Shown here in pieces: positions 1-64,000 of a DNA stretch of 64,000 nt (the stretch's first letter is position 1; each line of letters starts with the position of its first letter). The notes beneath the pieces were generated by a model, which made no database searches, was not told the DNA's origin, and saw only the letters and a program-made list of their open reading frames with translations. Source of the DNA: Microbacterium sp. (GTDB taxonomy: Bacteria; Actinomycetota; Actinomycetes; Actinomycetales; Microbacteriaceae); contig NZ_JAPSLI010000002.1 in NCBI RefSeq assembly GCF_031180975.1, positions 248,001 through 312,000 of the forward strand. Direction: 5' to 3'. Made by a program: the position numbers and the translations under genes.

Positions 1-277
1 CGATGATGACGTCCGCGATCCCCTCGCCGCCCTGGTAGCCGCTGAGCACAGCGTCGATCTGCGGCATCACGCCACGCTCCTCGATGCCCGTGATGACCTC
101 CCGCACGTCGGCCGGATCGATCATCGGACCACGCCACGCGCCGTACCCGGTGTGGTTGGAGAAGTTGACCGTGTACACCGGGAGCACCTCGACGCCGATG
201 CGCTGCAGCGGGAAGACGGCCGCCGAGTTGCCGACGTGACCGTGGGCGACGGCGGACTGGATCGAGAGGATCTTCAT
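1..277 (-). CDS. pdxY: Pyridoxal kinase PdxY, partial (N-terminus only)
   Basis: Phosphorylates pyridoxal to PLP in the B6 salvage pathway. The visible 92 residues begin MKILSIQSAVAHGHVGNSAA and include VYTVNFSNHTGYGAWRG and LSGYQGGEGIADVI, typical of the N-terminal ribokinase fold of PdxY/PdxK. The ATG at 277 is preceded on the minus strand by a purine-rich stretch (gagaggatgggggg) that can serve as ribosome binding site. The rest of the gene lies off the left edge. It sits just downstream of and in the same direction as the pdxR-like regulator, which fits a B6 cluster. The family is well supported; PdxY rather than PdxK is inferred from the N-terminal wording. Confidence 0.85.
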   Translation of the reverse strand, partial: MKILSIQSAVAHGHVGNSAAVFPLQRIGVEVLPVYTVNFSNHTGYGAWRGPMIDPADVREVITGIEERGVMPQIDAVLSGYQGGEGIADVII

Positions 278-320
278 CCCCCCATCCTCTCACCACGCCC
301 GCGCTGACGAGGATGGCGCG

Positions 321-1628
321 TCAGCGCACGGCATCCGCGAGGTCGTCCGCGAGCTGAGCCGCCTCGGCGTCGGTCAGATCGTGCACCGTGAGTCGCAGAT
401 GGCGGGAGGCCGCCGGTGCGTGCTCGAGCAGGAACTCGTCGCCAGTGCGGGCCAGCCACCCGCGCCGCATGAGCCGCTCCGCCGCCGTCCTGGCGTCGAT
501 CGGCAGCTCCACCCACAGGCTCAGCCCGTCGGCGGACGGGGTGCGGATGCCGCGCGCGGCGAGTGTCCGCGCGAACGCGGCGTTCCGTTCGGCATAGTGC
601 CGGCCGGCGGCGTCGATGCGCTCGCGCACCCGCCGGTCGGTGAGCTGCGCGTGCGCGAGCCGTTGCAGCAGGTGGCTCACCCAGGTGGTGCCGGGGCTGA
701 GCCGCATCGCAAGCCGCTCGGCCGTGGTGGGGTCGGTGCCGGCGAGGGCGAGGCACATGTCAGGACCGAGGAACTTGGACACGGAGCGCACCAGTGCGTA
801 GCGCCGGTGCTGCGGACCGATCAGGGTCGCGTACGGATGCGGGGAGAGCAGCGAGAAGTGGTCGTCCTCGATGATCAGCACGTACGGGTGATCGGCGAGC
901 ACGTCCCGCAGCGCCGCGGCCCGGGCGGGGGACAGGCTGACCCCGGTCGGGTTCTGTGCGCGCGGCGTGCTGATGATCGCCCGCACACCGGCATCCAGCG
1001 CCGACCGCAGGCCGTCCACGGTCATGCCCTCGTCGTCCACCGGCACGGCGACCGCCCGGTACCCACCGAGCCGTACGGTGTGGATGCTGGACAGGAAGCA
1101 GGGGTCCTCGAGGGCCACCGCGTCGTCGCGCGTCAGCGCCTGCGCCAGCAGCCGTTCGACGGCGTCGACGGCGCCGCTGGTGACCGTGATGCGCAGGTCG
1201 TCGCGCGGCAGATCGGCCGTCATCCACTCCCGGGCCCACGCCTCGAGCCCCGCGTCGATCACGGGCTCGCCGTACAGCACCGGCCGTCCGGCGATGCGTG
1301 CCACGGCCGCGGTGGGGTCGGGGATGAGCGCCGGGTCGGGGTTTCCCGACCCGATGTCGCGCAACACCGTATCGGCGGCGACGCCCTCCTGCGCCACGCT
1401 CTCGGCGCCCGCCACCACCGTGCCCCCGCGACCGCGGGACACCACGAGACCCGCCTGGGCGAGCTGCCGATACGCCGCGACGGCCGTGTTGCGGTTGACG
1501 CCGAGGATGCCGGCCAGCTCACGCACGGGAGGAAGCGCGTCGCCCGGTCGCAGCAGTCCGCGCTCCCGCAGACCGCGCACGCTGTCGGCGATCTCGGCCG
1601 CCGTGGTCCCGCTGATCCGCATGTCCAT
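321..1628 (-). CDS. pdxR: MocR-type GntR/aminotransferase regulator, PdxR-like
   Basis: This 435-residue protein joins an N-terminal GntR winged helix (about residues 5-72, with PPVRELAGILGVNRNTAVAA) to a fold-I aminotransferase domain. The domain keeps the NPTG loop (226-229) and the PLP lysine in SVSKFLG (K285). MocR proteins bind PLP as effector. In corynebacteria and streptomycetes PdxR activates the divergently transcribed pdxST genes. The same divergent layout here, with 69 bp between, supports this role by inference. A -10-like TAGAAT ends 7 nt before the ATG at 1628, so the mRNA may be leaderless. A second in-frame ATG two codons later is an alternative start. Confidence 0.88.
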   Translation of the reverse strand: MDMRISGTTAAEIADSVRGLRERGLLRPGDALPPVRELAGILGVNRNTAVAAYRQLAQAGLVVSRGRGGTVVAGAESVAQEGVAADTVLRDIGSGNPDPALIPDPTAAVARIAGRPVLYGEPVIDAGLEAWAREWMTADLPRDDLRITVTSGAVDAVERLLAQALTRDDAVALEDPCFLSSIHTVRLGGYRAVAVPVDDEGMTVDGLRSALDAGVRAIISTPRAQNPTGVSLSPARAAALRDVLADHPYVLIIEDDHFSLLSPHPYATLIGPQHRRYALVRSVSKFLGPDMCLALAGTDPTTAERLAMRLSPGTTWVSHLLQRLAHAQLTDRRVRERIDAAGRHYAERNAAFARTLAARGIRTPSADGLSLWVELPIDARTAAERLMRRGWLARTGDEFLLEHAPAASRHLRLTVHDLTDAEAAQLADDLADAVR

Positions 1629-1697
1629 CAGGTCGATTCTAGGGTGCTATCTTTTGACATAGGCCAAACCCGTTCTTTGTCACAAGAGGAGTGACCC
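1629..1697. promoter_or_regulatory. pdxR/pdxS divergent promoter region with candidate PdxR site
   Basis: The gap between pdxR and pdxS holds a consensus-like -35 TTGACA (1654-1659) reading towards pdxS. It overlaps a small inverted repeat CTAT (1647-1650) / ATAG (1659-1662). On the opposite strand TAGAAT (1641-1636) lies 7 nt before the pdxR start. pdxS has a ribosome binding site AAGAGGAG at 1684-1691. A regulator binding this repeat would cover both promoters. The assignment to PdxR is inference from position. Confidence 0.5.
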
Positions 1698-2597
1698 ATG
1701 GCAGCCACTGAGCAGACCACCACCGGTTCGCAGCGCGTCAAGCGCGGACTCGCCGAGATGCTGAAGGGCGGGGTCATCATGGACGTGGTCACCGCCGAGC
1801 AGGCGAAGATCGCCGAGGACGCCGGTGCCGTCGCCGTCATGGCGCTGGAGCGGGTCCCGGCCGACATCCGTGCGCAGGGCGGCGTGTCGCGCATGAGCGA
1901 CCCCGACATGATCGACAGCATCATCGACGCGGTGTCCATCCCGGTGATGGCCAAGGCCCGCATCGGCCACTTCGTGGAGGCGCAGGTGCTGCAGGAGCTC
2001 GGCGTCGACTACATCGACGAGTCCGAGGTGCTCTCGCCCGCCGACTACGTGAACCACATCGACAAGTGGAACTTCACTGTGCCGTTCGTGTGCGGTGCCA
2101 CCAACCTCGGCGAGGCGCTGCGCCGCATCAACGAGGGCGCCGCGATGATCCGCTCCAAGGGCGAGGCCGGCACGGGTGACGTCTCCGAGGCGATGAAGCA
2201 CATCCGCAAGATCCGCGGTGAGATCGCCGCCCTCCAGGCGCTGCCGAAGGACGAGCTGTACGTCGCCGCCAAGGAGCTACAGGCCCCGTACGAACTGGTC
2301 GCGGAGATCGCCGAAACCGGCCAGCTGCCCGTCGTGCTGTTCGTCGCGGGCGGCGTCGCGACGCCGGCGGATGCCGCCATGATGATGCAGCTGGGCGCCG
2401 ACGGCGTGTTCGTCGGCTCGGGCATCTTCAAGTCTGGCGACCCGGTCGCGCGCGCCGCGGCGATCGTCAAGGCCACCACGTTCTACGACGACCCGAAGGT
2501 CATCGCCGAGGTGTCCCGCGGACTGGGCGAGGCGATGGTGGGCATCAACGTCGCGGACCTTCCCGCGCCGCACCGGCTGGCCGAGCGTGGCTGGTAA
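1698..2597 (+). CDS. pdxS: Pyridoxal 5'-phosphate synthase, synthase subunit PdxS
   Basis: PdxS condenses ribulose/ribose 5-phosphate, glyceraldehyde 3-phosphate and ammonia into PLP, as a dodecamer fed by PdxT. The 299-residue length is normal. The protein shows the (beta/alpha)8 barrel landmarks [32 protein letters not shown] and [11 protein letters not shown] (the first catalytic lysine at K86), plus the phosphate-binding stretch [20 protein letters not shown] near residue 220. The start has a good ribosome binding site 6 nt upstream. The stop overlaps the start of pdxT by 11 bp, so the two subunits are co-translated. Confidence 0.97.
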
Positions 2598-3216
2598 CCC
2601 ACGGGTCGGCGTGCTCGCGCTGCAGGGCGACGTGCGCGAGCACGCCGCCCTGCTCGCGCAGCTGGGCGCCGACGTGGTGGCGGTACGCCGCCCCGAAGAA
2701 CTCGCGACCGTGTCCGGCCTGGTGATCCCTGGCGGCGAGTCCACGGTGATCGACAAGCTCTCCCGCACCTTCGGGCTGCAGCAGCCGATCCGCCACGAGA
2801 TCCGCGCCGGAATGCCCGTGCTGGGCACCTGCGCGGGACTGATCATGCTCGCCGACACGGTCCTGGACGCGATCGACGGGCAGCAGACCTTCGGGGGACT
2901 GGACGTGGTCGTACGCCGCAACGCCTTCGGGCGCCAGACCGAGTCGTTCGAGGCCGAGCTCGACATGCCGGCCCTCGGCGCGGAGCCGGTCCGTGCCGCG
3001 TTCATCCGCGGGCCGGTGGTGGAGTCGGTCGGCGCGGCCGCCACGCCGCTGGGAGCGCTGGAGGACGGGCGGATCGTCGCCGTCGAGCAGGGGCACCTGA
3101 TCGGCATCAGCTTCCATCCGGAGATCTCCGGCGAGACGCGCTTCCACCGCCGGTTCCTCGACCACGTCGAGGCGCGCCTGAGCGAGCGCACGCTGCTCGT
3201 GCCAGCGGCGCGGTGA
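2587..3216 (+). CDS. pdxT: Pyridoxal 5'-phosphate synthase, glutaminase subunit PdxT
   Basis: PdxT hydrolyses glutamine and channels ammonia to PdxS. It is 209 residues long with the class-I glutaminase features GGES (49-52), the nucleophile C82 in GTCAG, and the His/Glu of the triad in the terminal HPE (H177, E179). The GTG start lies inside the pdxS coding end, in frame with [11 protein letters not shown], the usual PdxT beginning. All catalytic residues are present, so the PLP synthase should be active. Confidence 0.96.
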
Positions 3217-3258
3217 CGCCATGCCGCCGAGCGCCCCGACGAGGTCGCGGAGTCAGTG

Positions 3259-3283
3259 AGTGGTACAATATTCCCGTACCACT
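3259..3283. promoter_or_regulatory. Palindromic operator/promoter of the yefM-yoeB pair
   Basis: Perfect 8-bp arms AGTGGTAC (3259-3266) and GTACCACT (3276-3283) are separated by 9 bp. The left arm overlaps a -10-like TACAAT (3264-3269), 19 bp before the antitoxin ATG. YefM-YoeB and other Phd/YefM pairs are known to repress themselves through palindromes over their promoter. The position and symmetry here fit that, though binding is inferred. Confidence 0.7.
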
Positions 3284-3301
3284 ACCGACAAGGAAGCCGT
3301 C

Positions 3302-3562
3302 ATGTCCATCAGTGCCAGCGAGGCTCGTAAGACGCTGTTCCCACTGATCGAGCGGATCAACGAGGATCGCGAAGCCGTCGAGATCGTCTCCCGCAAGGGC
3401 AACGCCGTGCTCATGCCCGCCGACGAGTACGCCGCCTGGCAGGAGACCGCCTACCTGTTCCGGTCGCCGGCCAACGCCCGGCGGCTGCTCGACGCGTACG
3501 ACCGCGCGCGGGCCGGGAAGACCGAGACCCACGAGCTCGACCGCGCGGATGAGGACGCCTGA
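3302..3562 (+). CDS. yefM: Antitoxin, YefM/Phd family
   Basis: This 86-residue protein begins MSISASEARKTLFPLIERIN, then has VEIVSRKGNAVLMPADEYAAWQET and LFRSPANARRLLDAYDRAR. This is the standard YefM pattern: an N-terminal DNA-binding dimer domain followed by the toxin-wrapping YLFRSPANAxRL segment. The ATG at 3302 is preferred over an upstream GTG because that GTG lies inside the operator palindrome. It should neutralise the downstream YoeB and repress the operon with it. The toxin start follows the stop directly. Confidence 0.93.
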   Translation: MSISASEARKTLFPLIERINEDREAVEIVSRKGNAVLMPADEYAAWQETAYLFRSPANARRLLDAYDRARAGKTETHELDRADEDA

Positions 3563-3817
3563 GTGCGGCTGGTCTGGGACCCCTCCGGCTGGGACGACTA
3601 CACACACTGGCAGACAGCCGACAGAAAGATTCTGAAGCGGATCAACACGCTCATCGACGCCTGCCTCCGCGAGCCCTTCTCGGGCATCGGCAAGCCCGAG
3701 CAACTCAAGTACGGAGCACAGGGCTCGTGGTCGCGGCGCATCACCGACGAGCACCGGCTCGTCTACCTCGTCGACGGCGACGACCTCATCATCCTGCAGG
3801 CCCGGTATCACTACTGA
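3563..3817 (+). CDS. yoeB: Toxin YoeB, ribosome-dependent mRNA endonuclease
   Basis: The 84-residue protein has the same length as E. coli YoeB and conserves the residues known as catalytic in that enzyme: E46, R65 and H83 in the C-terminal RYHY. WSRRITDEHRLVY is also kept. YoeB cuts mRNA in the ribosomal A site. The GTG start immediately follows the antitoxin TGA. With an intact antitoxin and operator, the pair looks functional. It is an accessory insertion between pdxT and yebC, since neither neighbour is related to it. Confidence 0.95.
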   Translation: MRLVWDPSGWDDYTHWQTADRKILKRINTLIDACLREPFSGIGKPEQLKYGAQGSWSRRITDEHRLVYLVDGDDLIILQARYHY

Positions 3818-3835
3818 TCGGCCGGCACTGATACA

Positions 3836-4210
3836 TCACGCCAGCAGCGCGGCGATGACAGCAATTCCGGGCGGCACCGACTGCCCAAGGGCGCTCCGCC
3901 ACAGTCGGCGATCGCTCAGGAACAGCACGACGCCGGCGGCGGCCATGGACGCACAGGTGAACACGACGAGCGTGCGGCCCACGGCATCCGCGCCGGTGAG
4001 CCACGCGACTGCCCCGACGGCCGCCCCGATGGCGAGGAACAGGTTGTAGAAGCCCTGGTTGAACGCCCACAGCCGCACATCCTCGGCGACGTCGGCACGC
4101 CCGACCATGAATCGACGCACCGCCGGGCGGCTCCACAGCGCGCTCTCCATCAAGAAGGCGAAGACGTGGAACGCCGCCGCCAGCAGCGCGAACACCACCG
4201 CGATGATCAT
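3836..4210 (-). CDS. DUF1304-family small integral membrane protein
   Basis: This 124-residue protein has four predicted membrane helices ([22 protein letters not shown], an AFNQGFYNLFLAIGA segment, TLVVFTCASMAAAGVVLFL, and the C-terminal IAVIAALLA). The WAFNQGFYNLFLA signature is typical of DUF1304. The family has no assigned function. Its ATG overlaps the stop of the upstream PLP-decarboxylase gene (ATGA), so both are likely translated together. The 3' end converges on yoeB with an 18-bp gap. Confidence 0.88.
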   Translation of the reverse strand: MIIAVVFALLAAAFHVFAFLMESALWSRPAVRRFMVGRADVAEDVRLWAFNQGFYNLFLAIGAAVGAVAWLTGADAVGRTLVVFTCASMAAAGVVLFLSDRRLWRSALGQSVPPGIAVIAALLA

Positions 4211-5571
4211 GACGTCACCAGGGAGCGGATCGCCGCGACGGTCTGCTCGACGTCGTCTCGCGTCGTGGCCCACGACGACATCGAGCAGCGCAGCACCGCG
4301 CGCCCGCGCCACTCCGCGCCGGTCAGCGCGGCCGTCCCGTCGGCGAGGATCGCCTCGCCGAGGGCACGGGTGGCGGCATCCGTTCCGAGCCGCAGCATGA
4401 CCTGGGTGTACCCGACGTCGTTGACGATCTCCACGCCGTCGATCCGGGCCAGGCCGTCCGCCATCGCGACCGCGTTCTCGTGCAGCCGGTCGATCAGTCC
4501 GGCCACGCCGTCTCGGCCGAGGCTGCGCAGCGCCGCCCACGCCGGGACGCCGCGTGCGCGACGGGAGAGCTCCGGCGTGACATCCCACGGATCCAGGCCG
4601 GAGTAGATGAGGTAGTCGCCGCCGGTGCGGAACGCCGCGATGGAGTCGGCCGGATCACGGACGATCGCCATGCCGCAGTCGTATGGCACGTTCAACGTCT
4701 TGTGCGCGTCGGTGGCCCAGGAGTCCGCCTGGTCCATGCCCGCGGTGAGCGCCCGCAGCGACGGCGAGGCGGCAGCCCACAGACCGAAGGCGCCGTCGAC
4801 GTGCACCCACGCGTCGTGACGCCGGGCGATGGGCATCAGCTCCTGGAACGGATCGAAGGCGCCGGTGTGCACCTCGCCGGCTTGCAGGCACACGATGAGC
4901 GGACCGGTGCCGCCGGCCAGCGCCGCCTCGAGTGCCGCCGGGCGCATGCGGCCCTGGTCGTCTGCGTCCACGACGGTCAGCTCGTCCGCGCCGAAGCCGA
5001 GGAAGCGCGCGGCGCGGTCGACCGAGCCATGCCGATCGGCGCCCACCACCAACCGCACCGGAGGGGCCTCGCGCAGACCACGCCTGGCCAGGTCCCAGCC
5101 GGCCCGCGCGAGCACGGCGTTGCGGGCCGTGGCCACGCAGGTGAAGTTCGCCAGCTGACCGCCGGTGACGAAGCCGACGCTGGCGGAGTCCGGAAGGCCG
5201 AGCAGGTCCAGCATCCACTGCCCGGCGACGCGCTCGAGCGCGACCGTGGCGGGCGTCAACAGCGACGACCCGGAGTTCTGGTCCCATGCGGACACCAGCC
5301 AGTCCGCCGCGAGAGCGGCCGGGTGGGTCGCACCGATCACGAAACCGAAGAAGCGACCACCTGGGATCGCGACCAGGCCAGGGCCCGCACGCTCCGCCAG
5401 CTCGTCGATCACGTCGGCCGGGGGCGCGCCCTGCGCGGGCAGCGGCCCGCCGAACGCCTCCAGCATGTCGTCCAAGCTCGCGCGCGGCCACACCGGCCGG
5501 TCGTCGAGGGTCCCCAGGAACTCCGATGCCCGGCGGTGTGCGGCGTCGAGAGCGTGCTCTCGATCATCCAT
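4207..5571 (-). CDS. PLP-dependent group II decarboxylase (aromatic/acidic amino acid type)
   Basis: The 454-residue protein belongs to the pyridoxal-dependent decarboxylase family (DOPA/tyrosine/glutamate decarboxylase superfamily). The PLP aspartate is in [13 protein letters not shown] and the Schiff-base lysine in [26 protein letters not shown] provides the phosphate-binding side. Substrate cannot be read from sequence; aromatic amino acids are plausible because [12 protein letters not shown] members often act on them. Start ATG at 5571 is chosen because sequence further upstream is not protein-like and runs into the yebC promoter. It forms an operon with the DUF1304 gene. Confidence 0.87.
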
Positions 5572-5624
5572 GGCGGAAGTCTCGCACCGGCGCGGTCGCC
5601 GAACAAGGCTATCTGTGCGACGCA

Positions 5625-5630
5625 TAGAAT
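5625..5630 (+). promoter_or_regulatory. -10-like TAGAAT upstream of yebC
   Basis: TAGAAT lies 50 bp before the yebC ATG in the gap between the leftward decarboxylase gene and yebC. No convincing -35 is visible. A ribosome binding site GGAG is at 5673-5676. Confidence 0.4.
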
Positions 5631-5680
5631 GGACGACGCCCTTCTCTGACACCGAGGGCGCAACACACGAGCGGAGATAT

Positions 5681-6442
5681 ATGTCCGGGCACTCCAAGTG
5701 GGCGACGACCAAGCACAAGAAGGCCGTCATCGACGCGCGCCGCGCAAAGTCGTGGGCCAAGCTCATCAAGAACATCGAGGTCGCCGCGAAGCTCGGCGGC
5801 GCCGACCTGGCCGGCAACCCGACGCTGTTCGACGCCGTGCTGAAGGCGAAGAAGACTTCCGTCCCCAAGGACAACATCGACCGCGCCATCAAGCGCGGTG
5901 CCGGCATCGGCGGCGAGTCGGTCGAGTACACCTCGATCATGTACGAGGGCTACGGACCGAACGGCGTCGCCCTGATGATCGAGTGCCTCACCGACAACAA
6001 GAACCGTGCCGCCGCCGAGGTGCGCACCGCCCTCAGCCGCAACGGCGGGACCCTCGCCGACCCCGGATCGGTGGCCTACAACTTCACCCGCAAGGGCGTC
6101 ATCGTCGTCAGCGGCGAGGGCACCACGGAGGACGACGTGATGATGGCCGCCCTCGAGGCGGGCGCCGAGGAGATCGAGCCGCACGCGCAGGGGTTCGAGG
6201 TCATCACCGAGGCGACCGATCTGGTCGCCGTCCGCACTGCGCTGCAGGAGGCCGGCATCGAGTACGAATCGGCCGACGTCGAGTTCGTGCCGAACCTCAA
6301 GGTCGAGATCGACGCGGAGACGGCGCGCAAGGTGTTCCGGCTCATCGATGCCCTCGAGGACAGCGACGACGTGCAGAACGTGTTCAGCAACTTCGACCTG
6401 TCGCCCGAAGTGCAGGCCGAGCTGGAGAACGACGAGGACTGA
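5681..6442 (+). CDS. yebC: YebC/PmpR family regulatory/translation protein
   Basis: This 253-residue protein starts with the family signature [20 protein letters not shown] and carries [36 protein letters not shown] and a strongly acidic C-terminus. Family members act as transcriptional regulators in some bacteria and as ribosome-rescue or translation factors in others, so the exact role is open. Its place directly before ruvCAB is widely conserved. Two hairpins follow the stop codon, so it is probably a separate transcription unit from ruvC. Confidence 0.95.
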
Positions 6443-6449
6443 CCCGATC

Positions 6450-6523
6450 GTCCGCCGGGACGGCGGACGGGTCGCCGCACATCTTGACGAGAGCCCCGGG
6501 CGCGCCTGCGTCCGGGGCTCTCG
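6450..6523 (+). terminator. Tandem hairpins after yebC, probable terminator
   Basis: The first hairpin has arms GTCCGCCG (6450-6457) and CGGCGGAC (6461-6468) with a 3-nt loop. The second has 12-bp arms CGAGAGCCCCGG (6488-6499) and CCGGGGCTCTCG (6512-6523). There is no clear T-run, as is usual for high-GC actinobacterial terminators. The second hairpin ends 10 bp before the ruvC -10 hexamer. Confidence 0.75.
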
Positions 6524-6532
6524 CGCTGCTCG

Positions 6533-6538
6533 TAGCCT
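6533..6538 (+). promoter_or_regulatory. -10 hexamer TAGCCT for leaderless ruvC
   Basis: TAGCCT lies 6 nt upstream of the ruvC GTG and directly after the yebC terminator. No ribosome binding site precedes the GTG apart from a weak GAGGGA. This spacing suggests transcription starts at or near the start codon. Confidence 0.45.
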
Positions 6539-6544
6539 GAGGGA

Positions 6545-7123
6545 GTGACCACCCTGCGCGTTCTCGGGATCGACCCCGGCCTCACCCGGTGCGGTGTCGG
6601 CATCGTCGACGTCGACCGCGCCCGGCGCGCCACCCTCGTGCACGTGGGCGTGGTGCGCACGCCGGCGGACGCGGACATCTCGGTGCGACTGGCCCGCGTC
6701 GCTGCCGGCATCCGAGAGGCCATCGCAGAGCACAGGCCGCACGCGGTCGCGGTGGAGCGGGTCTTCGCCCAGCACAACGTGCAGACCGTGATGGGCACCG
6801 CGCAGGCGTCCGGCGTCGCCCTGCTCATCGCCGCCGAGGCGGGTCTGCCCGCGGCCACGCACACCCCGAGCGAGGTGAAGGCGGCGGTCACCGGTTACGG
6901 ATCCGCAGACAAGCGGCAGGTGCAATCCATGATCGCGCGCATTCTGCGCCTGGATGCACCACCGCAGCCCGCCGACGCCGCCGACGCTCTCGCCATCGCC
7001 CTGTGCCACGCCTGGCGCGGCGGCTCCGCCGCCGCGCCGCAAGCGGGCGCCCTGACGCCGGCACAACGGGCCTGGGCCGACGCAGAGCGTGTCGCTCGAA
7101 CGTATGTACGACCTGCTCGCTAG
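6545..7123 (+). CDS. ruvC: Crossover junction endodeoxyribonuclease RuvC
   Basis: RuvC cuts Holliday junctions after branch migration by RuvAB. The 192-residue protein has [11 protein letters not shown] (first catalytic aspartate D10), the [11 protein letters not shown] segment (catalytic Glu), [13 protein letters not shown] and the [14 protein letters not shown] motif with the terminal acidic residues. The GTG start puts the protein two residues upstream of the usual RVLGIDPG. It is the first gene of the ruvCAB operon. Confidence 0.96.
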
Positions 7124-7132
7124 GCTGTTCCC

Positions 7133-7738
7133 ATGATCTCCTCCCTGCACGGCACCGTGCTGCACACCGGGTCCGACCACGTCGTCCTGGAGACCGGTGG
7201 TGTGGGCTTCTCGGTGTTCGTCCCGGGGGACGTCGCGCACACCGCGGCCGTGGGGGAGCGGCTGAGGCTGCACACCAGCCTCATCGTCCGCGAGGATGCG
7301 CTGACCCTCTACGGGTTCGCCGACCGCGACGAGCTGGAGATCTTCGGCCAGCTGCTGAGCGTGACCGGGGTCGGGCCGAAGTCGGCGCTCGGCGTGCTCG
7401 CGCATCTCACCGTCGACCAGATCGCGGAAGCCGTTACTGCCGAGGACGACGCACCGTTCCGGCGGGTGTCCGGCATCGGGCCGAAGACCGCCAAGCTCAT
7501 CGTCGTGCAGCTGGCCGGCAAAGTGCGGCCGCGCGTGGCGAGCACACCCGCCGCCGCCGCCACGGCGACCGTCGACCAGGTCGCTGCGGCGCTGGTCGGG
7601 CTCGGATGGTCGGAGAAGGTCGCCACCGAGGCGGCCGCGCAGACCGCCGAGGACGCCACCGATGCCGAGCGCGAGTCGGTGCCCGCGCTGCTGCGGCGCA
7701 CGCTCGCCGCCCTGGGACCGGGAGCGCAACGTGGCTGA
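7133..7738 (+). CDS. ruvA: Holliday junction DNA helicase subunit RuvA
   Basis: RuvA tetramers hold the Holliday junction and load RuvB. The 201-residue protein starts [10 protein letters not shown], with an N-terminal OB fold, two helix-hairpin-helix segments ([14 protein letters not shown] and [17 protein letters not shown]) and a C-terminal RuvB-binding domain ([16 protein letters not shown]). It starts 9 nt after ruvC and overlaps ruvB by 8 bp. Confidence 0.96.
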
Positions 7739-8762
7739 GGGTGCACGCGACGCGGCGGAGCCGCTGGACGAGACCGAGCTCGCGATCGAGGGCGCACTGC
7801 GGCCGACCAGCCTCGGCGACTTCGTCGGGCAGCCCAAGGTGCGCGGTCAGTTGCAGCTGCTGCTCGACGCCGCTCGCATCCAGGAGCGCCCCGCCGACCA
7901 CATCCTGCTCGCCGGTCCACCAGGACTCGGCAAGACCACGCTGGCGATGATCGTCGCGCACGAGAGCCGGCGGCCGCTGCGGCTGTCCAGCGGGCCCGCC
8001 ATCCAGCACGCCGGCGACCTGGCCGCCCTGCTGTCCAGCCTCACACCGGGCGAGGTGCTGTTCATCGACGAGATCCATCGCATGGCACGCTCCGCGGAGG
8101 AGATGCTGTACCTGGCGATGGAGGACTTCCGCATCGACATCATGGTCGGCAAGGGGGCCGGCGCCACCAGCATCCCGCTCGATCTGGCGCCGTTCACACT
8201 CGTCGGGGCGACCACCCGCTCCGGCCTGCTGCCGAACCCGCTGCGCGACCGATTCGGGTTCACCGGGCATCTCGAGTTCTACGGCGTGGACGATCTGGAG
8301 CGCGTGATCTCGCGCTCCGCAGGTGTGCTGGGCGTTCACCTTCCCGACGACTCGCTCGCTGAGATCGCCCGTCGTTCCCGCGGGACACCTCGGATCGCGA
8401 ACCGGCTGCTGCGTCGGGTGCGCGACTACGCGCTCGTGCACGCCGGCGGCGACGAGGCGTCGCTGGACGACGTCCGCGCGGCCCTGGAGCTGTACGACGT
8501 CGACGCGATCGGTCTCGACCGGCTCGACCGGGCGGTGCTGGATGCGCTGGTGCGGCGGTTCCGCGGCGGACCAGTGGGACTCAGCACGCTGGCGGTCGCC
8601 GTGGGCGAGGAGGCGGAGACGGTCGAGAGCGTCGTGGAGCCGTACCTGGTGCGGATCGGATTCCTCGGTCGCACCCCGCGCGGACGCGTCGCGATGCCCG
8701 AGGCGTATGCGCACCTGGGCGTGCCGCACCCCGACGGGGCGGCATTGTTCGATGACCTATAA
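7731..8762 (+). CDS. ruvB: Holliday junction DNA helicase motor subunit RuvB
   Basis: RuvB is the AAA+ motor that drives branch migration. The GTG at 7731 gives 343 residues, the usual length. Upstream sequence in this frame would only repeat the ruvA end. Walker A is [12 protein letters not shown], Walker B is FIDEIHRM, and sensor and arginine-finger regions ([18 protein letters not shown]) and a C-terminal winged helix follow. The final codon overlaps a perfect TATAAT hexamer that may serve yajC. Confidence 0.97.
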
Positions 8763-8763
8763 T
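8758..8763 (+). promoter_or_regulatory. Consensus -10 TATAAT, candidate yajC-secDF promoter
   Basis: TATAAT covers the ruvB stop codon and lies 70 bp before the yajC ATG. A perfect -10 consensus is rare in this GC-rich sequence. No good -35 is present at 16-18 bp, so the assignment rests on the hexamer and position. Confidence 0.45.
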
Positions 8764-8833
8764 CGCTGAAGGCTGCCCCGGCCCCCCTCACGCACCGCCG
8801 CGTTCGGCGTGCACCTTGAAAGGCTCTCTTCTC

Positions 8834-9232
8834 ATGGAACTCATCCTCTTCGGTCTGCTCGCAGTGATGCTCGTGTTCATGTTCGTGAACACGCGCAAGC
8901 GCCAGAAGCAGCTGAAGGCCGAGCAGGAGGAGAAGGCCGCGAAGACCCTCCCCGGCGTCAAGGTGCTGCTGCAGGGCGGCCTGTACGGCACGATCGTCGC
9001 CTACGACGCCGAGGACCTCGACAAGCCCGCGCTGGTCGAGATCGCACCCGGTGTGGTCATCGAGGTGCACAGCCAGGCGATCCTGCGCATCGTCGAGCCC
9101 ACCGACACGGACACCGCTGTCGCCGCCGACGCGGATGCCGTGGAGGCGGACACCCCGGCGGAGCCGGCGGCGCCCCGTCTCGAGACGTCTGAGGAGACCC
9201 GCGCGCGCCTCGAGCGCGACGGCGACAACTGA
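8834..9232 (+). CDS. yajC: Preprotein translocase accessory subunit YajC
   Basis: YajC forms a complex with SecD and SecF at the Sec translocon. The 132-residue protein has one N-terminal membrane helix (MELILFGLLAVMLVFMFVNTRKRQKQ), a positively charged exit side, and the family motif LLQGGLYGTIVAYD. An acidic tail rich in A, D and T follows. ATG 8834 is preferred over an in-frame TTG at 8816 because GAAAGG lies at a workable distance. It is followed by secD after 36 bp. Confidence 0.92.
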   Translation: MELILFGLLAVMLVFMFVNTRKRQKQLKAEQEEKAAKTLPGVKVLLQGGLYGTIVAYDAEDLDKPALVEIAPGVVIEVHSQAILRIVEPTDTDTAVAADADAVEADTPAEPAAPRLETSEETRARLERDGDN

Positions 9233-9268
9233 CGCGACAACGTCCCCTGACGCGGAAAGCGGAACTTC

Positions 9269-10996
9269 GTGGCTTCATCATCTCCGGTCCGTCATGCCTG
9301 GCGGGTCCTGCTCGGCCTGCTCATCGTGACCGCCGTCCTGTTCGGCATCAACGCGATCGGCGTCTACGGGTTCAAGAAGAGCTCGTGGACCCCTGAGCTG
9401 GCGCTCGACCTGCAGGGCGGCACCCAGATCGTCCTGGGCGCGCAGACCGAGGATGGTGCCGACCCCTCGCAGGAGCAGCTCGACCAGGCGGCCTCGATCA
9501 TCCGGCAGCGCGTCGACGCCGCCGGTGTCGCCGAGGCGGACATCACCACCGAGGGCGGCCGCAACATCGTGGTCCAGATTCCCGGTGTGGCCGACGAGCA
9601 GACCCGTGCCCGAATCCAGGCCAGCGCGAAGCTCGAGTTCCGCGCGGTGCTCGCCGCGACCGACCCCGCGACCGAGTACGTGGGCGAGGACGGCAAGAGC
9701 ACGCCGTACCCGACCCCGAACGACTCGATGAACGCGGTGCCGAGCCCCGAGCCCACCGACGCCAGCGACCCGGCGTGGATGACCGAACGGCTGCAGGCCG
9801 AGTTCCTGTCCTACGACTGCACCGCCGAGCGCGAGGACCCCAACCCGCCGGCCGACCAGCCGCTCATCGCGTGCGACCCCGACAACCGGGTGAAGTACCT
9901 GCTCGGTCCGATGGAGCTCGACGGCACCGCCATCGAGGATGCCACCGCCGGCCGCGACCCGCAGAGCGGCGCCTGGACCGTCAACCTCGTCCTCGACGAG
10001 AACGGCACCAAGGTGTTCGGCGACATCAGCGTGCGCCTGAACGCCAACCGCATCGCCCAGCAGAGCCCCCGCGACCAGTTCGCGTTCGTCCTCGACGGCG
10101 TCGTGATCTCGGCACCGGCCATGCAGGCGACGATCATGAACGGCAAGCCGAGCATCTCGGGCAGCTTCGATCAGGAGAGCTCGAAGGCGCTGGCCGATCA
10201 GCTGCGCTACGGCGCGCTGCCGCTCAGCTTCACCGTGGAGAGCTCCGACACGATCTCGGCGACGCTGGGCTCGCAGCAGCTGCAGATCGGCCTGATCGCC
10301 GGCCTCATCGGTCTCGCGCTCGTCGCGGTGTACTCGCTGATCAGCTACCGGGCGCTGGGCTGGGTGATCATCGCATCGATCGGCGTGATGGCGGTGCTGA
10401 CCTACATCATCATCTGCATCCTGGCGTGGCGGATGGGCTTCCGGCTCTCGCTCGCCGGTGTGGCCGGTCTGATCGTCTCGATCGGCTTCACCGCGGACTC
10501 GTTCATCGTGTACTTCGAACGCATCCGCGACGAGTTGCGCGACGGCAAGTCGATCACCGCGGCCGTCGAGGACGGCTGGGGCCGAGCCAAGCGCACCATC
10601 TACATCTCCAAGTCGATCAACGTGCTCGCCGCCGTGGTGCTGTACATCCTCGCGGACTCCACAGTGAAGGGCTTCGCGTTCACGCTGGGTCTCACGACGC
10701 TGATCGACGTGTTCATCTTCGTGATCTTCACGCACCCGGTCATGCAGCTGCTCGCCCGCACCCGCTTCTTCGGCGGCGGCCACAAGCTGTCCGGCCTCGA
10801 CCCCGAGTCACTGGGCGCGGTCTACCGTGGTCGCTCGCAGTACCGCGAGGCGCTGACCGGGTCCTCCGGCCGCGCCGCCCGCAACCGGGCCGCCCGCGGT
10901 GAGGCCGAGAAGCGCCAGACCATCGCCGAGCGCAAACGCGCTGAGGCCCTCGCCGCTCAGGGATCCAAGGATGCCGGGAAGGACTCCGACGCCTGA
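9269..10996 (+). CDS. secD: Protein translocase subunit SecD
   Basis: SecD uses the proton-motive force to pull exported proteins across the membrane. The 575-residue protein has an N-terminal helix (residues about 10-28), the LDLQGGTQIVLGAQ motif, a large extracytoplasmic domain (about 40-330) and five C-terminal helices containing IASIGVMAVLTYIIICILAW and VAGLIVSIGFTADSFIVYFERIRDEL. The charged C-tail is actinobacterial in style. The stop and the secF start overlap (TGATG). Confidence 0.96.
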   Translation: MASSSPVRHAWRVLLGLLIVTAVLFGINAIGVYGFKKSSWTPELALDLQGGTQIVLGAQTEDGADPSQEQLDQAASIIRQRVDAAGVAEADITTEGGRNIVVQIPGVADEQTRARIQASAKLEFRAVLAATDPATEYVGEDGKSTPYPTPNDSMNAVPSPEPTDASDPAWMTERLQAEFLSYDCTAEREDPNPPADQPLIACDPDNRVKYLLGPMELDGTAIEDATAGRDPQSGAWTVNLVLDENGTKVFGDISVRLNANRIAQQSPRDQFAFVLDGVVISAPAMQATIMNGKPSISGSFDQESSKALADQLRYGALPLSFTVESSDTISATLGSQQLQIGLIAGLIGLALVAVYSLISYRALGWVIIASIGVMAVLTYIIICILAWRMGFRLSLAGVAGLIVSIGFTADSFIVYFERIRDELRDGKSITAAVEDGWGRAKRTIYISKSINVLAAVVLYILADSTVKGFAFTLGLTTLIDVFIFVIFTHPVMQLLARTRFFGGGHKLSGLDPESLGAVYRGRSQYREALTGSSGRAARNRAARGEAEKRQTIAERKRAEALAAQGSKDAGKDSDA

Positions 10997-11985
10997 TGTT
11001 CTCCATGAACGAGCTCGGCAACAAGCTCTACACCGGGAAGACGTCGTTCCCGTTCGTCGGCCGCCGCCGACTGTGGTTCATCATCGCGATCGCGCTCGTG
11101 GCCGCCTCGGCGCTCGTGCCCCTGATCCGCCCGATCCAGTTCTCGATCGAGTTCACCGGCGGGTCGCAGTTCACCGTGCAGGCGCCGTCTTCGACCGATC
11201 AGTCGCTCGCGACGGATGCCGTCCGCTCGGTCGTCCCGGATGCGGCCACCAAGGTCGTCGTCGTCGGTGGCAAGGACGTGCGCGTCCAGACCGACCAGAT
11301 GAGCGCCGACGAGACGCAGCAGGTGACGGCGGCCCTCGCCGACGCCTACGGCGTCGATCGGGCCGAGATCACCGACTCGTTCATCGGGCCGGCGTGGGGT
11401 GAGAGCGTCACCAGGCAGTCGCTGTGGGGTCTGGCGATCTTCCTCGCGCTGACCTTCCTGATCCTCGCCATCTACTTCCGGACCTGGAAGATGTCCGCCG
11501 CCGCCATCATCGGCCTGCTCGACGTGCTCGTCATCACGGTGGGGGTGTACGCGCTGGCCGGGTTCGAGATCTCGCCCGCCGCCGTCATCGGGTTCCTCAC
11601 GATCCTGGCGTACTCGCTGTACGACACCACTGTCGTATTCGACAAGATCCGCGAGAACACCACCGAGGACGGCGACCAGACCACGCGCACGTTCGGCGAG
11701 TCGGTCAACCTCGCCGTGAACCAGACGCTGGTGCGCTCGATCAACACCTCGGTGGTCGCCGCTCTGCCGGTGGGCGCGATCCTCTTCATCGGCGCCTTCT
11801 GGCTGGGTGCGGAGACGCTCACCGACATCTCGCTGTCGATCTTCGTCGGCATCATCGTCGCCACCTATTCGACGCTGTTCGTCGCCGCCCCGCTGTACTC
11901 GCTGTTCCGCGAGAAGGAGCCGGCCATCGCGCAACGCGACGCGAAGGTGCTCCAGGCGCGCGAACGGGCCACCGCCGGCGTCTGA
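10996..11985 (+). CDS. secF: Protein translocase subunit SecF
   Basis: SecF is the partner of SecD. The 329-residue protein has a first helix near residue 30, IEFTGGSQFTV (the SecF counterpart of the LDLQGG motif), a short periplasmic domain, and the five-helix block with ILAYSLYDTTVVFDKIRENT and NQTLVRSINTS. It overlaps secD by one base, so synthesis of the two is coupled. Confidence 0.96.
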   Translation: MFSMNELGNKLYTGKTSFPFVGRRRLWFIIAIALVAASALVPLIRPIQFSIEFTGGSQFTVQAPSSTDQSLATDAVRSVVPDAATKVVVVGGKDVRVQTDQMSADETQQVTAALADAYGVDRAEITDSFIGPAWGESVTRQSLWGLAIFLALTFLILAIYFRTWKMSAAAIIGLLDVLVITVGVYALAGFEISPAAVIGFLTILAYSLYDTTVVFDKIRENTTEDGDQTTRTFGESVNLAVNQTLVRSINTSVVAALPVGAILFIGAFWLGAETLTDISLSIFVGIIVATYSTLFVAAPLYSLFREKEPAIAQRDAKVLQARERATAGV

Positions 11986-12015
11986 GCCGGCGGGTCGGAG
12001 CCGTCCGGCCCCGCG

Positions 12016-12021
12016 TAGGAT
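12016..12021 (+). promoter_or_regulatory. -10-like TAGGAT upstream of the rsh gene
   Basis: TAGGAT lies 24 bp before the rsh ATG in the 60-bp gap after secF. A purine-rich ribosome binding site (gggagcagga) lies between. No clear -35 is visible. Confidence 0.35.
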
Positions 12022-12045
12022 GATCTGATCGGGACGGGAGCAGGA

Positions 12046-14298
12046 ATGGCGGATTCGCAGGCGACATCGCAGGGCTCCAGCCTGCGTCGGCTGGTACCCC
12101 GCATCTTCTCGCGCGCACCCCGCGTCAACGACCTCGACAACCTCATCCGCACCGTCCGGGCCAACCATCCGCGCGGCGACCTCCCCATCATCGAACGGGC
12201 GTACGCGGTCGCCCGCGACAAGCACTCGGGACAGTTCCGGCAGAGCGGCGAGCCGTACATCACGCACCCGCTCGCCGTCGCGCAGATCCTCGCCGAGCTG
12301 GGCCTCGGCCCTCGGGCGATCGCCGCCGCACTGCTGCACGACACGGTCGAGGACACCGGGTACGCCCTCGCGGAGCTCACGGCCGAGTTCGGCGACGAGG
12401 TCGCGATGCTCGTCGACGGGGTCACCAAGCTCGACAAGGTCAAGTACGGCGAGAGCGCACAGGCCGAGACGGTCCGCAAGATGATCGTGGCGATGTCGAA
12501 GGACATCCGCGTGCTGCTCATCAAGCTCGCCGACCGCCTGCACAACGCGCGCACCTGGGGCTTCGTCCCGCCGGAGAAGGCGGCGAAGAAGGCGAAGGAG
12601 ACGCTCGAGATCTACGCCCCGCTGGCGCACCGGCTGGGTATCCAGACGATCAAGTCGGAGCTGGAGGACCTGTCCTTCGCCGTGCTGCATCCGAAGATCT
12701 ACGCCGAGATCGACAGCCTGATCGCCCAGCGCACCCCGCAGCGCGAGAAGTACCTGCAGCAGGTGATCCAGGCCGTCGACGACGACCTCCGCGACCTGCG
12801 CATCCGCGGCAAGGTGGTCGGGCGGCCGAAGCAGCTGTACTCGGTCTACCAGAAGATGGTCGTGCGGGGACGCGAGTTCGACGACATCTACGACCTCATC
12901 GGCATCCGCGTGCTGGTGAACTCGGTGCGGGACTGCTACGCGGTGCTCGGCGCGATCCATGCCCGTTGGACGCCGCTGCCCGGCCGGTTCAAGGACTACA
13001 TCGCGACCCCGAAGTTCAACCTGTACCAGTCGCTGCACACCACCGTGATCGGCCCGTCCGGCCGCACGGTCGAGATCCAGATCCGCACCCACGAGATGCA
13101 TCAGCAGGCCGAGTTCGGCGTGGCGGCGCACTGGATGTACAAGGAGCGGATGAACGGCGGCAAGGTCGACAGCCGCACCTCCGACACCGACATGGCGTGG
13201 CTCGCGCACATCTCGGACTGGCAGGCCGAGACCGCCGACCCGAGCGAGTTCCTGGACTCGCTGCGGTTCGAGATCGGCGCGAAGGAGGTGTACGTCTTCA
13301 CCCCGAAGGGCCGCGTGATCGGCCTGCCGGCCGGGGCCACCCCGGTGGATTTCGCGTACGCCGTGCACACCGAGATCGGTCACCGCACCATGGGCGCCAA
13401 GGTGAACGGCCGTCTCGTCCCGCTGGAGTCGACGCTGAAGAGCGGCGACGTGGTCGAGGTGTTCACCTCCAAGAACCCGGACGCCGGCCCCAGCCAGGAC
13501 TGGCTCAGTTTCGTCAAGAGCACGCGGGCGCGCAACAAGATCCGCGGGTGGTTCACGAAGGAGCGCCGCGAGGAGGCCATCGAGCAGGGCAAGGAGTCCA
13601 TCGCGCGCGCCATGCGGCGGCAGAACCTGCCGTTGCAACGCCTGATGAGCCAGGAGTCGTTCGCCGAGGTCGCCCGTCAGCTGCGCTACGAGGACGTGTC
13701 CGCCCTGTACGCGGCGGTCGGCGAAGGGCATGTGTCCACCCAGTCCGTGCTGGAGAAGGTCACGGCGCTGGTCTCCGACGAGGAGGACACCGGCACCGGT
13801 GCCATCGAGCTGCCGGGTCGGCAGCCGGCGCGCGAGCCGCGCGGCGGGGACTCCGGCATCCTGGTGCGCGGCGCCGCAGACATCCTCGTCAAGCTCGCCC
13901 GCTGCTGCACGCCGGTGCCGGGCGACCCGATCGTCGGCTTCGTCACCCGCGGCAGCGGCGTGTCCGTGCACCGCTCCGACTGCGTGAACGTGAAGGCGCT
14001 CAGCGCCGACACCGAACGGTTCGTCGAGGTGGAGTGGGCGCCGACGACCAAGAGCGTGTTCCGCGTGCAGATCCAGGTGGAGGCGCTGGACCGCTCCGGG
14101 CTCCTCTCCGACGTCACCCGTGTGCTCAGCGAGCACCACGTGAACATCCTGTCCGCCACCGTGTCGACCACCGACGAGCGCCTCGCGCTCAGCCGGTTCG
14201 TGTTCGAGATGGGGGACGCGGTGCACCTGGACCGCGTGCTCAACGCCGTACGCCGCATCGACGCCGTCTACGACGTCTACCGAGTCACCACGTCCTGA
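12046..14298 (+). CDS. relA: Bifunctional (p)ppGpp synthetase/hydrolase (RSH)
   Basis: Makes and degrades the stringent-response alarmone. The 750-residue protein has an N-terminal HD hydrolase domain with intact HDTVEDTG, a synthetase domain with RGREFDDIYDLIGIRVLV and TPKFNLYQSLHTTVIGP, a TGS domain (VYVFTPKGRVIGLPAGATPVDFAYAVHTE), and a C-terminal zinc-finger/ACT region (LVKLARCCTPVPGDPIVGF; SGLLSDVTRVLSEHHVNI). Both catalytic halves appear intact, as in the single actinobacterial Rel protein. Its 3' end overlaps a convergent gene by 22 bp. Confidence 0.96.
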   Translation: MADSQATSQGSSLRRLVPRIFSRAPRVNDLDNLIRTVRANHPRGDLPIIERAYAVARDKHSGQFRQSGEPYITHPLAVAQILAELGLGPRAIAAALLHDTVEDTGYALAELTAEFGDEVAMLVDGVTKLDKVKYGESAQAETVRKMIVAMSKDIRVLLIKLADRLHNARTWGFVPPEKAAKKAKETLEIYAPLAHRLGIQTIKSELEDLSFAVLHPKIYAEIDSLIAQRTPQREKYLQQVIQAVDDDLRDLRIRGKVVGRPKQLYSVYQKMVVRGREFDDIYDLIGIRVLVNSVRDCYAVLGAIHARWTPLPGRFKDYIATPKFNLYQSLHTTVIGPSGRTVEIQIRTHEMHQQAEFGVAAHWMYKERMNGGKVDSRTSDTDMAWLAHISDWQAETADPSEFLDSLRFEIGAKEVYVFTPKGRVIGLPAGATPVDFAYAVHTEIGHRTMGAKVNGRLVPLESTLKSGDVVEVFTSKNPDAGPSQDWLSFVKSTRARNKIRGWFTKERREEAIEQGKESIARAMRRQNLPLQRLMSQESFAEVARQLRYEDVSALYAAVGEGHVSTQSVLEKVTALVSDEEDTGTGAIELPGRQPAREPRGGDSGILVRGAADILVKLARCCTPVPGDPIVGFVTRGSGVSVHRSDCVNVKALSADTERFVEVEWAPTTKSVFRVQIQVEALDRSGLLSDVTRVLSEHHVNILSATVSTTDERLALSRFVFEMGDAVHLDRVLNAVRRIDAVYDVYRVTTS

Positions 14299-14840
14299 TC
14301 CGTCAGCAGCAGTTCCAGGCGATCGATCGCCATCCGCCGGCCCGGCATCCTCGGCAGCGCCTGAAGGCGGGCGCGCGTCTGCGCCCCCAGCCCCGGCGAC
14401 ACCTGCAGCAGCGCGCGCAGCCATCTCTCGTCCTGAGGATGCCGCAGGGCGGCGAACACGAGCTCGACCGCGGTGGTCAGCGGGCTGGTCACGGCGACTC
14501 CCGCGATGAACAGGATGCCGTCGGCCGGCGCCGCGGCGTCGTGGTGCACCACCCGGGCGGTGGGTTCCATTCGCACCCGGTGCGGGCCCGCCCTTCGAAC
14601 GTGGTGCACCGTGGGCGGCCGGTCGCCGGCGCCGAGCACCCACGCGGCGGTCGCGCGGCAGGCGGCTGTGCGCGCGGGGACGAGATGGGCGATGCTGGTC
14701 GCTCTGGCATCCGCCCCTTCGACGGTGTCGGCGGGCATGTAGCCGTCACCGACCTCGACGACGTGCCCGTCCAGACGCGCGGCGGTCAGCTCGGGCAGCG
14801 ACAGCCGCTCGCCGGGACGGTAGAACAGGACCGGGTGCAC
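14277..14840 (-). CDS. Uncharacterized protein downstream of rsh
   Basis: I do not recognise a named family. The roughly 187-residue protein begins VHPVLFYRPGERLSLPELTAARLDG and contains VTSPLTTAVELVFAALR. The layout (a short N-terminal part, a middle part that introduces the sentence-like HLVPARTAACRATAAWVLG, then a TSPxxTAxEL segment) recalls the actinobacterial AbiEi-like antitoxin/DUF559 proteins, but the match is weak. Start is GTG at 14840 (14843 is also possible). No ribosome binding site is visible. It overlaps the rsh 3' end tail to tail by 22 bp. Codon use and third-position GC look native. Confidence 0.6.
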   Translation of the reverse strand: MHPVLFYRPGERLSLPELTAARLDGHVVEVGDGYMPADTVEGADARATSIAHLVPARTAACRATAAWVLGAGDRPPTVHHVRRAGPHRVRMEPTARVVHHDAAAPADGILFIAGVAVTSPLTTAVELVFAALRHPQDERWLRALLQVSPGLGAQTRARLQALPRMPGRRMAIDRLELLLTDQDVVTR

Positions 14841-14844
14841 CACA

Positions 14845-14893
14845 ACAGTGTGAGCCGTGCCGCCCGGTGATGGGCGGGCACCGCTCACACTGT
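14845..14893 (-). terminator. Long hairpin between the DUF349 gene and the downstream unknown gene
   Basis: Arms at 14845-14865 and 14873-14893 pair along about 20 bp, with the outer 11 bp (ACAGTGTGAGC) perfect and one mismatch and one bulge inside. The loop is about 7 nt. It begins 16 bp after the DUF349 stop on the minus strand and probably terminates that gene. It also reaches to within 5 bp of the next start codon, so it could affect translation of 14277-14840. Confidence 0.6.
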
Positions 14894-14908
14894 GGATAAC
14901 CGGGGTGA

Positions 14909-16588
14909 TCAGCCCCCGAGTGCGCTCAGCCAGGCGCGACGTGCGGCCAGCGCCTCGGTCGCGTCCTTGACTGCTTTGGCGTCGCCGGCCTTCTCGGCGG
15001 CGGCGAGCTCGGCCTCGAGCTTCTCGATGGCCTCCAGCAGCTGCGCGCTCATGTCGTTGGCGCGCGCCTTCGTCTCGGGGTTGTTCTTCTTCCAGTCGAC
15101 GTCCTCGCGTGCCTTCAGCGCCTGCTCGATCGTGCGCAGCCGGTCGTCGAGCGCGCGCTCCTTCTCGCGGGGGAAGATGCGGCCGATCTCGTCCCACTGC
15201 CGCTGGATGCGGGTGAGCAGCGCACGGGCGCGCTTGAGGTTCGGTTCGTCTGCGACGGCCTTCGCCTCTTCGAGCAGCGCTTCGCGCGCCTCGATCTTCG
15301 GAGCGGAGTCGGCCTCCTCCGCGGCGGCCTGCTCGGCACGGGCGGCGTACAGGGCGTCTCCGGCGGCCTTGAAGCGCGCCCACAGCGCGTCGTCGGCCTT
15401 GCGGCCGGCACGGCCGGCGGCCTTCCACTCGTCGAGCAGGTCGCGGTAGGCAGGGATGCCGTCCACGCCGCGCGGCGCCAGCGCCTCCGCGCGCTCGACC
15501 AGACGGGTCTTCGCGTCGCGGGCGGCCTTGTGCGTCTCGTCCAGCTCGGAGAAGAACGCCCGGCGCGCCTTGTCGACGGTGGAGCGCGCATGGCGGAACC
15601 GCTTCCACAGCTGCTGGGCGACGCCCTTCGGCAGGCGCGGCCCGTTCTGCTGGTGCGCCTGCCAGTCGTCGAACAGCTGGGCCATCTCGGCGGTGACCTG
15701 CTTCCATTGCACCTTGGCGAGGTCGCGTCCGGCGATCTCCTCCGCCTTCTCGACGATCGCCGTGCGCTCGGCGATGGCGGCGTCCAGCGCCTCCTTCGCC
15801 GCGGCGGCCTCCTTCTCGGTGGCCTCCGACAGCGACGCGACCAGCGACTCGATACGGGCGCGGAGTCCGGCCAGGTCACCGACGGCTGCGGCGTCGGTCA
15901 CCTCGGTGAGCAGGTGGTTCGCCTGCTTGGTGAGGTCGGCGGCGGATGTGCCGCCCGCCTTGGCGCGGGTCTCGAGCGTGCCGAGCTTCAGCGCCAGGTC
16001 GTCGTACTTGCGAGCGAAGTAGGCGAGCGCCTCGTCCGGGGTGCCGTCCGGGTACTGTCCCACGGGACGCCACGTGTCGCCCTCGCGGACCTCGACGGTG
16101 CCGTCCTCGGCGACCCGACCCCACTCGGCGGCGTCGGAGGCCACCGGCGGAACGACCGGAGCCGGGGCGACGGGCGCGGCCGCCTTGCGAGGCATCGGCA
16201 CGCGCGGCGGAGCGGGAACGCGGGGCGGCCCCGGCACGCGTGGCGGTGCGGGGGCGGGAGCGGCCGGCCGGGACGGCTCGTCGTCGGTCGCCGACTCGGC
16301 GACGCCAGGCGTCTCGGCGGGCGACTCAGCCGCGGCGGCGTCATCAGCGCCCGACGCGTCGGAGCCAGATGCGTCGGCGTCGGAGGCGGGCGCGTCGGCG
16401 TCGACGGGTTCGGCAGCGGGGGGCACGTCGGTGCCCTGCACGGCCTCCTGAGCAACTGCGCTCTCGGCGGCCGGCGACGCGGGCGCGGTCGCGGTCGCGT
16501 CCGCGGTCTGCGGTTCGACGACGGCGGCCTCGCCGTTCGGCGTCTCGGGGTTCGGCGACTCGGGGGTGGACGGCTCAGTGGCAGACAC
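14909..16588 (-). CDS. DUF349 domain-containing protein
   Basis: This 559-residue protein has a long, disordered, acidic Ala/Pro/Asp-rich N-terminus (about 1-165, with repeats such as APPRVPGPPRVPAPPRVP). Several DUF349 helical repeats follow (for example WRPVGQYPDGTPDEALAYFARKYDDLALKL, QWKQVTAEMAQLFDDWQAHQQNGPRLPKGV, QRQWDEIGRIFPREKERALDDRLRTIEQ). DUF349 proteins are large coiled or helical proteins of unclear function in bacteria. The GTG start has AAGGAG 8 nt upstream. A TAGGCT -10-like hexamer lies near 16644-16639 on the minus strand. It is divergent from nirB. Confidence 0.88.
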   Translation of the reverse strand: MSATEPSTPESPNPETPNGEAAVVEPQTADATATAPASPAAESAVAQEAVQGTDVPPAAEPVDADAPASDADASGSDASGADDAAAAESPAETPGVAESATDDEPSRPAAPAPAPPRVPGPPRVPAPPRVPMPRKAAAPVAPAPVVPPVASDAAEWGRVAEDGTVEVREGDTWRPVGQYPDGTPDEALAYFARKYDDLALKLGTLETRAKAGGTSAADLTKQANHLLTEVTDAAAVGDLAGLRARIESLVASLSEATEKEAAAAKEALDAAIAERTAIVEKAEEIAGRDLAKVQWKQVTAEMAQLFDDWQAHQQNGPRLPKGVAQQLWKRFRHARSTVDKARRAFFSELDETHKAARDAKTRLVERAEALAPRGVDGIPAYRDLLDEWKAAGRAGRKADDALWARFKAAGDALYAARAEQAAAEEADSAPKIEAREALLEEAKAVADEPNLKRARALLTRIQRQWDEIGRIFPREKERALDDRLRTIEQALKAREDVDWKKNNPETKARANDMSAQLLEAIEKLEAELAAAEKAGDAKAVKDATEALAARRAWLSALGG

Positions 16589-16699
16589 AGTGTGCTCCTT
16601 GCGCGGCCAGGCCGCGGAGGGGGGTACGGACGGTGTTCAGCCTAGTACGACGGTGCCCGTCGATCTCTCTGCCGGCCCGTCGCGCTCGCTCACCCGGCC

Positions 16700-16776
16700 G
16701 TTACCGGTTTGTGAGGAGAACGTTCCCCGGGCGTAACGCGGCGCGGTCGGTCCGCGAAACATCGCGCTCCTAGCGT
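16700..16776 (+). promoter_or_regulatory. nirB promoter region with candidate GlnR-type boxes
   Basis: Four pentamers recur every 11 bp: GTTAC (16700), GTGAG (16711), GTTCC (16722) and GTAAC (16733). This is the period of the actinobacterial GlnR box (GTnAC-n6-GaAAc repeated), with two good and two poorer matches. A further GTAAC (16733-16737)...GAAAC (16756-16760) pair resembles one before the nitrite channel gene. A -10-like TAGCGT follows at 16771-16776. GlnR control of nir genes is established in streptomycetes and mycobacteria; here it is inferred. Confidence 0.5.
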
Positions 16777-16808
16777 CGGGACCAGTCGCCCCGGACCTGA
16801 GGAGGAGC

Positions 16809-19385
16809 ATGAGCGTCACCGCATCGCAGACCGCCGAGATCGTCGTCGCCGGAGCGGGCATGGTCGCGCACCGGTTCGTGGAGAGCCTGCTCAGCGCGGA
16901 TGCCGCCGTGCGCGTCACCGTGATCGGCGAGGAGGGCAGGCACCCCTACGACCGCGTCGGGCTGACCGGGTACTTCGACGGCACCACGCCCGACGAGCTC
17001 ACCCTCGACCCGAGCGTCTTCGACGACGACAGGATCAGCCTGTTCCCCGGCGACCGGGTGCGCCGCATCGACCGGCGGCGCACGACGGTGACGACCGCGT
17101 CGGGGCGCGGCATCCGTTACGACACGCTGGTGCTCGCCACCGGCTCGTACGCGGCGCGCGTGGCCGTGGACGGCGCGGACCTGCCGGGCTGCTTCGTGTA
17201 CCGCACCCTCGAGGACGTCCGGTCGCTGCGCACCTTCGTGGAGCGACGCCGCGCCGAACTGGGCAGACCGCTGCGGGGTGCGGTGGTCGGCGGTGGACTT
17301 CTCGGCCTGGAGGCGGCCGGTGCGCTGCAGGGGATGGATGTGGACTGCACGGTGGTGCAGTACTCCGACCGACTGATGTCGGCGCAGCTCGATCCAGCGG
17401 CCGGGCGGATGCTGCGGCGTCTGATCGAGGCGCGGGGCATCGCCGTGCGCACCGAGGCGCGCACCACGCGCCTCGACCCTGATGCCTCGGGGCAGGTGAC
17501 CGGTCTGGAGTTCCAGGACGGCACGCTGCACGAGGCGGACGTGGTCGTGTTCACCGTCGGAGTCCGACCGCGCGATGAGCTGGCCAGAGGGGCAGGTCTC
17601 GCCGTCGACCCGCGTGGCGGAGTGCGCATCGACGAGCGGTGCACGACCAGCGATCCGCGCATCTTCGCGATCGGCGAAGTGGCCAGTTTCGAGGGCCGCA
17701 GCGTCGGCCTGGTCGCACCCGGATATGCGATGGCCGAGGTCGCGGCGAACGTGCTGCTCGGTGGCGACGCCACCTTCCCCGGTTACGACGAGTCGGCCAA
17801 GCTGAAGCTGTCCGGCGTAGACGTCGCCAGCTTCGGTGATGCGATGGCCACGACCCCGCAAGCCCTGGACGTCGTCTACGCCGACCCGGTGGCCGGTGTG
17901 TACAAGAAGCTCGTGCTGTCCGACGACGCGAAGACGCTGTTGGGCGGCATCCTGGTCGGCGATGCGTCCGCGTACGGCGCTCTGCGCCCTCTCGTCGGCG
18001 CGCCCCTCGGCGGCGACCCGGCCGCGTACCTGCTGCCGGAGGGCGGCGTCGAGGCGCCCTCCGGCAGCCTCCCCGACGCGGCCGTGGTGTGCTCCTGCGC
18101 GAACGTGACAGCGGGCCGCATCCGGCAGGCCGTGCACGAGGAGGGCTGCACCGACGCGGCGGCGGTGAAGGGGTGCACGCGCGCCGGCGCCACCTGCGGC
18201 TCGTGCGTGCTGATGGTGAAGAAGATCGTCGGCCAGGAGCTGGCCACGCTCGGCCAGGCGGTTCCCGACGCGCTGTGCGAGCATTTCTCGATGTCGCGCC
18301 GGATGCTGTTCGACGCCGTGCGCGTGTCAGGGCTCACCACGTTCAGCAGTGTCATCGAGCGGTTCGGACACGGACGGGGCTGCGACATCTGCAAGCCCGT
18401 GCTGGCCAGCATCCTGTCCGTGCTCGTCGGCGGGCACGTGCTGGACGGCGAGAACGCGACGCTGCAGGACACCAACGACCACGTGATGGCCAACCTTCAG
18501 AAGGACGGCACCTACTCGGTCGTCCCGCGGATGCCGGGCGGCGAGGTCACGCCGGACGGCCTGCTCGCCATCGGGCACATCGCGAAGGACTTCGGCCTGT
18601 ACACGAAGATCACCGGCGGGCAGCGGATCGACATGTTCGGCGCGCGGCTGGAACAGCTTCCCGCCGTCTGGCAGCGACTCGTGGACGCCGGCTTCGAGTC
18701 GGGTCACGCCTACGGCAAGGCGCTGCGCACGGTGAAGTCCTGCGTGGGCTCCACCTGGTGCCGCTACGGCGTGCTCGACTCGGTCGGGATGGCGGTGCGG
18801 CTCGAGCTGCGCTACCGCGGGCTGCGCGCCCCGCACAAGCTGAAGGTGGGTGTCTCCGGCTGCGCCAGGGAGTGCGCGGAGGCCCGATCGAAGGACGTCG
18901 GCGTCATTGCGACCGAGGCCGGGTGGAACATGTACGTCGGCGGGAACGGCGGGTTCACGCCCCGGCACGCCCAGTTGCTGGCATCCGATCTGTCCGACGA
19001 CGCACTCATCACGGCGATCGACCGCTTCTTCATGTACTACATCCGCACCGCCGACCGGCTGCAGCGCACCGCCCCGTGGTGCGAGGAGCTGGAGGGCGGG
19101 CTGGACGGCCTGCGCGGCGTGATCTTCGACGACTCCCTGGGCATCTGCGCCGACCTCGACGCCGCCATGGCACGACATGTCGCCGGCTACGAGGACGAGT
19201 GGGCCGCGACCCTGCGCGACCCCGAGAAGCTGCGCCGGTTCGAATCGTTCGTGAACGCGGCGTCCACGCCCGACCCGTCGCTGGCGTACGTCGCCGAGCG
19301 CGGGCAGGTGCGGCCGGCCACAGCGCAGGAGAGAAGCGACGGCGGCGTGCTGATCGCCGGGACGACACTGGAGGTGCGGCGATGA
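16809..19385 (+). CDS. nirB: Assimilatory nitrite reductase large subunit NirB
   Basis: Reduces nitrite to ammonium with NAD(P)H in the cytoplasm. The 858-residue protein has an FAD domain (IVVAGAGMVAHRFVE), an NAD domain (GAVVGGGLLGLEAAGAL), a BFD-like [2Fe-2S] domain (CSC at about 435 and CTRAGATCGSC), a ferredoxin-like half domain, and the siroheme/4Fe-4S site (SCVGSTWC and GCARECAEARSKD). All cluster cysteines are present. The ATG has a strong GAGGAGGAG ribosome binding site. It heads the operon nirB-nirD-cysG-hemD, each gene overlapping the next. Confidence 0.97.
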   Translation: MSVTASQTAEIVVAGAGMVAHRFVESLLSADAAVRVTVIGEEGRHPYDRVGLTGYFDGTTPDELTLDPSVFDDDRISLFPGDRVRRIDRRRTTVTTASGRGIRYDTLVLATGSYAARVAVDGADLPGCFVYRTLEDVRSLRTFVERRRAELGRPLRGAVVGGGLLGLEAAGALQGMDVDCTVVQYSDRLMSAQLDPAAGRMLRRLIEARGIAVRTEARTTRLDPDASGQVTGLEFQDGTLHEADVVVFTVGVRPRDELARGAGLAVDPRGGVRIDERCTTSDPRIFAIGEVASFEGRSVGLVAPGYAMAEVAANVLLGGDATFPGYDESAKLKLSGVDVASFGDAMATTPQALDVVYADPVAGVYKKLVLSDDAKTLLGGILVGDASAYGALRPLVGAPLGGDPAAYLLPEGGVEAPSGSLPDAAVVCSCANVTAGRIRQAVHEEGCTDAAAVKGCTRAGATCGSCVLMVKKIVGQELATLGQAVPDALCEHFSMSRRMLFDAVRVSGLTTFSSVIERFGHGRGCDICKPVLASILSVLVGGHVLDGENATLQDTNDHVMANLQKDGTYSVVPRMPGGEVTPDGLLAIGHIAKDFGLYTKITGGQRIDMFGARLEQLPAVWQRLVDAGFESGHAYGKALRTVKSCVGSTWCRYGVLDSVGMAVRLELRYRGLRAPHKLKVGVSGCARECAEARSKDVGVIATEAGWNMYVGGNGGFTPRHAQLLASDLSDDALITAIDRFFMYYIRTADRLQRTAPWCEELEGGLDGLRGVIFDDSLGICADLDAAMARHVAGYEDEWAATLRDPEKLRRFESFVNAASTPDPSLAYVAERGQVRPATAQERSDGGVLIAGTTLEVRR

Positions 19386-19756
19386 CCCTGCTCGCGGATG
19401 CCACGACCACGGCGGTCTGCACGATCGGCGACCTGGAGGTGGAGCGCGGGCGCGCCGCCCTGGTGGGCGACCGGCAGGTGGCGTTGTTCCTGCTCCGGGA
19501 CGGCACGGTGCACGCGGTGTCGAACCTCGACCCGTACAGCGGTGCGCACGTCATCTCCCGAGGCATCGTCGGCACGCGCGGCGACGCCCCCACGATCGCC
19601 TCGCCGATGCACAAACAGGTGTTCGATCTGCGCACCGGCGAGTGCCTCGACACGCAGGGCAAGCCGCCGCATGCGCTCACGGTGTGGCGCGTCGTCCTGC
19701 GCGGCGAGAAGGTGCATCTGCTGCCCCCGTCCGACGCGAGCGCTGGGGAGTGCTGA
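19382..19756 (+). CDS. nirD: Nitrite reductase small subunit NirD
   Basis: This 124-residue Rieske-fold subunit partners NirB. The family motif is HKQVFDLRTGECLDTQGKPPHALTVWRV near the C-terminus. As in other assimilatory NirD proteins, the canonical Rieske ligands are not complete, so it probably holds no cluster. Its ATG overlaps the nirB stop (ATGA) and its TGA overlaps the cysG start. Confidence 0.93.
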   Translation: MTLLADATTTAVCTIGDLEVERGRAALVGDRQVALFLLRDGTVHAVSNLDPYSGAHVISRGIVGTRGDAPTIASPMHKQVFDLRTGECLDTQGKPPHALTVWRVVLRGEKVHLLPPSDASAGEC

Positions 19757-20991
19757 TGACCAGCGTCCTGGGGCTCAGCCTGACCGACCGGCTCGTGCTC
19801 GTCGTCGGCGGCGGCGCCGTGTCGGCGCGGCGCATCAGCCGGTTCCTCGCCGACGGCGCCCGCGTCCGCCTGGTCGCCCCCGAGCTCTCGCCTGCGGTGC
19901 GGGCCCTGCTCGACGCCCCCGGCGTGACCTGGCGGTCGCGGCGCTTTCGCTCCGCCGACCTGCGCGGCGCCTGGGTCGTGCACACCGCGACCGGCGATCC
20001 CGTCACCGACCGGGCGATCGCCGCGCTCTGCGAACGCCGCCGCACGTTCTGCGTGAACGCCTCAGACGGCGCGCACGGCACGGCGCGGATGACCGCGCAG
20101 ATCCGATCCGGCGACGTGGTGATCGGGGTCGCCGGCGAGGTGGGCGTCGATCCGACACGCGCGGCGCGGGTGCGCGACGAGATCGGCACGCTGCTGACCG
20201 AGGGCAGGCTTCCGGTGCGCGCGCGGCGTGCGGCTGCCGTGGGGCGGGTCGACCTGGTCGGCGGCGGGCCGGGTCCGGTGGACCTGATGACGGTGCGCGC
20301 CCGACGGCTGCTCGCCGAGGCGGACGTGGTCGTGACGGACCGGCTGGGCCCGTCGGCGGCCGTCCTGTCGGAACTCGACCCCGACGTGCTCGTGATCGAC
20401 GTGGGCAAGCGTCCCGGGGATCATCCGGTCCCTCAGGACGAGATCAATGCGCTGCTGATCGCGCACGCGACGGCCGGACGCCGGGTGGTCAGGCTCAAGG
20501 GCGGCGACCCGTTCGTGTTCGGCCGCGGCGGCGAGGAGATGGCCGCGTGCCTGGCGGCCGGCATCCCCGTCGACGTCGTGCCCGCCCCGTCCAGCGCCGT
20601 CGCCGTGCCGCAGGCGGCCGGCATCCCCGTCACGCATCGGGGTGTGGCATCGGCCTTCCACGTCGTGAACGGGCAGGGCCCGGTCTCCGACACCACGCTG
20701 CGCGCTCTCGCCGACGAGACGGTCACCACCGTCGTGCTGATGGGCGTCGCCGGCCTGCCGCGGCTCGTCGACAGCGCGCTGCGGCACGGCATCCCCGCCG
20801 CGCGCGCGGTGGCGATCGTCGAGAACGGCCACACCGCCGCGCAGCGCACCATCCGCAGCACGCTCGGCGCGGTGGTTGCGGACGCCGCGGCCGCCGGCGT
20901 CCGCAACCCTGCGGTCATCGTGATCGGCGACGTGGCTCGCGCCGATCTGCTCCTTCCGCGGCAGGTCGCGGTGGGAGGAGCCGCCGGGTGA
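19756..20991 (+). CDS. cysG: Siroheme synthase CysG-type (precorrin-2 dehydrogenase/ferrochelatase + uroporphyrinogen-III methyltransferase)
   Basis: Makes siroheme, the cofactor of NirB. Within 411 residues the N-terminal part holds an NAD-binding Rossmann segment (VLVVGGGAVSARRISRFLADGARVRLVAPEL), followed by the CysG dimerisation region. The C-terminal part from about residue 165 is the SUMT methyltransferase (VDLVGGGPGPVDLMTVRARRLLAEAD; RVVRLKGGDPFVFGRGGEE; VMGVAGLPRL). The fusion is common in actinobacteria. Whether the N-terminal domain has kept both dehydrogenase and chelatase activity cannot be told from sequence. Confidence 0.93.
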   Translation: MTSVLGLSLTDRLVLVVGGGAVSARRISRFLADGARVRLVAPELSPAVRALLDAPGVTWRSRRFRSADLRGAWVVHTATGDPVTDRAIAALCERRRTFCVNASDGAHGTARMTAQIRSGDVVIGVAGEVGVDPTRAARVRDEIGTLLTEGRLPVRARRAAAVGRVDLVGGGPGPVDLMTVRARRLLAEADVVVTDRLGPSAAVLSELDPDVLVIDVGKRPGDHPVPQDEINALLIAHATAGRRVVRLKGGDPFVFGRGGEEMAACLAAGIPVDVVPAPSSAVAVPQAAGIPVTHRGVASAFHVVNGQGPVSDTTLRALADETVTTVVLMGVAGLPRLVDSALRHGIPAARAVAIVENGHTAAQRTIRSTLGAVVADAAAAGVRNPAVIVIGDVARADLLLPRQVAVGGAAG

Positions 20992-22118
20992 CGCCGGGCG
21001 CCCCCGGCCCGGCTGCGCTGACCGGCTGCACGATCGTCGTCGCCGCCGACCGCCGGGCAGGAGATCTCGCGAGCGCCCTCCAACGCCGCGGTGCTCACGT
21101 GCTGTGCGCGCCGCCGCTCAGCATCCTGCCGAACGCCGACGACGCCGAGCTCGTGAGCCGTACCCGCCGGATCGTCGCGGAGCCGCCCGACGTCGTCGTG
21201 GTCACCACCGGTGTGGGGTTCCGCGGCTGGATGGACGCCGCGCACGAGCACGGCCTCGACGAACAACTGCATGCCGCGCTGGCGGGCGCCCGGTTCATCG
21301 CGCGCGGTCCGAAGGCGCACGGCGCGATCCAGCAGTCCGGTTTCACGGCCGACTGGGTGGCGCCGACGGAGACCGCCGCCGAGGTCGGTGCGCACCTCCT
21401 GCGCACGCCGCTGACCGGATGCCGGGTCGTGGTGCAGCACCACGGCGCCGGGTCGGACGGACTCGACGCCCTGCTGGAGAGTCAGGGGGCAACGGTGACG
21501 CCGATCGTCGTGTACCGGTGGGCGCAGCCGCGCGATCCGGAACTGCTCACCCAGTCGGTGCAGTCGGCGGCCGGCGGCGAGGCCGACGCGGTGCTGTTCA
21601 CGTCGGCACCGTCCGCGTCGGCATGGCTCCGCGCGGCCGCCGACGCGAACGTCGTCGAGGCGGTGCGCCGCCGGGCGGGATCCGGCCGGCTGCTGCTGGC
21701 CGCGGTGGGACCGATTACCGCGGCACCGCTGCGGGATGCCGGTATGGCCGTCACCGTCGCCGATCGCGGCCGGCTCGGATCGCTGGCTCGCTGCGTGGTC
21801 GGCGCACTCGGCCCCGGCGGAGCGGCCCCGGTCCTGCGCACGCCGGCGGGCGAACTGTCCCTGCGCAGCGGCGGCGCCTGGCTGGAGGACGCGTTCCTTC
21901 CGCTGAGCAGGGCCGGGGCCGCCCTGCTGGGCGCGCTGTTCGACGCCGGCGGTCGCGTGCTGTCGCGCGACGAGCTCGCGGCTTCGCTGCCCCGCGCCGG
22001 CGGAAACGCGCACGCCGTCGAGATGGCTGTGGCCCGGCTGCGAGAGGCGCTCGGCGGTGCGGACGTCGTCCGGACGGTCGTGAAGCGCGGCTACCGGCTC
22101 GCGCTCGCGGACGATTGA
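20988..22118 (+). CDS. Uroporphyrinogen-III synthase HemD fused to a C-terminal winged-helix DNA-binding domain
   Basis: Residues about 10-270 resemble HemD, with GCTIVVAADRRAGDLASALQRRGA, VVVTTGVGFRGWMDAA, VVVQHHGAGSDGLDALLESQGATVTPIVVYRW and DAVLFTSAPSASAWL. Residues about 280-376 form an OmpR-like winged helix (LSRAGAALLGALFDAGGRVLSRDELAASLP; VEMAVARLREALGG; VVKRGYRLAL). No receiver domain is present. The same arrangement beside nirBD is known in mycobacteria (Rv0260c-type). It may supply uroporphyrinogen III for siroheme, regulate the nir genes, or both. GTG overlaps the cysG stop. Confidence 0.9.
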   Translation: MTPGAPGPAALTGCTIVVAADRRAGDLASALQRRGAHVLCAPPLSILPNADDAELVSRTRRIVAEPPDVVVVTTGVGFRGWMDAAHEHGLDEQLHAALAGARFIARGPKAHGAIQQSGFTADWVAPTETAAEVGAHLLRTPLTGCRVVVQHHGAGSDGLDALLESQGATVTPIVVYRWAQPRDPELLTQSVQSAAGGEADAVLFTSAPSASAWLRAAADANVVEAVRRRAGSGRLLLAAVGPITAAPLRDAGMAVTVADRGRLGSLARCVVGALGPGGAAPVLRTPAGELSLRSGGAWLEDAFLPLSRAGAALLGALFDAGGRVLSRDELAASLPRAGGNAHAVEMAVARLREALGGADVVRTVVKRGYRLALADD

Positions 22119-22136
22119 TCACGCACGACGCGACGT

Positions 22137-22178
22137 GGTGATGCCCCGACGGTCTTCCCGTTCCGCCGGGGCATCACC
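22137..22178. terminator. Bidirectional terminator between the nir operon and the nitrite channel gene
   Basis: Perfect 12-bp arms GGTGATGCCCCG (22137-22148) and CGGGGCATCACC (22167-22178) enclose an 18-nt loop. It lies between the two convergent stop codons (22118 and 22188) and can serve both directions. Confidence 0.85.
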
Positions 22179-22187
22179 GTCTTCCGG

Positions 22188-23066
22188 TCAGGCCGCGCCG
22201 ACCGGCTCCGGCGCGGCCACGGGGCGGGCGGCGGCAGCGGGGCGGGCGCCACTCACGGACGCGACCCGACGCTGCGCGGGGCGACCGTACGTGACGTACA
22301 GCGGGACGCCGACGAAGAGCAGACCGCCGACGAGGTTGCCGACCACGGTGGGCAGCTCGTTCCAGAGCAGGTAGTCCATCACCGTGAAGTCGGCGCCGAG
22401 CAGCAGCCCGGACGGGAACAGGAACATGTTCACGATGGAGTGCTCGAAGCCCAGGTAGAAGAACAGCATGATCGGCATCCACATGGCGGCGATCTTGCCG
22501 AGGACGCTGTCCGAGATCATGGCGAGCACGACGCCGGTGGAGACCATCCAGTTGCACAGCACGCCACGGATGAACAGCGTGAGCATGCCTGCTGCGCCGT
22601 GCTCGGCGTAGCCGATGGTGCGGCCGTGGCCGATCTCGCCGATGGCGACGCCGACGGGGCTCGGCTCGGTGGCGAAGCCGTAGGTGAAGTAGACCGCCAT
22701 CAGCACGGCCACCAGGAACGCGCCGCCGAAGTTGCCGACGAACACCAGTCCCCAGTTGCGCAGCATGCCCCGGACGGTGGCGCCCGGGCGTCGGTCGAGC
22801 ACGGCGAGCGGCGCGAGGGTGAACACGCCGGTGAGCAGGTCGTACCCGAGCAGGTACAGCATGACGAAGCCGACGGGGAAGAGCAGGGCGCCGAGCAGCG
22901 GCTGCCCGGTGCTGGTGCCGACAGTGACGGCGAACGCTGCGGCGATGGTGAGAAGCGCTGCGCCCATGAACGAGCGGATCAGCGTGTCTCGAGTGGACAT
23001 CTGGATCTTGTAGGCGCCGGCGTCGACCATGCGGGTGACGAGATCGGCGGGCTTGACGTAGGACAC
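22188..23066 (-). CDS. Formate/nitrite transporter family channel (NirC/FocA-like)
   Basis: This 292-residue protein has six membrane helices and the FNT features TRDTLIRSFMGAALLTIAAAF, GFVMLYLLGYDLLTGVFTL and the pore histidine segment YLGFEHSIVNMFLFP. Beside nirBD, nitrite is the likely substrate, by inference. GTG 23066 is chosen because GGAGG lies 6 nt upstream and the protein then begins VSYVKPADL, typical of the family. The C-terminus carries an Ala/Pro-rich tail. The promoter region shares a motif with nirB, suggesting joint control. Confidence 0.92.
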   Translation of the reverse strand: MSYVKPADLVTRMVDAGAYKIQMSTRDTLIRSFMGAALLTIAAAFAVTVGTSTGQPLLGALLFPVGFVMLYLLGYDLLTGVFTLAPLAVLDRRPGATVRGMLRNWGLVFVGNFGGAFLVAVLMAVYFTYGFATEPSPVGVAIGEIGHGRTIGYAEHGAAGMLTLFIRGVLCNWMVSTGVVLAMISDSVLGKIAAMWMPIMLFFYLGFEHSIVNMFLFPSGLLLGADFTVMDYLLWNELPTVVGNLVGGLLFVGVPLYVTYGRPAQRRVASVSGARPAAAARPVAAPEPVGAA

Positions 23067-23124
23067 GGGCAACCTCCACGGGGTGGGACGAGTGCGGGAC
23101 TGCGGTCCAGCGTCGTCCACCCGT

Positions 23125-23151
23125 GTTTCGCGGACAGGTGCGGTGCGTTAC
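23125..23151 (-). promoter_or_regulatory. GTAAC...GAAAC motif upstream of the nitrite channel gene
   Basis: On the minus strand GTAAC (23151-23147) and GAAAC (23129-23125) start 22 bp apart, with GTCCGCGAAACA at the downstream end. The nirB upstream region has the same ends (CGTAACGC and GTCCGCGAAACA) with starts 23 bp apart. The motif ends 58 nt before the GTG start. A common nitrogen-responsive regulator is inferred. Confidence 0.45.
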
Positions 23152-23206
23152 GGCCGTGGAGCGTTCCGCTCACTTCGGCCGAGGGTCGCGTGTGAGAGCG
23201 AGACGC

Positions 23207-23554
23207 TCAGTCCGGCGTCTGCGTCGGCACCGGCGTCGGCGCGTCGGTCGGCGCGTTCGGCAGGGTCGGCGTCGTGCTCGGCGCGGGGGAGGGCGCGGTG
23301 GGCGCCGACGACGGCTCGGGCGACGGCACGGTGGGTGTCGACGACGGCTCCGGCTCGGGGGCGGTGATCTGGGCGTGCAGCGCCTGGCTGACAAGCGCAC
23401 CGACGACGATCACACCGCCTGCGACCGCGGCGATCACGGTGTCACGGCGGCGGCGACGGACCTGCCGCTCGTGCCAGGCCGTGCGCGCGGCGTACAGTCG
23501 GGCGCGCTCCGCCTCCTCGCGTGCGCGCTGCGCCCTGGACCCGCGTCCCGCCAT
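23207..23554 (-). CDS. Small membrane-anchored protein with Pro/Ser/Thr-rich tail
   Basis: No family recognised. The 115-residue protein has a basic, Arg/Ala-rich cytoplasmic N-terminus (about 1-40), one membrane helix (TVIAAVAGGVIVVGALVSQAL), and an extracytoplasmic tail of about 45 residues made almost only of P, S, T, A and E (repeats such as SPEPSSAPTAPSPAPSTTPT). The ATG has GGAG upstream. It is divergent from rarA. The tail looks like a wall-spanning or modified linker, but no function is claimed. Confidence 0.7.
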   Translation of the reverse strand: MAGRGSRAQRAREEAERARLYAARTAWHERQVRRRRRDTVIAAVAGGVIVVGALVSQALHAQITAPEPEPSSTPTVPSPEPSSAPTAPSPAPSTTPTLPNAPTDAPTPVPTQTPD

Positions 23555-23635
23555 CCTCGACTCCTTCTCCGGTGTTCGTGCGACGACTGCGAGCCTACCG
23601 CCGCGCGGACGCGGCCCCGTGTCGGCGGCCCGCAC

Positions 23636-23641
23636 TAGCCT
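23636..23641 (+). promoter_or_regulatory. -10 hexamer TAGCCT for rarA
   Basis: TAGCCT lies 6 nt before the rarA ATG, the same distance as before ruvC and hisE. A GGAGGG follows the hexamer, but it is too close to the ATG to be a normal ribosome binding site, so a leaderless mRNA is likely. Confidence 0.45.
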
Positions 23642-23647
23642 GGAGGG

Positions 23648-25024
23648 ATGAGCTCCGCCCTGCTGTCGGGACAGACCCCGCTCGCCGTGCGCATGCGGCC
23701 GGTGTCCCTCGACGAGGTCGCCGGGCAGCGCCACCTGCTGCGCGCCGGTTCCCCGATCGTGGCGCTCGCCGACCCCGAGGCGGCCGCGCCGGGTGCCGTG
23801 TCGATCATCCTGTGGGGTCCGCCCGGCACAGGCAAGACGACCTTGGCGCAGGCGATCGCGCGATCGTCGGGGCGTCGATTCGTCGAACTGTCGGCGATCA
23901 CCGCCGGCGTCAAGGACGTCCGGGAGGTGATGCAGGAGGCGATCACCCAGCGCGACCTGTACGGGCAGACCACCATCCTCTTCCTCGACGAGATCCACCG
24001 CTTCACGAAGGCGCAGCAGGATGCGCTGCTGCCCGGTGTCGAGAACGGCTGGGTGATCCTCATCGCCGCGACCACCGAGAACCCGTCGTTCTCGGTCATC
24101 TCCCCGCTGCTGTCGCGGTCGCTGCTGCTCACGCTGCAGCCGCTCACCGACGACGACATCGGCGTGCTCGTCGACCGCGCCCTCACCGACGCGCGCGGGC
24201 TGGGCGGGCGGGTCGCTCTCGCCGACGACGCCAGGTCGGCGCTGATCCGGCTCGCCTCCGGCGACGCCCGCCGCGCGCTCACCGGTCTCGAGGCGGCGGC
24301 CGCCGTCGCGCTGTCGGGTGGCACGGATGCCATGGACGGCGGCGACGAAGACGCCGAGTCCGACGAGATCGACGACGCGAGCGCCGTCCCCGTGGTGACC
24401 GCCGACGATGTCGCGCAGGCCGTGGACCGCGCGCTGCTGCGCTACGACCGGCAGGGGGACGAGCACTACGACGTCATCAGCGCCTTCATCAAGTCGATCC
24501 GGGGCTCCGACCCCGACGCGGCGGTGCACTACCTCGCGCGCATGATCGAAGCGGGGGAGGACCCGCGATTCATCGCGCGTCGTCTGGTCATCTCAGCCGC
24601 GGAGGACATCGGCCTGGCCGACCCGCAGGCGCTGGTCATCGCCACCGCCGCCGCCGACGCGGTGGCGTTCATCGGGATGCCGGAGGGCCGGATCCCGCTC
24701 GCCGAGGCCACGATCTACCTCGCCACGACCGCCAAGTCGAACGCGGCCTATGCGGCGATCAACGCCGCGATCGCCGATGTCAGGGCGGGCGGTTTCGGGC
24801 GGGTCCCCATCCATCTGCGCGACGCCCACTACGCGGGGGCGAAGCGGCTCGGCCACGGCAAGGGCTACCGCTACCCGCACGACAGCGACGCAGGCATCCT
24901 TCCCCAGCAGTACCTGCCGGACGAGCTCGTCGGGCGGCGCTACTACGAGCCCAAACAGCTCGGCGCGGAACGCGACGTGTCCGCCCGGCTGGAGCGCATC
25001 CGCCGCATCCTCGGCGACCGCTGA
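23648..25024 (+). CDS. rarA: Replication-associated recombination protein A (RarA/MgsA)
   Basis: AAA+ ATPase that acts at stalled replication forks. The 458-residue protein has an N-terminal RMRPVSLDEVAGQRHLL motif, Walker A GPPGTGKTTLAQ, Walker B LFLDEIHRF, sensor-1 AATTENPSF, and the C-terminal tetramerisation region (DEHYDVISAFIKSIRGSDPDAAVHYLARM; YPHDSDAGILPQQYLPDEL). An acidic insertion (about residues 225-245, DGGDEDAESDEIDD) separates the ATPase and C-terminal parts. It lies upstream of rpsD, as commonly in actinobacteria. Confidence 0.96.
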   Translation: MSSALLSGQTPLAVRMRPVSLDEVAGQRHLLRAGSPIVALADPEAAAPGAVSIILWGPPGTGKTTLAQAIARSSGRRFVELSAITAGVKDVREVMQEAITQRDLYGQTTILFLDEIHRFTKAQQDALLPGVENGWVILIAATTENPSFSVISPLLSRSLLLTLQPLTDDDIGVLVDRALTDARGLGGRVALADDARSALIRLASGDARRALTGLEAAAAVALSGGTDAMDGGDEDAESDEIDDASAVPVVTADDVAQAVDRALLRYDRQGDEHYDVISAFIKSIRGSDPDAAVHYLARMIEAGEDPRFIARRLVISAAEDIGLADPQALVIATAAADAVAFIGMPEGRIPLAEATIYLATTAKSNAAYAAINAAIADVRAGGFGRVPIHLRDAHYAGAKRLGHGKGYRYPHDSDAGILPQQYLPDELVGRRYYEPKQLGAERDVSARLERIRRILGDR

Positions 25025-25026
25025 GC

Positions 25027-25060
25027 ACGGGCGGGGCGCCGCAAGCCCGTCTGATAGGAT
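25027..25060 (+). promoter_or_regulatory. Weak hairpin after rarA followed by rpsD -10 region
   Basis: ACGGGC (25027-25032) and GCCCGT (25045-25050) can pair and may end rarA transcription. TAGGAT (25055-25060) directly after is a -10-like hexamer for rpsD, leaving a leader of about 140 nt before the GTG. I found no recognisable S4 autoregulatory fold in that leader. Confidence 0.4.
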
Positions 25061-25203
25061 GGAGCGGCTCGAAACCGAGTTTTCGGGCATCCCCTCACTC
25101 ACACCCCACCGATCAGACGCTCCGGCGTGCGCCTGACGGCAGAGCGGGGGAGATACGCCCGTGAGACGCGAAAGACGCGTCCACGTCACGGAAGGAATGC
25201 TTC

Positions 25204-25833
25204 GTGGTCACGAAGTCCCAGGACCGCCGCAAGGTCCGTCTCAGCCGCGCCCTCGGCGTGGCGCTCACCCCGAAGGCCGCCCGCTACCTCGAGAAGCGCC
25301 CCTACGCTCCGGGCGAGCACGGCCGCACCAAGCGCAAGGCCGACAGCGACTACGCCGTCCGTCTGCGCGAGAAGCAGCGTCTGCGCGAGCAGTACGGCAT
25401 CCGCGAGAAGCAGCTGCAGATCGTCTTCCGCGAGGCCAAGCGCAAGGAGGGCCTGACCGGTGAGAACCTGGTCGAGCTGCTCGAGATGCGTCTGGACGCC
25501 CTCGTGCTGCGTGCCGGCTTCGCCCGCACCACCGCGCAGGCCCGTCAGCTCGTCGTGCACCGCCACATCCTGGTGGACGGCCAGACCGTGGACCGCCCTT
25601 CGTTCCGCGTGAAGCCGGGTCAGCTCATCCACGTCAAGGCCAAGTCGGAGAGCCTCGAGCCCTTCCAGGTCGCAGCCGCCGGCGGTCACGCCGAGGTGCT
25701 GCCCCCGGTTCCGGGTTACCTCGAGGTCGAGCTGGACAAGCTGCAGGCACGTCTGGTCCGTCGTCCGAAGCGCGCCGAGGTCCCCGTGACCTGTGAGGTG
25801 CAGCTGGTCGTCGAGTACTACTCGGGTCGCTGA
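25204..25833 (+). CDS. rpsD: 30S ribosomal protein S4
   Basis: Primary binding protein of 16S rRNA in small-subunit assembly. The 209-residue protein has QDRRKVRLSRALGVALTPKAARYLEKRPY, KQRLREQYGIREKQLQIVF, and the S4 RNA-binding domain with LEMRLDALVLRAGFARTTAQARQLVVHRHILVDGQ. The GTG start is followed by VTKSQDRRK, the usual beginning, after GGAAGGA upstream. It stands alone, away from the alpha operon, as in many actinobacteria. Confidence 0.97.
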   Translation: MVTKSQDRRKVRLSRALGVALTPKAARYLEKRPYAPGEHGRTKRKADSDYAVRLREKQRLREQYGIREKQLQIVFREAKRKEGLTGENLVELLEMRLDALVLRAGFARTTAQARQLVVHRHILVDGQTVDRPSFRVKPGQLIHVKAKSESLEPFQVAAAGGHAEVLPPVPGYLEVELDKLQARLVRRPKRAEVPVTCEVQLVVEYYSGR

Positions 25834-25845
25834 GTCGATCCGCAC

Positions 25846-25878
25846 ACGAGAGGCGTCGGGCCACCCGGCGCCTCTCGT
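25846..25878 (+). terminator. rpsD terminator hairpin
   Basis: Arms ACGAGAGGCG (25846-25855) and CGCCTCTCGT (25869-25878) pair perfectly, and CGGG/CCGG can extend the stem inward. It starts 12 bp after the rpsD stop. Confidence 0.8.
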
Positions 25879-25945
25879 CGTCTCCGGCCCCGTTTCCGCC
25901 TACGATGGAGGGGCCGCGTCCGGCGGCCAAGACGAGGATGACGAC

Positions 25946-26134
25946 ATGAAGAACGTGCTGTGGTTCCTGATCGGCGTGATCGGCGGCTTCGTCGCCGCGC
26001 ACTTCATGAACAAGGACCCGCGCGGCCAGGAGATCTTCGCCGAGATCGACGCGCGCATCTCGGAGTTCACCGCGATCCTCGGCGACGCGTACCGCGCACA
26101 GGACGCGCGCCTGTCCGACCCGGCGGACGACTGA
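25946..26134 (+). CDS. Small membrane protein between rpsD and alaS
   Basis: This 62-residue protein has one N-terminal helix (VLWFLIGVIGGFVAAHFM), then NKDPRGQEIFAEIDARISEFTAILGDAYRAQ, a short amphipathic helix. No domain family can be named with certainty; it is reminiscent of YtxH-like small envelope proteins. A TACGAT hexamer at 25901-25906 is a possible -10. The spot between rpsD/rarA and alaS often holds a small membrane protein in actinobacteria, which supports it being real. Confidence 0.75.
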   Translation: MKNVLWFLIGVIGGFVAAHFMNKDPRGQEIFAEIDARISEFTAILGDAYRAQDARLSDPADD

Positions 26135-26203
26135 CCCGACACCCCCTTGCCACGCCCGCGGATGCCGGGCGCGGCTTGATATGCAAGGACACCCACGAGC
26201 TCT

Positions 26204-28864
26204 ATGAAAACCGCGGAGATCGCGCAGCGCTACCTCGACTACTTCGAGAAGAACGACCACCTCATCGTGCCGTCCGCGTCGCTGGTCAGCGACGACCCGT
26301 CGCTGCTGTTCACGGTGGCGGGCATGGTGCCGATGATCCCGTATCTCACCGGGGTCGTGCCCGCACCGCATCCGCGCATCGCCGACCTGCAGAAGTGCAT
26401 CCGCACCAACGACATCGAAGAGGTCGGACGCACCGCCCGCCACGGCACGTTCTTCCAGATGCTCGGCAACTGGTCGTTCGGTGACTACTTCAAAGAGGGC
26501 GCGATCCGCTACGCCTGGGAGCTGCTCACGACCTCCGAGGCCGATGGCGGCTTGGGCTTCGACGAGAAGGACCTCTGGGTCACCGTCTACGAGACCGACG
26601 ACGAGGCCGAGGCGATCTGGCGCGATGTGATCGGCCTGAAGCCGGAGCGCATCCAGCGCCTGGGCCGCGCGGACAACTACTGGAACACCGGCCAGCCCGG
26701 CCCCGGCGGTCCCGACTCCGAGATCTTCTTCGACCGCGGCCCCGCCTACGGCAAAGACGGCGGCCCCGCCGCCGACGACACCCGGTTCCTGGAGATCTGG
26801 AACCTCGTGTTCATGCAGGACTTCATCGAGAACATCCGCGGCAAGACGGAGTTCGACATCACCGGGTCGCTGCCGCAGAAGAACATCGACACCGGCATGG
26901 GCCTCGAGCGCGTCGCCTTCCTCAAGCAGGGCGTCGAGAACATGTACGAGACCGACCAGGTGCGCCCTGTGCTCGACCGTGCCGTGGAGTTGTCTGGACG
27001 CCGCTACGGCGCGGTGCACGAGGACGACGTCCGGTTCCGCGTCATCGCCGACCACGTGCGCTCCTCGCTGATGCTGCTCTCCGACGGTGTACGCCCGTCG
27101 AACGAAGGCCGCGGGTACATCCTGCGCCGGCTGATGCGACGCACCGTCCGCGCCATGCGCCTGCTGGGCGTGGACGCGCCCTCGTTCCCGGAGCTGTTCA
27201 GCGCCTCCCGCGACGCCATGAAGGCGACCTACCCGGTGCTGGAGACCGACTGGGCGCAGCTGTCCGCCGCCGCCTATGCGGAGGAGGAGACCTTCCGCCG
27301 CACGCTCGCCCAGGGCTCGACCATCCTCGACCTCGCTCTCGGCGAGACGAAGAGGAGCGGCGGCACGACCCTCAGCGGCTCCGAGGCGTTCCTGCTGCAC
27401 GACACCTACGGCTTCCCGATCGACCTCACGCTCGAGGTCGCGGAGGAGGCCGGGCTCAGCGTCGACCGGGCGGCGTTCGACACGCTCATGCAGGAGCAGC
27501 GCACCCGCGCCAAGGCCGACGCCCGCAATCGCAAGCGCCAGCTCGCCGACGTGTCGGTCTATCGGCAGTTCCGCGCCCTCGGCGAGACCGGCTTCACCGG
27601 CTACACCGACCTGCAGACCGAGTCCCGCGTGCTCGGCATCGTCGTGGACGGCGCCCCCGCGCAGACCGCGACCGAAGGTCAGGTCGCCGAGGTGATCCTC
27701 GCCGAGACGACCCTGTACGCCGAGTCCGGCGGCCAGGTCGCCGACAAGGGCAGCATCATCGGCACCGGGTTCGAGCTGGACGTGCTCGACGTGCAGCGAC
27801 CGGTACCGGGACTCATCAGCCACACCGTGCTCGTCGCCTCGGGCGCGGTGGCCGTCGACGACCGCGCGACCACCGTGGTGGACGCCGCCAACCGTCGCGC
27901 CGCCCGCCAGGCGCACTCCGCGACCCACCTGGTGCACGCGGCCCTGCGCGACACCCTGGGCCCGACGGCCACGCAGGCTGGTTCGCTGAACCGCGCCGGA
28001 TACATGCGCTTCGACTTCTCCTGGTCGCAGCCGCTGTCCGCGGACACGCGGTCCGAGATCGAGGACATCGCCAACCGCGCCGTGCACGAGTCGCTCGAGG
28101 TCACCACGCGCATCGTCTCGCTCGACGAGGCCAAGGAGGCCGGCGCCATGGCGCTGTTCGGCGAGAAGTACGGCGACGTCGTGCGGATGGTCGACATCGG
28201 TGGTCCGTGGTCGCGCGAGCTGTGCGCGGGCACCCACGTGACCAACAGCGCCGAGATCGGGCTGGTGAGCGTCGTCGGCGAATCCTCGGTCGGGTCGTCG
28301 ACCCGCCGCGTGGAGGCGCTGGTCGGTCAGGACGCGTTCCGTGAGCTCGCCGCCGAACGGGCCGTGGTCTCGCAGCTGACCGCCGCCCTGAAGACACCCC
28401 GCGACCAGCTCTCCGCACGCATCGAGGAGCTCACCGCCAGCCTCAAAGCGGCCGAGAAGCGCATCGCCCAGTTCGAGGCGAAGGAGCGCGAGGGTCGCGT
28501 GCCCGCGCTGGCCGAGGCCGCGCAGCAGGTCGGCGCGTACCGCGTGGCGTCGGCGTCCCTGGGTGAGGTCGGTTCGGCCGACGACGTGCGCACGCTGGCA
28601 CTGAGCGTGCGCGAGCGACTCGGCGCGGATGCCGCGGTCGTCGCGTTCGGAGGCGTCGCCAACGGCCGCCCGATCGTCGTCGTCGCCACGAACGACTCCG
28701 CCCGCGCGGCGGGTGCGAAGGCGGGCGCGCTGGTGCGCGTCGCCGCCGGCGTGCTCGGCGGTGGCGGTGGCGGTCGCGACGACGTCGCGCAGGGCGGCGG
28801 TACCGACGCCTCGGCGCTGGACGCGGCGCTGGATGCCGTGATCGCGGAGCTCCGGGCCGCGTGA
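26204..28864 (+). CDS. alaS: Alanine--tRNA ligase
   Basis: Charges tRNA-Ala. The 886-residue protein has the class II core at the N-terminus (FTVAGMVPMIPYLTG, RTARHGTFFQMLGNWSFGDYFKEGAI, ETDQVRPVLD), the editing domain with HSATHLVHAALRDTLG and the zinc-binding CAGTH, and the C-terminal DHHA1/C-Ala domain ending in a Gly-rich GGGGGGRDDVAQGGG. Motifs and length are normal. It overlaps ruvX by 4 bp (GTGA). Confidence 0.97.
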   Translation: MKTAEIAQRYLDYFEKNDHLIVPSASLVSDDPSLLFTVAGMVPMIPYLTGVVPAPHPRIADLQKCIRTNDIEEVGRTARHGTFFQMLGNWSFGDYFKEGAIRYAWELLTTSEADGGLGFDEKDLWVTVYETDDEAEAIWRDVIGLKPERIQRLGRADNYWNTGQPGPGGPDSEIFFDRGPAYGKDGGPAADDTRFLEIWNLVFMQDFIENIRGKTEFDITGSLPQKNIDTGMGLERVAFLKQGVENMYETDQVRPVLDRAVELSGRRYGAVHEDDVRFRVIADHVRSSLMLLSDGVRPSNEGRGYILRRLMRRTVRAMRLLGVDAPSFPELFSASRDAMKATYPVLETDWAQLSAAAYAEEETFRRTLAQGSTILDLALGETKRSGGTTLSGSEAFLLHDTYGFPIDLTLEVAEEAGLSVDRAAFDTLMQEQRTRAKADARNRKRQLADVSVYRQFRALGETGFTGYTDLQTESRVLGIVVDGAPAQTATEGQVAEVILAETTLYAESGGQVADKGSIIGTGFELDVLDVQRPVPGLISHTVLVASGAVAVDDRATTVVDAANRRAARQAHSATHLVHAALRDTLGPTATQAGSLNRAGYMRFDFSWSQPLSADTRSEIEDIANRAVHESLEVTTRIVSLDEAKEAGAMALFGEKYGDVVRMVDIGGPWSRELCAGTHVTNSAEIGLVSVVGESSVGSSTRRVEALVGQDAFRELAAERAVVSQLTAALKTPRDQLSARIEELTASLKAAEKRIAQFEAKEREGRVPALAEAAQQVGAYRVASASLGEVGSADDVRTLALSVRERLGADAAVVAFGGVANGRPIVVVATNDSARAAGAKAGALVRVAAGVLGGGGGGRDDVAQGGGTDASALDAALDAVIAELRAA

Positions 28865-29343
28865 CCGGCTTCCGGCGGGGCACCCGTCTCGGCATCGACG
28901 TCGGCAAGGCGCGCGTCGGCGTGTCGCGCTGCGACCCCGACGGCATGCTCGCCGTGCCGGTGGAGACGGTGCCGCGCACCGAGGCCTCCCTCGATCGCAT
29001 CGCCGAGCTGGTCGCCGAATGGATGCCGCTCGAGATCGTCGTGGGACTCCCCGTGAACATGCGGGGCGACGAGACCGCCTCCACCCAGGACGCCAGGGAG
29101 TTCGCCGCGGGCATCGCGGCGCGCACCGGCGTGCCGGTGCGCCTGGTGGATGAACGGCTCAGCACCGTCAGCGCGCACGCCGCGCTGCGCTCATCGGGGC
29201 GCAGCCAGAAGAACTCTCGTAGCATTGTGGATCAGGTCGCCGCAGTGGTGCTGCTCCAGCACGCGGTCGACACGGAGAAGAGCACCGGACGCCCGGCCGG
29301 TGCGTTGATCGAGCCCGATGAGGAGCCGGCCCGCGATGTCTGA
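28861..29343 (+). CDS. ruvX: YqgF/RuvX family putative pre-16S rRNA nuclease
   Basis: RNase H-fold protein implicated in pre-16S rRNA 5' processing in E. coli. The 160-residue protein has RLGIDVGKARVGVSRCD (first acidic site), IVVGLPVNMRGDET, VRLVDERLSTVSAHAALR and the terminal DQVAAVVLLQHAVD. GTG start overlaps the alaS stop, and the end overlaps mltG by 8 bp. The order alaS-ruvX-mltG-aroE is typical of actinobacteria. Confidence 0.94.
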   Translation: MTGFRRGTRLGIDVGKARVGVSRCDPDGMLAVPVETVPRTEASLDRIAELVAEWMPLEIVVGLPVNMRGDETASTQDAREFAAGIAARTGVPVRLVDERLSTVSAHAALRSSGRSQKNSRSIVDQVAAVVLLQHAVDTEKSTGRPAGALIEPDEEPARDV

Positions 29344-30799
29344 GCCCGACCGATCCGGAAAGGACCGCTCGCTGGGCGACCTCTTCGACAACCTCCCCAC
29401 GGCGTCGACCGCGATCCCCGAGCGTGAGCCGCGCGACGAGGCGCCCGCCCCCGGCACACGCCGCGCACGCCGTCAGGCGCAGCAGACGCCGCCGGCCCCC
29501 GCTCCCACCCCTCAGGCCCCCGACGAGTCGTCCCGGCCGGCGCCCGGCGGGTCGACGGCATCCGAACCGGCGCCCGCGGAGCCGGCATCCGCACCCACCG
29601 AGCCGGCATCCGCACCCGACGAGCCCGCGCCCGCGCCCCAGCCGGCGTCGAGCACGGACCCGACGTCCCACGACGACGAGGGGTCGCTGGAGGCGCTGTT
29701 CACGCCCGAGCAGCACCGGGAGCCGCGGGCCAAGCCTCGCGGCCGCGGGTGCCTGATCGCGCTGATCATCGTGCTCGTACTGGTCGGCGGCCTCGCCGCC
29801 GGCGGCGTCTGGGTGTGGAACACGTACGGCGACCGCATCAGCGACATCATGGGTTGGGGCGAGCCGAAGGACTACGAGGAGGGGCAGGCGCACGGCGAGG
29901 CACTGGTCACCATCAGGTCCGGCGACACCGGCCGCCCGGTTTCGAGCGCCCTGTACGAGGCCGGCGTCACGAAGACGGATGAGGTCTTCTACGAGTGGCT
30001 GCTCGAGGAGGACCCGTCGGTGACGTTCTACCCCGGCGTGTACAAGCTGCAGAAGAAGATGACCGCCGAGGCGGCGCTGAAAGCGCTTCAGGACCCCGCG
30101 AACCGCATGGAGAACACCGTGCGGATCCCCGAGGGCGGCACCATCGAGTCGTCACTGCCGCGGATCGTCGACGGCGTCGGCATCCCGCTCGCCGATCTCG
30201 AGGCCGCGGTGAAGGACCCGGCGGTGTACGGCGTGCAGGGCCCGTCCCTGGAGGGCTGGCTGTTCCCCGCCGTCTACACGTTCGACCCCGGTGCGACCGC
30301 GAAGGACGTCATCGCGCGCATGGTCGAGCGCACCCGCCAGTCGCTCGAGGAGGCGGGTGTGCCGGACGCCGACGCGCAGCGCATCCTGACGATCGCGTCG
30401 ATCATCGAGCGCGAGGGCCGCACCCCGGACTTCCCGAAGGTGTCCCGGGTCATCCAGAACCGGCTCGATCAGGGCATGAAGCTGCAGATGGACTCGACCG
30501 CGCAGTACGGGTACGGCGAACTGCACGCCGGGTCGGCCAGCACCTCGAAGGAGGCCCAGAACGACGACAACCCGTGGAACACGTACGTCATCGACGGCCT
30601 GCCCGCCGGTCCCATCGCGAACCCGAGCGACGCCGCGATCGACGCCGCCATGCACCCGGCCGACGGCGACTGGCTGTACTTCGTGACCATCAACATGAAC
30701 ACCGGCGAGACCCAGTTCTCGTCGACGTACGAGGAGCACCAGCGCGGCATCGACAAATGGCACGCCTGGTGCCGCGAGAACCCCGACTCCGGATGCTGA
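29336..30799 (+). CDS. mltG: Endolytic peptidoglycan transglycosylase MltG
   Basis: Membrane-bound lytic transglycosylase that cleaves nascent glycan strands. In 487 residues it has a disordered cytoplasmic Pro/Ala-rich part (about 1-135, with tandem EPASAPTEPASAPDEPAPAP), a membrane helix (LIALIIVLVLVGGLAAGGVWVW), a LysM-like segment and the YceG domain with the catalytic glutamate region SIIEREGRTPDFPKVSRV and PWNTYVIDGLPAGPIANPSDAAI. ATG 29336 is chosen because it follows the family's short polar beginning and overlaps ruvX. Confidence 0.95.
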   Translation: MSEPDRSGKDRSLGDLFDNLPTASTAIPEREPRDEAPAPGTRRARRQAQQTPPAPAPTPQAPDESSRPAPGGSTASEPAPAEPASAPTEPASAPDEPAPAPQPASSTDPTSHDDEGSLEALFTPEQHREPRAKPRGRGCLIALIIVLVLVGGLAAGGVWVWNTYGDRISDIMGWGEPKDYEEGQAHGEALVTIRSGDTGRPVSSALYEAGVTKTDEVFYEWLLEEDPSVTFYPGVYKLQKKMTAEAALKALQDPANRMENTVRIPEGGTIESSLPRIVDGVGIPLADLEAAVKDPAVYGVQGPSLEGWLFPAVYTFDPGATAKDVIARMVERTRQSLEEAGVPDADAQRILTIASIIEREGRTPDFPKVSRVIQNRLDQGMKLQMDSTAQYGYGELHAGSASTSKEAQNDDNPWNTYVIDGLPAGPIANPSDAAIDAAMHPADGDWLYFVTINMNTGETQFSSTYEEHQRGIDKWHAWCRENPDSGC

Positions 30800-30800
30800 C

Positions 30801-31622
30801 ATGACACGCCGCCGTCTCGCGGTGTGGGGCGACCCGATCGGGCACAGCCGCTCGCCCGCCCTGCACGGCGCCGCCTACCGCGCCCTCGGCCTGGACTGGG
30901 AGTACGGCAGGGAGCGGGTCGGAACCGACGCGTTCCCTGCCCGGCTCGCCGGGCTCGACGACTCCTGGCGCGGACTGTCGCTGACCATGCCGCTGAAGGA
31001 GGTCGCGCACGCGGCCGCCGACGAGTTGGACCCGCACGCCACCCTCACCGGCGCGGTGAACACGCTGCTGCTGGGCGAGCGGCTGCGCGGGTTCAACACC
31101 GACGTCGGCGGGATCGTCGACGCGTTCACGGAGGCGTCGGTGAGCGGCATCCGCTCGGCCCGCGTCCTCGGCGCGGGCGCGACCGCAGCCTCCGCCCTCG
31201 TCGCCCTCCACGAGCTCGGCGCCGAGCGGGTGGAGATCCGCGCCAGACGCCCCGAGGCGGCGGCCGGGCTCGTCGCGCTGGGGGAGCGGTTGGGCGTCAC
31301 GACGGCGGTGTCCCCGTTCGACGCCCCGGCGGGCCCGGTTGACGCCACCGTCGCGACGCTGCCGAGCGGCACGGTGCTGCCGGAGCGGCACTCCGCCCCG
31401 CTGGCGGATGCCGGGGGCGTGCTGTTCGAGGCGGCGTACGCGCCATGGCCGTCCGCCCTGGCCGCGACCTGGCCGCACCGGACCGTGCTGTCCGGGTTCG
31501 AGATGCTGCTGCACCAGGCGGTGCGACAGATCCGCATCTTCCTGCACGGCACGCAGCAGGAGCGGCTGCCGGACGAGGACGTCATCGTGGACGTGATGCG
31601 CTCCGCGGCCATGGGAGACTAG
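30801..31622 (+). CDS. aroE: Shikimate dehydrogenase
   Basis: Reduces 3-dehydroshikimate to shikimate with NADPH. The 273-residue protein has [22 protein letters not shown] (substrate site), [10 protein letters not shown] with the catalytic lysine, [15 protein letters not shown] and the cofactor loop [15 protein letters not shown]. It begins 1 nt after mltG and opens the aro cluster aroE-aroC-aroK-aroB. Confidence 0.94.
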
Positions 31623-31626
31623 AGCA

Positions 31627-32856
31627 ATGCTCCGCGTGCTCACGGCCGGCGAATCGCACGGCCCCGAACTCATCGCCGTCATGGAGGGTCTGCCCTCCGG
31701 CGTTCCCGTCACCGCCGAGGCGATCCAGGCCGATCTCCAGCGCCGCAAGCTGGGGTACGGCCGCGGGTCGCGGATGAAGTTCGAGCAGGACGAGCTGACC
31801 ATCTCCGGCGGCGTGCGCCACGGCAGGAGCCTCGGCAGCCCGATCGCGCTGCGGATCGGCAACACGGAGTGGCCGAAGTGGGTCGAGGTGATGAACCCTG
31901 CCCCGGTGGAGCTCACCGACAAGTCCCGGGGTCGCGGCGCACCGCTCACCCGCCCGCGTCCCGGCCATGCCGACCTGGTCGGCATGCAGAAGTACGACTT
32001 CGACGAGGCGCGGCCGATCCTCGAACGCGCCAGCGCCCGTGAGACCGCCGCCCGGGTCGCCCTGGGCGCCGTCGCCCGCGGGTTCCTCTCCGAGCTCGGC
32101 ATCCGTCTGGTGAGCCACACCCTCTCGATCGGGCCGGTGCAGGTGCCCGACGGCACGCCGCTGCCCACACCCGACGATGTGGACCGGCTGGACGCCGACC
32201 CGCTGCGCTGTTTCGACCCGGACACGTCGGCCCTGATGGTCGCGGAGGTGGACGCCGCTCGCAAGGACGGCGACACGCTCGGCGGCATCGTCGAGGTGCT
32301 CGCCTACGGCCTCCCGCCGGGACTCGGGTCGCACGTGCACTGGGACCGCCGCCTCGACGGGCGCCTGGCCCAGGCGCTGATGAGTATCCAGGCGATCAAG
32401 GGCGTCGAGGTCGGCGACGGCTTCGAGACCACCCGCCGCAGAGGGTCCGCCGCGCACGACGAGCTGTTCCCGACCGGCGACGGCATCACCCGCGCGTCCG
32501 ACCGCGCCGGCGGCACCGAGGGCGGCATGTCCACCGGCACCGTGCTGCGCGTGCGCGCAGGGATGAAGCCGATCGCGACCGTGCCGCACGCCCTGCGCAC
32601 CATCGACGTCGCCTCCGGTGAGACCGCCACCGCGCACCACCAGCGCTCCGACGTGTGCGCGGTGCCCGCAGCGGGTGTGGTCGCCGAGGCGATGGTGGCG
32701 ATCGAACTGGCGAACGCGGTGCTCGAGAAGTTCGGCGGCGACAGCGTTGCGGAGACCCGCCGCAACCTCGAGTCGTACCTCGCCGCGATCCCCGAGGCGC
32801 TGCGCACCGCTCCGGCGTCCGAGGCGGCGCTGCTCGCGCATGATGAGCTCGGCTGA
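31627..32856 (+). CDS. aroC: Chorismate synthase
   Basis: Last step to chorismate, requiring reduced FMN. The 409-residue protein begins [25 protein letters not shown] and has [85 protein letters not shown] and [19 protein letters not shown]. All three family signatures are present. It overlaps aroK by 17 bp. Confidence 0.97.
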
Positions 32857-33364
32857 GCCTCCGCTCACGCTGGTCCTGGTCGGCCCGATGGCCGCGGGCA
32901 AGACGAGCGTCGGGCGCAAGGTCGCCCGGCTGCTGTCGGTGCCGTTCATCGACACCGACAAGCGGATCGCCGCGGAGCACGGACCGATCCCGCAGATCTT
33001 CGCCGAGCGGGGTGAGCAGCACTTCCGCGAGCTCGAGCGAGCGGCCGTGGCGGCCGCGATCGCCGAGGGCGGGGTGGTCTCGCTGGGCGGCGGCGCGGTG
33101 ACGGACGCCGGGACGAGAGCGCTGCTCGCACAGCATCCCGTGGTGTTCCTCACCGTCGACGCCGACGTCGTCGCCCACCGCATCCGCGGGGCGGGGCGCC
33201 CGCTGCTGGACGGCGAGGAGGACCCCGTGGAACGCTGGCGGACCATCTTCGCCCAGCGCAGGGACTGGTACGAGCAGGTCGCGGATCTCACCGTCGACAC
33301 GTCGCGGCGTCCGATGCGGCAGCTCGCCGAGCAGATCGCCGCATGGAGGAAGGAACAGGCATGA
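32840..33364 (+). CDS. aroK: Shikimate kinase
   Basis: Phosphorylates shikimate. The 174-residue protein has the P-loop [15 protein letters not shown], the substrate aspartate in [36 protein letters not shown] and the lid [35 protein letters not shown]. Two adjacent ATGs (32840 and 32843) are possible starts inside the aroC end. Its stop overlaps the aroB start (ATGA). Confidence 0.95.
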
Positions 33365-34449
33365 GCACCACCACCATCTCCGTCACCGGACAGGACGCGT
33401 ACGACATCACGGTCGGCCGAGACATCCTCGATCGTGTGTCGCAGGCGCTCGCCCCGTCGGTGCGCAAGGTGCTCGTCGTGCACCCGCCGACCCTCGCCGA
33501 GCGCGCCGCGCGCCTGCGCGAACGCCTGCTCGCCGACACCGGCGACGGCCCGCGCGAGGTGCTGCTCGCCGAGATCCCGGATGCCGAGCAGGGCAAGCGC
33601 ATCGAGGTGGCCGCGTTCTGCTGGCAGGTGATGGGGCAGGCGGACTTCACCCGCACCGACGCCGTCGTCGGGTACGGCGGGGGAGCGGTGACCGATCTCG
33701 CCGGGTTCGTCGCGGCGACCTGGCTGCGCGGCGTGCAGGTGGTGCAGGTGCCCACCACGGTGCTCGGGCTCGTCGACGCGGCCGTGGGCGGGAAGACCGG
33801 CGTGAACACGGCGGAGGGCAAGAACCTGGTCGGTGCGTTCTGGGCGCCGCGCGCGGTGATCGGCGACCTCGACGAACTGGCCAGCCTCAGCCCCAACGAG
33901 GCGACGGCCGGCTTCGCCGAAGTCGTCAAGGCCGGATTCATCTGGGCACCCGAGATCCTCGACATCATCGAGGCCGACCCGGCACGCGCCGTCGACACCA
34001 CCACGGACGAGTTCCGCCGCGCCGTGGAGCTCGCGATCGACATGAAGGCGAAGGTCGTCTCCAGCGACTTCCGCGAGGCCGGGCAGCGGGAGATCCTCAA
34101 CTACGGGCACACCCTCGGCCACGCCATCGAGCACGCCGAGCGCTACCGCTGGCGGCACGGCGCCGCCATCTCGGTCGGCATGCTGTACGCCGCCGAGCTG
34201 TCGCGGCTCGCCGGGCGGCTGTCGGATGCCGCGGCCGAGCGCCACCGCACCGTCCTGGAGTCCCTGGGCCTTCCCACCTCGTACCGCGCCGGCGCCTGGC
34301 AGCAGCTGCTCGCCACCATGCAGCGCGACAAGAAGGCACGCGGCGGCATGCTGCGCTTCATCGTGCTCGACGACATCGCCAAGCCGACCGTGCTGCAGGC
34401 GCCGGACGAGTCGCTGCTGTTCGCCGCCTACCAGGAGGTCGCGGAGTGA
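33361..34449 (+). CDS. aroB: 3-Dehydroquinate synthase
   Basis: Second step of the shikimate pathway, NAD- and metal-dependent. The 362-residue protein has VGYGGGAVTDLAGFVAATWLRGV, VPTTVLGLVDAAVGGKTGVNTAEGKNLVGAFW, the metal ligands in FAEVVKAGFI and LNYGHTLGHAIEHAERYRWRHGAA. ATG 33361 overlaps the aroK stop and is preceded by AGGAAGGAACAGG. Confidence 0.97.
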   Translation: MSTTTISVTGQDAYDITVGRDILDRVSQALAPSVRKVLVVHPPTLAERAARLRERLLADTGDGPREVLLAEIPDAEQGKRIEVAAFCWQVMGQADFTRTDAVVGYGGGAVTDLAGFVAATWLRGVQVVQVPTTVLGLVDAAVGGKTGVNTAEGKNLVGAFWAPRAVIGDLDELASLSPNEATAGFAEVVKAGFIWAPEILDIIEADPARAVDTTTDEFRRAVELAIDMKAKVVSSDFREAGQREILNYGHTLGHAIEHAERYRWRHGAAISVGMLYAAELSRLAGRLSDAAAERHRTVLESLGLPTSYRAGAWQQLLATMQRDKKARGGMLRFIVLDDIAKPTVLQAPDESLLFAAYQEVAE

Positions 34450-34943
34450 CGGCCGTACGGCGCATCCGCGCCGACGAGTGGCGGCAGGCGAAGGCGCTGC
34501 GCCTGCAGGCGCTCGCGGACCCCGTCGCGGACCTGGCCTTCCTCGAGACGCTGGACAACGCGTCAGCCCAGCCGGACGAGTTCTGGCAGGAGCGCACCCG
34601 CAACAGCGCCGACGGCGACACCGCGGCGCAATTCGTCGCCCTCACGGCCGACGGCACGTGGGCCGGCACGACGACCGTGCTCGCCGACCGCGACCGTGCG
34701 GACTCGGGCCTGGTCGTCGGCGTGTACGTCGCCCCCGAGCACCGCTGCGCGGGCCTGATCGAGGCCCTCCTCGATGCCGCGGCCGACTGGGCGCAGGGGC
34801 GCGGCTGGTCCGCGCTCATCCTGGAGGTCCATGTCGACAACGCCCGTGCCGTGTCGGCGTACGAGCGCTGCGGGTTCGTGCGCACCGGTGAGCTCACCCA
34901 GCACGTCAACGGCACCGAGTACGTGATGCGCCGCGCGCTGTAG
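34446..34943 (+). CDS. GNAT-family N-acetyltransferase
   Basis: This 165-residue protein is a GNAT acyltransferase. The acetyl-CoA loop corresponds to VVGVYVAPEHRCAGLIEALLDAAADWAQGRGWSALILEVHVDNARAVSAYERCGFVRTGEL. The usual Q/RxxGxG/A loop reads HRCAGL. Substrate is unknown. GTG overlaps the aroB stop (GTGA), so it is translated within the aro operon, although it interrupts the usual aroB-aroQ adjacency. Confidence 0.9.
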   Translation: MTAVRRIRADEWRQAKALRLQALADPVADLAFLETLDNASAQPDEFWQERTRNSADGDTAAQFVALTADGTWAGTTTVLADRDRADSGLVVGVYVAPEHRCAGLIEALLDAAADWAQGRGWSALILEVHVDNARAVSAYERCGFVRTGELTQHVNGTEYVMRRAL

Positions 34944-34948
34944 TCACC

Positions 34949-35034
34949 GTTCACAACTCAGGAGAAACCGGCCGATATCCGCGGATATCGGCCGGTTTCG
35001 CGTCAGCGGGCCGGGTTGTTCCTGAGTTGTGAAC
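34949..35034. repeat. Nested palindromic element (15-bp outer, 36-bp inner)
   Basis: Outer inverted repeats GTTCACAACTCAGGA (34949-34963) and TCCTGAGTTGTGAAC (35020-35034) match perfectly. Inside, positions 34964-34999 form a perfect 36-bp palindrome, each half reading GAAACCGGCCGATATCCG and its complement, with no loop. A 20-bp unpaired part (35000-35019) follows before the right outer arm. It begins 6 bp after the GNAT stop and ends 48 bp before aroQ. It could terminate transcription, but outer repeats flanking an inner palindrome also resemble a REP- or MITE-like mobile element. No open reading frame is inside. Confidence 0.85.
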
Positions 35035-35069
35035 AGGGCGCGCGACGCACGGGCGTGCCCGACCGCTGA

Positions 35070-35075
35070 TATCGT
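35070..35075 (+). promoter_or_regulatory. -10 hexamer TATCGT for aroQ
   Basis: TATCGT lies 7 nt before the aroQ GTG and downstream of the nested palindrome. There is no ribosome binding site before the GTG, which supports a leaderless start. Confidence 0.4.
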
Positions 35076-35082
35076 GCCGGAC

Positions 35083-35523
35083 GTGACCTCCCGACGCCTC
35101 CTCCTCGTCAACGGCCCGAACCTCAACCTGCTCGGCACCCGGGAACCGGGGATCTACGGCTCCGCCACCCTGGCCGACGTGGAGCGCCTCACCGCGGATG
35201 TCGCCCGCGAGCTCGGCTACGAGCTCCGCGCCGTCCAGAGCAACCACGAGGGCGTCCTCATCGACGCGATCCACGCCGCCCGCGAGGACTGCGCCGGCAT
35301 CGTCATCAACCCCGGCGGTCTGACGCACACGTCGGTGGCGCTGCGGGACGCCCTGACCGGCGTGGGTCTGCCGTTCGCGGAGGTGCACATCTCGGACGTG
35401 TACGCCCGCGAGGAGTTCCGTCACTTCTCGTACCTGCACGACGTGGCGGCCGTGCGCGTGGTCGGTCACGGCGTCGACGGGTACGCCGAGGCGGTGCGGG
35501 AGCTCGTCGCCAAGATCGGCTGA
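35083..35523 (+). CDS. aroQ: Type II 3-dehydroquinate dehydratase
   Basis: Third step of the shikimate pathway. GTG 35083 gives 146 residues, the family length, starting just before [21 protein letters not shown], which carries the catalytic Arg and Tyr. [30 protein letters not shown] and [14 protein letters not shown] (catalytic His) follow. An upstream ATG at 35029 would add residues encoded by the palindrome arm and is rejected. Confidence 0.95.
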
Positions 35524-35547
35524 CGCGGACTCACCGCGGGCATCCCG

Positions 35548-35553
35548 TAGAAT
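35548..35553 (+). promoter_or_regulatory. -10-like TAGAAT for efp
   Basis: TAGAAT lies 70 bp before the efp ATG in the 100-bp gap after aroQ. No clear -35 is visible. Confidence 0.4.
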
Positions 35554-35623
35554 CGACTGTCGGCCGTCCGCGCACCGCGCGTCGACCGGCCCTCCTTCTC
35601 TCGAAACGAACGGACTCCTCCGC

Positions 35624-36187
35624 ATGGCATCCACCGCAGACATCAAGAACGGCGTCGTCATCAAGATCGACGGACAGCTCTGGAGCGTCGTGGAGTTCCA
35701 GCACGTCAAGCCCGGCAAGGGCGGCGCCTTCGTGCGGACCAAGCTCAAGAACGTCGTCTCAGGCAAGACCGTCGACAAGACGTACAACGCCGGCACCAAG
35801 ATCGACATCGAGAACGTCGACCGCCGCGACTTCACCTACCTGTACACCGACGGCGACGGCTTCGTTTTCATGGATGTCGAGGACTACGACCAGCTCACCG
35901 TCCCGGCGACCGTGGTCGGCGACGCCAAGAACTTCATGCTCGAGAACCAGCAGGTGCAGATCGCGCTGAACAACGGCAACCCGCTGTACATCGAGCTGCC
36001 GGCGTCGGTCGTGCTCGAGGTGACCTACACCGAGCCGGGCCTGCAGGGCGACCGCTCGTCGGCCGGCACCAAGCCCGCGACCCTCGAGACCGGTTACGAG
36101 ATCCAGGTCCCGCTGTTCCTCGAGACCGGCACCAAGGTCAAGGTCGACACCCGCACGGGCGACTACCTCGGCCGCGTCAACGACTGA
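35624..36187 (+). CDS. efp: Elongation factor P
   Basis: Relieves ribosome stalling at polyproline. The 187-residue protein has three beta-barrel domains. The tip loop in [26 protein letters not shown] carries the conserved functional lysine. [26 protein letters not shown] and the terminal [24 protein letters not shown] are signature stretches. It is followed by nusB after 15 bp. Confidence 0.97.
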
Positions 36188-36202
36188 CCAGGGCGATCGA
36201 CT

Positions 36203-36613
36203 TTGAGCGCACGCACCAAGGCGCGCAAGCGCGCCCTCGACATCCTCTTCTCCGCCGACGTGCGCGGGGAAGAGGTGTCGGTCTCCCTGGCGGCCGCCGC
36301 CAAGCGCGCCGCGAACGAACCCGCGCGCGAGGCGTCCTGGCTGTACGCCCGTGACATCGTCGACGGCATCATCGACCATCGCGACGAGATCGACGAGCAG
36401 ATCACCACGCACAGCCGCGACTGGAAGCTGGAGCGGATGCCGGCCGTCGATCGTGCCCTGCTGCGCATCGGCACCTGGGAGATCCTGTTCAACGACGAGG
36501 TTCCGACCGCGGTCGCGATCGACGAGGCGGTCGAACTCGCCAAGGAGCTCTCCACCGAGGACTCCGGCGCGTTCGTGCACGGCGTCCTCGCCCGCATCGC
36601 CCGCGCGAGCTGA
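36203..36613 (+). CDS. nusB: Transcription antitermination factor NusB
   Basis: Works with NusE/S10 on rRNA transcription. The 136-residue all-helical protein starts SARTKARKRALDILFSADVRGEEV, and the RNA-binding Arg-rich motif is at the N-terminus. LERMPAVDRALLRIGTWEILFNDEVPTAVAIDEAVELAKELSTEDSGAFVHGVLARIAR is typical. The start appears to be TTG at 36203, as no ATG or GTG gives this N-terminus. The efp-nusB order is conserved in actinobacteria. Confidence 0.94.
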   Translation: MSARTKARKRALDILFSADVRGEEVSVSLAAAAKRAANEPAREASWLYARDIVDGIIDHRDEIDEQITTHSRDWKLERMPAVDRALLRIGTWEILFNDEVPTAVAIDEAVELAKELSTEDSGAFVHGVLARIARAS

Positions 36614-36652
36614 TCCGGGCGCGATGTCGGCGCGGGGCGGCAGGATGTCGTC

Positions 36653-39600
36653 ATGACACCGCTGCGCCCCGGCATCCGCACCCTGCGGCAGCTCGCCGGT
36701 GACGGCGGCTACGAGCGCGGCGCCGACTACGCCCGGCGCGGGCGCGTCCTCACCACTGAGTGGGATGCCGCCGCGCAGCTCCTGCTCGGCGAGGTGCAGG
36801 GCGCCGAGCCGGAACCATACTGGTGCAGCATCCGTTTCCGCGACGGCGACATCGTCGGCACCGCCTGCTCGTGTCCGATGCAGTACGCGTGCAAGCACAT
36901 CGTGGCGACGCTGCTCGTCGGCACCGCGGAGGAGCCGGAACCGGCCCCGCCGGTCGGACCGTCCTGGCGTTCGCTGCTGTTCGCGCCCGCCGCGCCGGCA
37001 TCCGCTCCGATCCCGCTCGCCGTCGGGATCGAGGTGCGCATCCGCCCGCCACGCTCTCCCCAGCACTGGGCCGCGCCCGCCGCCCACGCGGCCTCACCGT
37101 ACGACCTGCGCCGCCCAGAGGGGGAGATCCTGCTGGCGGTTCGCCCGTTGATGCGCAGCCCCGCCACCGGCCGGTGGATCCAGGGCGATGCGCGCTGGGA
37201 CACCGTCCGGCGCTCGTCAGGCAGGTTCACACCGGAGCAGGCGCAGTGGTTCACCGACTTCCTCGGCATCGCACGCGACTCGTTGCTGTCCGGCACTGCC
37301 GGGGACTGGATCGTGCTCGATCGCGTGCAGTCCCCGCTGCTTTGGCATCACCTGCGTGCGCTGCCGGCCCTGGGCATGCCACTGGAGCCGACCCAGCGGC
37401 ACACGACGGTGCGGCTGGCCGAATCCGCCTCGGCCGCGCTCGAACTCTCCCCGTCGGACGGCGGCGGTATCACGGTGGGCGTGGACGTCCGCATCGACGA
37501 CGAGCGGGTCCCCGCGGAATCCGTCCACGTGATCGGCGGATCCGGGCTGTACCTCATCGAGGTCGGCGCGCAGCGCCTTGATGTCACGCTCGCGCCGGTG
37601 GCGCTGGCACCCGCCGTGCGCGCGGCGATCGTCGCCGCGCAGCCTGTGGTCGTCCCGGCCGCCGACCGGGAAGCCTTCCTCGCCACCGCCTACCCCGCGC
37701 TGGCACGGCAGACCGAGATTCGCGCCACCGGGATGAACCTGCCGCCGATCGCCACCGCCGAGCCGGTGCTCAGCGTGCGCTTCCACCCGGACGACCGCGT
37801 GGAGTACCACTTCGCCTGGGAGTACTCCGGGCACGGGCACGTCCCGCTCGCGCCGGGCGGCGAGCCGTTCCGCGACCCGGATGCCGAAGCGCGCCGTCTC
37901 CGTGACATCGAAGCGGTGTGGGGCGCGGCGATCCGGCATCCGTTCCACCCGACCGGCGCCCTGCAGGGGATCGAGGCCGCCGAGTGGGCGGCCAAGGTGC
38001 TCACCGCTTTCGAGGACAGCGACGTGCGCGTGGTCGTCACCGGCCGGCGGAAGGACTACCGGGAACTCACCGCCGCCCCGGAGATCTCCGTGTCGACCGT
38101 CGAATCCACCGACCCGGACTGGTTCGACCTGGGCGTGGTGGTCACGATCGACGGCCGCACCATCCCGTTCACCCCGCTGTTCACCGCGCTGAGCCTGGGC
38201 CGCAAGAAGATGCTGCTGTCCGACGGCGGCTACTTCTCGCTCGCACACCCCGCGCTGCAGCGGCTCCGCGACCTCATCGACGAGGCGGCGGGGCTCGCCG
38301 AGTGGGAGACCACGCCGCGGATCAGCCGTTATCAGACGACCCTCTGGGAGGAGTTCGAAGACCTCGCCGACCACGCGGAGCCGGCGCTGGCGTGGCGAGC
38401 CCTCGCCGAGGGCCTGCGCGACGTCGAGACCATCCCGCCGACCCCCGAACCGCGGATGCTGCAGGCGCAGCTGCGCCCGTATCAGAAGCAGGGCTTCGAC
38501 TGGCTGGCGTTCCTGTGGCGGCACCGGCTGGGCGGCATCCTCGCCGACGACATGGGGCTCGGCAAGACCCTGCAGCTGCTCGCCCTGATCGCGCACGCCG
38601 TCGAGCAGGGGAGCGCCAAGCCGTTCCTCGTCATCGCGCCGACCTCCGTGATGGCGACGTGGCGCAGCGAAGCGGCGCGCTTCACACCCGGGCTCCGGGT
38701 GCGCGTGATCGACAGCACCTTCGCCCGGCGTGACCACAGCGTCGCGGATGCCGCGGCGGGTGCCGACCTGATCGTCACCTCGTACACGCTCGCGCGCCTC
38801 GACGACGAGCAGTTCCAGGCGGTGGAATGGGCCGGGCTCATCCTCGACGAGGCCCAGTTCGTCAAGAACAACGCCACCCGGCTGCACCGCGTGATCGCAG
38901 ACCTGAAATCCGTCGTCACGATCGCCGTCACGGGCACACCGCTGGAGAACAGCCTCACCGACCTGTGGTCGCTGCTGTCGTTGGCCGCGCCGGGGCTGTT
39001 CCCGTCGGCGCGGAAGTTCCGGCAGGACTACGTGCAGCCGATCGAAAAGGGCAAAGTTCCCGAGAACCAGGAGGGCGGGGCGTACCGGCGGGCCCGCCTG
39101 GATCGGCTCCGCCGTCGCATCCGCCCCCTCATGCTGCGCCGCACGAAGGACCTCGTCGCCGCCGACCTGCCCGAGAAGCAGGTGCAGGAGCTGATCGTCG
39201 AGCTCAGTCCCGCCCACGGCGCCCGCTACGACACGGTGCTGCAGCGCGAACGCCAGAAGGTGCTCGGCCTGCTCGCCGACCTCGACCGCAACCGGTTCAT
39301 CGTGTTCCGTTCGCTGACGATGCTGCGGATGATGGCGTTGTCCCCGTCGCTCGTCGACCCGGACGCCGCCATCCCGTCGCGCAAGCTCGACGTGCTGCTG
39401 GAGCACATCGACGAGCTGCGCGCAGAGGGGCACCGCGCCCTGGTGTTCAGCCAGTTCACCTCGTTCCTCGACCTCGCCGAGGAACGGCTCACCGCCGCGG
39501 GCATCGCGCACGTGCGTCTGGACGGGTCGACGCGACGACGAGCCGAGGTCGTCGACGGCTTCCGCGCGGGGGAGCAGCCGGTTTTCCTGATCAGCCTCAA

Positions 39601-39883
39601 GGCCGGCGGCTTCGGTCTCACGGTCACCGAGGCCGACTACGTGTTCCTGCTCGACCCGTGGTGGAATCCGGCCGCGGAGTCGCAGGCCGTGGACCGGGTG
39701 CACAGAATCGGGCAGACGCGGCGGGTGTTCGTCTACCGGCTCATCGCGGCCGGCACCATCGAGGAGAAGGTGGTGGCGCTGCAGCAGCGGAAGGCCCGGT
39801 TGTTCTCCGCTGTCGTGGACGACGACGCGCTGTTCTCACAGTCGCTCACCGCCGACGACATCCGCGCACTGCTCGAGTCGTGA
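36653..39883 (+). CDS. SNF2-family ATPase with N-terminal SWIM zinc finger
   Basis: This 1076-residue protein has a SWIM finger (C72, C74, C80, H82 in CSCPMQYACKH), a long middle region, and a C-terminal SNF2 motor. The motor has DDMGLGKTLQLLALI (Walker A, about 625), LILDEAQFVKN (DEAQ, not the more usual DEAH), VTGTPLENSLTDLWSLL, LVFSQFTSFLDLAEERL and QAVDRVHRIGQTRRVFVYRLIA. Bacterial relatives are linked to stalled RNA polymerase rescue or DNA remodelling, but this one's role is unknown. It begins 39 bp after nusB. Confidence 0.93.
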   Translation: MTPLRPGIRTLRQLAGDGGYERGADYARRGRVLTTEWDAAAQLLLGEVQGAEPEPYWCSIRFRDGDIVGTACSCPMQYACKHIVATLLVGTAEEPEPAPPVGPSWRSLLFAPAAPASAPIPLAVGIEVRIRPPRSPQHWAAPAAHAASPYDLRRPEGEILLAVRPLMRSPATGRWIQGDARWDTVRRSSGRFTPEQAQWFTDFLGIARDSLLSGTAGDWIVLDRVQSPLLWHHLRALPALGMPLEPTQRHTTVRLAESASAALELSPSDGGGITVGVDVRIDDERVPAESVHVIGGSGLYLIEVGAQRLDVTLAPVALAPAVRAAIVAAQPVVVPAADREAFLATAYPALARQTEIRATGMNLPPIATAEPVLSVRFHPDDRVEYHFAWEYSGHGHVPLAPGGEPFRDPDAEARRLRDIEAVWGAAIRHPFHPTGALQGIEAAEWAAKVLTAFEDSDVRVVVTGRRKDYRELTAAPEISVSTVESTDPDWFDLGVVVTIDGRTIPFTPLFTALSLGRKKMLLSDGGYFSLAHPALQRLRDLIDEAAGLAEWETTPRISRYQTTLWEEFEDLADHAEPALAWRALAEGLRDVETIPPTPEPRMLQAQLRPYQKQGFDWLAFLWRHRLGGILADDMGLGKTLQLLALIAHAVEQGSAKPFLVIAPTSVMATWRSEAARFTPGLRVRVIDSTFARRDHSVADAAAGADLIVTSYTLARLDDEQFQAVEWAGLILDEAQFVKNNATRLHRVIADLKSVVTIAVTGTPLENSLTDLWSLLSLAAPGLFPSARKFRQDYVQPIEKGKVPENQEGGAYRRARLDRLRRRIRPLMLRRTKDLVAADLPEKQVQELIVELSPAHGARYDTVLQRERQKVLGLLADLDRNRFIVFRSLTMLRMMALSPSLVDPDAAIPSRKLDVLLEHIDELRAEGHRALVFSQFTSFLDLAEERLTAAGIAHVRLDGSTRRRAEVVDGFRAGEQPVFLISLKAGGFGLTVTEADYVFLLDPWWNPAAESQAVDRVHRIGQTRRVFVYRLIAAGTIEEKVVALQQRKARLFSAVVDDDALFSQSLTADDIRALLES

Positions 39884-39941
39884 CGGCGGACCGCGGATGC
39901 CGTTCCGGCCTGGTGACCGGTGCCGCACAGCATCCGCTCGG

Positions 39942-39947
39942 TAGAAT
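39942..39947 (+). promoter_or_regulatory. -10-like TAGAAT for the MBL-Rieske gene
   Basis: TAGAAT lies 30 bp before the ATG at 39978, with a strong ribosome binding site AGGAGGAG in between. No clear -35 is visible. Confidence 0.4.
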
Positions 39948-39977
39948 CGATCCGGCGTTCACAGCAGGAGGAGAGAC

Positions 39978-41552
39978 ATGCGGATCACGGGACTCGGCCA
40001 CGCAGGGATGTTCATCGAGACACGCGGCGGGAACATCATCTGCGACCCGGTCCTCGGTCCGTCGTTCTACGGCTCGTGGTTCCCGTTCCCCGACAACCGC
40101 GGGCTGGACTGGGAGCGTCTGGGCCGCGAGGCCGACTTCCTGTACATCTCGCACCGGCACCGCGACCACTTCGACCCGCGCCTGCTGGAGCGGTACATCT
40201 CGAAGGACATCGAGGTGCTGCTGCCCGAGTACCCCATCGACGACCTCGAGCAGGATATCCGGGCCCTGGGCTACCACAACATCACGTACGCGCCCGCAGG
40301 CGAGATCATCCAGCGCGGCGACCTGAAGATCATGATCACGCCGCTGCGCGCGCCCAGCGACGGTCCGATCGGCGACTCGTCGCTCAGCGTCGACGACGGC
40401 ACGGCGTCGATCCTCAACCAGAACGACTCGCATCCGCTCGACCTCGAGAAGCTGCTCGCTTTCGGCAAGCCGGAGGCGTACTTCACCCAGGTGTCCGGCG
40501 CGATCTGGTGGCCGATGGTCTACGACCTGCCGCTGGACGCCAAGCAGAACTTCGCCCGCCTCAAGCGCGAGGCGCAGAACAAGCGCGCCATGTACTACAT
40601 CGAGAAGGTCGACGCGCCACACGTGTTCCCGATGGCGGGCCCGCCGATGTTCCTGCGCGACGAGCTGTTCGACTTCAACGGAACCGGTCGCAACGGCGAC
40701 TCCATCTTCACGGACCAGAAGGAGTTCCTCGCCCACCTGAAGGAGCAGGCGCCGCAGTACGACGGCCGACTGTTCATCCCCGGCACCGTCGTCGAACTGA
40801 ACCACGGCGAGATGACGGTGACGCAGAGCCTGTACACCCAGGCAGAGATCGACCGCATCTTCGACGACAAGTGGGACTACCTCGAGGAGCAGCGCGCCAC
40901 CCGCCAGGACGAGATCCGCGCCGAGGAGGCCTCCCGTGCCGAGATCCTCCCGCCGGCCGAGATGCTCGAGGCGCTGAAGACGTGGTGGGAGCCGCTGCTG
41001 AAGAAGTCGCGCACCATCCGCCTCGGCGTCGGCGGACCCGTGCGCATGACTATCGGCGAGCTCGACCTGGTCGTCGACTTCCCGAAGGCCAAGGTGCGCG
41101 AGTACGCCGGCGAGGACGTCGAGTTCTGGTACACGATCCCCGCCGACCTGGTGTCCACCAACATCCGGGACCACGAGATCGACTGGTCGAACTCGATCTT
41201 CCTGTCCATGCAGTTCAGCGCCGGCCGCAAGGGCAAGTTCAACGAGTTCATCTACACGTTCTTCAAATGCCTGTCGGTCGATCGCATCGAGTACGTCGAG
41301 AACTGGTACCAGGAGCAGACCGACCAGACCGAGGACGCCGAGATCGGCGACTGGGTGGTGCAGCGCCGCTGCCCCCACCTGCGTGCGGACCTCACCCGCA
41401 CCGGCAAGATCGAGGACGGTGTGCTCACCTGCAGCATGCACGACTGGAAGTGGGACCTGAAGACCGGTCGCTGCCTCTCCACCAGCGGACACCCCATCCG
41501 CGCCAAGAAGGTCGACGAGGTCACCGAAGAGGCGCTTCGTCCCGCCGTCTGA
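39978..41552 (+). CDS. Metallo-beta-lactamase-fold protein with C-terminal Rieske [2Fe-2S] domain
   Basis: In 524 residues the N-terminal half is an UlaG-like MBL fold (GLGHAGMFIET; SHRHRDHFDP with metal ligands H59, H61, D63, H64). The C-terminus is a Rieske domain with C465-P-H467 and C485-x-x-H488. The middle carries a long helical insertion. This MBL plus Rieske order is related to CMP-N-acetylneuraminate hydroxylase-like proteins, but no sialic-acid genes are nearby, so the substrate is unknown. A strong GGAGGAG ribosome binding site precedes the ATG. It stands alone between the SNF2 gene and the pyrimidine operon. Confidence 0.88.
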   Translation: MRITGLGHAGMFIETRGGNIICDPVLGPSFYGSWFPFPDNRGLDWERLGREADFLYISHRHRDHFDPRLLERYISKDIEVLLPEYPIDDLEQDIRALGYHNITYAPAGEIIQRGDLKIMITPLRAPSDGPIGDSSLSVDDGTASILNQNDSHPLDLEKLLAFGKPEAYFTQVSGAIWWPMVYDLPLDAKQNFARLKREAQNKRAMYYIEKVDAPHVFPMAGPPMFLRDELFDFNGTGRNGDSIFTDQKEFLAHLKEQAPQYDGRLFIPGTVVELNHGEMTVTQSLYTQAEIDRIFDDKWDYLEEQRATRQDEIRAEEASRAEILPPAEMLEALKTWWEPLLKKSRTIRLGVGGPVRMTIGELDLVVDFPKAKVREYAGEDVEFWYTIPADLVSTNIRDHEIDWSNSIFLSMQFSAGRKGKFNEFIYTFFKCLSVDRIEYVENWYQEQTDQTEDAEIGDWVVQRRCPHLRADLTRTGKIEDGVLTCSMHDWKWDLKTGRCLSTSGHPIRAKKVDEVTEEALRPAV

Positions 41553-41570
41553 CCCCTGTACCACCCCGTC

Positions 41571-41774
41571 ATGGCACTTCCTCGCATCCAGGTGACGCAG
41601 ACGCAAGAGCTCGCCGCCGGACTGGAGCTCGCGGCGAAGGAATGGCCGGGCGCATCGCGCTCCGAACTCGTGGCACGGCTCGCGGCGGCCGGCGTGGAGA
41701 GCATCGCGGCACGTCGCGCGGCACGTCGCGCCGAACGGCGCAGGGTGCTGCAGCCTCGCCGAGGTCGCACGTGA
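41571..41774 (+). CDS. Small basic protein of unknown function
   Basis: This 67-residue protein (MALPRIQVTQTQELAAGLEL...) has a short beta-like start followed by two predicted helices (AAGLELAAKEWPGASRSELVARLAAAGVESIAA) and an Arg-rich tail. The pattern recalls ribbon-helix-helix antitoxin-type regulators, but no toxin is beside it. It begins 18 bp after the MBL-Rieske gene in the same direction. It is ahead of the pyrR promoter. Moderate confidence that it is translated. Confidence 0.6.
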   Translation: MALPRIQVTQTQELAAGLELAAKEWPGASRSELVARLAAAGVESIAARRAARRAERRRVLQPRRGRT

Positions 41775-41807
41775 GCGGGGCGTGACGGCCGTCGGAGCCT
41801 GAGCCGG

Positions 41808-41862
41808 TAGACTGAACCGGAAAGCAACCTTTAACACCGTCCAGAGAGGCGGAGAAGGGAGC
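41808..41862 (+). promoter_or_regulatory. pyrR promoter and PyrR-binding RNA leader
   Basis: A -10-like TAGACT (41808-41813) should start a leader of about 48 nt. The leader contains CGTCCAGAGAGGCGGAG (41838-41854), which matches the known PyrR RNA-binding consensus (GUCCAGAGAGGC). CCG/CGG can form the upper stem and CCTTT (41828-41832) can pair with AAGG (41855-41858), which is part of the pyrR ribosome binding site GAAGGGAG. This layout fits translational repression by UMP-bound PyrR, as proposed in mycobacteria. Confidence 0.75.
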
Positions 41863-41867
41863 GGCTG

Positions 41868-42398
41868 ATGGGCGCACGCACTGTGCTGCACGAAGCCGAC
41901 ATCTCGCGGGCCCTGACACGGATCGCCCACGAGATCCTCGAATCGAATCGCGGCGCGGACGGTCTGGTGCTTCTCGGCATCCCGACGCGCGGCGTCCACC
42001 TCGCCGAGCGCCTCGGCGGCCTGATCAGCGGCATCTCCGGCACCGACATCCCGGTGGGATCGCTCGACGTGACGCTGTTCCGCGATGATCTCGCCCAGCA
42101 CCCGACCAGGGCGCCCAAGCGCACCGACATCCCGGACGAGGGCATCGACGGCAAGACCGTCGTCCTCGTCGACGACGTGCTGTTCTCCGGCCGCAGCATC
42201 CGCGCCGCACTCGACGCCCTGCAGTCGATCGGGCGGCCCGCCGTCGTGCGCCTCGCGATCCTCGTCGACCGCGGGCACCGCGAACTGCCGATCCGGCCCG
42301 ACTTCGTCGGAAAGAACATCCCCTCCGCCCGCTCCGAGCGCGTCAACGTCCGGCTGCGCGAACTCGACGGCGCCGACGAGGTGACGATCGAAGCATGA
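41868..42398 (+). CDS. pyrR: Bifunctional pyrimidine operon regulator / uracil phosphoribosyltransferase
   Basis: Binds pyr mRNA when UMP is high and has weak uracil phosphoribosyltransferase activity. The 176-residue protein has [45 protein letters not shown], the PRPP loop [23 protein letters not shown] and [30 protein letters not shown] sequence. It heads pyrB-pyrC-carA-carB-pyrF and overlaps pyrB by 4 bp. Its own leader carries the PyrR site. Confidence 0.97.
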
Positions 42399-43360
42399 GG
42401 CACCTGCTCGACACCCGCACCCTCGACCGCGCCACGGCGCTGCGCATCCTCGACGTCGCCGAGGACATGGCCGACACCCAGTCCCGCCAGGTCAAGAAGC
42501 TGCCCACGCTGCTCGGCAAAACCGTGGTGAACCTGTTCTTCGAGGACTCAACCCGCACTCGCATCTCGTTCGAGGCGGCCGCGAAGCGGCTCTCCGCCGA
42601 CGTCATCAACTTCGCCGCGAAGGGCTCCAGCGTCTCGAAGGGCGAGAGCCTGAAGGACACCGCCCAGACGCTGGAGGCGATCGGAGCGGATGCCGTTGTG
42701 GTCCGCCACTCGGCATCGGGCGCCCCGCAGACCCTCGCGACGAGCAGCTGGATCTCGGCAGGGGTGGTCAACGCCGGCGACGGCACGCACGAGCACCCCA
42801 CACAGGCCCTGCTCGACGCGTACACCGTCCGCAAGCGCTTCTACGGCGACGCCAGCCGCGGCCGCGACCTCGAAGGCCTGCGCATCGTCATCGTCGGCGA
42901 CGTGCTGCATTCGCGGGTGGCCCGCTCGAACGTCTGGCTGCTGAGCACCCTGGGTGCGCACGTCACCCTCGTGTCGCCGCCCACCCTGCTTCCGCAGAAC
43001 GTGTCGCTCTGGCCCGCCGCCGTCGAGTACGACCTGGATGCCGCCCTGGCGACCGGTCCGGACGCGGTGATGATGCTGCGCATCCAGGCCGAGCGGATGA
43101 ACGCCGCGTATTTCCCCACTGAACGGGAGTATTCCCGTCTCTGGGGACTCGACGCCATGCGGGTCGCAGCGCTGCCGGAGACTAGCATTGTGATGCACCC
43201 CGGCCCGATGAACCGGGGCCTGGAGATCTCCAGCGAAGCCGCCGACTCCGCCCGTTCGACGGTGCTCGAGCAGGTGGCGAACGGAGTGTCCGTGAGAATG
43301 GCCGTGCTCTACCTGCTGCTGGCGGGGGAGCGGAACGACGAACGAGGGGGTGCGCAGTGA
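42395..43360 (+). CDS. pyrB: Aspartate carbamoyltransferase catalytic subunit
   Basis: Condenses carbamoyl phosphate and aspartate. The 321-residue protein has the carbamoyl phosphate motif [33 protein letters not shown] and [13 protein letters not shown]. No pyrI regulatory subunit is nearby, as expected for actinobacteria. ATG overlaps the pyrR stop, and its TGA overlaps the GTG of pyrC. Confidence 0.97.
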
Positions 43361-44661
43361 CCGGATCTCTCGTGATCACCGGCGCTCAGCTGACCGGAGG
43401 AGAGACCGCCGACCTGGTGGTGGAGGACGGCCGCATCGCGGAGATCGGCAGCGGCCTCAGCCGCGCCGGTGCCCGCGTGGTCGACGCCTCGGGGCTGATC
43501 GCCCTCCCCGGCCTGGTCGACCTGCACACCCATCTGCGCGAGCCCGGCTACGAGGCGTCCGAGACGGTCCTCACCGGCACCAGGGCGGCGGCGGCGGGTG
43601 GCTTCACCGCGGTGTTCGCGATGCCGAACACCTCGCCGGTGGCCGACACGGCAGGCGTCGTCGAGCAGGAGCTCGCCCTCGGCGAGGCCGCCCGCTACGC
43701 CACCGTGCAGCCGATCGGCGCGGTCACCGTCGGGCAGAAGGGTGAGCGGCTCGCCGAACTGGGCGCCATGGCCTCATCCCGCGCCCGCGTACGGGTGTTC
43801 AGCGACGACGGGTTCTGCGTCTGGGACCCGCTGATCATGCGCCGCGCGCTGGAGTACGTGAAGTCTTTCGACGGCGTCATCGCCCAGCACGCGCAGGACC
43901 CGCGGCTCACCGAGGGCGCGCAGATGAACGAGGGCACCGTCTCCGCCGAGCTCGGCCTCGCCGGCTGGCCAGCCGTCGCCGAGGAGTCGATCATCGCCCG
44001 TGACGTGCTGCTCGCCGAACACGTCGGCTCGCGTCTGCACGTGTGTCACCTCTCCACGGCGGGATCTGTGGACATCGTCCGGTGGGCGAAGAAGCGCGGC
44101 ATCGCCGTGACCGCCGAGGTCACCCCGCACCACCTGCTCCTCACCGACGAACTGGTCCGCGGCTACGACGCGCGTTACAAGGTCAACCCGCCACTGCGCC
44201 GTGAGGAGGACGTCATCGCGGTGCGCGAGGGGCTGGCCGACGGCACGATCGACATCGTCGCCACCGACCACGCCCCGCACCCGTCCGAGAACAAGGCGTG
44301 CGAGTGGCAGGCTGCGGCCAACGGCATGGTCGGCCTGGAGAGCGCCCTGCGCGTGGTGCACCAGTCGATGGTCGAGACCGGGATGCTGGACTGGGCCGAC
44401 GTGGCCCGCGTGATGAGCGCCACCCCGGCGCGCATCGGGCGACTCGAATCCCACGGCCGGCCCCTCGCGGTCGGCGAGCCGGCGCACATCACGCTGTACG
44501 ACCCGACCGCGCAGGGCGTGTTCACCGAGTCCGACCTGCACGGCCGCAGCGCCAACTCGCCCTACCTCGGGCGGGAGCTGCCCGGCCGGGTGGAGTGGAC
44601 CGTGCACGGCGGCCTCGTCACCGTCGAGTCCGGTGCACTGGTCGAGGAGCTCGCCCAGTGA
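43357..44661 (+). CDS. pyrC: Dihydroorotase
   Basis: Zinc amidohydrolase that closes carbamoyl aspartate. The 434-residue protein is of the type I class with [14 protein letters not shown] (metal histidines), AMPNTSP, the ring of metal ligands in CHLSTAG and [12 protein letters not shown], and the catalytic [15 protein letters not shown] start overlaps pyrB. It is catalytically complete. Confidence 0.96.
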
Positions 44662-45164
44662 GCCGCGAGCTCGCCGGAATCATCGTCGCCGCGGTCGTCG
44701 TCCTCGTGTTCGCCGCCATGTTCCTCGCCTGGCGGGCGCGTCTTCGGCGCGACTCCGGCCTGACCGCCCCGCTCGGCGTGCCGGAGCACGCCGACGTCAC
44801 CGGTCGCTCCGAGGTGCTGTACGTGGCGACGACCAGACACGACGAGCCGCTGGAGCGCCTTGCCGTGTCCCCGCTGACCTACCGCGCCCGCGGCGAGCTG
44901 GTGCTCACCGACCGCGGTGTCGCGCTCAGCCTCGACGGCGCCCCGACGGTCTTCCTGGCCTCGGACCGCCTGGTGCGCGCGGACCGCGCCACCACCGCCA
45001 TCGACCGTGTCGTGGAGCCGAACGGACTGGTCCGCCTGGTGTGGCGGATCTCCGACGGCATCCTCGTCGATTCCTTCCTGCGCCTCGTCAGTGCCGAGCC
45101 GCAGCAGATCCTCCCGGAGCTCGAGCGCCTGTGCGCCGCCCCGGAGAACGGAGTGAACCCATGA
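44658..45164 (+). CDS. Conserved actinobacterial membrane protein of the pyr operon
   Basis: This 168-residue protein has one N-terminal membrane helix ([21 protein letters not shown]) and a soluble PH-like beta domain (about 50-165, with [51 protein letters not shown]). A protein of this layout sits between pyrC and carA across actinobacteria (Rv1382-like). Its role is not known. It overlaps both neighbours (GTGA and ATGA), so it is firmly part of the operon. Confidence 0.85.
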
Positions 45165-46335
45165 ACCCTTCCACACCCTCGACCACCCCGACCCCCGAGA
45201 AGGCCGTGCTCGTCCTCGAGGACGGCACCCGCTACACCGGCCGCGCCTACGGCGCCCGAGGCACCACGCTCGGGGAGGTGGTGTTCGCGACCGGCATGTC
45301 CGGCTACCAGGAGACCCTCACCGACCCGTCGTACGCCGGACAGATCGTGCTGCAGACCGCACCGCACATCGGCAACACCGGCATGAACGACGAGGACCCC
45401 GAGTCCCGGCGCATCTGGGTGGCGGGCTACATCGTCCGCGACCCCTCCCGCGTCGTGTCCAACTGGCGCGCGACGACCTCGCTGGACGACCTGCTGGTGC
45501 GCGACGGGATCGTCGGCATCAGCGGCATCGACACCCGGGCCGTCACCCGGCACATCCGGTCGGCCGGGTCCATGCGCGGTGGGATCTTCTCCGGAGACGA
45601 TGCAGCCCTCGACCCCGACGAGCAGCTGCGCCGCGTCACCGCCGCGCCCGAGATGACCGGGCAGAACCTGTCGGCGGCCGTGTCGGTCCCGTCCGCCCAG
45701 GTGACGCCCGCCACCGGTGAGCGCATCGGCAACCTCGCCGTGCTCGACCTGGGAGTCAAGCAGGCCACCATCGAGAACCTGGCCGCCCGCGGCTTCGACG
45801 TGCACGTGCTGCCGCAGACCGCGACGATCGACGAGATCCGCGCGATCGAGCCCGTGGCCGTGTTCTACTCGAACGGACCCGGCGACCCGGCCGCCTCCGA
45901 CGGCCACGTCTCGCTGCTGCGCGAGGTGCTCGACGACGGCCTGCCGTTCTTCGGCATCTGCTTCGGCAACCAGCTGCTCGGCCGTGCCCTGGGCCTGGGC
46001 ACCTACAAGCTGCCCTTCGGTCACCGCGGCATCAACCAGCCGGTGCTCGACAAGGCCACCGGCCGCGTGGAGATCACCGCGCACAACCACGGGTTCGCCG
46101 TCGACGCACCCCTGGACGCCCCGTTCGACAGCCCGAACGGGTACGGCAAGGTCGAGGTCAGCCACATCGGCCTGAACGACCGCGTCGTCGAGGGGCTGCG
46201 CGCCCTCGACATCCCGGCCTTCTCGGTGCAGTACCACCCCGAGGCGGCCGCCGGACCGCACGACGCGAACTACCTCTTCGACCGATTCCGCGATCTCGTC
46301 GTCGCGCACCTCAGCGACAAGAAGGACAACAACTG

Positions 46336-46336
<1 letters not shown>
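45161..46336 (+). CDS. carA: Carbamoyl-phosphate synthase small (glutaminase) subunit
   Basis: Supplies ammonia from glutamine to CarB. The 391-residue protein has the N-terminal CPSase small domain ([23 protein letters not shown], [19 protein letters not shown]) and a class-I glutaminase domain with nucleophile [12 protein letters not shown] and the His/Glu in [13 protein letters not shown]. It overlaps carB by 1 bp (TGATG). Confidence 0.97.
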
Positions 46337-49619
<3,283 letters not shown>

Positions 49620-49623
<4 letters not shown>

Positions 49624-50483
49624 CCGCGCCGTTCGGCTCGCGCCTGCGCGCCGCGCTCGACGCGCACGGACCGCTGTGCGTGGGGATCGACCCGCACGCG
49701 GCACTGCTGGACGCGTGGGGACTCGGGCAGGACGCCGCCGGCGTCCGCGAGTTCGGGCTGCGCGTGGTGGACGCCGCCGCCGGCCGGGTGGCACTGCTCA
49801 AGCCGCAGGTGTCGTTCTTCGAGCGCTTCGGCTCGCGAGGCTTCGCCGCCCTGGAGGAGGTCCTGGCCGCGGCGCGTGCGGCCGGGCTGCTGGTGATCGC
49901 CGACGCCAAGCGCGGCGACATCGGCTCGACCATGGCGGGGTACGCCGACGCCTGGCTGGCGGCCGGGTCCCCGCTGGAATCGGATGCCGTCACGGTGAGC
50001 CCCTACCTGGGTCCGGAATCCCTCCGCGACACGATCACCGCCGCCGTGCGAGCAGGCAAGGGTCTGTTCGTGCTCGCCGCGACCAGCAACCCGGAGGCGC
50101 CCTCGCTGCAGACCGCGCGCACCGTCGACGTGGCGGCCGGCGACGACCAGACCGTCGCCCTCCGCGTCGCCCGGGACGTGACCTGGCCCAACGGCTCGGC
50201 CGCGTTCGACGGCGGGCTCGGCCCGATCGGCCTGGTGATCGGCGCGACCGTCGACCGCGTCGAGCTCGGCCTGCCCGACGACGCTCTGCAGGGCACGCCG
50301 ATCCTGGCTCCGGGCTTCGGCGCCCAGGGCGCCACGCCGGAGGATCTCACCGCCCGCTTCGGCGCCCTGGCGCCGAACGTGCTGGCCAGCGAAAGCCGCA
50401 GCATTCTCGGCGCCGGTCCCGACCGTCTCGCCGATACGATCGACGAACGAGCCGCACGCTACCGGGAGGTGCTCAGTGCCTGA
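49620..50483 (+). CDS. pyrF: Orotidine 5'-phosphate decarboxylase, type 2
   Basis: Forms UMP. The 287-residue protein is of the longer type 2 form used in actinobacteria, with [26 protein letters not shown], the catalytic [32 protein letters not shown] and [19 protein letters not shown] overlaps the carB stop. pyrD and pyrE are not in the window. Confidence 0.96.
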
Positions 50484-51384
50484 AGGACGGGTCGTCCCCG
50501 AGGTCGATCGCGCAGCCGCATCGCGCAGAGCGCTGGAGCGCCGCCGCGCACGCGCCGCGCTGAAGCGCGATCTCACCACGCGAGTCGTGACACCGCAGGA
50601 GGTGCTGCGGCGCGCGACCGAGGATCCGGCGTCGGACGCCGCCACCATGCGCATCACCGACTTCCTGATGGCCCTCCCGGCGATCGGCGCGGGCAAGCGG
50701 GACCGCATCCTCGAGGAGCTGCACATCTCGCCGGTGAAGCGGCTGGGCGGACTGGGCGTGCGCCAGCTCGCCGACCTGTCGGCCTGGCTGGACCGTCGGT
50801 TCCCGGTGAAGCCGCCCCGCGCAGGCCGCAGCCGGCTGCTCGTGCTGGCCGGGCCCACCGCCGTCGGCAAGGGCACTGTCGCCGCACACATCCGTGAGAC
50901 GCACCCGGAGATCCATCTGTCGGTGTCGGCGACCACCCGCAAACCCCGTCCCGGTGAGGTCGACGGCGTGCACTACTACTTCGTGGACGACGCCGAGTTC
51001 GACCGGCTCATCGCCGAGGGGGAGCTGCTCGAGTACGCGGTGGTGCACAACACGCACCGCTACGGCACGCCGCGGCGTCCTGTGGACGAGGCCCTCGCCG
51101 CCGGAAAGACCGTGCTGCTGGAGATCGACCTGCAGGGCGCGCGCCAGGTGCGCGCTGCCGAGCCGTCCGCGACGCTCATCTTCCTGCTGCCGCCGTCCTG
51201 GGACGAGCTCGTGCACCGGCTGGTCGGCCGGGCCACCGAGGATGCCGAGGAACGGGCCCGTCGTCTGCGCACCGCGCGGGTGGAGCTGGCGGCACAGAAC
51301 GAGTTCGATTACCGCATCGTGAACGCCGACGTCGCCACGGCGGCGCGCGAGGTCGTAGAATTGTCCTCAGGCTTCGCGCGCTGA
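50476..51384 (+). CDS. gmk: Guanylate kinase with N-terminal mycobacterial-IHF-type DNA-binding domain
   Basis: This 302-residue protein is a fusion. Residues about 18-106 match the actinobacterial integration host factor mIHF ([57 protein letters not shown]). Residues about 119-302 are guanylate kinase (P-loop [10 protein letters not shown] at 126-135; [33 protein letters not shown]). In mycobacteria mIHF and Gmk are separate neighbours. No stop, frameshift or internal start separates them here. GTG start overlaps the pyrF end by 8 bp. Confidence 0.93.
51356..51361 (+). promoter_or_regulatory. -10-like TAGAAT inside the gmk 3' end, candidate rpoZ promoter
   Basis: TAGAAT occurs 100 bp before the rpoZ ATG, in the last codons of gmk. 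A ribosome binding site AGGAGG precedes the ATG. The hexamer could be chance, since no -35 is evident. Confidence 0.3.
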
Positions 51385-51460
51385 CCGAACTTCTCGAAGG
51401 GTCGCGCGCCCGCATTCACCGACTTCGCGACGATCCCGTCGCCTGATCAGGAGGTCCACC

Positions 51461-51715
51461 ATGGCCGGAACCAACCAGGGCATCATCGATCCGCCGATCG
51501 ACAACCTGCTCGAGCGCGTCGACAACAAGTACGAGCTCGTGATCTACGCCGCTAAGCGCGCCCGCCAGATCAACGACTACTACTCCGACCTGCACGAGGG
51601 CAACCTGTTCGACAACGTCGGGCCGCTCGTCGACTCGTCTGTCGAGGACAAGCCGCTGACCATCGCGCTGCACGAGATCAACGAGGACAAGCTCCGCATC
51701 CGTCACGCCGAGTGA
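51461..51715 (+). CDS. rpoZ: DNA-directed RNA polymerase omega subunit
   Basis: Helps assemble RNA polymerase. The 84-residue protein has [37 protein letters not shown] and the conserved [15 protein letters not shown] tail. ATG has AGGAGG 7 nt upstream. metK starts 17 bp after the stop; the coaBC gene that often lies between the two in actinobacteria is missing. Confidence 0.96.
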
Positions 51716-51732
51716 CGGCCGGGGCAGCTTCG

Positions 51733-52929
51733 ATGAGCGCACTGCGCCTGTTCACATCCGAGTCCGTCACCGAAGGCCACCCCGACAAGATCTGCGATCA
51801 GATCTCGGACAGCATCCTCGACGGCCTGCTCGCCGTCGACCGCGGCTCCCGCGTCGCCGTCGAGACGCTCGTCACCACCGGGCTGGTGCACGTGGCCGGC
51901 GAGATCCGCACCGAGGGGTACGTCGACATCCCGACGATCGTCCGCGACGTCGTCAACGGCATCGGCTACACCTCGAGCGACACCGGTTTCGACGGTTCGT
52001 CGTGCGGTGTGAGCGTGTCGGTGGGGGAGCAGTCCAGCGACATCGCGCACGGCGTCGATCAGGCGCAGGAGCAGCGCGACGGCGGGTCCACCGACCCGCG
52101 TGACGAGCTCGGCGCCGGCGACCAGGGCATCATGTTCGGGTTCGCCACCGACGAGACCCCGCAGCTGATGCCGATGGCGGCGTGGACCGCACACCGCATC
52201 GCGGAACGCCTCACGGAGGTGCGCCGCTCAGGCGAACTGCCGTTCCTGCGTCCCGATGGCAAGACGCAGGTGACTCTCGGCTACGACGGATTCACCCCGA
52301 AGACCGTCGACGCCGTCGTGCTCTCCACCCAGCACCACCCGGACGTGTCGCAGGATGAGCTGAAGGAGCTGGTCCGCGCTGCGGTCATCGATCCGGTGCT
52401 CGCGCAGACCGGGCTGGACCTGTCGCCCGAGCTGACCTATTACATCAACCCGGCGGGGCCGTTCGTGACCGGTGGCCCGAAGGGCGACGCGGGTCTGACC
52501 GGGCGCAAGATCATCATCGACACCTACGGCGGGGCCGCCCGTCACGGCGGCGGCGCGTTCAGCGGCAAGGACCCGTCCAAGGTGGACCGCTCCGGCGCGT
52601 ACGCCATGCGCTGGGTGGCGAAGAACGTCGTCGCCGCCGGCTTGGCCCGGCGCGCCGAGGTGCAGGTCGCGTACGCGATCGGTGTCGCCCGTCCGGTGGG
52701 CCTGTACGTCGAGACGTTCGGCACCGGCCGGGTGGCCGACGAGGTGATCACCAAAGCCATCACCGACGTGTTCGACCTGCGTCCGCAGGCGATCATCGAG
52801 GAGCTCGACCTGCTCCGCCCGATCTACGCCCAGACCGCGGCGTACGGCCACTTCGGCCGCGAGCTTCCCGACTTCACCTGGGAGCGCACGGACCGCGCCG
52901 AAGAGCTCCGCCGCGCCGCCGGGCTCTGA
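51733..52929 (+). CDS. metK: S-adenosylmethionine synthetase
   Basis: Makes SAM from methionine and ATP; CysG and RsmB in this window use SAM. The 398-residue protein has [45 protein letters not shown] sequence, the methionine/ATP loop [10 protein letters not shown] and [25 protein letters not shown] 51733 is preferred over a GTG at 51712, which overlaps the rpoZ stop but has no ribosome binding site and adds a non-conserved stretch. Confidence 0.97.
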
Positions 52930-52939
52930 GGCGGTCGCG

Positions 52940-54901
52940 GTGCCGGCCCCTGAGCCCGCCGGAGGGCGACGCGTCGCGCGCGTGCTCATCGACTCGCCGC
53001 TGCCGCAACTGGATCGACTGTTCGACTACGTCCTGCCCGACGAGCTGGGCGAGGTGGCCTGCGGCGTGCGCGTGAAGGCGCCGCTGCGCACCGCCGGTCG
53101 CGTCGTGGACGGCTACATCGTCGAGATCGCCGAGGAGACGGATGCCGCGCGCGCGCTTTCCGAGGTGGAGAGCGTCGTGTCCGACGTGCAGGTGCTGCCC
53201 GACCGGCTGTACCGCCTCGCCCGCCGCGCCGCCGATCGCGCCGCAGGTTCGGCATCCGACGTCCTCCGTCTCGCGATCCCCAAACGGCAGGTGCGGGTCG
53301 AGAAGGCGTGGCGGCCGCCCGAGCACCCGCCGGTCATCGCCGCCGACGCCCTGACGCGCGCCCGCGACGTCATCGCCGCGTACCAGGGGCTCGACGAGCT
53401 GCTCGCCGGAAACGGCCGCGCCGCCGTCGAAGCGATCCCCGGCCTGGATGCCGACAGCCTGCCGCTGTGGGCGATGATGCTGGCCGCCGCCGCCGCCACC
53501 ACCCTGGGCGGCGGACGCTCGGCGATCCTGGTGGTCCCCGACCACCGCGATCAGGAGCTGCTCCTCGCCGCCCTCCAGAAGTTCGTGCCCGACGAGGCCG
53601 TGGTGCGACACGACGCCCGCCAGCCCAACCCCGACCGGTACCGTGCTTTCCTGCGCACCCTCGCCGACGCGCCGTGCGTCGTCGTGGGCAATCGGTCAGC
53701 GGTGTACTCGCCCGCGCAGGCCGGGCTGGTGGCGCTCTGGGACGACGGCGACCCGCTGCTCGCCGAACCGCTCGCCCCCTACGTGCACGCCAGGGACGCG
53801 GCCCTGCTCCGCCAGGAGCAGGAGGGCTCCACCCTGATGCTCGCAGGACACACCCGCTCCACCGACGCGGAGCGGCTGGTGCAGCACGGCTGGCTGCAGG
53901 ACATCACGGCCGTGCGGCGCGTCACGCCCCGCGTGCAGCTCAGCACGCCGCAGGAACTCGAACAGGCCGCCCAGCGCGTGCCGACCAGCGCTTTCGCCGC
54001 CGCCCGAGCGGCCGTGGCGGACGGCCCCGTCCTCGTGCAGGTCGCCCGCCCCGGGTTCGCCCCGACCCTGGTGTGCGCGCAGTGCCGCGTCCCGGCGCGC
54101 TGCGCGCACTGCCACGGACCCCTCGGGGCCCGACGTCGCGGAGCGGTCCCCGTGTGCGGCTGGTGCGGCCGCTCCGCTCACGCGTGGCGCTGCCCGGAAT
54201 GCTCGTCCGAACAGGTGCGACTGGCGTCCTCGGGCACCGAGCGCACCGCCGACGAGCTCGGCCGGGCGTTCCCCGGCGTGCGGGTGATCGTCTCGGACGG
54301 TCGACATCCGGTCACGCGCATCGACGCCAGGCCGGCCCTCGTCGTCGCCACGCGCGGCGCCGAACCGCTCGCCGAAGGCGGGTACCGCGCGGTGATCCTC
54401 CTCGACGGCGCACGGATGCTGCAGGCGCCGGAGCTGCGCATCGGCGAGGCCTGCCTGCGCTGGTGGTCCAACGCCGCGGCTCTTGCCGCCCGTGGTGCCC
54501 CGGTGCACCTCGTCGGCGTCAACGGCCCCGCGGCGAAGGCCCTGGCCACCTGGACCCAGCCCGCCTACGCACGCTCCGAGCTGGAGGCGCGCGCGCCGCT
54601 GCACATGCCGCCCACCGCCCGCGTGGCCCAGATCGAAGGCCTGCCGGCATCCGTCCGCTCCGCCATCGCCGCCCTCAGCGAGATCGGCGTGCCGGGGGAG
54701 GCCGTGCTCGGTCCGGTGCCGACCGATGACGACGACGAGCGGGTGCGCGCGCTGGTGCGCTTCGGCTACGGGGCGGGCGCGGCCGTCGCCTCCACCCTGC
54801 GCGCCGCCGTGGTCGCCGACGCCGCGCAGAGTCGTCGCGGGCGCGGCAGGAACCGGCCCTCGCTCTCGGTGCATCTCGATATCCTCGAACCGGAGATCTG
54901 A
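52940..54901 (+). CDS. priA: Primosomal protein N' (PriA), actinobacterial type without ATPase motif
   Basis: Replication-restart protein. The 653-residue protein keeps the N-terminal 3'-DNA-binding domain (ARVLIDSPLPQLDRLFDYVLPDELGEVACGVRVKAPLR) and the zinc-binding cysteines (LVCAQCRVPARCAHCHGPLG; VCGWCGRSAHAWRCPECSS). At the Walker A place there is only TTLGGGRSAILVVP, with no GxGKT/S, and no DEEH box is seen. This matches the helicase-deficient PriA common in actinobacteria. GTG start 10 bp after metK. Confidence 0.9.
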   Translation: MPAPEPAGGRRVARVLIDSPLPQLDRLFDYVLPDELGEVACGVRVKAPLRTAGRVVDGYIVEIAEETDAARALSEVESVVSDVQVLPDRLYRLARRAADRAAGSASDVLRLAIPKRQVRVEKAWRPPEHPPVIAADALTRARDVIAAYQGLDELLAGNGRAAVEAIPGLDADSLPLWAMMLAAAAATTLGGGRSAILVVPDHRDQELLLAALQKFVPDEAVVRHDARQPNPDRYRAFLRTLADAPCVVVGNRSAVYSPAQAGLVALWDDGDPLLAEPLAPYVHARDAALLRQEQEGSTLMLAGHTRSTDAERLVQHGWLQDITAVRRVTPRVQLSTPQELEQAAQRVPTSAFAAARAAVADGPVLVQVARPGFAPTLVCAQCRVPARCAHCHGPLGARRRGAVPVCGWCGRSAHAWRCPECSSEQVRLASSGTERTADELGRAFPGVRVIVSDGRHPVTRIDARPALVVATRGAEPLAEGGYRAVILLDGARMLQAPELRIGEACLRWWSNAAALAARGAPVHLVGVNGPAAKALATWTQPAYARSELEARAPLHMPPTARVAQIEGLPASVRSAIAALSEIGVPGEAVLGPVPTDDDDERVRALVRFGYGAGAAVASTLRAAVVADAAQSRRGRGRNRPSLSVHLDILEPEI

Positions 54902-54936
54902 CGCTCCACCGCCCCCACCCCACCCGGAGAACCTTC

Positions 54937-55869
54937 ATGCGACTCGTCTTCGCCGGCACCCCGGCCGTCGCCGTCCCCACCCTGCGCGCCCTCGCCGTCG
55001 GGCACGACGTCGCCGCGGTCGTCACGCGGCCCGACGCGCCCCTCGGCCGCAAGCGGGTGCTCACCCCGTCACCGGTCGCGCAGGCCGCCGACGAACTCGG
55101 GCTGCCCGTCATCAAGGCGGCCCGCCTCGACGACGACGCCACCGCGCGCATCGCCGCCCTGCGTCCGGATCTCGGGGTTATCGTCGCCTACGGCGGGCTG
55201 GTGCGCGAACCGCTGCTGTCCACCCCGACGAACGGATGGATCAACCTGCACTTCTCGCTGCTGCCGCGCTGGCGCGGAGCCGCACCGGTGCAGCGGGCGC
55301 TGATCGCCGGGGACGAGCGCATCGGCGTGAGCGTCTTCCAGCTGGTGCCTGAGCTGGATGCCGGCGACCTGTTCGCGACCCGCGAGGTGCGGGTGCCGGC
55401 CGACGCCACCGCCGATGCGGTCCTCCACCTGCTCGCCGACGACGGCGCCCACCTGACCCGCGACGTGGTTGCCGGGATCGCGCAGGGCACTGCGACCGCG
55501 CGTCCGCAGGTCGGCGACGTCACCGTCGCCCCGAAGCTCAGCCTCGAGGACGGCCTGCTGGACTGGACGCAGCCGGCAGACGCCGTGTACGCGCGGTACC
55601 GCGGCGTCACTCCTGAGCCGGGCGCTCACACCACGGTCGCAGGTCACCGCGTGAAGATCCTCGCCGCCGCCCGCGCGGACGACGGCGACGCCGGAGCTGC
55701 ACCGCTCGCCCCTGGCGAGATCCGAGCCGGGAAGGGTGAGCTGCTGGTCGGCACCGGCAGCGACCCGCTGCGGGTGCAGCGGGTGCAACCCGCCGGTCGC
55801 GCCGCCATGAACGCCGGCGACTGGTGGCGCGGCGTGCGCGATGCCGAAACCCTGCGAGCCGGCTCATGA
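54937..55869 (+). CDS. fmt: Methionyl-tRNA formyltransferase
   Basis: Formylates initiator tRNA. The 310-residue protein has the formyl-THF site MRLVFAGTPAVAVPTLRAL, GRKRVLTPSPVAQAA, INLHFSLLPRWRGAAPVQRALIAGDERIGVSVFQLVPELDAGDLF (catalytic N/H/D region) and the C-terminal tRNA-binding barrel. It overlaps rsmB by 4 bp. Confidence 0.97.
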   Translation: MRLVFAGTPAVAVPTLRALAVGHDVAAVVTRPDAPLGRKRVLTPSPVAQAADELGLPVIKAARLDDDATARIAALRPDLGVIVAYGGLVREPLLSTPTNGWINLHFSLLPRWRGAAPVQRALIAGDERIGVSVFQLVPELDAGDLFATREVRVPADATADAVLHLLADDGAHLTRDVVAGIAQGTATARPQVGDVTVAPKLSLEDGLLDWTQPADAVYARYRGVTPEPGAHTTVAGHRVKILAAARADDGDAGAAPLAPGEIRAGKGELLVGTGSDPLRVQRVQPAGRAAMNAGDWWRGVRDAETLRAGS

Positions 55870-57299
55870 GCGCCGCCCAGCGCCCGGGTTCACCCGCCGC
55901 TCGCCCGGCTCCCCGCACGCCGCGGCCGGTGCAGGCGGCGCGGCGCATCGCGTACGACGTGCTGCGCGCGGTGAGCGATTCCGACGCCTATGCCAACCTG
56001 GTGCTGCCGGGCGCGATCGCCGACGCCGGGCTCAGCCCGCAGGACGCCGCCCTCGCGACAGAACTGACCTACGGAACCCTCCGCCGCCGTGGCACCTACG
56101 ACGCGATCATCCGCCAGGCGGCGGGCCGTGACGTCGCCGACATCGACCCCGCCGTGCTGGACGCCCTCCGCCTCGGCGCGCACCAGCTGCTCGCCACCCG
56201 TGTGGCACCGCACGCGGCGGTGAACGAGTCGGTCAGCCTGGTGTCGGCGGCGAAGGGCAGGGGAGCGGCCGGGTTCGCGAACGCCGTGCTGCGCCGGATC
56301 GGCCGCGACGCCCCGGAGACCTGGCAGAACCGCATCGAGCAGGTCGCCCGCTCAGACGACGAACGGCTCGCTCTGCGCACCGCGCACCCCGTCTGGGTGA
56401 TCAGGGCGCTGCGCCGCGCCTTGGCCGCGGAGGGTCGCGCGGACGAACTGGGAGCCCTGCTCGCCGCCGACAACGTCTCGCCCGAGGTCACCCTCGTCGC
56501 CCTGCCCGGGCTGGCGCCGCGCGGCGAACCTGCCCGGCCGTACGCGCCGACCGCATTCGGCTCGCCCGGTGGCGACCCGCGGCAGGCGACCGGCGGTTCC
56601 CGCGGCGCGGTCCGCGTGCAGGACGAGGGCTCGCAGCTCGTCGCCCTGGCGCTTGCAGCCGCCCGGCCCGTCCGGGAGGGGGAGCGCTGGCTGGACCTGT
56701 GCGCCGGCCCCGGCGGCAAGACCGCACTGCTCGCCGCTCTCGCGCTCCGCGACGGTGCCGCCCTCGAGGCGAACGAGGTGGTGCCGGCGCGGGCCGGCCT
56801 GGTGCGCAACGCGCTGCGCCCGCTGCCCGTCGAGGTGCCGGTGCACGAGAGCGACGGACGGGTGTTCGCGGCGCAGCATCCGTCTGCCTTCGACCGCATC
56901 CTCGTCGACGCGCCGTGCACCGGCCTCGGCGCGCTGCGGCGGCGGCCGGAGGCGCGCTGGCGCAAGAGCCCTGCCGACGTCGCCGAGCTGGTGCAGCTGC
57001 AGACCGAACTGCTGGAGGCCGCCGCGGACGCACTCGCGCCCGGGGGGATCGTCGCGTACGCCACCTGCTCGCCGCATCTCGCGGAGACCAGCGGCGTGGT
57101 CTCCGAGGTGCTCCGCCGCCGCGACGACCTGGTCGAGCTCGACGCGCGCGCCGTGCTGACCGACGTGTCCGCCTCACCGATCGACCTCGCCGACGACGGC
57201 ACTGGACGGGCGCAGCTGTGGCCGCACCGGCACGGCACCGACGCGATGTTCCTCGCGCTGCTGCAGCGCCGGATGCCGGACACGCCTGAGGCAGGATAG
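55866..57299 (+). CDS. rsmB: 16S rRNA (cytosine-967 C5)-methyltransferase RsmB
   Basis: SAM-dependent rRNA methyltransferase. The 477-residue protein has an N-terminal NusB-like RNA-binding domain (ARRIAYDVLRAVSDSDAYANLVLPGAI; LRLGAHQLL), SAM site WLDLCAGPGGKTALLAAL, and the catalytic cysteines in VDAPCTGLGALRRRPEARW and YATCSPHLAET. ATG 55866 overlaps the fmt stop. A Pro-rich start of about 25 residues is usual for actinobacteria. Confidence 0.95.
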   Translation: MSAAQRPGSPAARPAPRTPRPVQAARRIAYDVLRAVSDSDAYANLVLPGAIADAGLSPQDAALATELTYGTLRRRGTYDAIIRQAAGRDVADIDPAVLDALRLGAHQLLATRVAPHAAVNESVSLVSAAKGRGAAGFANAVLRRIGRDAPETWQNRIEQVARSDDERLALRTAHPVWVIRALRRALAAEGRADELGALLAADNVSPEVTLVALPGLAPRGEPARPYAPTAFGSPGGDPRQATGGSRGAVRVQDEGSQLVALALAAARPVREGERWLDLCAGPGGKTALLAALALRDGAALEANEVVPARAGLVRNALRPLPVEVPVHESDGRVFAAQHPSAFDRILVDAPCTGLGALRRRPEARWRKSPADVAELVQLQTELLEAAADALAPGGIVAYATCSPHLAETSGVVSEVLRRRDDLVELDARAVLTDVSASPIDLADDGTGRAQLWPHRHGTDAMFLALLQRRMPDTPEAG

Positions 57300-57303
57300 T
57301 TCC

Positions 57304-57984
57304 GTGACCCTTCCCGACGCGCCGCGCATCAACCCGAGCATCCTCGCCGCCGACTTCGTCAACATGCAGGCCGAACTCGCCCGCATCGCGACCGCCGACT
57401 TCGTGCACGTCGACGTGATGGACAACCACTTCGTGCCGAACCTCACCTTCGGCCCGCAGATGGTGGAGCGCATCCAGGCCACCAGCCCGGTGCCGCTCGA
57501 CGTGCACCTGATGATCACCGACCCCGACCGGTGGGCGCCCGGCTACGCCGAGCTGGGGGCGGCGAGCGTCACGTTCCACCTCGAGGCGGCCGCCGACCCC
57601 GTCGCGCTGGCACGGCGGCTGCGCGACATCGGCTCGCGCGCGGGCGTCGCGATCAAACCCGGCACCGCGGGGGCGGCGCTGTACGACATCCTCGACGAGT
57701 TCGACCAGATCCTGGTGATGACGGTCGAGCCCGGGTTCGGCGGCCAGGGGTTCATGCCCGAGACCATGCCGAAGCTGCGCGCCCTGCGGGATGAGGCGCG
57801 GCGCCGCGGCGCCGACGTCTGGTTCCAGGTCGACGGGGGGATCTCGATGGACACCATCGCCCAGGCCGCCGCCGCGGGCGCCGACACGTTCGTGGCGGGA
57901 TCAGCGGTGTACGGGGCCGACGACGTCGAGGCCGCGGTCACGAGTCTTCGCGACCGTGCCCGAGCGGCTAGCCTGGAATCGTGA
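57304..57984 (+). CDS. rpe: Ribulose-phosphate 3-epimerase
   Basis: Pentose phosphate epimerase. The 226-residue protein has the TIM-barrel signatures [34 protein letters not shown] (metal and catalytic residues), [10 protein letters not shown] and [15 protein letters not shown], with [22 protein letters not shown] start lies 4 nt after rsmB. It overlaps hisE by 4 bp. Confidence 0.96.
57969..57974 (+). promoter_or_regulatory. Internal -10 hexamer TAGCCT before hisE
   Basis: TAGCCT lies within the rpe end, 6 nt before the hisE GTG. The spacing equals that before ruvC and rarA and may allow his transcription independent of rpe. Confidence 0.35.
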
Positions 57985-58244
57985 AGACTTTCGACGAACT
58001 GTTCGCCGAGCTCAGCGCCACCGCCGCTGCGCGCCCCGAGGGTTCGGGCACCGTCGCACAGCTGGACCGCGGAGTGCACGCCATCGGCAAGAAGATCGTC
58101 GAGGAAGCCGCCGAGGTGTGGATGGCGGCCGAGTACGAATCCGACGAGAACGCCGCTGAAGAGATCTCGCAGCTGCTGTACCACCTGCAGGTCCTGATGC
58201 TCGCCAAGGGCCTCAGCCTGGAGGACGTATACCGACATCTGTGA
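57981..58244 (+). CDS. hisE: Phosphoribosyl-ATP pyrophosphohydrolase
   Basis: Second step of histidine synthesis. The 87-residue all-helical protein has [53 protein letters not shown] with the MazG-like acidic metal site EEAAE and [19 protein letters not shown] overlaps the rpe stop. It precedes hisG. Confidence 0.96.
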
Positions 58245-58282
58245 ACGCGTCCCGCTCCGACCGTTCGAACAGAAAGACCCCC

Positions 58283-59125
58283 ATGCTGCGCATCGCCGTC
58301 CCCAACAAGGGCTCGCTCTCCGAGACCGCCGCCGAGATGCTCGCCGAGGCCGGATACGCCGGCCGTCGCGACACCAAGACCCTGCACCTGATCGACGCCG
58401 ACAACGACGTCGAGTTCTTCTTCCTCCGTCCCCGCGACATCGCCACCTACGTGGCCTCCGGCGCCCTCGACGTCGGCATCACCGGGCGCGACCTGCTGCG
58501 CGACGTGCGTCAGCAGGATGCCAGGGAGATCGAGGCCCTCGGCTTCGCCCGCTCCACGTTCCGCTTCGCCGGCCCTCCAGGCCGGTACACCTCCATCGAG
58601 CAGCTGGAGGGCGTGCGGGTGGCATCCGCCTATCCCGGCCTGGTCGACGACTTCCTGCGCGAGCGGGGCGTGACCGCCGTGCTGGTGCCGCTGGACGGTG
58701 CCGTGGAGTCGGCCGTCCGCCTGGGGGTCGCCGACGTGATCGCCGACGTCGTCGAGACGGGCACCACGCTTCGCCAGGCCGGCCTGGAGATCTTCGGCCC
58801 GGTGATCATCGAGTCCGAGGCGGTGCTCATCAGCCGTCCCGGCGACGTCGAGGGCACCGACACGCTGCTGCGTCGACTGCGCGGCGTGATGGTCGCCCGG
58901 CAGTACGTGCTCATCGACTACGACCTGCCGGCCGAGCTCGTCGAGCAGGCGACCGCCATCGCCCCCGGTCGCGAGTCGCCCACCATCTCGCCGTTGCACG
59001 AGGCGGGGTGGGTGGCCGTGCGGGTGATGATTCCGCGGCGCGGCATGAACCAGATCATGGACTCGCTGTACGCCCTGGGGGCGCGCGCGATCCTGGTCAC
59101 CGCGATCCACGCGGCGAGGCTCTGA
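58283..59125 (+). CDS. hisG: ATP phosphoribosyltransferase (long form)
   Basis: First, feedback-controlled step of histidine synthesis. ATG 58283 gives 280 residues starting [20 protein letters not shown], the usual HisG start. A GTG at 58241 overlapping hisE would add 14 atypical residues. The PRPP motif is [21 protein letters not shown]. The C-terminal ACT-like regulatory domain (about 210-280, [30 protein letters not shown]) makes it the long form that works without HisZ. Confidence 0.95.
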
Positions 59126-59919
59126 TGACGCTCGCCGCACGCGTCATCCCGTGCCTGGACGTCTCGGCGGGCCGGGTCGTCAAGGGCGTGAACTTTCAGA
59201 ACCTGCGCGACATGGGAGACCCCGTCGAACTCGCGGCGCACTATGCCGCCCAGGGCGCGGACGAGATCACCTTCCTCGACGTCACCGCGACCGTCGACGC
59301 CCGCGCCACCATGTACGACGTGGTGCAGCGCACCGCCGAACACGTGTTCGTGCCCCTCACCGTCGGGGGAGGGGTGCGCACGGTCGCCGACGTCGGCCGC
59401 CTGCTCTCGGTCGGCGCGGACAAGGTCGGCGTGAACTCCGCCGCGATCGCCCGCCCCGACCTGATCGACGAGATCGCCGACCGGTTCGGCGCGCAGGTGC
59501 TGGTGCTGTCGCTCGACGTCAAGCGCTCGGATGCCACGCCGTCCGGCTTCGTGCTCACCACGCACGGCGGCCGCACCGAGACCACACTGGACGCACTGGC
59601 GTGGGCGCGAGAGGCGATCGACCGCGGCGCCGGCGAGCTGCTGGTGAACTCGATCGACGCCGACGGCACCAAGGACGGCTTCGACCTGGAGCTCGTGCGG
59701 TTGATGCGCGAGGTCTCGTCCGTACCGGTGATCGCCTCGGGCGGCGCCGGCACGCCGGAGCACTTCCCGCCCGCCATCGCGGCGGGAGCGGATGCCGTGC
59801 TCGCCGCGAGCGTGTTCCACAGCGGTCAGCTCACCGTCGGCGACGTCAAGGACGCGCTGCGCGCCGCGGGTGTGGTCGTGCGGAACGGCGCACCGAGCGA
59901 ACGAGACGAGTCGAAGTGA
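59125..59919 (+). CDS. hisF: Imidazole glycerol phosphate synthase cyclase subunit
   Basis: Makes imidazole glycerol phosphate and AICAR with HisH. The 264-residue TIM barrel has [18 protein letters not shown] (first catalytic Asp), [40 protein letters not shown] (second catalytic Asp) and [14 protein letters not shown] overlaps the hisG stop by one base. hisH, hisA, hisB, hisC and hisD are not in the window. Confidence 0.97.
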
Positions 59920-60278
59920 GCGACATCGAACAGGACATCGCCCGTGTCGTCTGGAACGCCGACGGCCTCGCACCGGTCGTCGTGCAGCAGTTCGACACGC
60001 GCGAGGTGCTCATGCTGGCCTGGATGAACGCGGAGTCACTGCGCCGCACGCTCACCGGCGGTCGTGCGGTGTACTGGTCGCGCTCCCGTCAGGAGTACTG
60101 GCGCAAGGGCGACACCTCGGGCAATACCCAGCGGGTGCACGGCGTGAAGGTCGACTGCGACGGCGACACGATCCTGCTCACCGTCGACCAGCACGGCCCG
60201 GCCTGCCACACCGGCACGCGCACGTGCTTCGACGACCGCGACCTGACCGTGCACCACGTCGAGGACGAGCGCGGATGA
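59916..60278 (+). CDS. hisI: Phosphoribosyl-AMP cyclohydrolase
   Basis: Third step of histidine synthesis, zinc-dependent. The 120-residue protein has [67 protein letters not shown] with the metal ligands. GTG overlaps hisF. Its stop overlaps the Trp-associated membrane protein start (ATGA), so no room is left for the trpE gene that often lies here. Confidence 0.97.
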
Positions 60279-60874
60279 CCCTCGCCTCCCGAGGCCGCGG
60301 TCCTTCGGTGCTCGGCCTCATCCTCGCTGGGGGAGCGGGAGTGATCTCGTCCACGCAGACCTGGCTGGTCGTGCAGCGCGCCGACGGGGCGGCGCCGCTC
60401 GCTGTCGCCGGGGCGGATGTGCTCGCCCTGCTGGCGCCGTTGTCGCTGGCGGTGCTCGCGCTCGGCGCCGCGCTGTCCATCGCGGGCCGCGTGCTGCGGC
60501 ACGTGCTGGCGGCACTCGCCCTCGCGGCCGGGGTGCTGCTGATCGTCCTCACCGCGCCGCTCGCGGTCGCGCCACCGGCATCCGCGGCCGCAACCGCCGT
60601 CACCGACGCGACGGGCCTCGCCGGCGACGCCGCCCTCGACGAGATCGTCGCCGCGGTGCACCCCACTGCCTGGCCGTCGGTCGCCCTCGTCGGCTGGATC
60701 CTGCTCGTCACGGTGTCGATGCTGGCGCTGCTGACGGCGCGCCGCTGGAAGTCCGGCGGGCGACGCTACCGCGCCGGCGGCGGCTCGCGCCGCCACGATT
60801 CCGGACCGCTCGACCCGGTCGATTCCTGGGACGAGCTGTCGCACGGAACCGACCCCACCGACGGACCCCGATAG
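60275..60874 (+). CDS. Trp-operon-associated membrane protein (TIGR02234-type)
   Basis: This 199-residue protein has four predicted helices ([86 protein letters not shown]) and a hydrophilic tail. Proteins of this layout occur in actinobacterial trp clusters between trpE and trpC; function unknown. It overlaps hisI and is followed by the HGxxPAAW gene. Confidence 0.88.
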
Positions 60875-60877
60875 ACT
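60872..60877 (+). promoter_or_regulatory. -10-like TAGACT before the HGxxPAAW gene
   Basis: TAGACT overlaps the preceding stop codon and is part of a 14-mer TAGACTGAACCGGA (60872-60885) that is identical to the region at the pyrR promoter (41808-41821). It lies 32 bp before the ATG at 60910, which has GGAGGAG upstream. It probably starts a transcript for the trp genes. Confidence 0.45.
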
Positions 60878-60909
60878 GAACCGGACGCCGACCCTTCCCG
60901 GAGGAGAAC

Positions 60910-61140
60910 ATGACCAACCCGATCGCCGATCCCGGACACGGACACTCGCCCGCCGCGTGGACGGCCGTTGTGATCATGCTCGTCGGCTTCACCGCCGGCA
61001 CCGTGTTCTTCTGCATGAACCAGCCCGTCCTGGTGTGGGTGTCCGCAGCCGTCGTCCTGATCGGCGCGATCGTGGGCTGGGTGCTCGCGAAGGCCGGGTA
61101 CGGGGTCAAGGGCCCGAAGTACACGCCGAAGGCGCACTGA
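60910..61140 (+). CDS. HGxxPAAW-family small membrane protein
   Basis: This 76-residue protein has the motif HGHSPAAW at residues 10-17 followed by two membrane helices ([19 protein letters not shown] and [26 protein letters not shown]) and a short basic tail. The family lies in actinobacterial trp clusters, and its job is unknown. GGAGGAG precedes the ATG. Its stop overlaps the trpC start by one base. Confidence 0.92.
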
Positions 61141-61946
61141 TGGTCCTCGCCGACCTCACGGCCGGCGCTGTCGAGGATGCCGAACGGCGCGCTCTGGCGC
61201 GGCCGCTGGCGCAGGTCGAGCGGGACGCTCTCGCGCGTCCGGCGGCCCGGGACGCGCTGGCCGCTCTCGCCCCCGCGGCGCGGGTGAAGATCATCGCCGA
61301 AGTCAAGCGCGCCAGCCCCTCGCGCGGTGCCCTGGCGGACATCCCCGACCCCGCGCGGCAGGCAGCCCTGTACGAGCAGGGCGGCGCGTCCGCCGTCAGC
61401 GTTCTCACCGAGGAGCGCCGCTTCGGCGGCAGCCTCGCCGACCTCGAGGCGGTCACCTCCCGCGTGTCGCTGCCCGTGCTGCGCAAGGACTTCATCGCCA
61501 CGCCGTACCAGGTGTTCGAGGCCCGTGCGGCCGGCGCCGACCTCGTGCTGCTCATCGTGGCGGGCCTCGAGTCCGCGGTGCTCCAGGAGCTCTACGACCT
61601 CGTCCTGCAGCTCGGGATGACCCCGCTCGTGGAGACCCACTCCGCCGCCGAGCTCGACGCCGCCATCGATCTCGGCGCCCAGCTGATCGGCGTCAACGCG
61701 CGCGACCTGAAGACCCTCGAGCTGGACCGTGACCTGTTCGGTCGACTCGTCGAGCGCATCCCCGAGGGCACGATCCGCATCGCCGAATCCGCGGTGCTCA
61801 CGCCCGCGGACGTCACGCACTACCGCCAGGCGGGCGCCGACGTGGTTCTCATCGGCGAGGCGCTCGTCACCGGCGACCCGGTCGCCACCCTGCAGAGCTT
61901 CCTGGCGGCGGGCGCCGCCGCACCGACCGGGCGGAGCACCACGTGA
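61140..61946 (+). CDS. trpC: Indole-3-glycerol-phosphate synthase
   Basis: Fourth step of tryptophan synthesis. The 268-residue TIM barrel has [20 protein letters not shown] (catalytic Glu/Lys), [68 protein letters not shown] and [10 protein letters not shown]. It is a single-function TrpC without a TrpF domain. It overlaps trpB by 4 bp. Confidence 0.96.
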
Positions 61947-63157
61947 CCAGCCTGCGCGAGCAGCACGGCCCGTTCTTCGGCGAGTTCGGGGGCCGGTACA
62001 TGCCGGAATCCCTGATCGCCGCGATCGACCAGCTCACCGAGGCATACGAGCAGGCCATGGCCGACCCCGCCTTCCGCGCCGAGCTCGCCGGTCTGCTGCA
62101 CTCTTACGCGGGCCGCCCGTCGGCTCTCACCGAGGTGCCCCGCTTCGCCGAGCACGCCGGCGGAGCCAGGGTGTTCCTGAAGCGCGAGGACCTGAATCAC
62201 ACCGGCTCGCACAAGATCAACAACGTCCTCGGCCAGGCGCTGCTCACCAAGCGCCTGGGCAAGACCCGGGTGATCGCCGAGACCGGTGCCGGACAGCACG
62301 GTGTCGCCACCGCCACCGCTGCGGCGCTGTTCGGTCTGGACTGCACGATCTACATGGGCGAGGTGGACACCGAGCGCCAGGCCCTGAACGTGGCAAGGAT
62401 GCGGCTGCTGGGCGCCGAGGTCGTGCCCGTGAAGACCGGCTCCCGCACCCTCAAGGACGCCATCAACGACGCGTACCGCGACTGGGTGGCATCCGTGGAG
62501 ACCACCAACTACATCTTCGGCACCGCAGCCGGCCCGCACCCGTTCCCGGCGATGGTCCGCGACTTCCAGAAGATCATCGGCGAAGAGGCCCGCGCGCAGC
62601 TTCTCGAGGAGGCCGGGCGGCTTCCGGATGCCGTCGTCGCATGCGTCGGCGGCGGATCCAACGCGATCGGCATGTTCGATGCATTCCTGGACGACGAGGG
62701 CGTGAAACTGTACGGCGTGGAGGCGGCCGGTGACGGCGTCGACACCCCGAAGCACGCCGCGTCCATCGAGCGCGGACGCCCGGGCGTGCTGCACGGCGCG
62801 AAGACGTACGTGCTGCAGGACGAGGACGGCCAGACCATCGAGTCGCACTCGATCTCGGCCGGTCTCGACTACCCGGGCGTCGGCCCGGAGCACGCCTGGC
62901 TGGCCGACATCGGCCGCGCCGAGTACATCCCCGCCACCGACGACGAGGCCATGCAGGCGCTGCGGCTGCTCAGCCGCAGCGAGGGCATCATCCCCGCGAT
63001 CGAGTCCGCACACGCCCTCGCCGGTGCGCTGCGCATCGGACGCGAACTCGGCCAGGACGGCATCATCGCGGTCTGCCTGTCCGGTCGCGGCGACAAGGAC
63101 ATGGACACCGCAGCGCGGTACTTCGACCTCTACGACCGGAAGGACGCCCAGGCATGA
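61943..63157 (+). CDS. trpB: Tryptophan synthase beta chain
   Basis: Joins indole and serine. The 404-residue protein starts [21 protein letters not shown], typical of TrpB1. The PLP lysine is K91 in [11 protein letters not shown], and the phosphate loop is [29 protein letters not shown] and IEPGIIP-like [13 protein letters not shown] are present. GTG start overlaps trpC; the stop overlaps trpA (ATGA). Confidence 0.97.
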
Positions 63158-63957
63158 GCCGCGTCGAGGAGGCCATCCGCAAGGCGCACGGCGCCGGCCG
63201 CGGCGCGTTCGTCGGATACCTGCCGGTCGGTTATCCGGACCTGGACACCAGCATCCAGGCCGCGCTCACGCTGGCCCGCAACGGCGTCGACGTGATCGAG
63301 CTCGGCCCGCCGTACAGCGACCCGGTGATGGACGGCGCGATCATCCAGGAGGCCACCCAGCACGCCCTGGCGAACGGTTTCCGCATGCGCGACCTGTTCA
63401 CCGCGGTCGCCGAGATCACCGCACAGACCGACGTGCCCGTAGTCGTCATGACGTACTGGAACCCGGTGCTGCAGTACGGCGTTGACCGCTACGCCGACGA
63501 CCTGCTCGCCGCGGGCGGCGCAGGTCTCATCACCCCCGACATCACACCCGAGGCGGCGGGGGAGTGGATCGCCGCCAGCGAGCGGACCGGTCTGGACCGG
63601 ATCTTCCTCGCCGCGCCCACCTCGTCGGACGAACGGCTCGACCTGGTGATCTCGTCGTCGACCGGGTTCGTCTACACGGTGTCCACCATGGGGATCACGG
63701 GTGAGCGCGACGCGCTCGATCGTGCCGCCCGGACCCTCGTCGACCGCATGCGGGCCCGCGGCGCGACGCGCGCCTGCGTGGGCATCGGCATCTCGACGCC
63801 CGACCAGGTCTCCGGCGTCATCAAGTACGCCGATGGCGCGATCGTCGGCACCGCCCTGGTCCGTTCCCTCCGCGACGGAGGCCTCGACGCCCTCGCCGAG
63901 ACCACTCGCGCCCTCGCCGCCGGCACGCCGACGGCGCGCTTCGACACAGGAAACTAG
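63154..63957 (+). CDS. trpA: Tryptophan synthase alpha chain
   Basis: Cleaves indole glycerol phosphate and passes indole to TrpB. The 267-residue TIM barrel keeps the catalytic E49 and D60 in [19 protein letters not shown], plus [21 protein letters not shown] and [12 protein letters not shown]. The stop codon TAG begins the -10 hexamer TAGAAT for the next gene. Confidence 0.97.
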
Positions 63958-63960
63958 AAT
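63955..63960 (+). promoter_or_regulatory. -10 hexamer TAGAAT for a leaderless gene at the right edge
   Basis: TAGAAT covers the trpA stop codon and lies exactly 7 nt before the ATG at 63968, the same spacing as the TAGAAT before pdxR. No ribosome binding site fits in the gap. Confidence 0.5.
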
Positions 63961-63967
63961 CACTCAC

Positions 63968-64000
63968 ATGTCCCTCGCGCTTCACAGCACCATCTCGGGC
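63968..64000 (+). CDS. lgt: Probable prolipoprotein diacylglyceryl transferase, first codons only
   Basis: Only 11 codons are visible (MSLALHSTISG). In actinobacteria lgt commonly follows trpA directly and its protein begins with a short polar stretch of this kind. The assignment rests on position more than sequence. Confidence 0.55.
   Translation, partial: MSLALHSTISG

Follow-up and report, generated by a model that had tools for sequence, protein, structure and literature searches.

The 86-bp sequence between a GNAT-family gene and aroQ in the window (the whole analysed stretch of 64,000 nucleotides from a Microbacterium sp. genome, called the host genome below) is one gene-less copy of an element of near-fixed length that is dispersed in the genome. 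Judging from sequence comparison and predicted folds, it probably (about 0.6) serves as the paired docking site of a predicted AbiEi-Vsr endonuclease that would loop the element and occasionally spread it. The traits conserved among the copies are the end sequence, the length and the helical phasing; the sequence of the interior is not conserved. The features are listed in Table 1.

Table 1. Coordinates of the element, its parts, the adjoining genes and the nuclease gene; positions are those of the window except in the last line.
Feature	Position	Strand	Remark
Left 15-bp terminal inverted repeat GTTCACAACTCAGGA	34949..34963	+	In 27 host elements, at most 4 mismatches per end
36-bp perfect loop-free palindrome	34964..34999	.	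Interior subtype
Asymmetric 20-bp interior remainder	35000..35019	.	Read from sequence
Right 15-bp terminal inverted repeat TCCTGAGTTGTGAAC	35020..35034	-	
Whole 86-bp element, solo (gene-less) copy	34949..35034	.	Predicted cognate nuclease gene outside the window
GNAT-family gene (name from the earlier note)	34446..34943	+	Stop 5 bp ahead of the element
aroQ (name from the earlier note)	35083..35523	+	Predicted start codon, read from sequence
Nuclease gene of the host genome	G000:C1:134645-135604 (locus L361:1501-2460)	-	Between two elements, outside the window

We confirmed that the outer repeats GTTCACAACTCAGGA and TCCTGAGTTGTGAAC are exact inverted complements, and that they enclose the perfect loop-free 36-bp palindrome and the 20-bp asymmetric remainder, all as described in an earlier note made from the letters of this stretch. 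The element ends 48 bp before the predicted start of aroQ. As single-stranded RNA it gave a folding energy of -61.7 kcal/mol (z -7.75 against dinucleotide shuffles), and no terminator-like match (a hairpin followed by a T run) was found around the window copy. The sole Rfam match, to MIR918, was below threshold (31.9 bits against 268) and was taken as an artefact of the palindrome. Among the 30 genomes compared, the site upstream of aroQ was occupied in this one only: an AACTC-type end was present in none of the 29 relatives within 260 bp upstream of aroQ, nor, at the five loci L181, L187, L190, L205 and L209, in the 1500 bp ahead of the gene. A GNAT gene also lay at most 400 bp upstream of aroQ in 7 of the 29 relatives, the gap measuring 29–55 bp in six of them and 144 bp in the seventh; in the window it is 148 bp. 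The earlier note had looked to such orthologues for empty sites; relatives lacking the end were found, and a clean empty-site junction was not.

The 14-base end TTCACAACTCAGGA had 36 exact occurrences in the 3.23-Mb host genome and 55 when as many as two mismatches were allowed (0 for the reversed-pattern control). These ends pair up into 27 elements of 85–87 bp, both ends being perfect in 12 of them, so the sequence is not unique in its genome, and it does not look like a simple terminator. The window element had 93% identity to the copy at C13:644374, which is inverted. Only three host copies belong to the subtype with the 36-bp palindrome, namely the window copy, C13:644374 (exact) and C1:10793 (degraded, 89%), and the palindrome is missing from the other 24; it is not the palindromic core that defines the element. 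The host copies showed no orientation bias with respect to their neighbours (8 between convergent and 6 between divergent genes, n = 26), and outside the host genome 71 copies lay between convergent genes versus 18 between divergent ones (p 1e-8). The elements are extragenic, a cruder count placing 12 of 94 inside a predicted frame. Annotation of 40 neighbour proteins gave no single theme; several neighbours of host copies were sugar-metabolism genes.

The length of the elements was nearly constant. In the species scan, which allowed 80–92 bp, the 81 exact matches measured 84–91 bp and 79 of them fell within 84–88 bp: 84 bp (2 matches), 85 (16), 86 (35), 87 (23), 88 (3), 90 (1) and 91 (1). The 231 elements that we collected, a set that took 83–89 bp only and left out L132 (91 bp) and L158 (90 bp), were 84–88 bp long, and 145 of them measured 86 bp. 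The 56-bp interiors of the host copies had a mean identity of 41% (29% when shuffled) and shared A/T patches near positions 17–19, 28–29 and 38–39 and at the mirror positions; the window interior belongs to this set, with patches every ~10.25 bp. The best A/T period in the host genome was 10.25 bp (power 6.5), and at 10.3 bp the power was 6.48 versus 0.89 (sd 0.18) in random sets of 26 windows. This phasing recurred in other Microbacterium and in Microcella, and in Plantibacter the periodicity was weak (power z 0.9, near chance; phase z -4.7). Measured from centre to centre, 71 bp separate the two ends, or 6.9 turns at 10.25 bp. We read the phased interior as selection for bending or looping of the DNA. 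A hairpin RNA as a family-wide trait was rejected: against shuffles, the interiors folded with a mean z of -1.3 and a median of -0.9 in the host genome and with a mean of -1.2 and a median of -0.7 elsewhere, and only a minority folded strongly.

A scan for pairs of CAACTCAGGA in one genome per species returned 79 stretches. Of these, 77 came from Microbacterium, Plantibacter, Microcella, Yonghaparkia, Salinibacterium, Agromyces, Cryobacterium, Schumannella and Rhodoglobus, genera of the family Microbacteriaceae. The remaining two came from an actinomycete MAG and from a Nitrospirae MAG (L159); the latter match was taken as chance or contamination, and its 85-bp element is still counted among the 231. 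Viral contigs gave 0 element matches. A slightly degenerate pattern was matched exactly, once or more, in 85 of the 295 genomes searched in the genus, and its reversed control had no match. End types varied by lineage and genome, with GTTCAC, GTCAAC, GTACCC or CGCCAC before AACTC and AGGA, CGGA, CTCA or AGCA after it; both arms of an element were alike as a rule, and some genomes had at least two end types. Elements often stood in tandem, some 20–90 bp apart (L101, L109, L164, L090, L077, L139, L324 and L312), sometimes with two different end types side by side.

Of the 231 elements, 118 had 700-bp flanks that were both homologous to the flanks of an element found in a different genome. Among these 118 are tandem copies, elements of close species and those of one or more displaced loci (the nuclease locus L062/L288/L103 is one); some of the compared G genomes also appear identical to assemblies under named records. 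Distant orthologous element pairs did not align internally. The conserved-flank sites point to slow turnover, perhaps with some of the copies retained because they have a function. One site was kept in nine genomes (L078:4905-4990 with L092, L267, L273, L282, L293, L298, L304 and L308) and separates, in the host genome, a LacI-family gene from a galT-like gene. The conserved palindromes TGTTGACGTTACCA and TGTTGACGTGAACA in its interior resemble LacI-type operators, and its ends vary by genome.

The nuclease protein of the host genome is predicted to fuse an AbiEi-fold DNA-binding part to a nuclease of the Vsr / I-Bth0305I (EDxHD) type. Residues 16–180 have a predicted AbiEi/Rv2827c-like fold, and the nuclease half combines a predicted Vsr-type fold with conserved catalytic-type residues. 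Pfam gave weak matches to AbiEi_4, DUF559 and MTES_1575, at or below cut-off, PADLOC returned weak AbiEi models and one PDC-S37 and nothing else, and an NCBIfam search gave no match. The gene is neighboured by a penicillin amidase and an alpha/beta hydrolase; no DUF1814 (AbiEii) toxin is adjacent to it at the host locus. Homologues numbered 1–7 per genome in the 12 genomes searched. The MTES_1575 domain has been described as a Vsr-type REase (PMC3710099), and PMC7319586 reports that AbiEi binds inverted repeats and bends DNA and that Rv2827c binds four repeats.

We found an inverted-repeat pair with the same arm on both flanks of 21 out of 30 nuclease homologues (those of the matches in the 12 genomes that were given as loci) versus 0 out of 30 aroQ loci; when flanks were exchanged between loci as a control, 1–3 out of 30 had a pair. 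The host gene was missed in this count because it overlaps its element. A looser scan detected a pair at 23 homologues (none at 7) versus 1 of the 30 aroQ loci, and among 24 further close homologues 18 had a pair. In the length controls, same-arm pairs were present at 12 of 30 homologues for 83–89 bp, 7 of 30 for 63–69 bp, and 0 both for 98–104 and for 113–119 bp. The pairs at 63–69 bp led to the finding that in other nuclease subfamilies there is an inner set of half-sites, ~20 bp away from the outer set, or the units are shorter. The flanks of L376, L383 and L387 carry four half-sites, with the inner pair ~20 bp (two helical turns) from the outer pair. A blind inverted-repeat scan revealed an 87-bp element on each side of a second host paralogue, both with an end of another type, GTGACGGATCCCGGA, and another host paralogue had one possible dispersed copy among the matches listed (C13:52502-52586).

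Similar proteins had similar arms (Mantel r 0.28, 1/5000; r 0.29, 22/5000 without the AACTC class). At loci fetched for their elements, all nine homologues found had an element at most 145 bp away; these came from Microbacterium, Plantibacter, Yonghaparkia and Microcella, the host and G098 included. Flanking and dispersed ends agreed best within genomes on average (12.66 of 15 positions versus 11.52; 1/720 permutations), an agreement that held in 3 of 6 genomes taken singly and failed in G098, G001 and G284. Elements were present in 29 of the 33 genomes with a homologue at E 1e-80 or better versus 56 of the 262 others, a comparison (n = 295) that ignores shared ancestry. Since elements beside the gene itself count in these figures, the fairer comparison is that of genomes with at least three elements (18/33 versus 27/262; Fisher 1.5e-8, uncorrected for ancestry). 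Thirteen genomes with at least five elements had no homologue at E 1e-80; three of them had one at 1e-60 and ten had none. One of these ten, G094, had 17 exact-pattern elements and a homologue only as fragments (46% and 30% identity), and the stretch G094:C1:753973-754508 is a fragmented remnant of a homologue of the host nuclease.

At one syntenic locus the nuclease unit occurs in some genomes, is lacking from others and is displaced in still others. The hydrolase that adjoins the host nuclease gene was found in 22 out of 26 genomes: the nuclease gene followed it in nine (G065, G098, G270, G284, G001, G034, G209, G100 and G005), lay between amidase and hydrolase in the host genome only, and was absent, with the downstream gene adjacent, in six (G092, G130, G083, G002, G029 and G022), gene order being ambiguous in 6 of the 22 (G033, G021, G014, G307, G089 and G004). 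The AACTC scan at the nuclease locus of G209, G100 and G005 detected no element; looser scans picked up an AATTC-type pair in G005, a single element of that type in G209 and, in G100, one weak element. No clean empty-site junction was seen, and the target-site duplication that the earlier note had suggested looking for did not appear (0 perfect at 5–10 bp).

The organisation of the family parallels that of REPINs. As in REPIN-RAYT systems, extragenic repeats are built of an inverted pair of conserved ends (16 bp for REPIN) at constant distance around a less conserved spacer, matching repeats flank the nuclease gene (here at 21 of the 30 homologues), and repeats also occur in genomes without the gene (PMC3116915 and PMC8049555). 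The protein here has an AbiEi fold and a Vsr-type nuclease instead of the Y1 transposase of REPIN-RAYT, and the interiors are helically phased and not, in general, hairpins. The GTAG or CGTC end tag of REP sequences (PMC3733652) is nearly missing here (5 of 462 arms contain either). The Y1 (HUH) transposase PF01797 was detected in 0 of 12 element-bearing genomes and in 5 of 14 control genomes, E. coli included. With no Y1/RAYT gene in these 12 genomes the family is not REP/RAYT, though organised alike. The REP- or MITE-like element of the earlier note is borne out as a dispersed repeat, and it does not look like an ordinary MITE. Dependence on an unlinked protein, which that note had imagined as a transposase, is very likely; the candidate is the AbiEi-fold/Vsr-type endonuclease, with no Y1/RAYT in view.

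Other known systems resemble the family in part. With AbiEi/Rv2827c of type IV AbiE toxin-antitoxins it shares the predicted fold and inverted-repeat DNA sites, and AbiEi is reported to bend DNA (PMC7319586); here, however, the AbiEi-like part is fused to a nuclease, the host locus is without a DUF1814 toxin, the arms are 15 bp with 56 bp between them instead of 23 bp with 3 or 13, and the sites are dispersed genome-wide, unlike the AbiEi/Rv2827c operators. I-Bth0305I and Vsr have in common with the host protein the predicted nuclease fold and the catalytic-type residues, but in contrast to I-Bth0305I homing the gene stands alone beside dispersed gene-less elements. MITEs are likewise short, with terminal inverted repeats and gene-less copies, but here no target-site duplication was seen, the interior is free in sequence and the candidate partner gene encodes a predicted AbiEi-Vsr protein. 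In the literature searched, a scope with most subscription papers outside it, we found no description of a nuclease-plus-repeat pairing, no joining of AbiEi with DUF559, of DUF559 with transposition or of RAYT/REP sequences with Actinobacteria, and no MITE reported for Microbacterium; none of the terms Actinobacteria, Microbacterium, Clavibacter and Leifsonia turned up when PMC3733652 was searched for them.

The reported binding and bending by AbiEi (PMC7319586) and the Vsr-type assignment of MTES_1575 (PMC3710099) suggest a mechanism of end binding, looping and nuclease-driven copying. The AbiEi-like half would bind each 15-bp end, and two protomers, placed on the same face by the 71 bp (6.9 turns) between end centres, would close a tight loop with the A/T patches facing inward. 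The nuclease half could then act either at a target or on the ends once they are synapsed, and the element would be copied by repair, giving rare spread, as is thought for RAYT with REPINs. More tentatively, at somewhat less than even odds, AbiEi-EDxHD nucleases may form several paralogous lineages in one bacterial family, each with a private end sequence, that maintain and spread ~86-bp elements whose interiors are selected as nucleosome-like bent DNA for a tight two-protomer loop; the REPIN system would then have been re-invented with a DNA-bending antitoxin fold, as a previously undescribed class of mobile repeat. No repeat family tested was a match in enzyme class, end rules and phased interior. 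The proposed pairing would provide a candidate role for a protein class so far marked only by weak AbiEi_4/DUF559/MTES_1575 Pfam matches, and would add a second, independent route by which dispersed palindromes associated with a nuclease can persist in bacteria over long times. Near-constant length combined with 10.25-bp phasing, in an interior otherwise free in sequence, would be clear selection on DNA shape. Protein-DNA specificity can be tested directly on the paralogues, which have end sequences of their own, and the occupied, empty and displaced sites open the question of why genomes keep such repeats to tests in laboratory isolates.

The main rival reading, rather unlikely though worth serious attention, is that the AbiEi-nuclease uses the elements as operators or chromosome-architecture sites, binding and looping them to control its own gene and those nearby, and that they move rarely or never. 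The 118 elements with both flanks conserved, although distant orthologues do not align inside, would fit such sites, as would the site kept in nine genomes around LacI-operator-like palindromes, the 6 of 26 host copies between divergent genes and the several neighbours in sugar metabolism. AbiEi proteins are also reported to autoregulate through inverted repeats and to bend DNA (PMC7319586). Against this, convergent placements prevail elsewhere (71 versus 18, p 1e-8), the nuclease gene has an element on its downstream side too, the 40 annotated neighbours have no common theme, and the near-duplicate at an unlinked site, together with gene units that are present, absent or displaced, implies movement. 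A regulatory or chromosome-structure role may hold for some copies.

We consider it very improbable that the family consists of bidirectional transcription terminators at gene ends: the strong RNA stem of the window copy and the convergent bias outside the host genome agree with that function, but no terminator-like match was found around the window copy, the host copies, with 8 convergent and 6 divergent placements, have no preferred orientation, the folding of the interiors exceeds that of shuffles by a moderate amount only, and a terminator needs neither 10.25-bp phasing nor constant length. A side role in termination may exist. Least probable of all is an ordinary MITE family moved by a conventional transposase, with the nuclease nearby by coincidence. 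Terminal inverted repeats, short size and dispersed copies are what such a family would have, but most of the interiors cannot be aligned although ends, length and phasing persist, no target-site duplications were seen, and the nuclease association recurs at 21 of 30 homologues with different end types.

Two sequence motifs recurred inside elements. The interiors of Plantibacter have in common an inverted pair, placed inward of the ends and similar to GGCGTGTC ... GACACGCC (L104, L118, L121, L135, L146, L150, L160 and L169), and the words GGCGTGTC and GACACGCC also occur in the L343 elements of the host genome, which are of a different subfamily. A hairpin close to AAACCGGCCGAT...ATCGGCCGGTTT is present in the window copy, in the host copies L075:4874 and L061:4793, and within elements of L106, L137, L140, L083, L087 and L310 (several species), as if one cassette were exchanged between elements.
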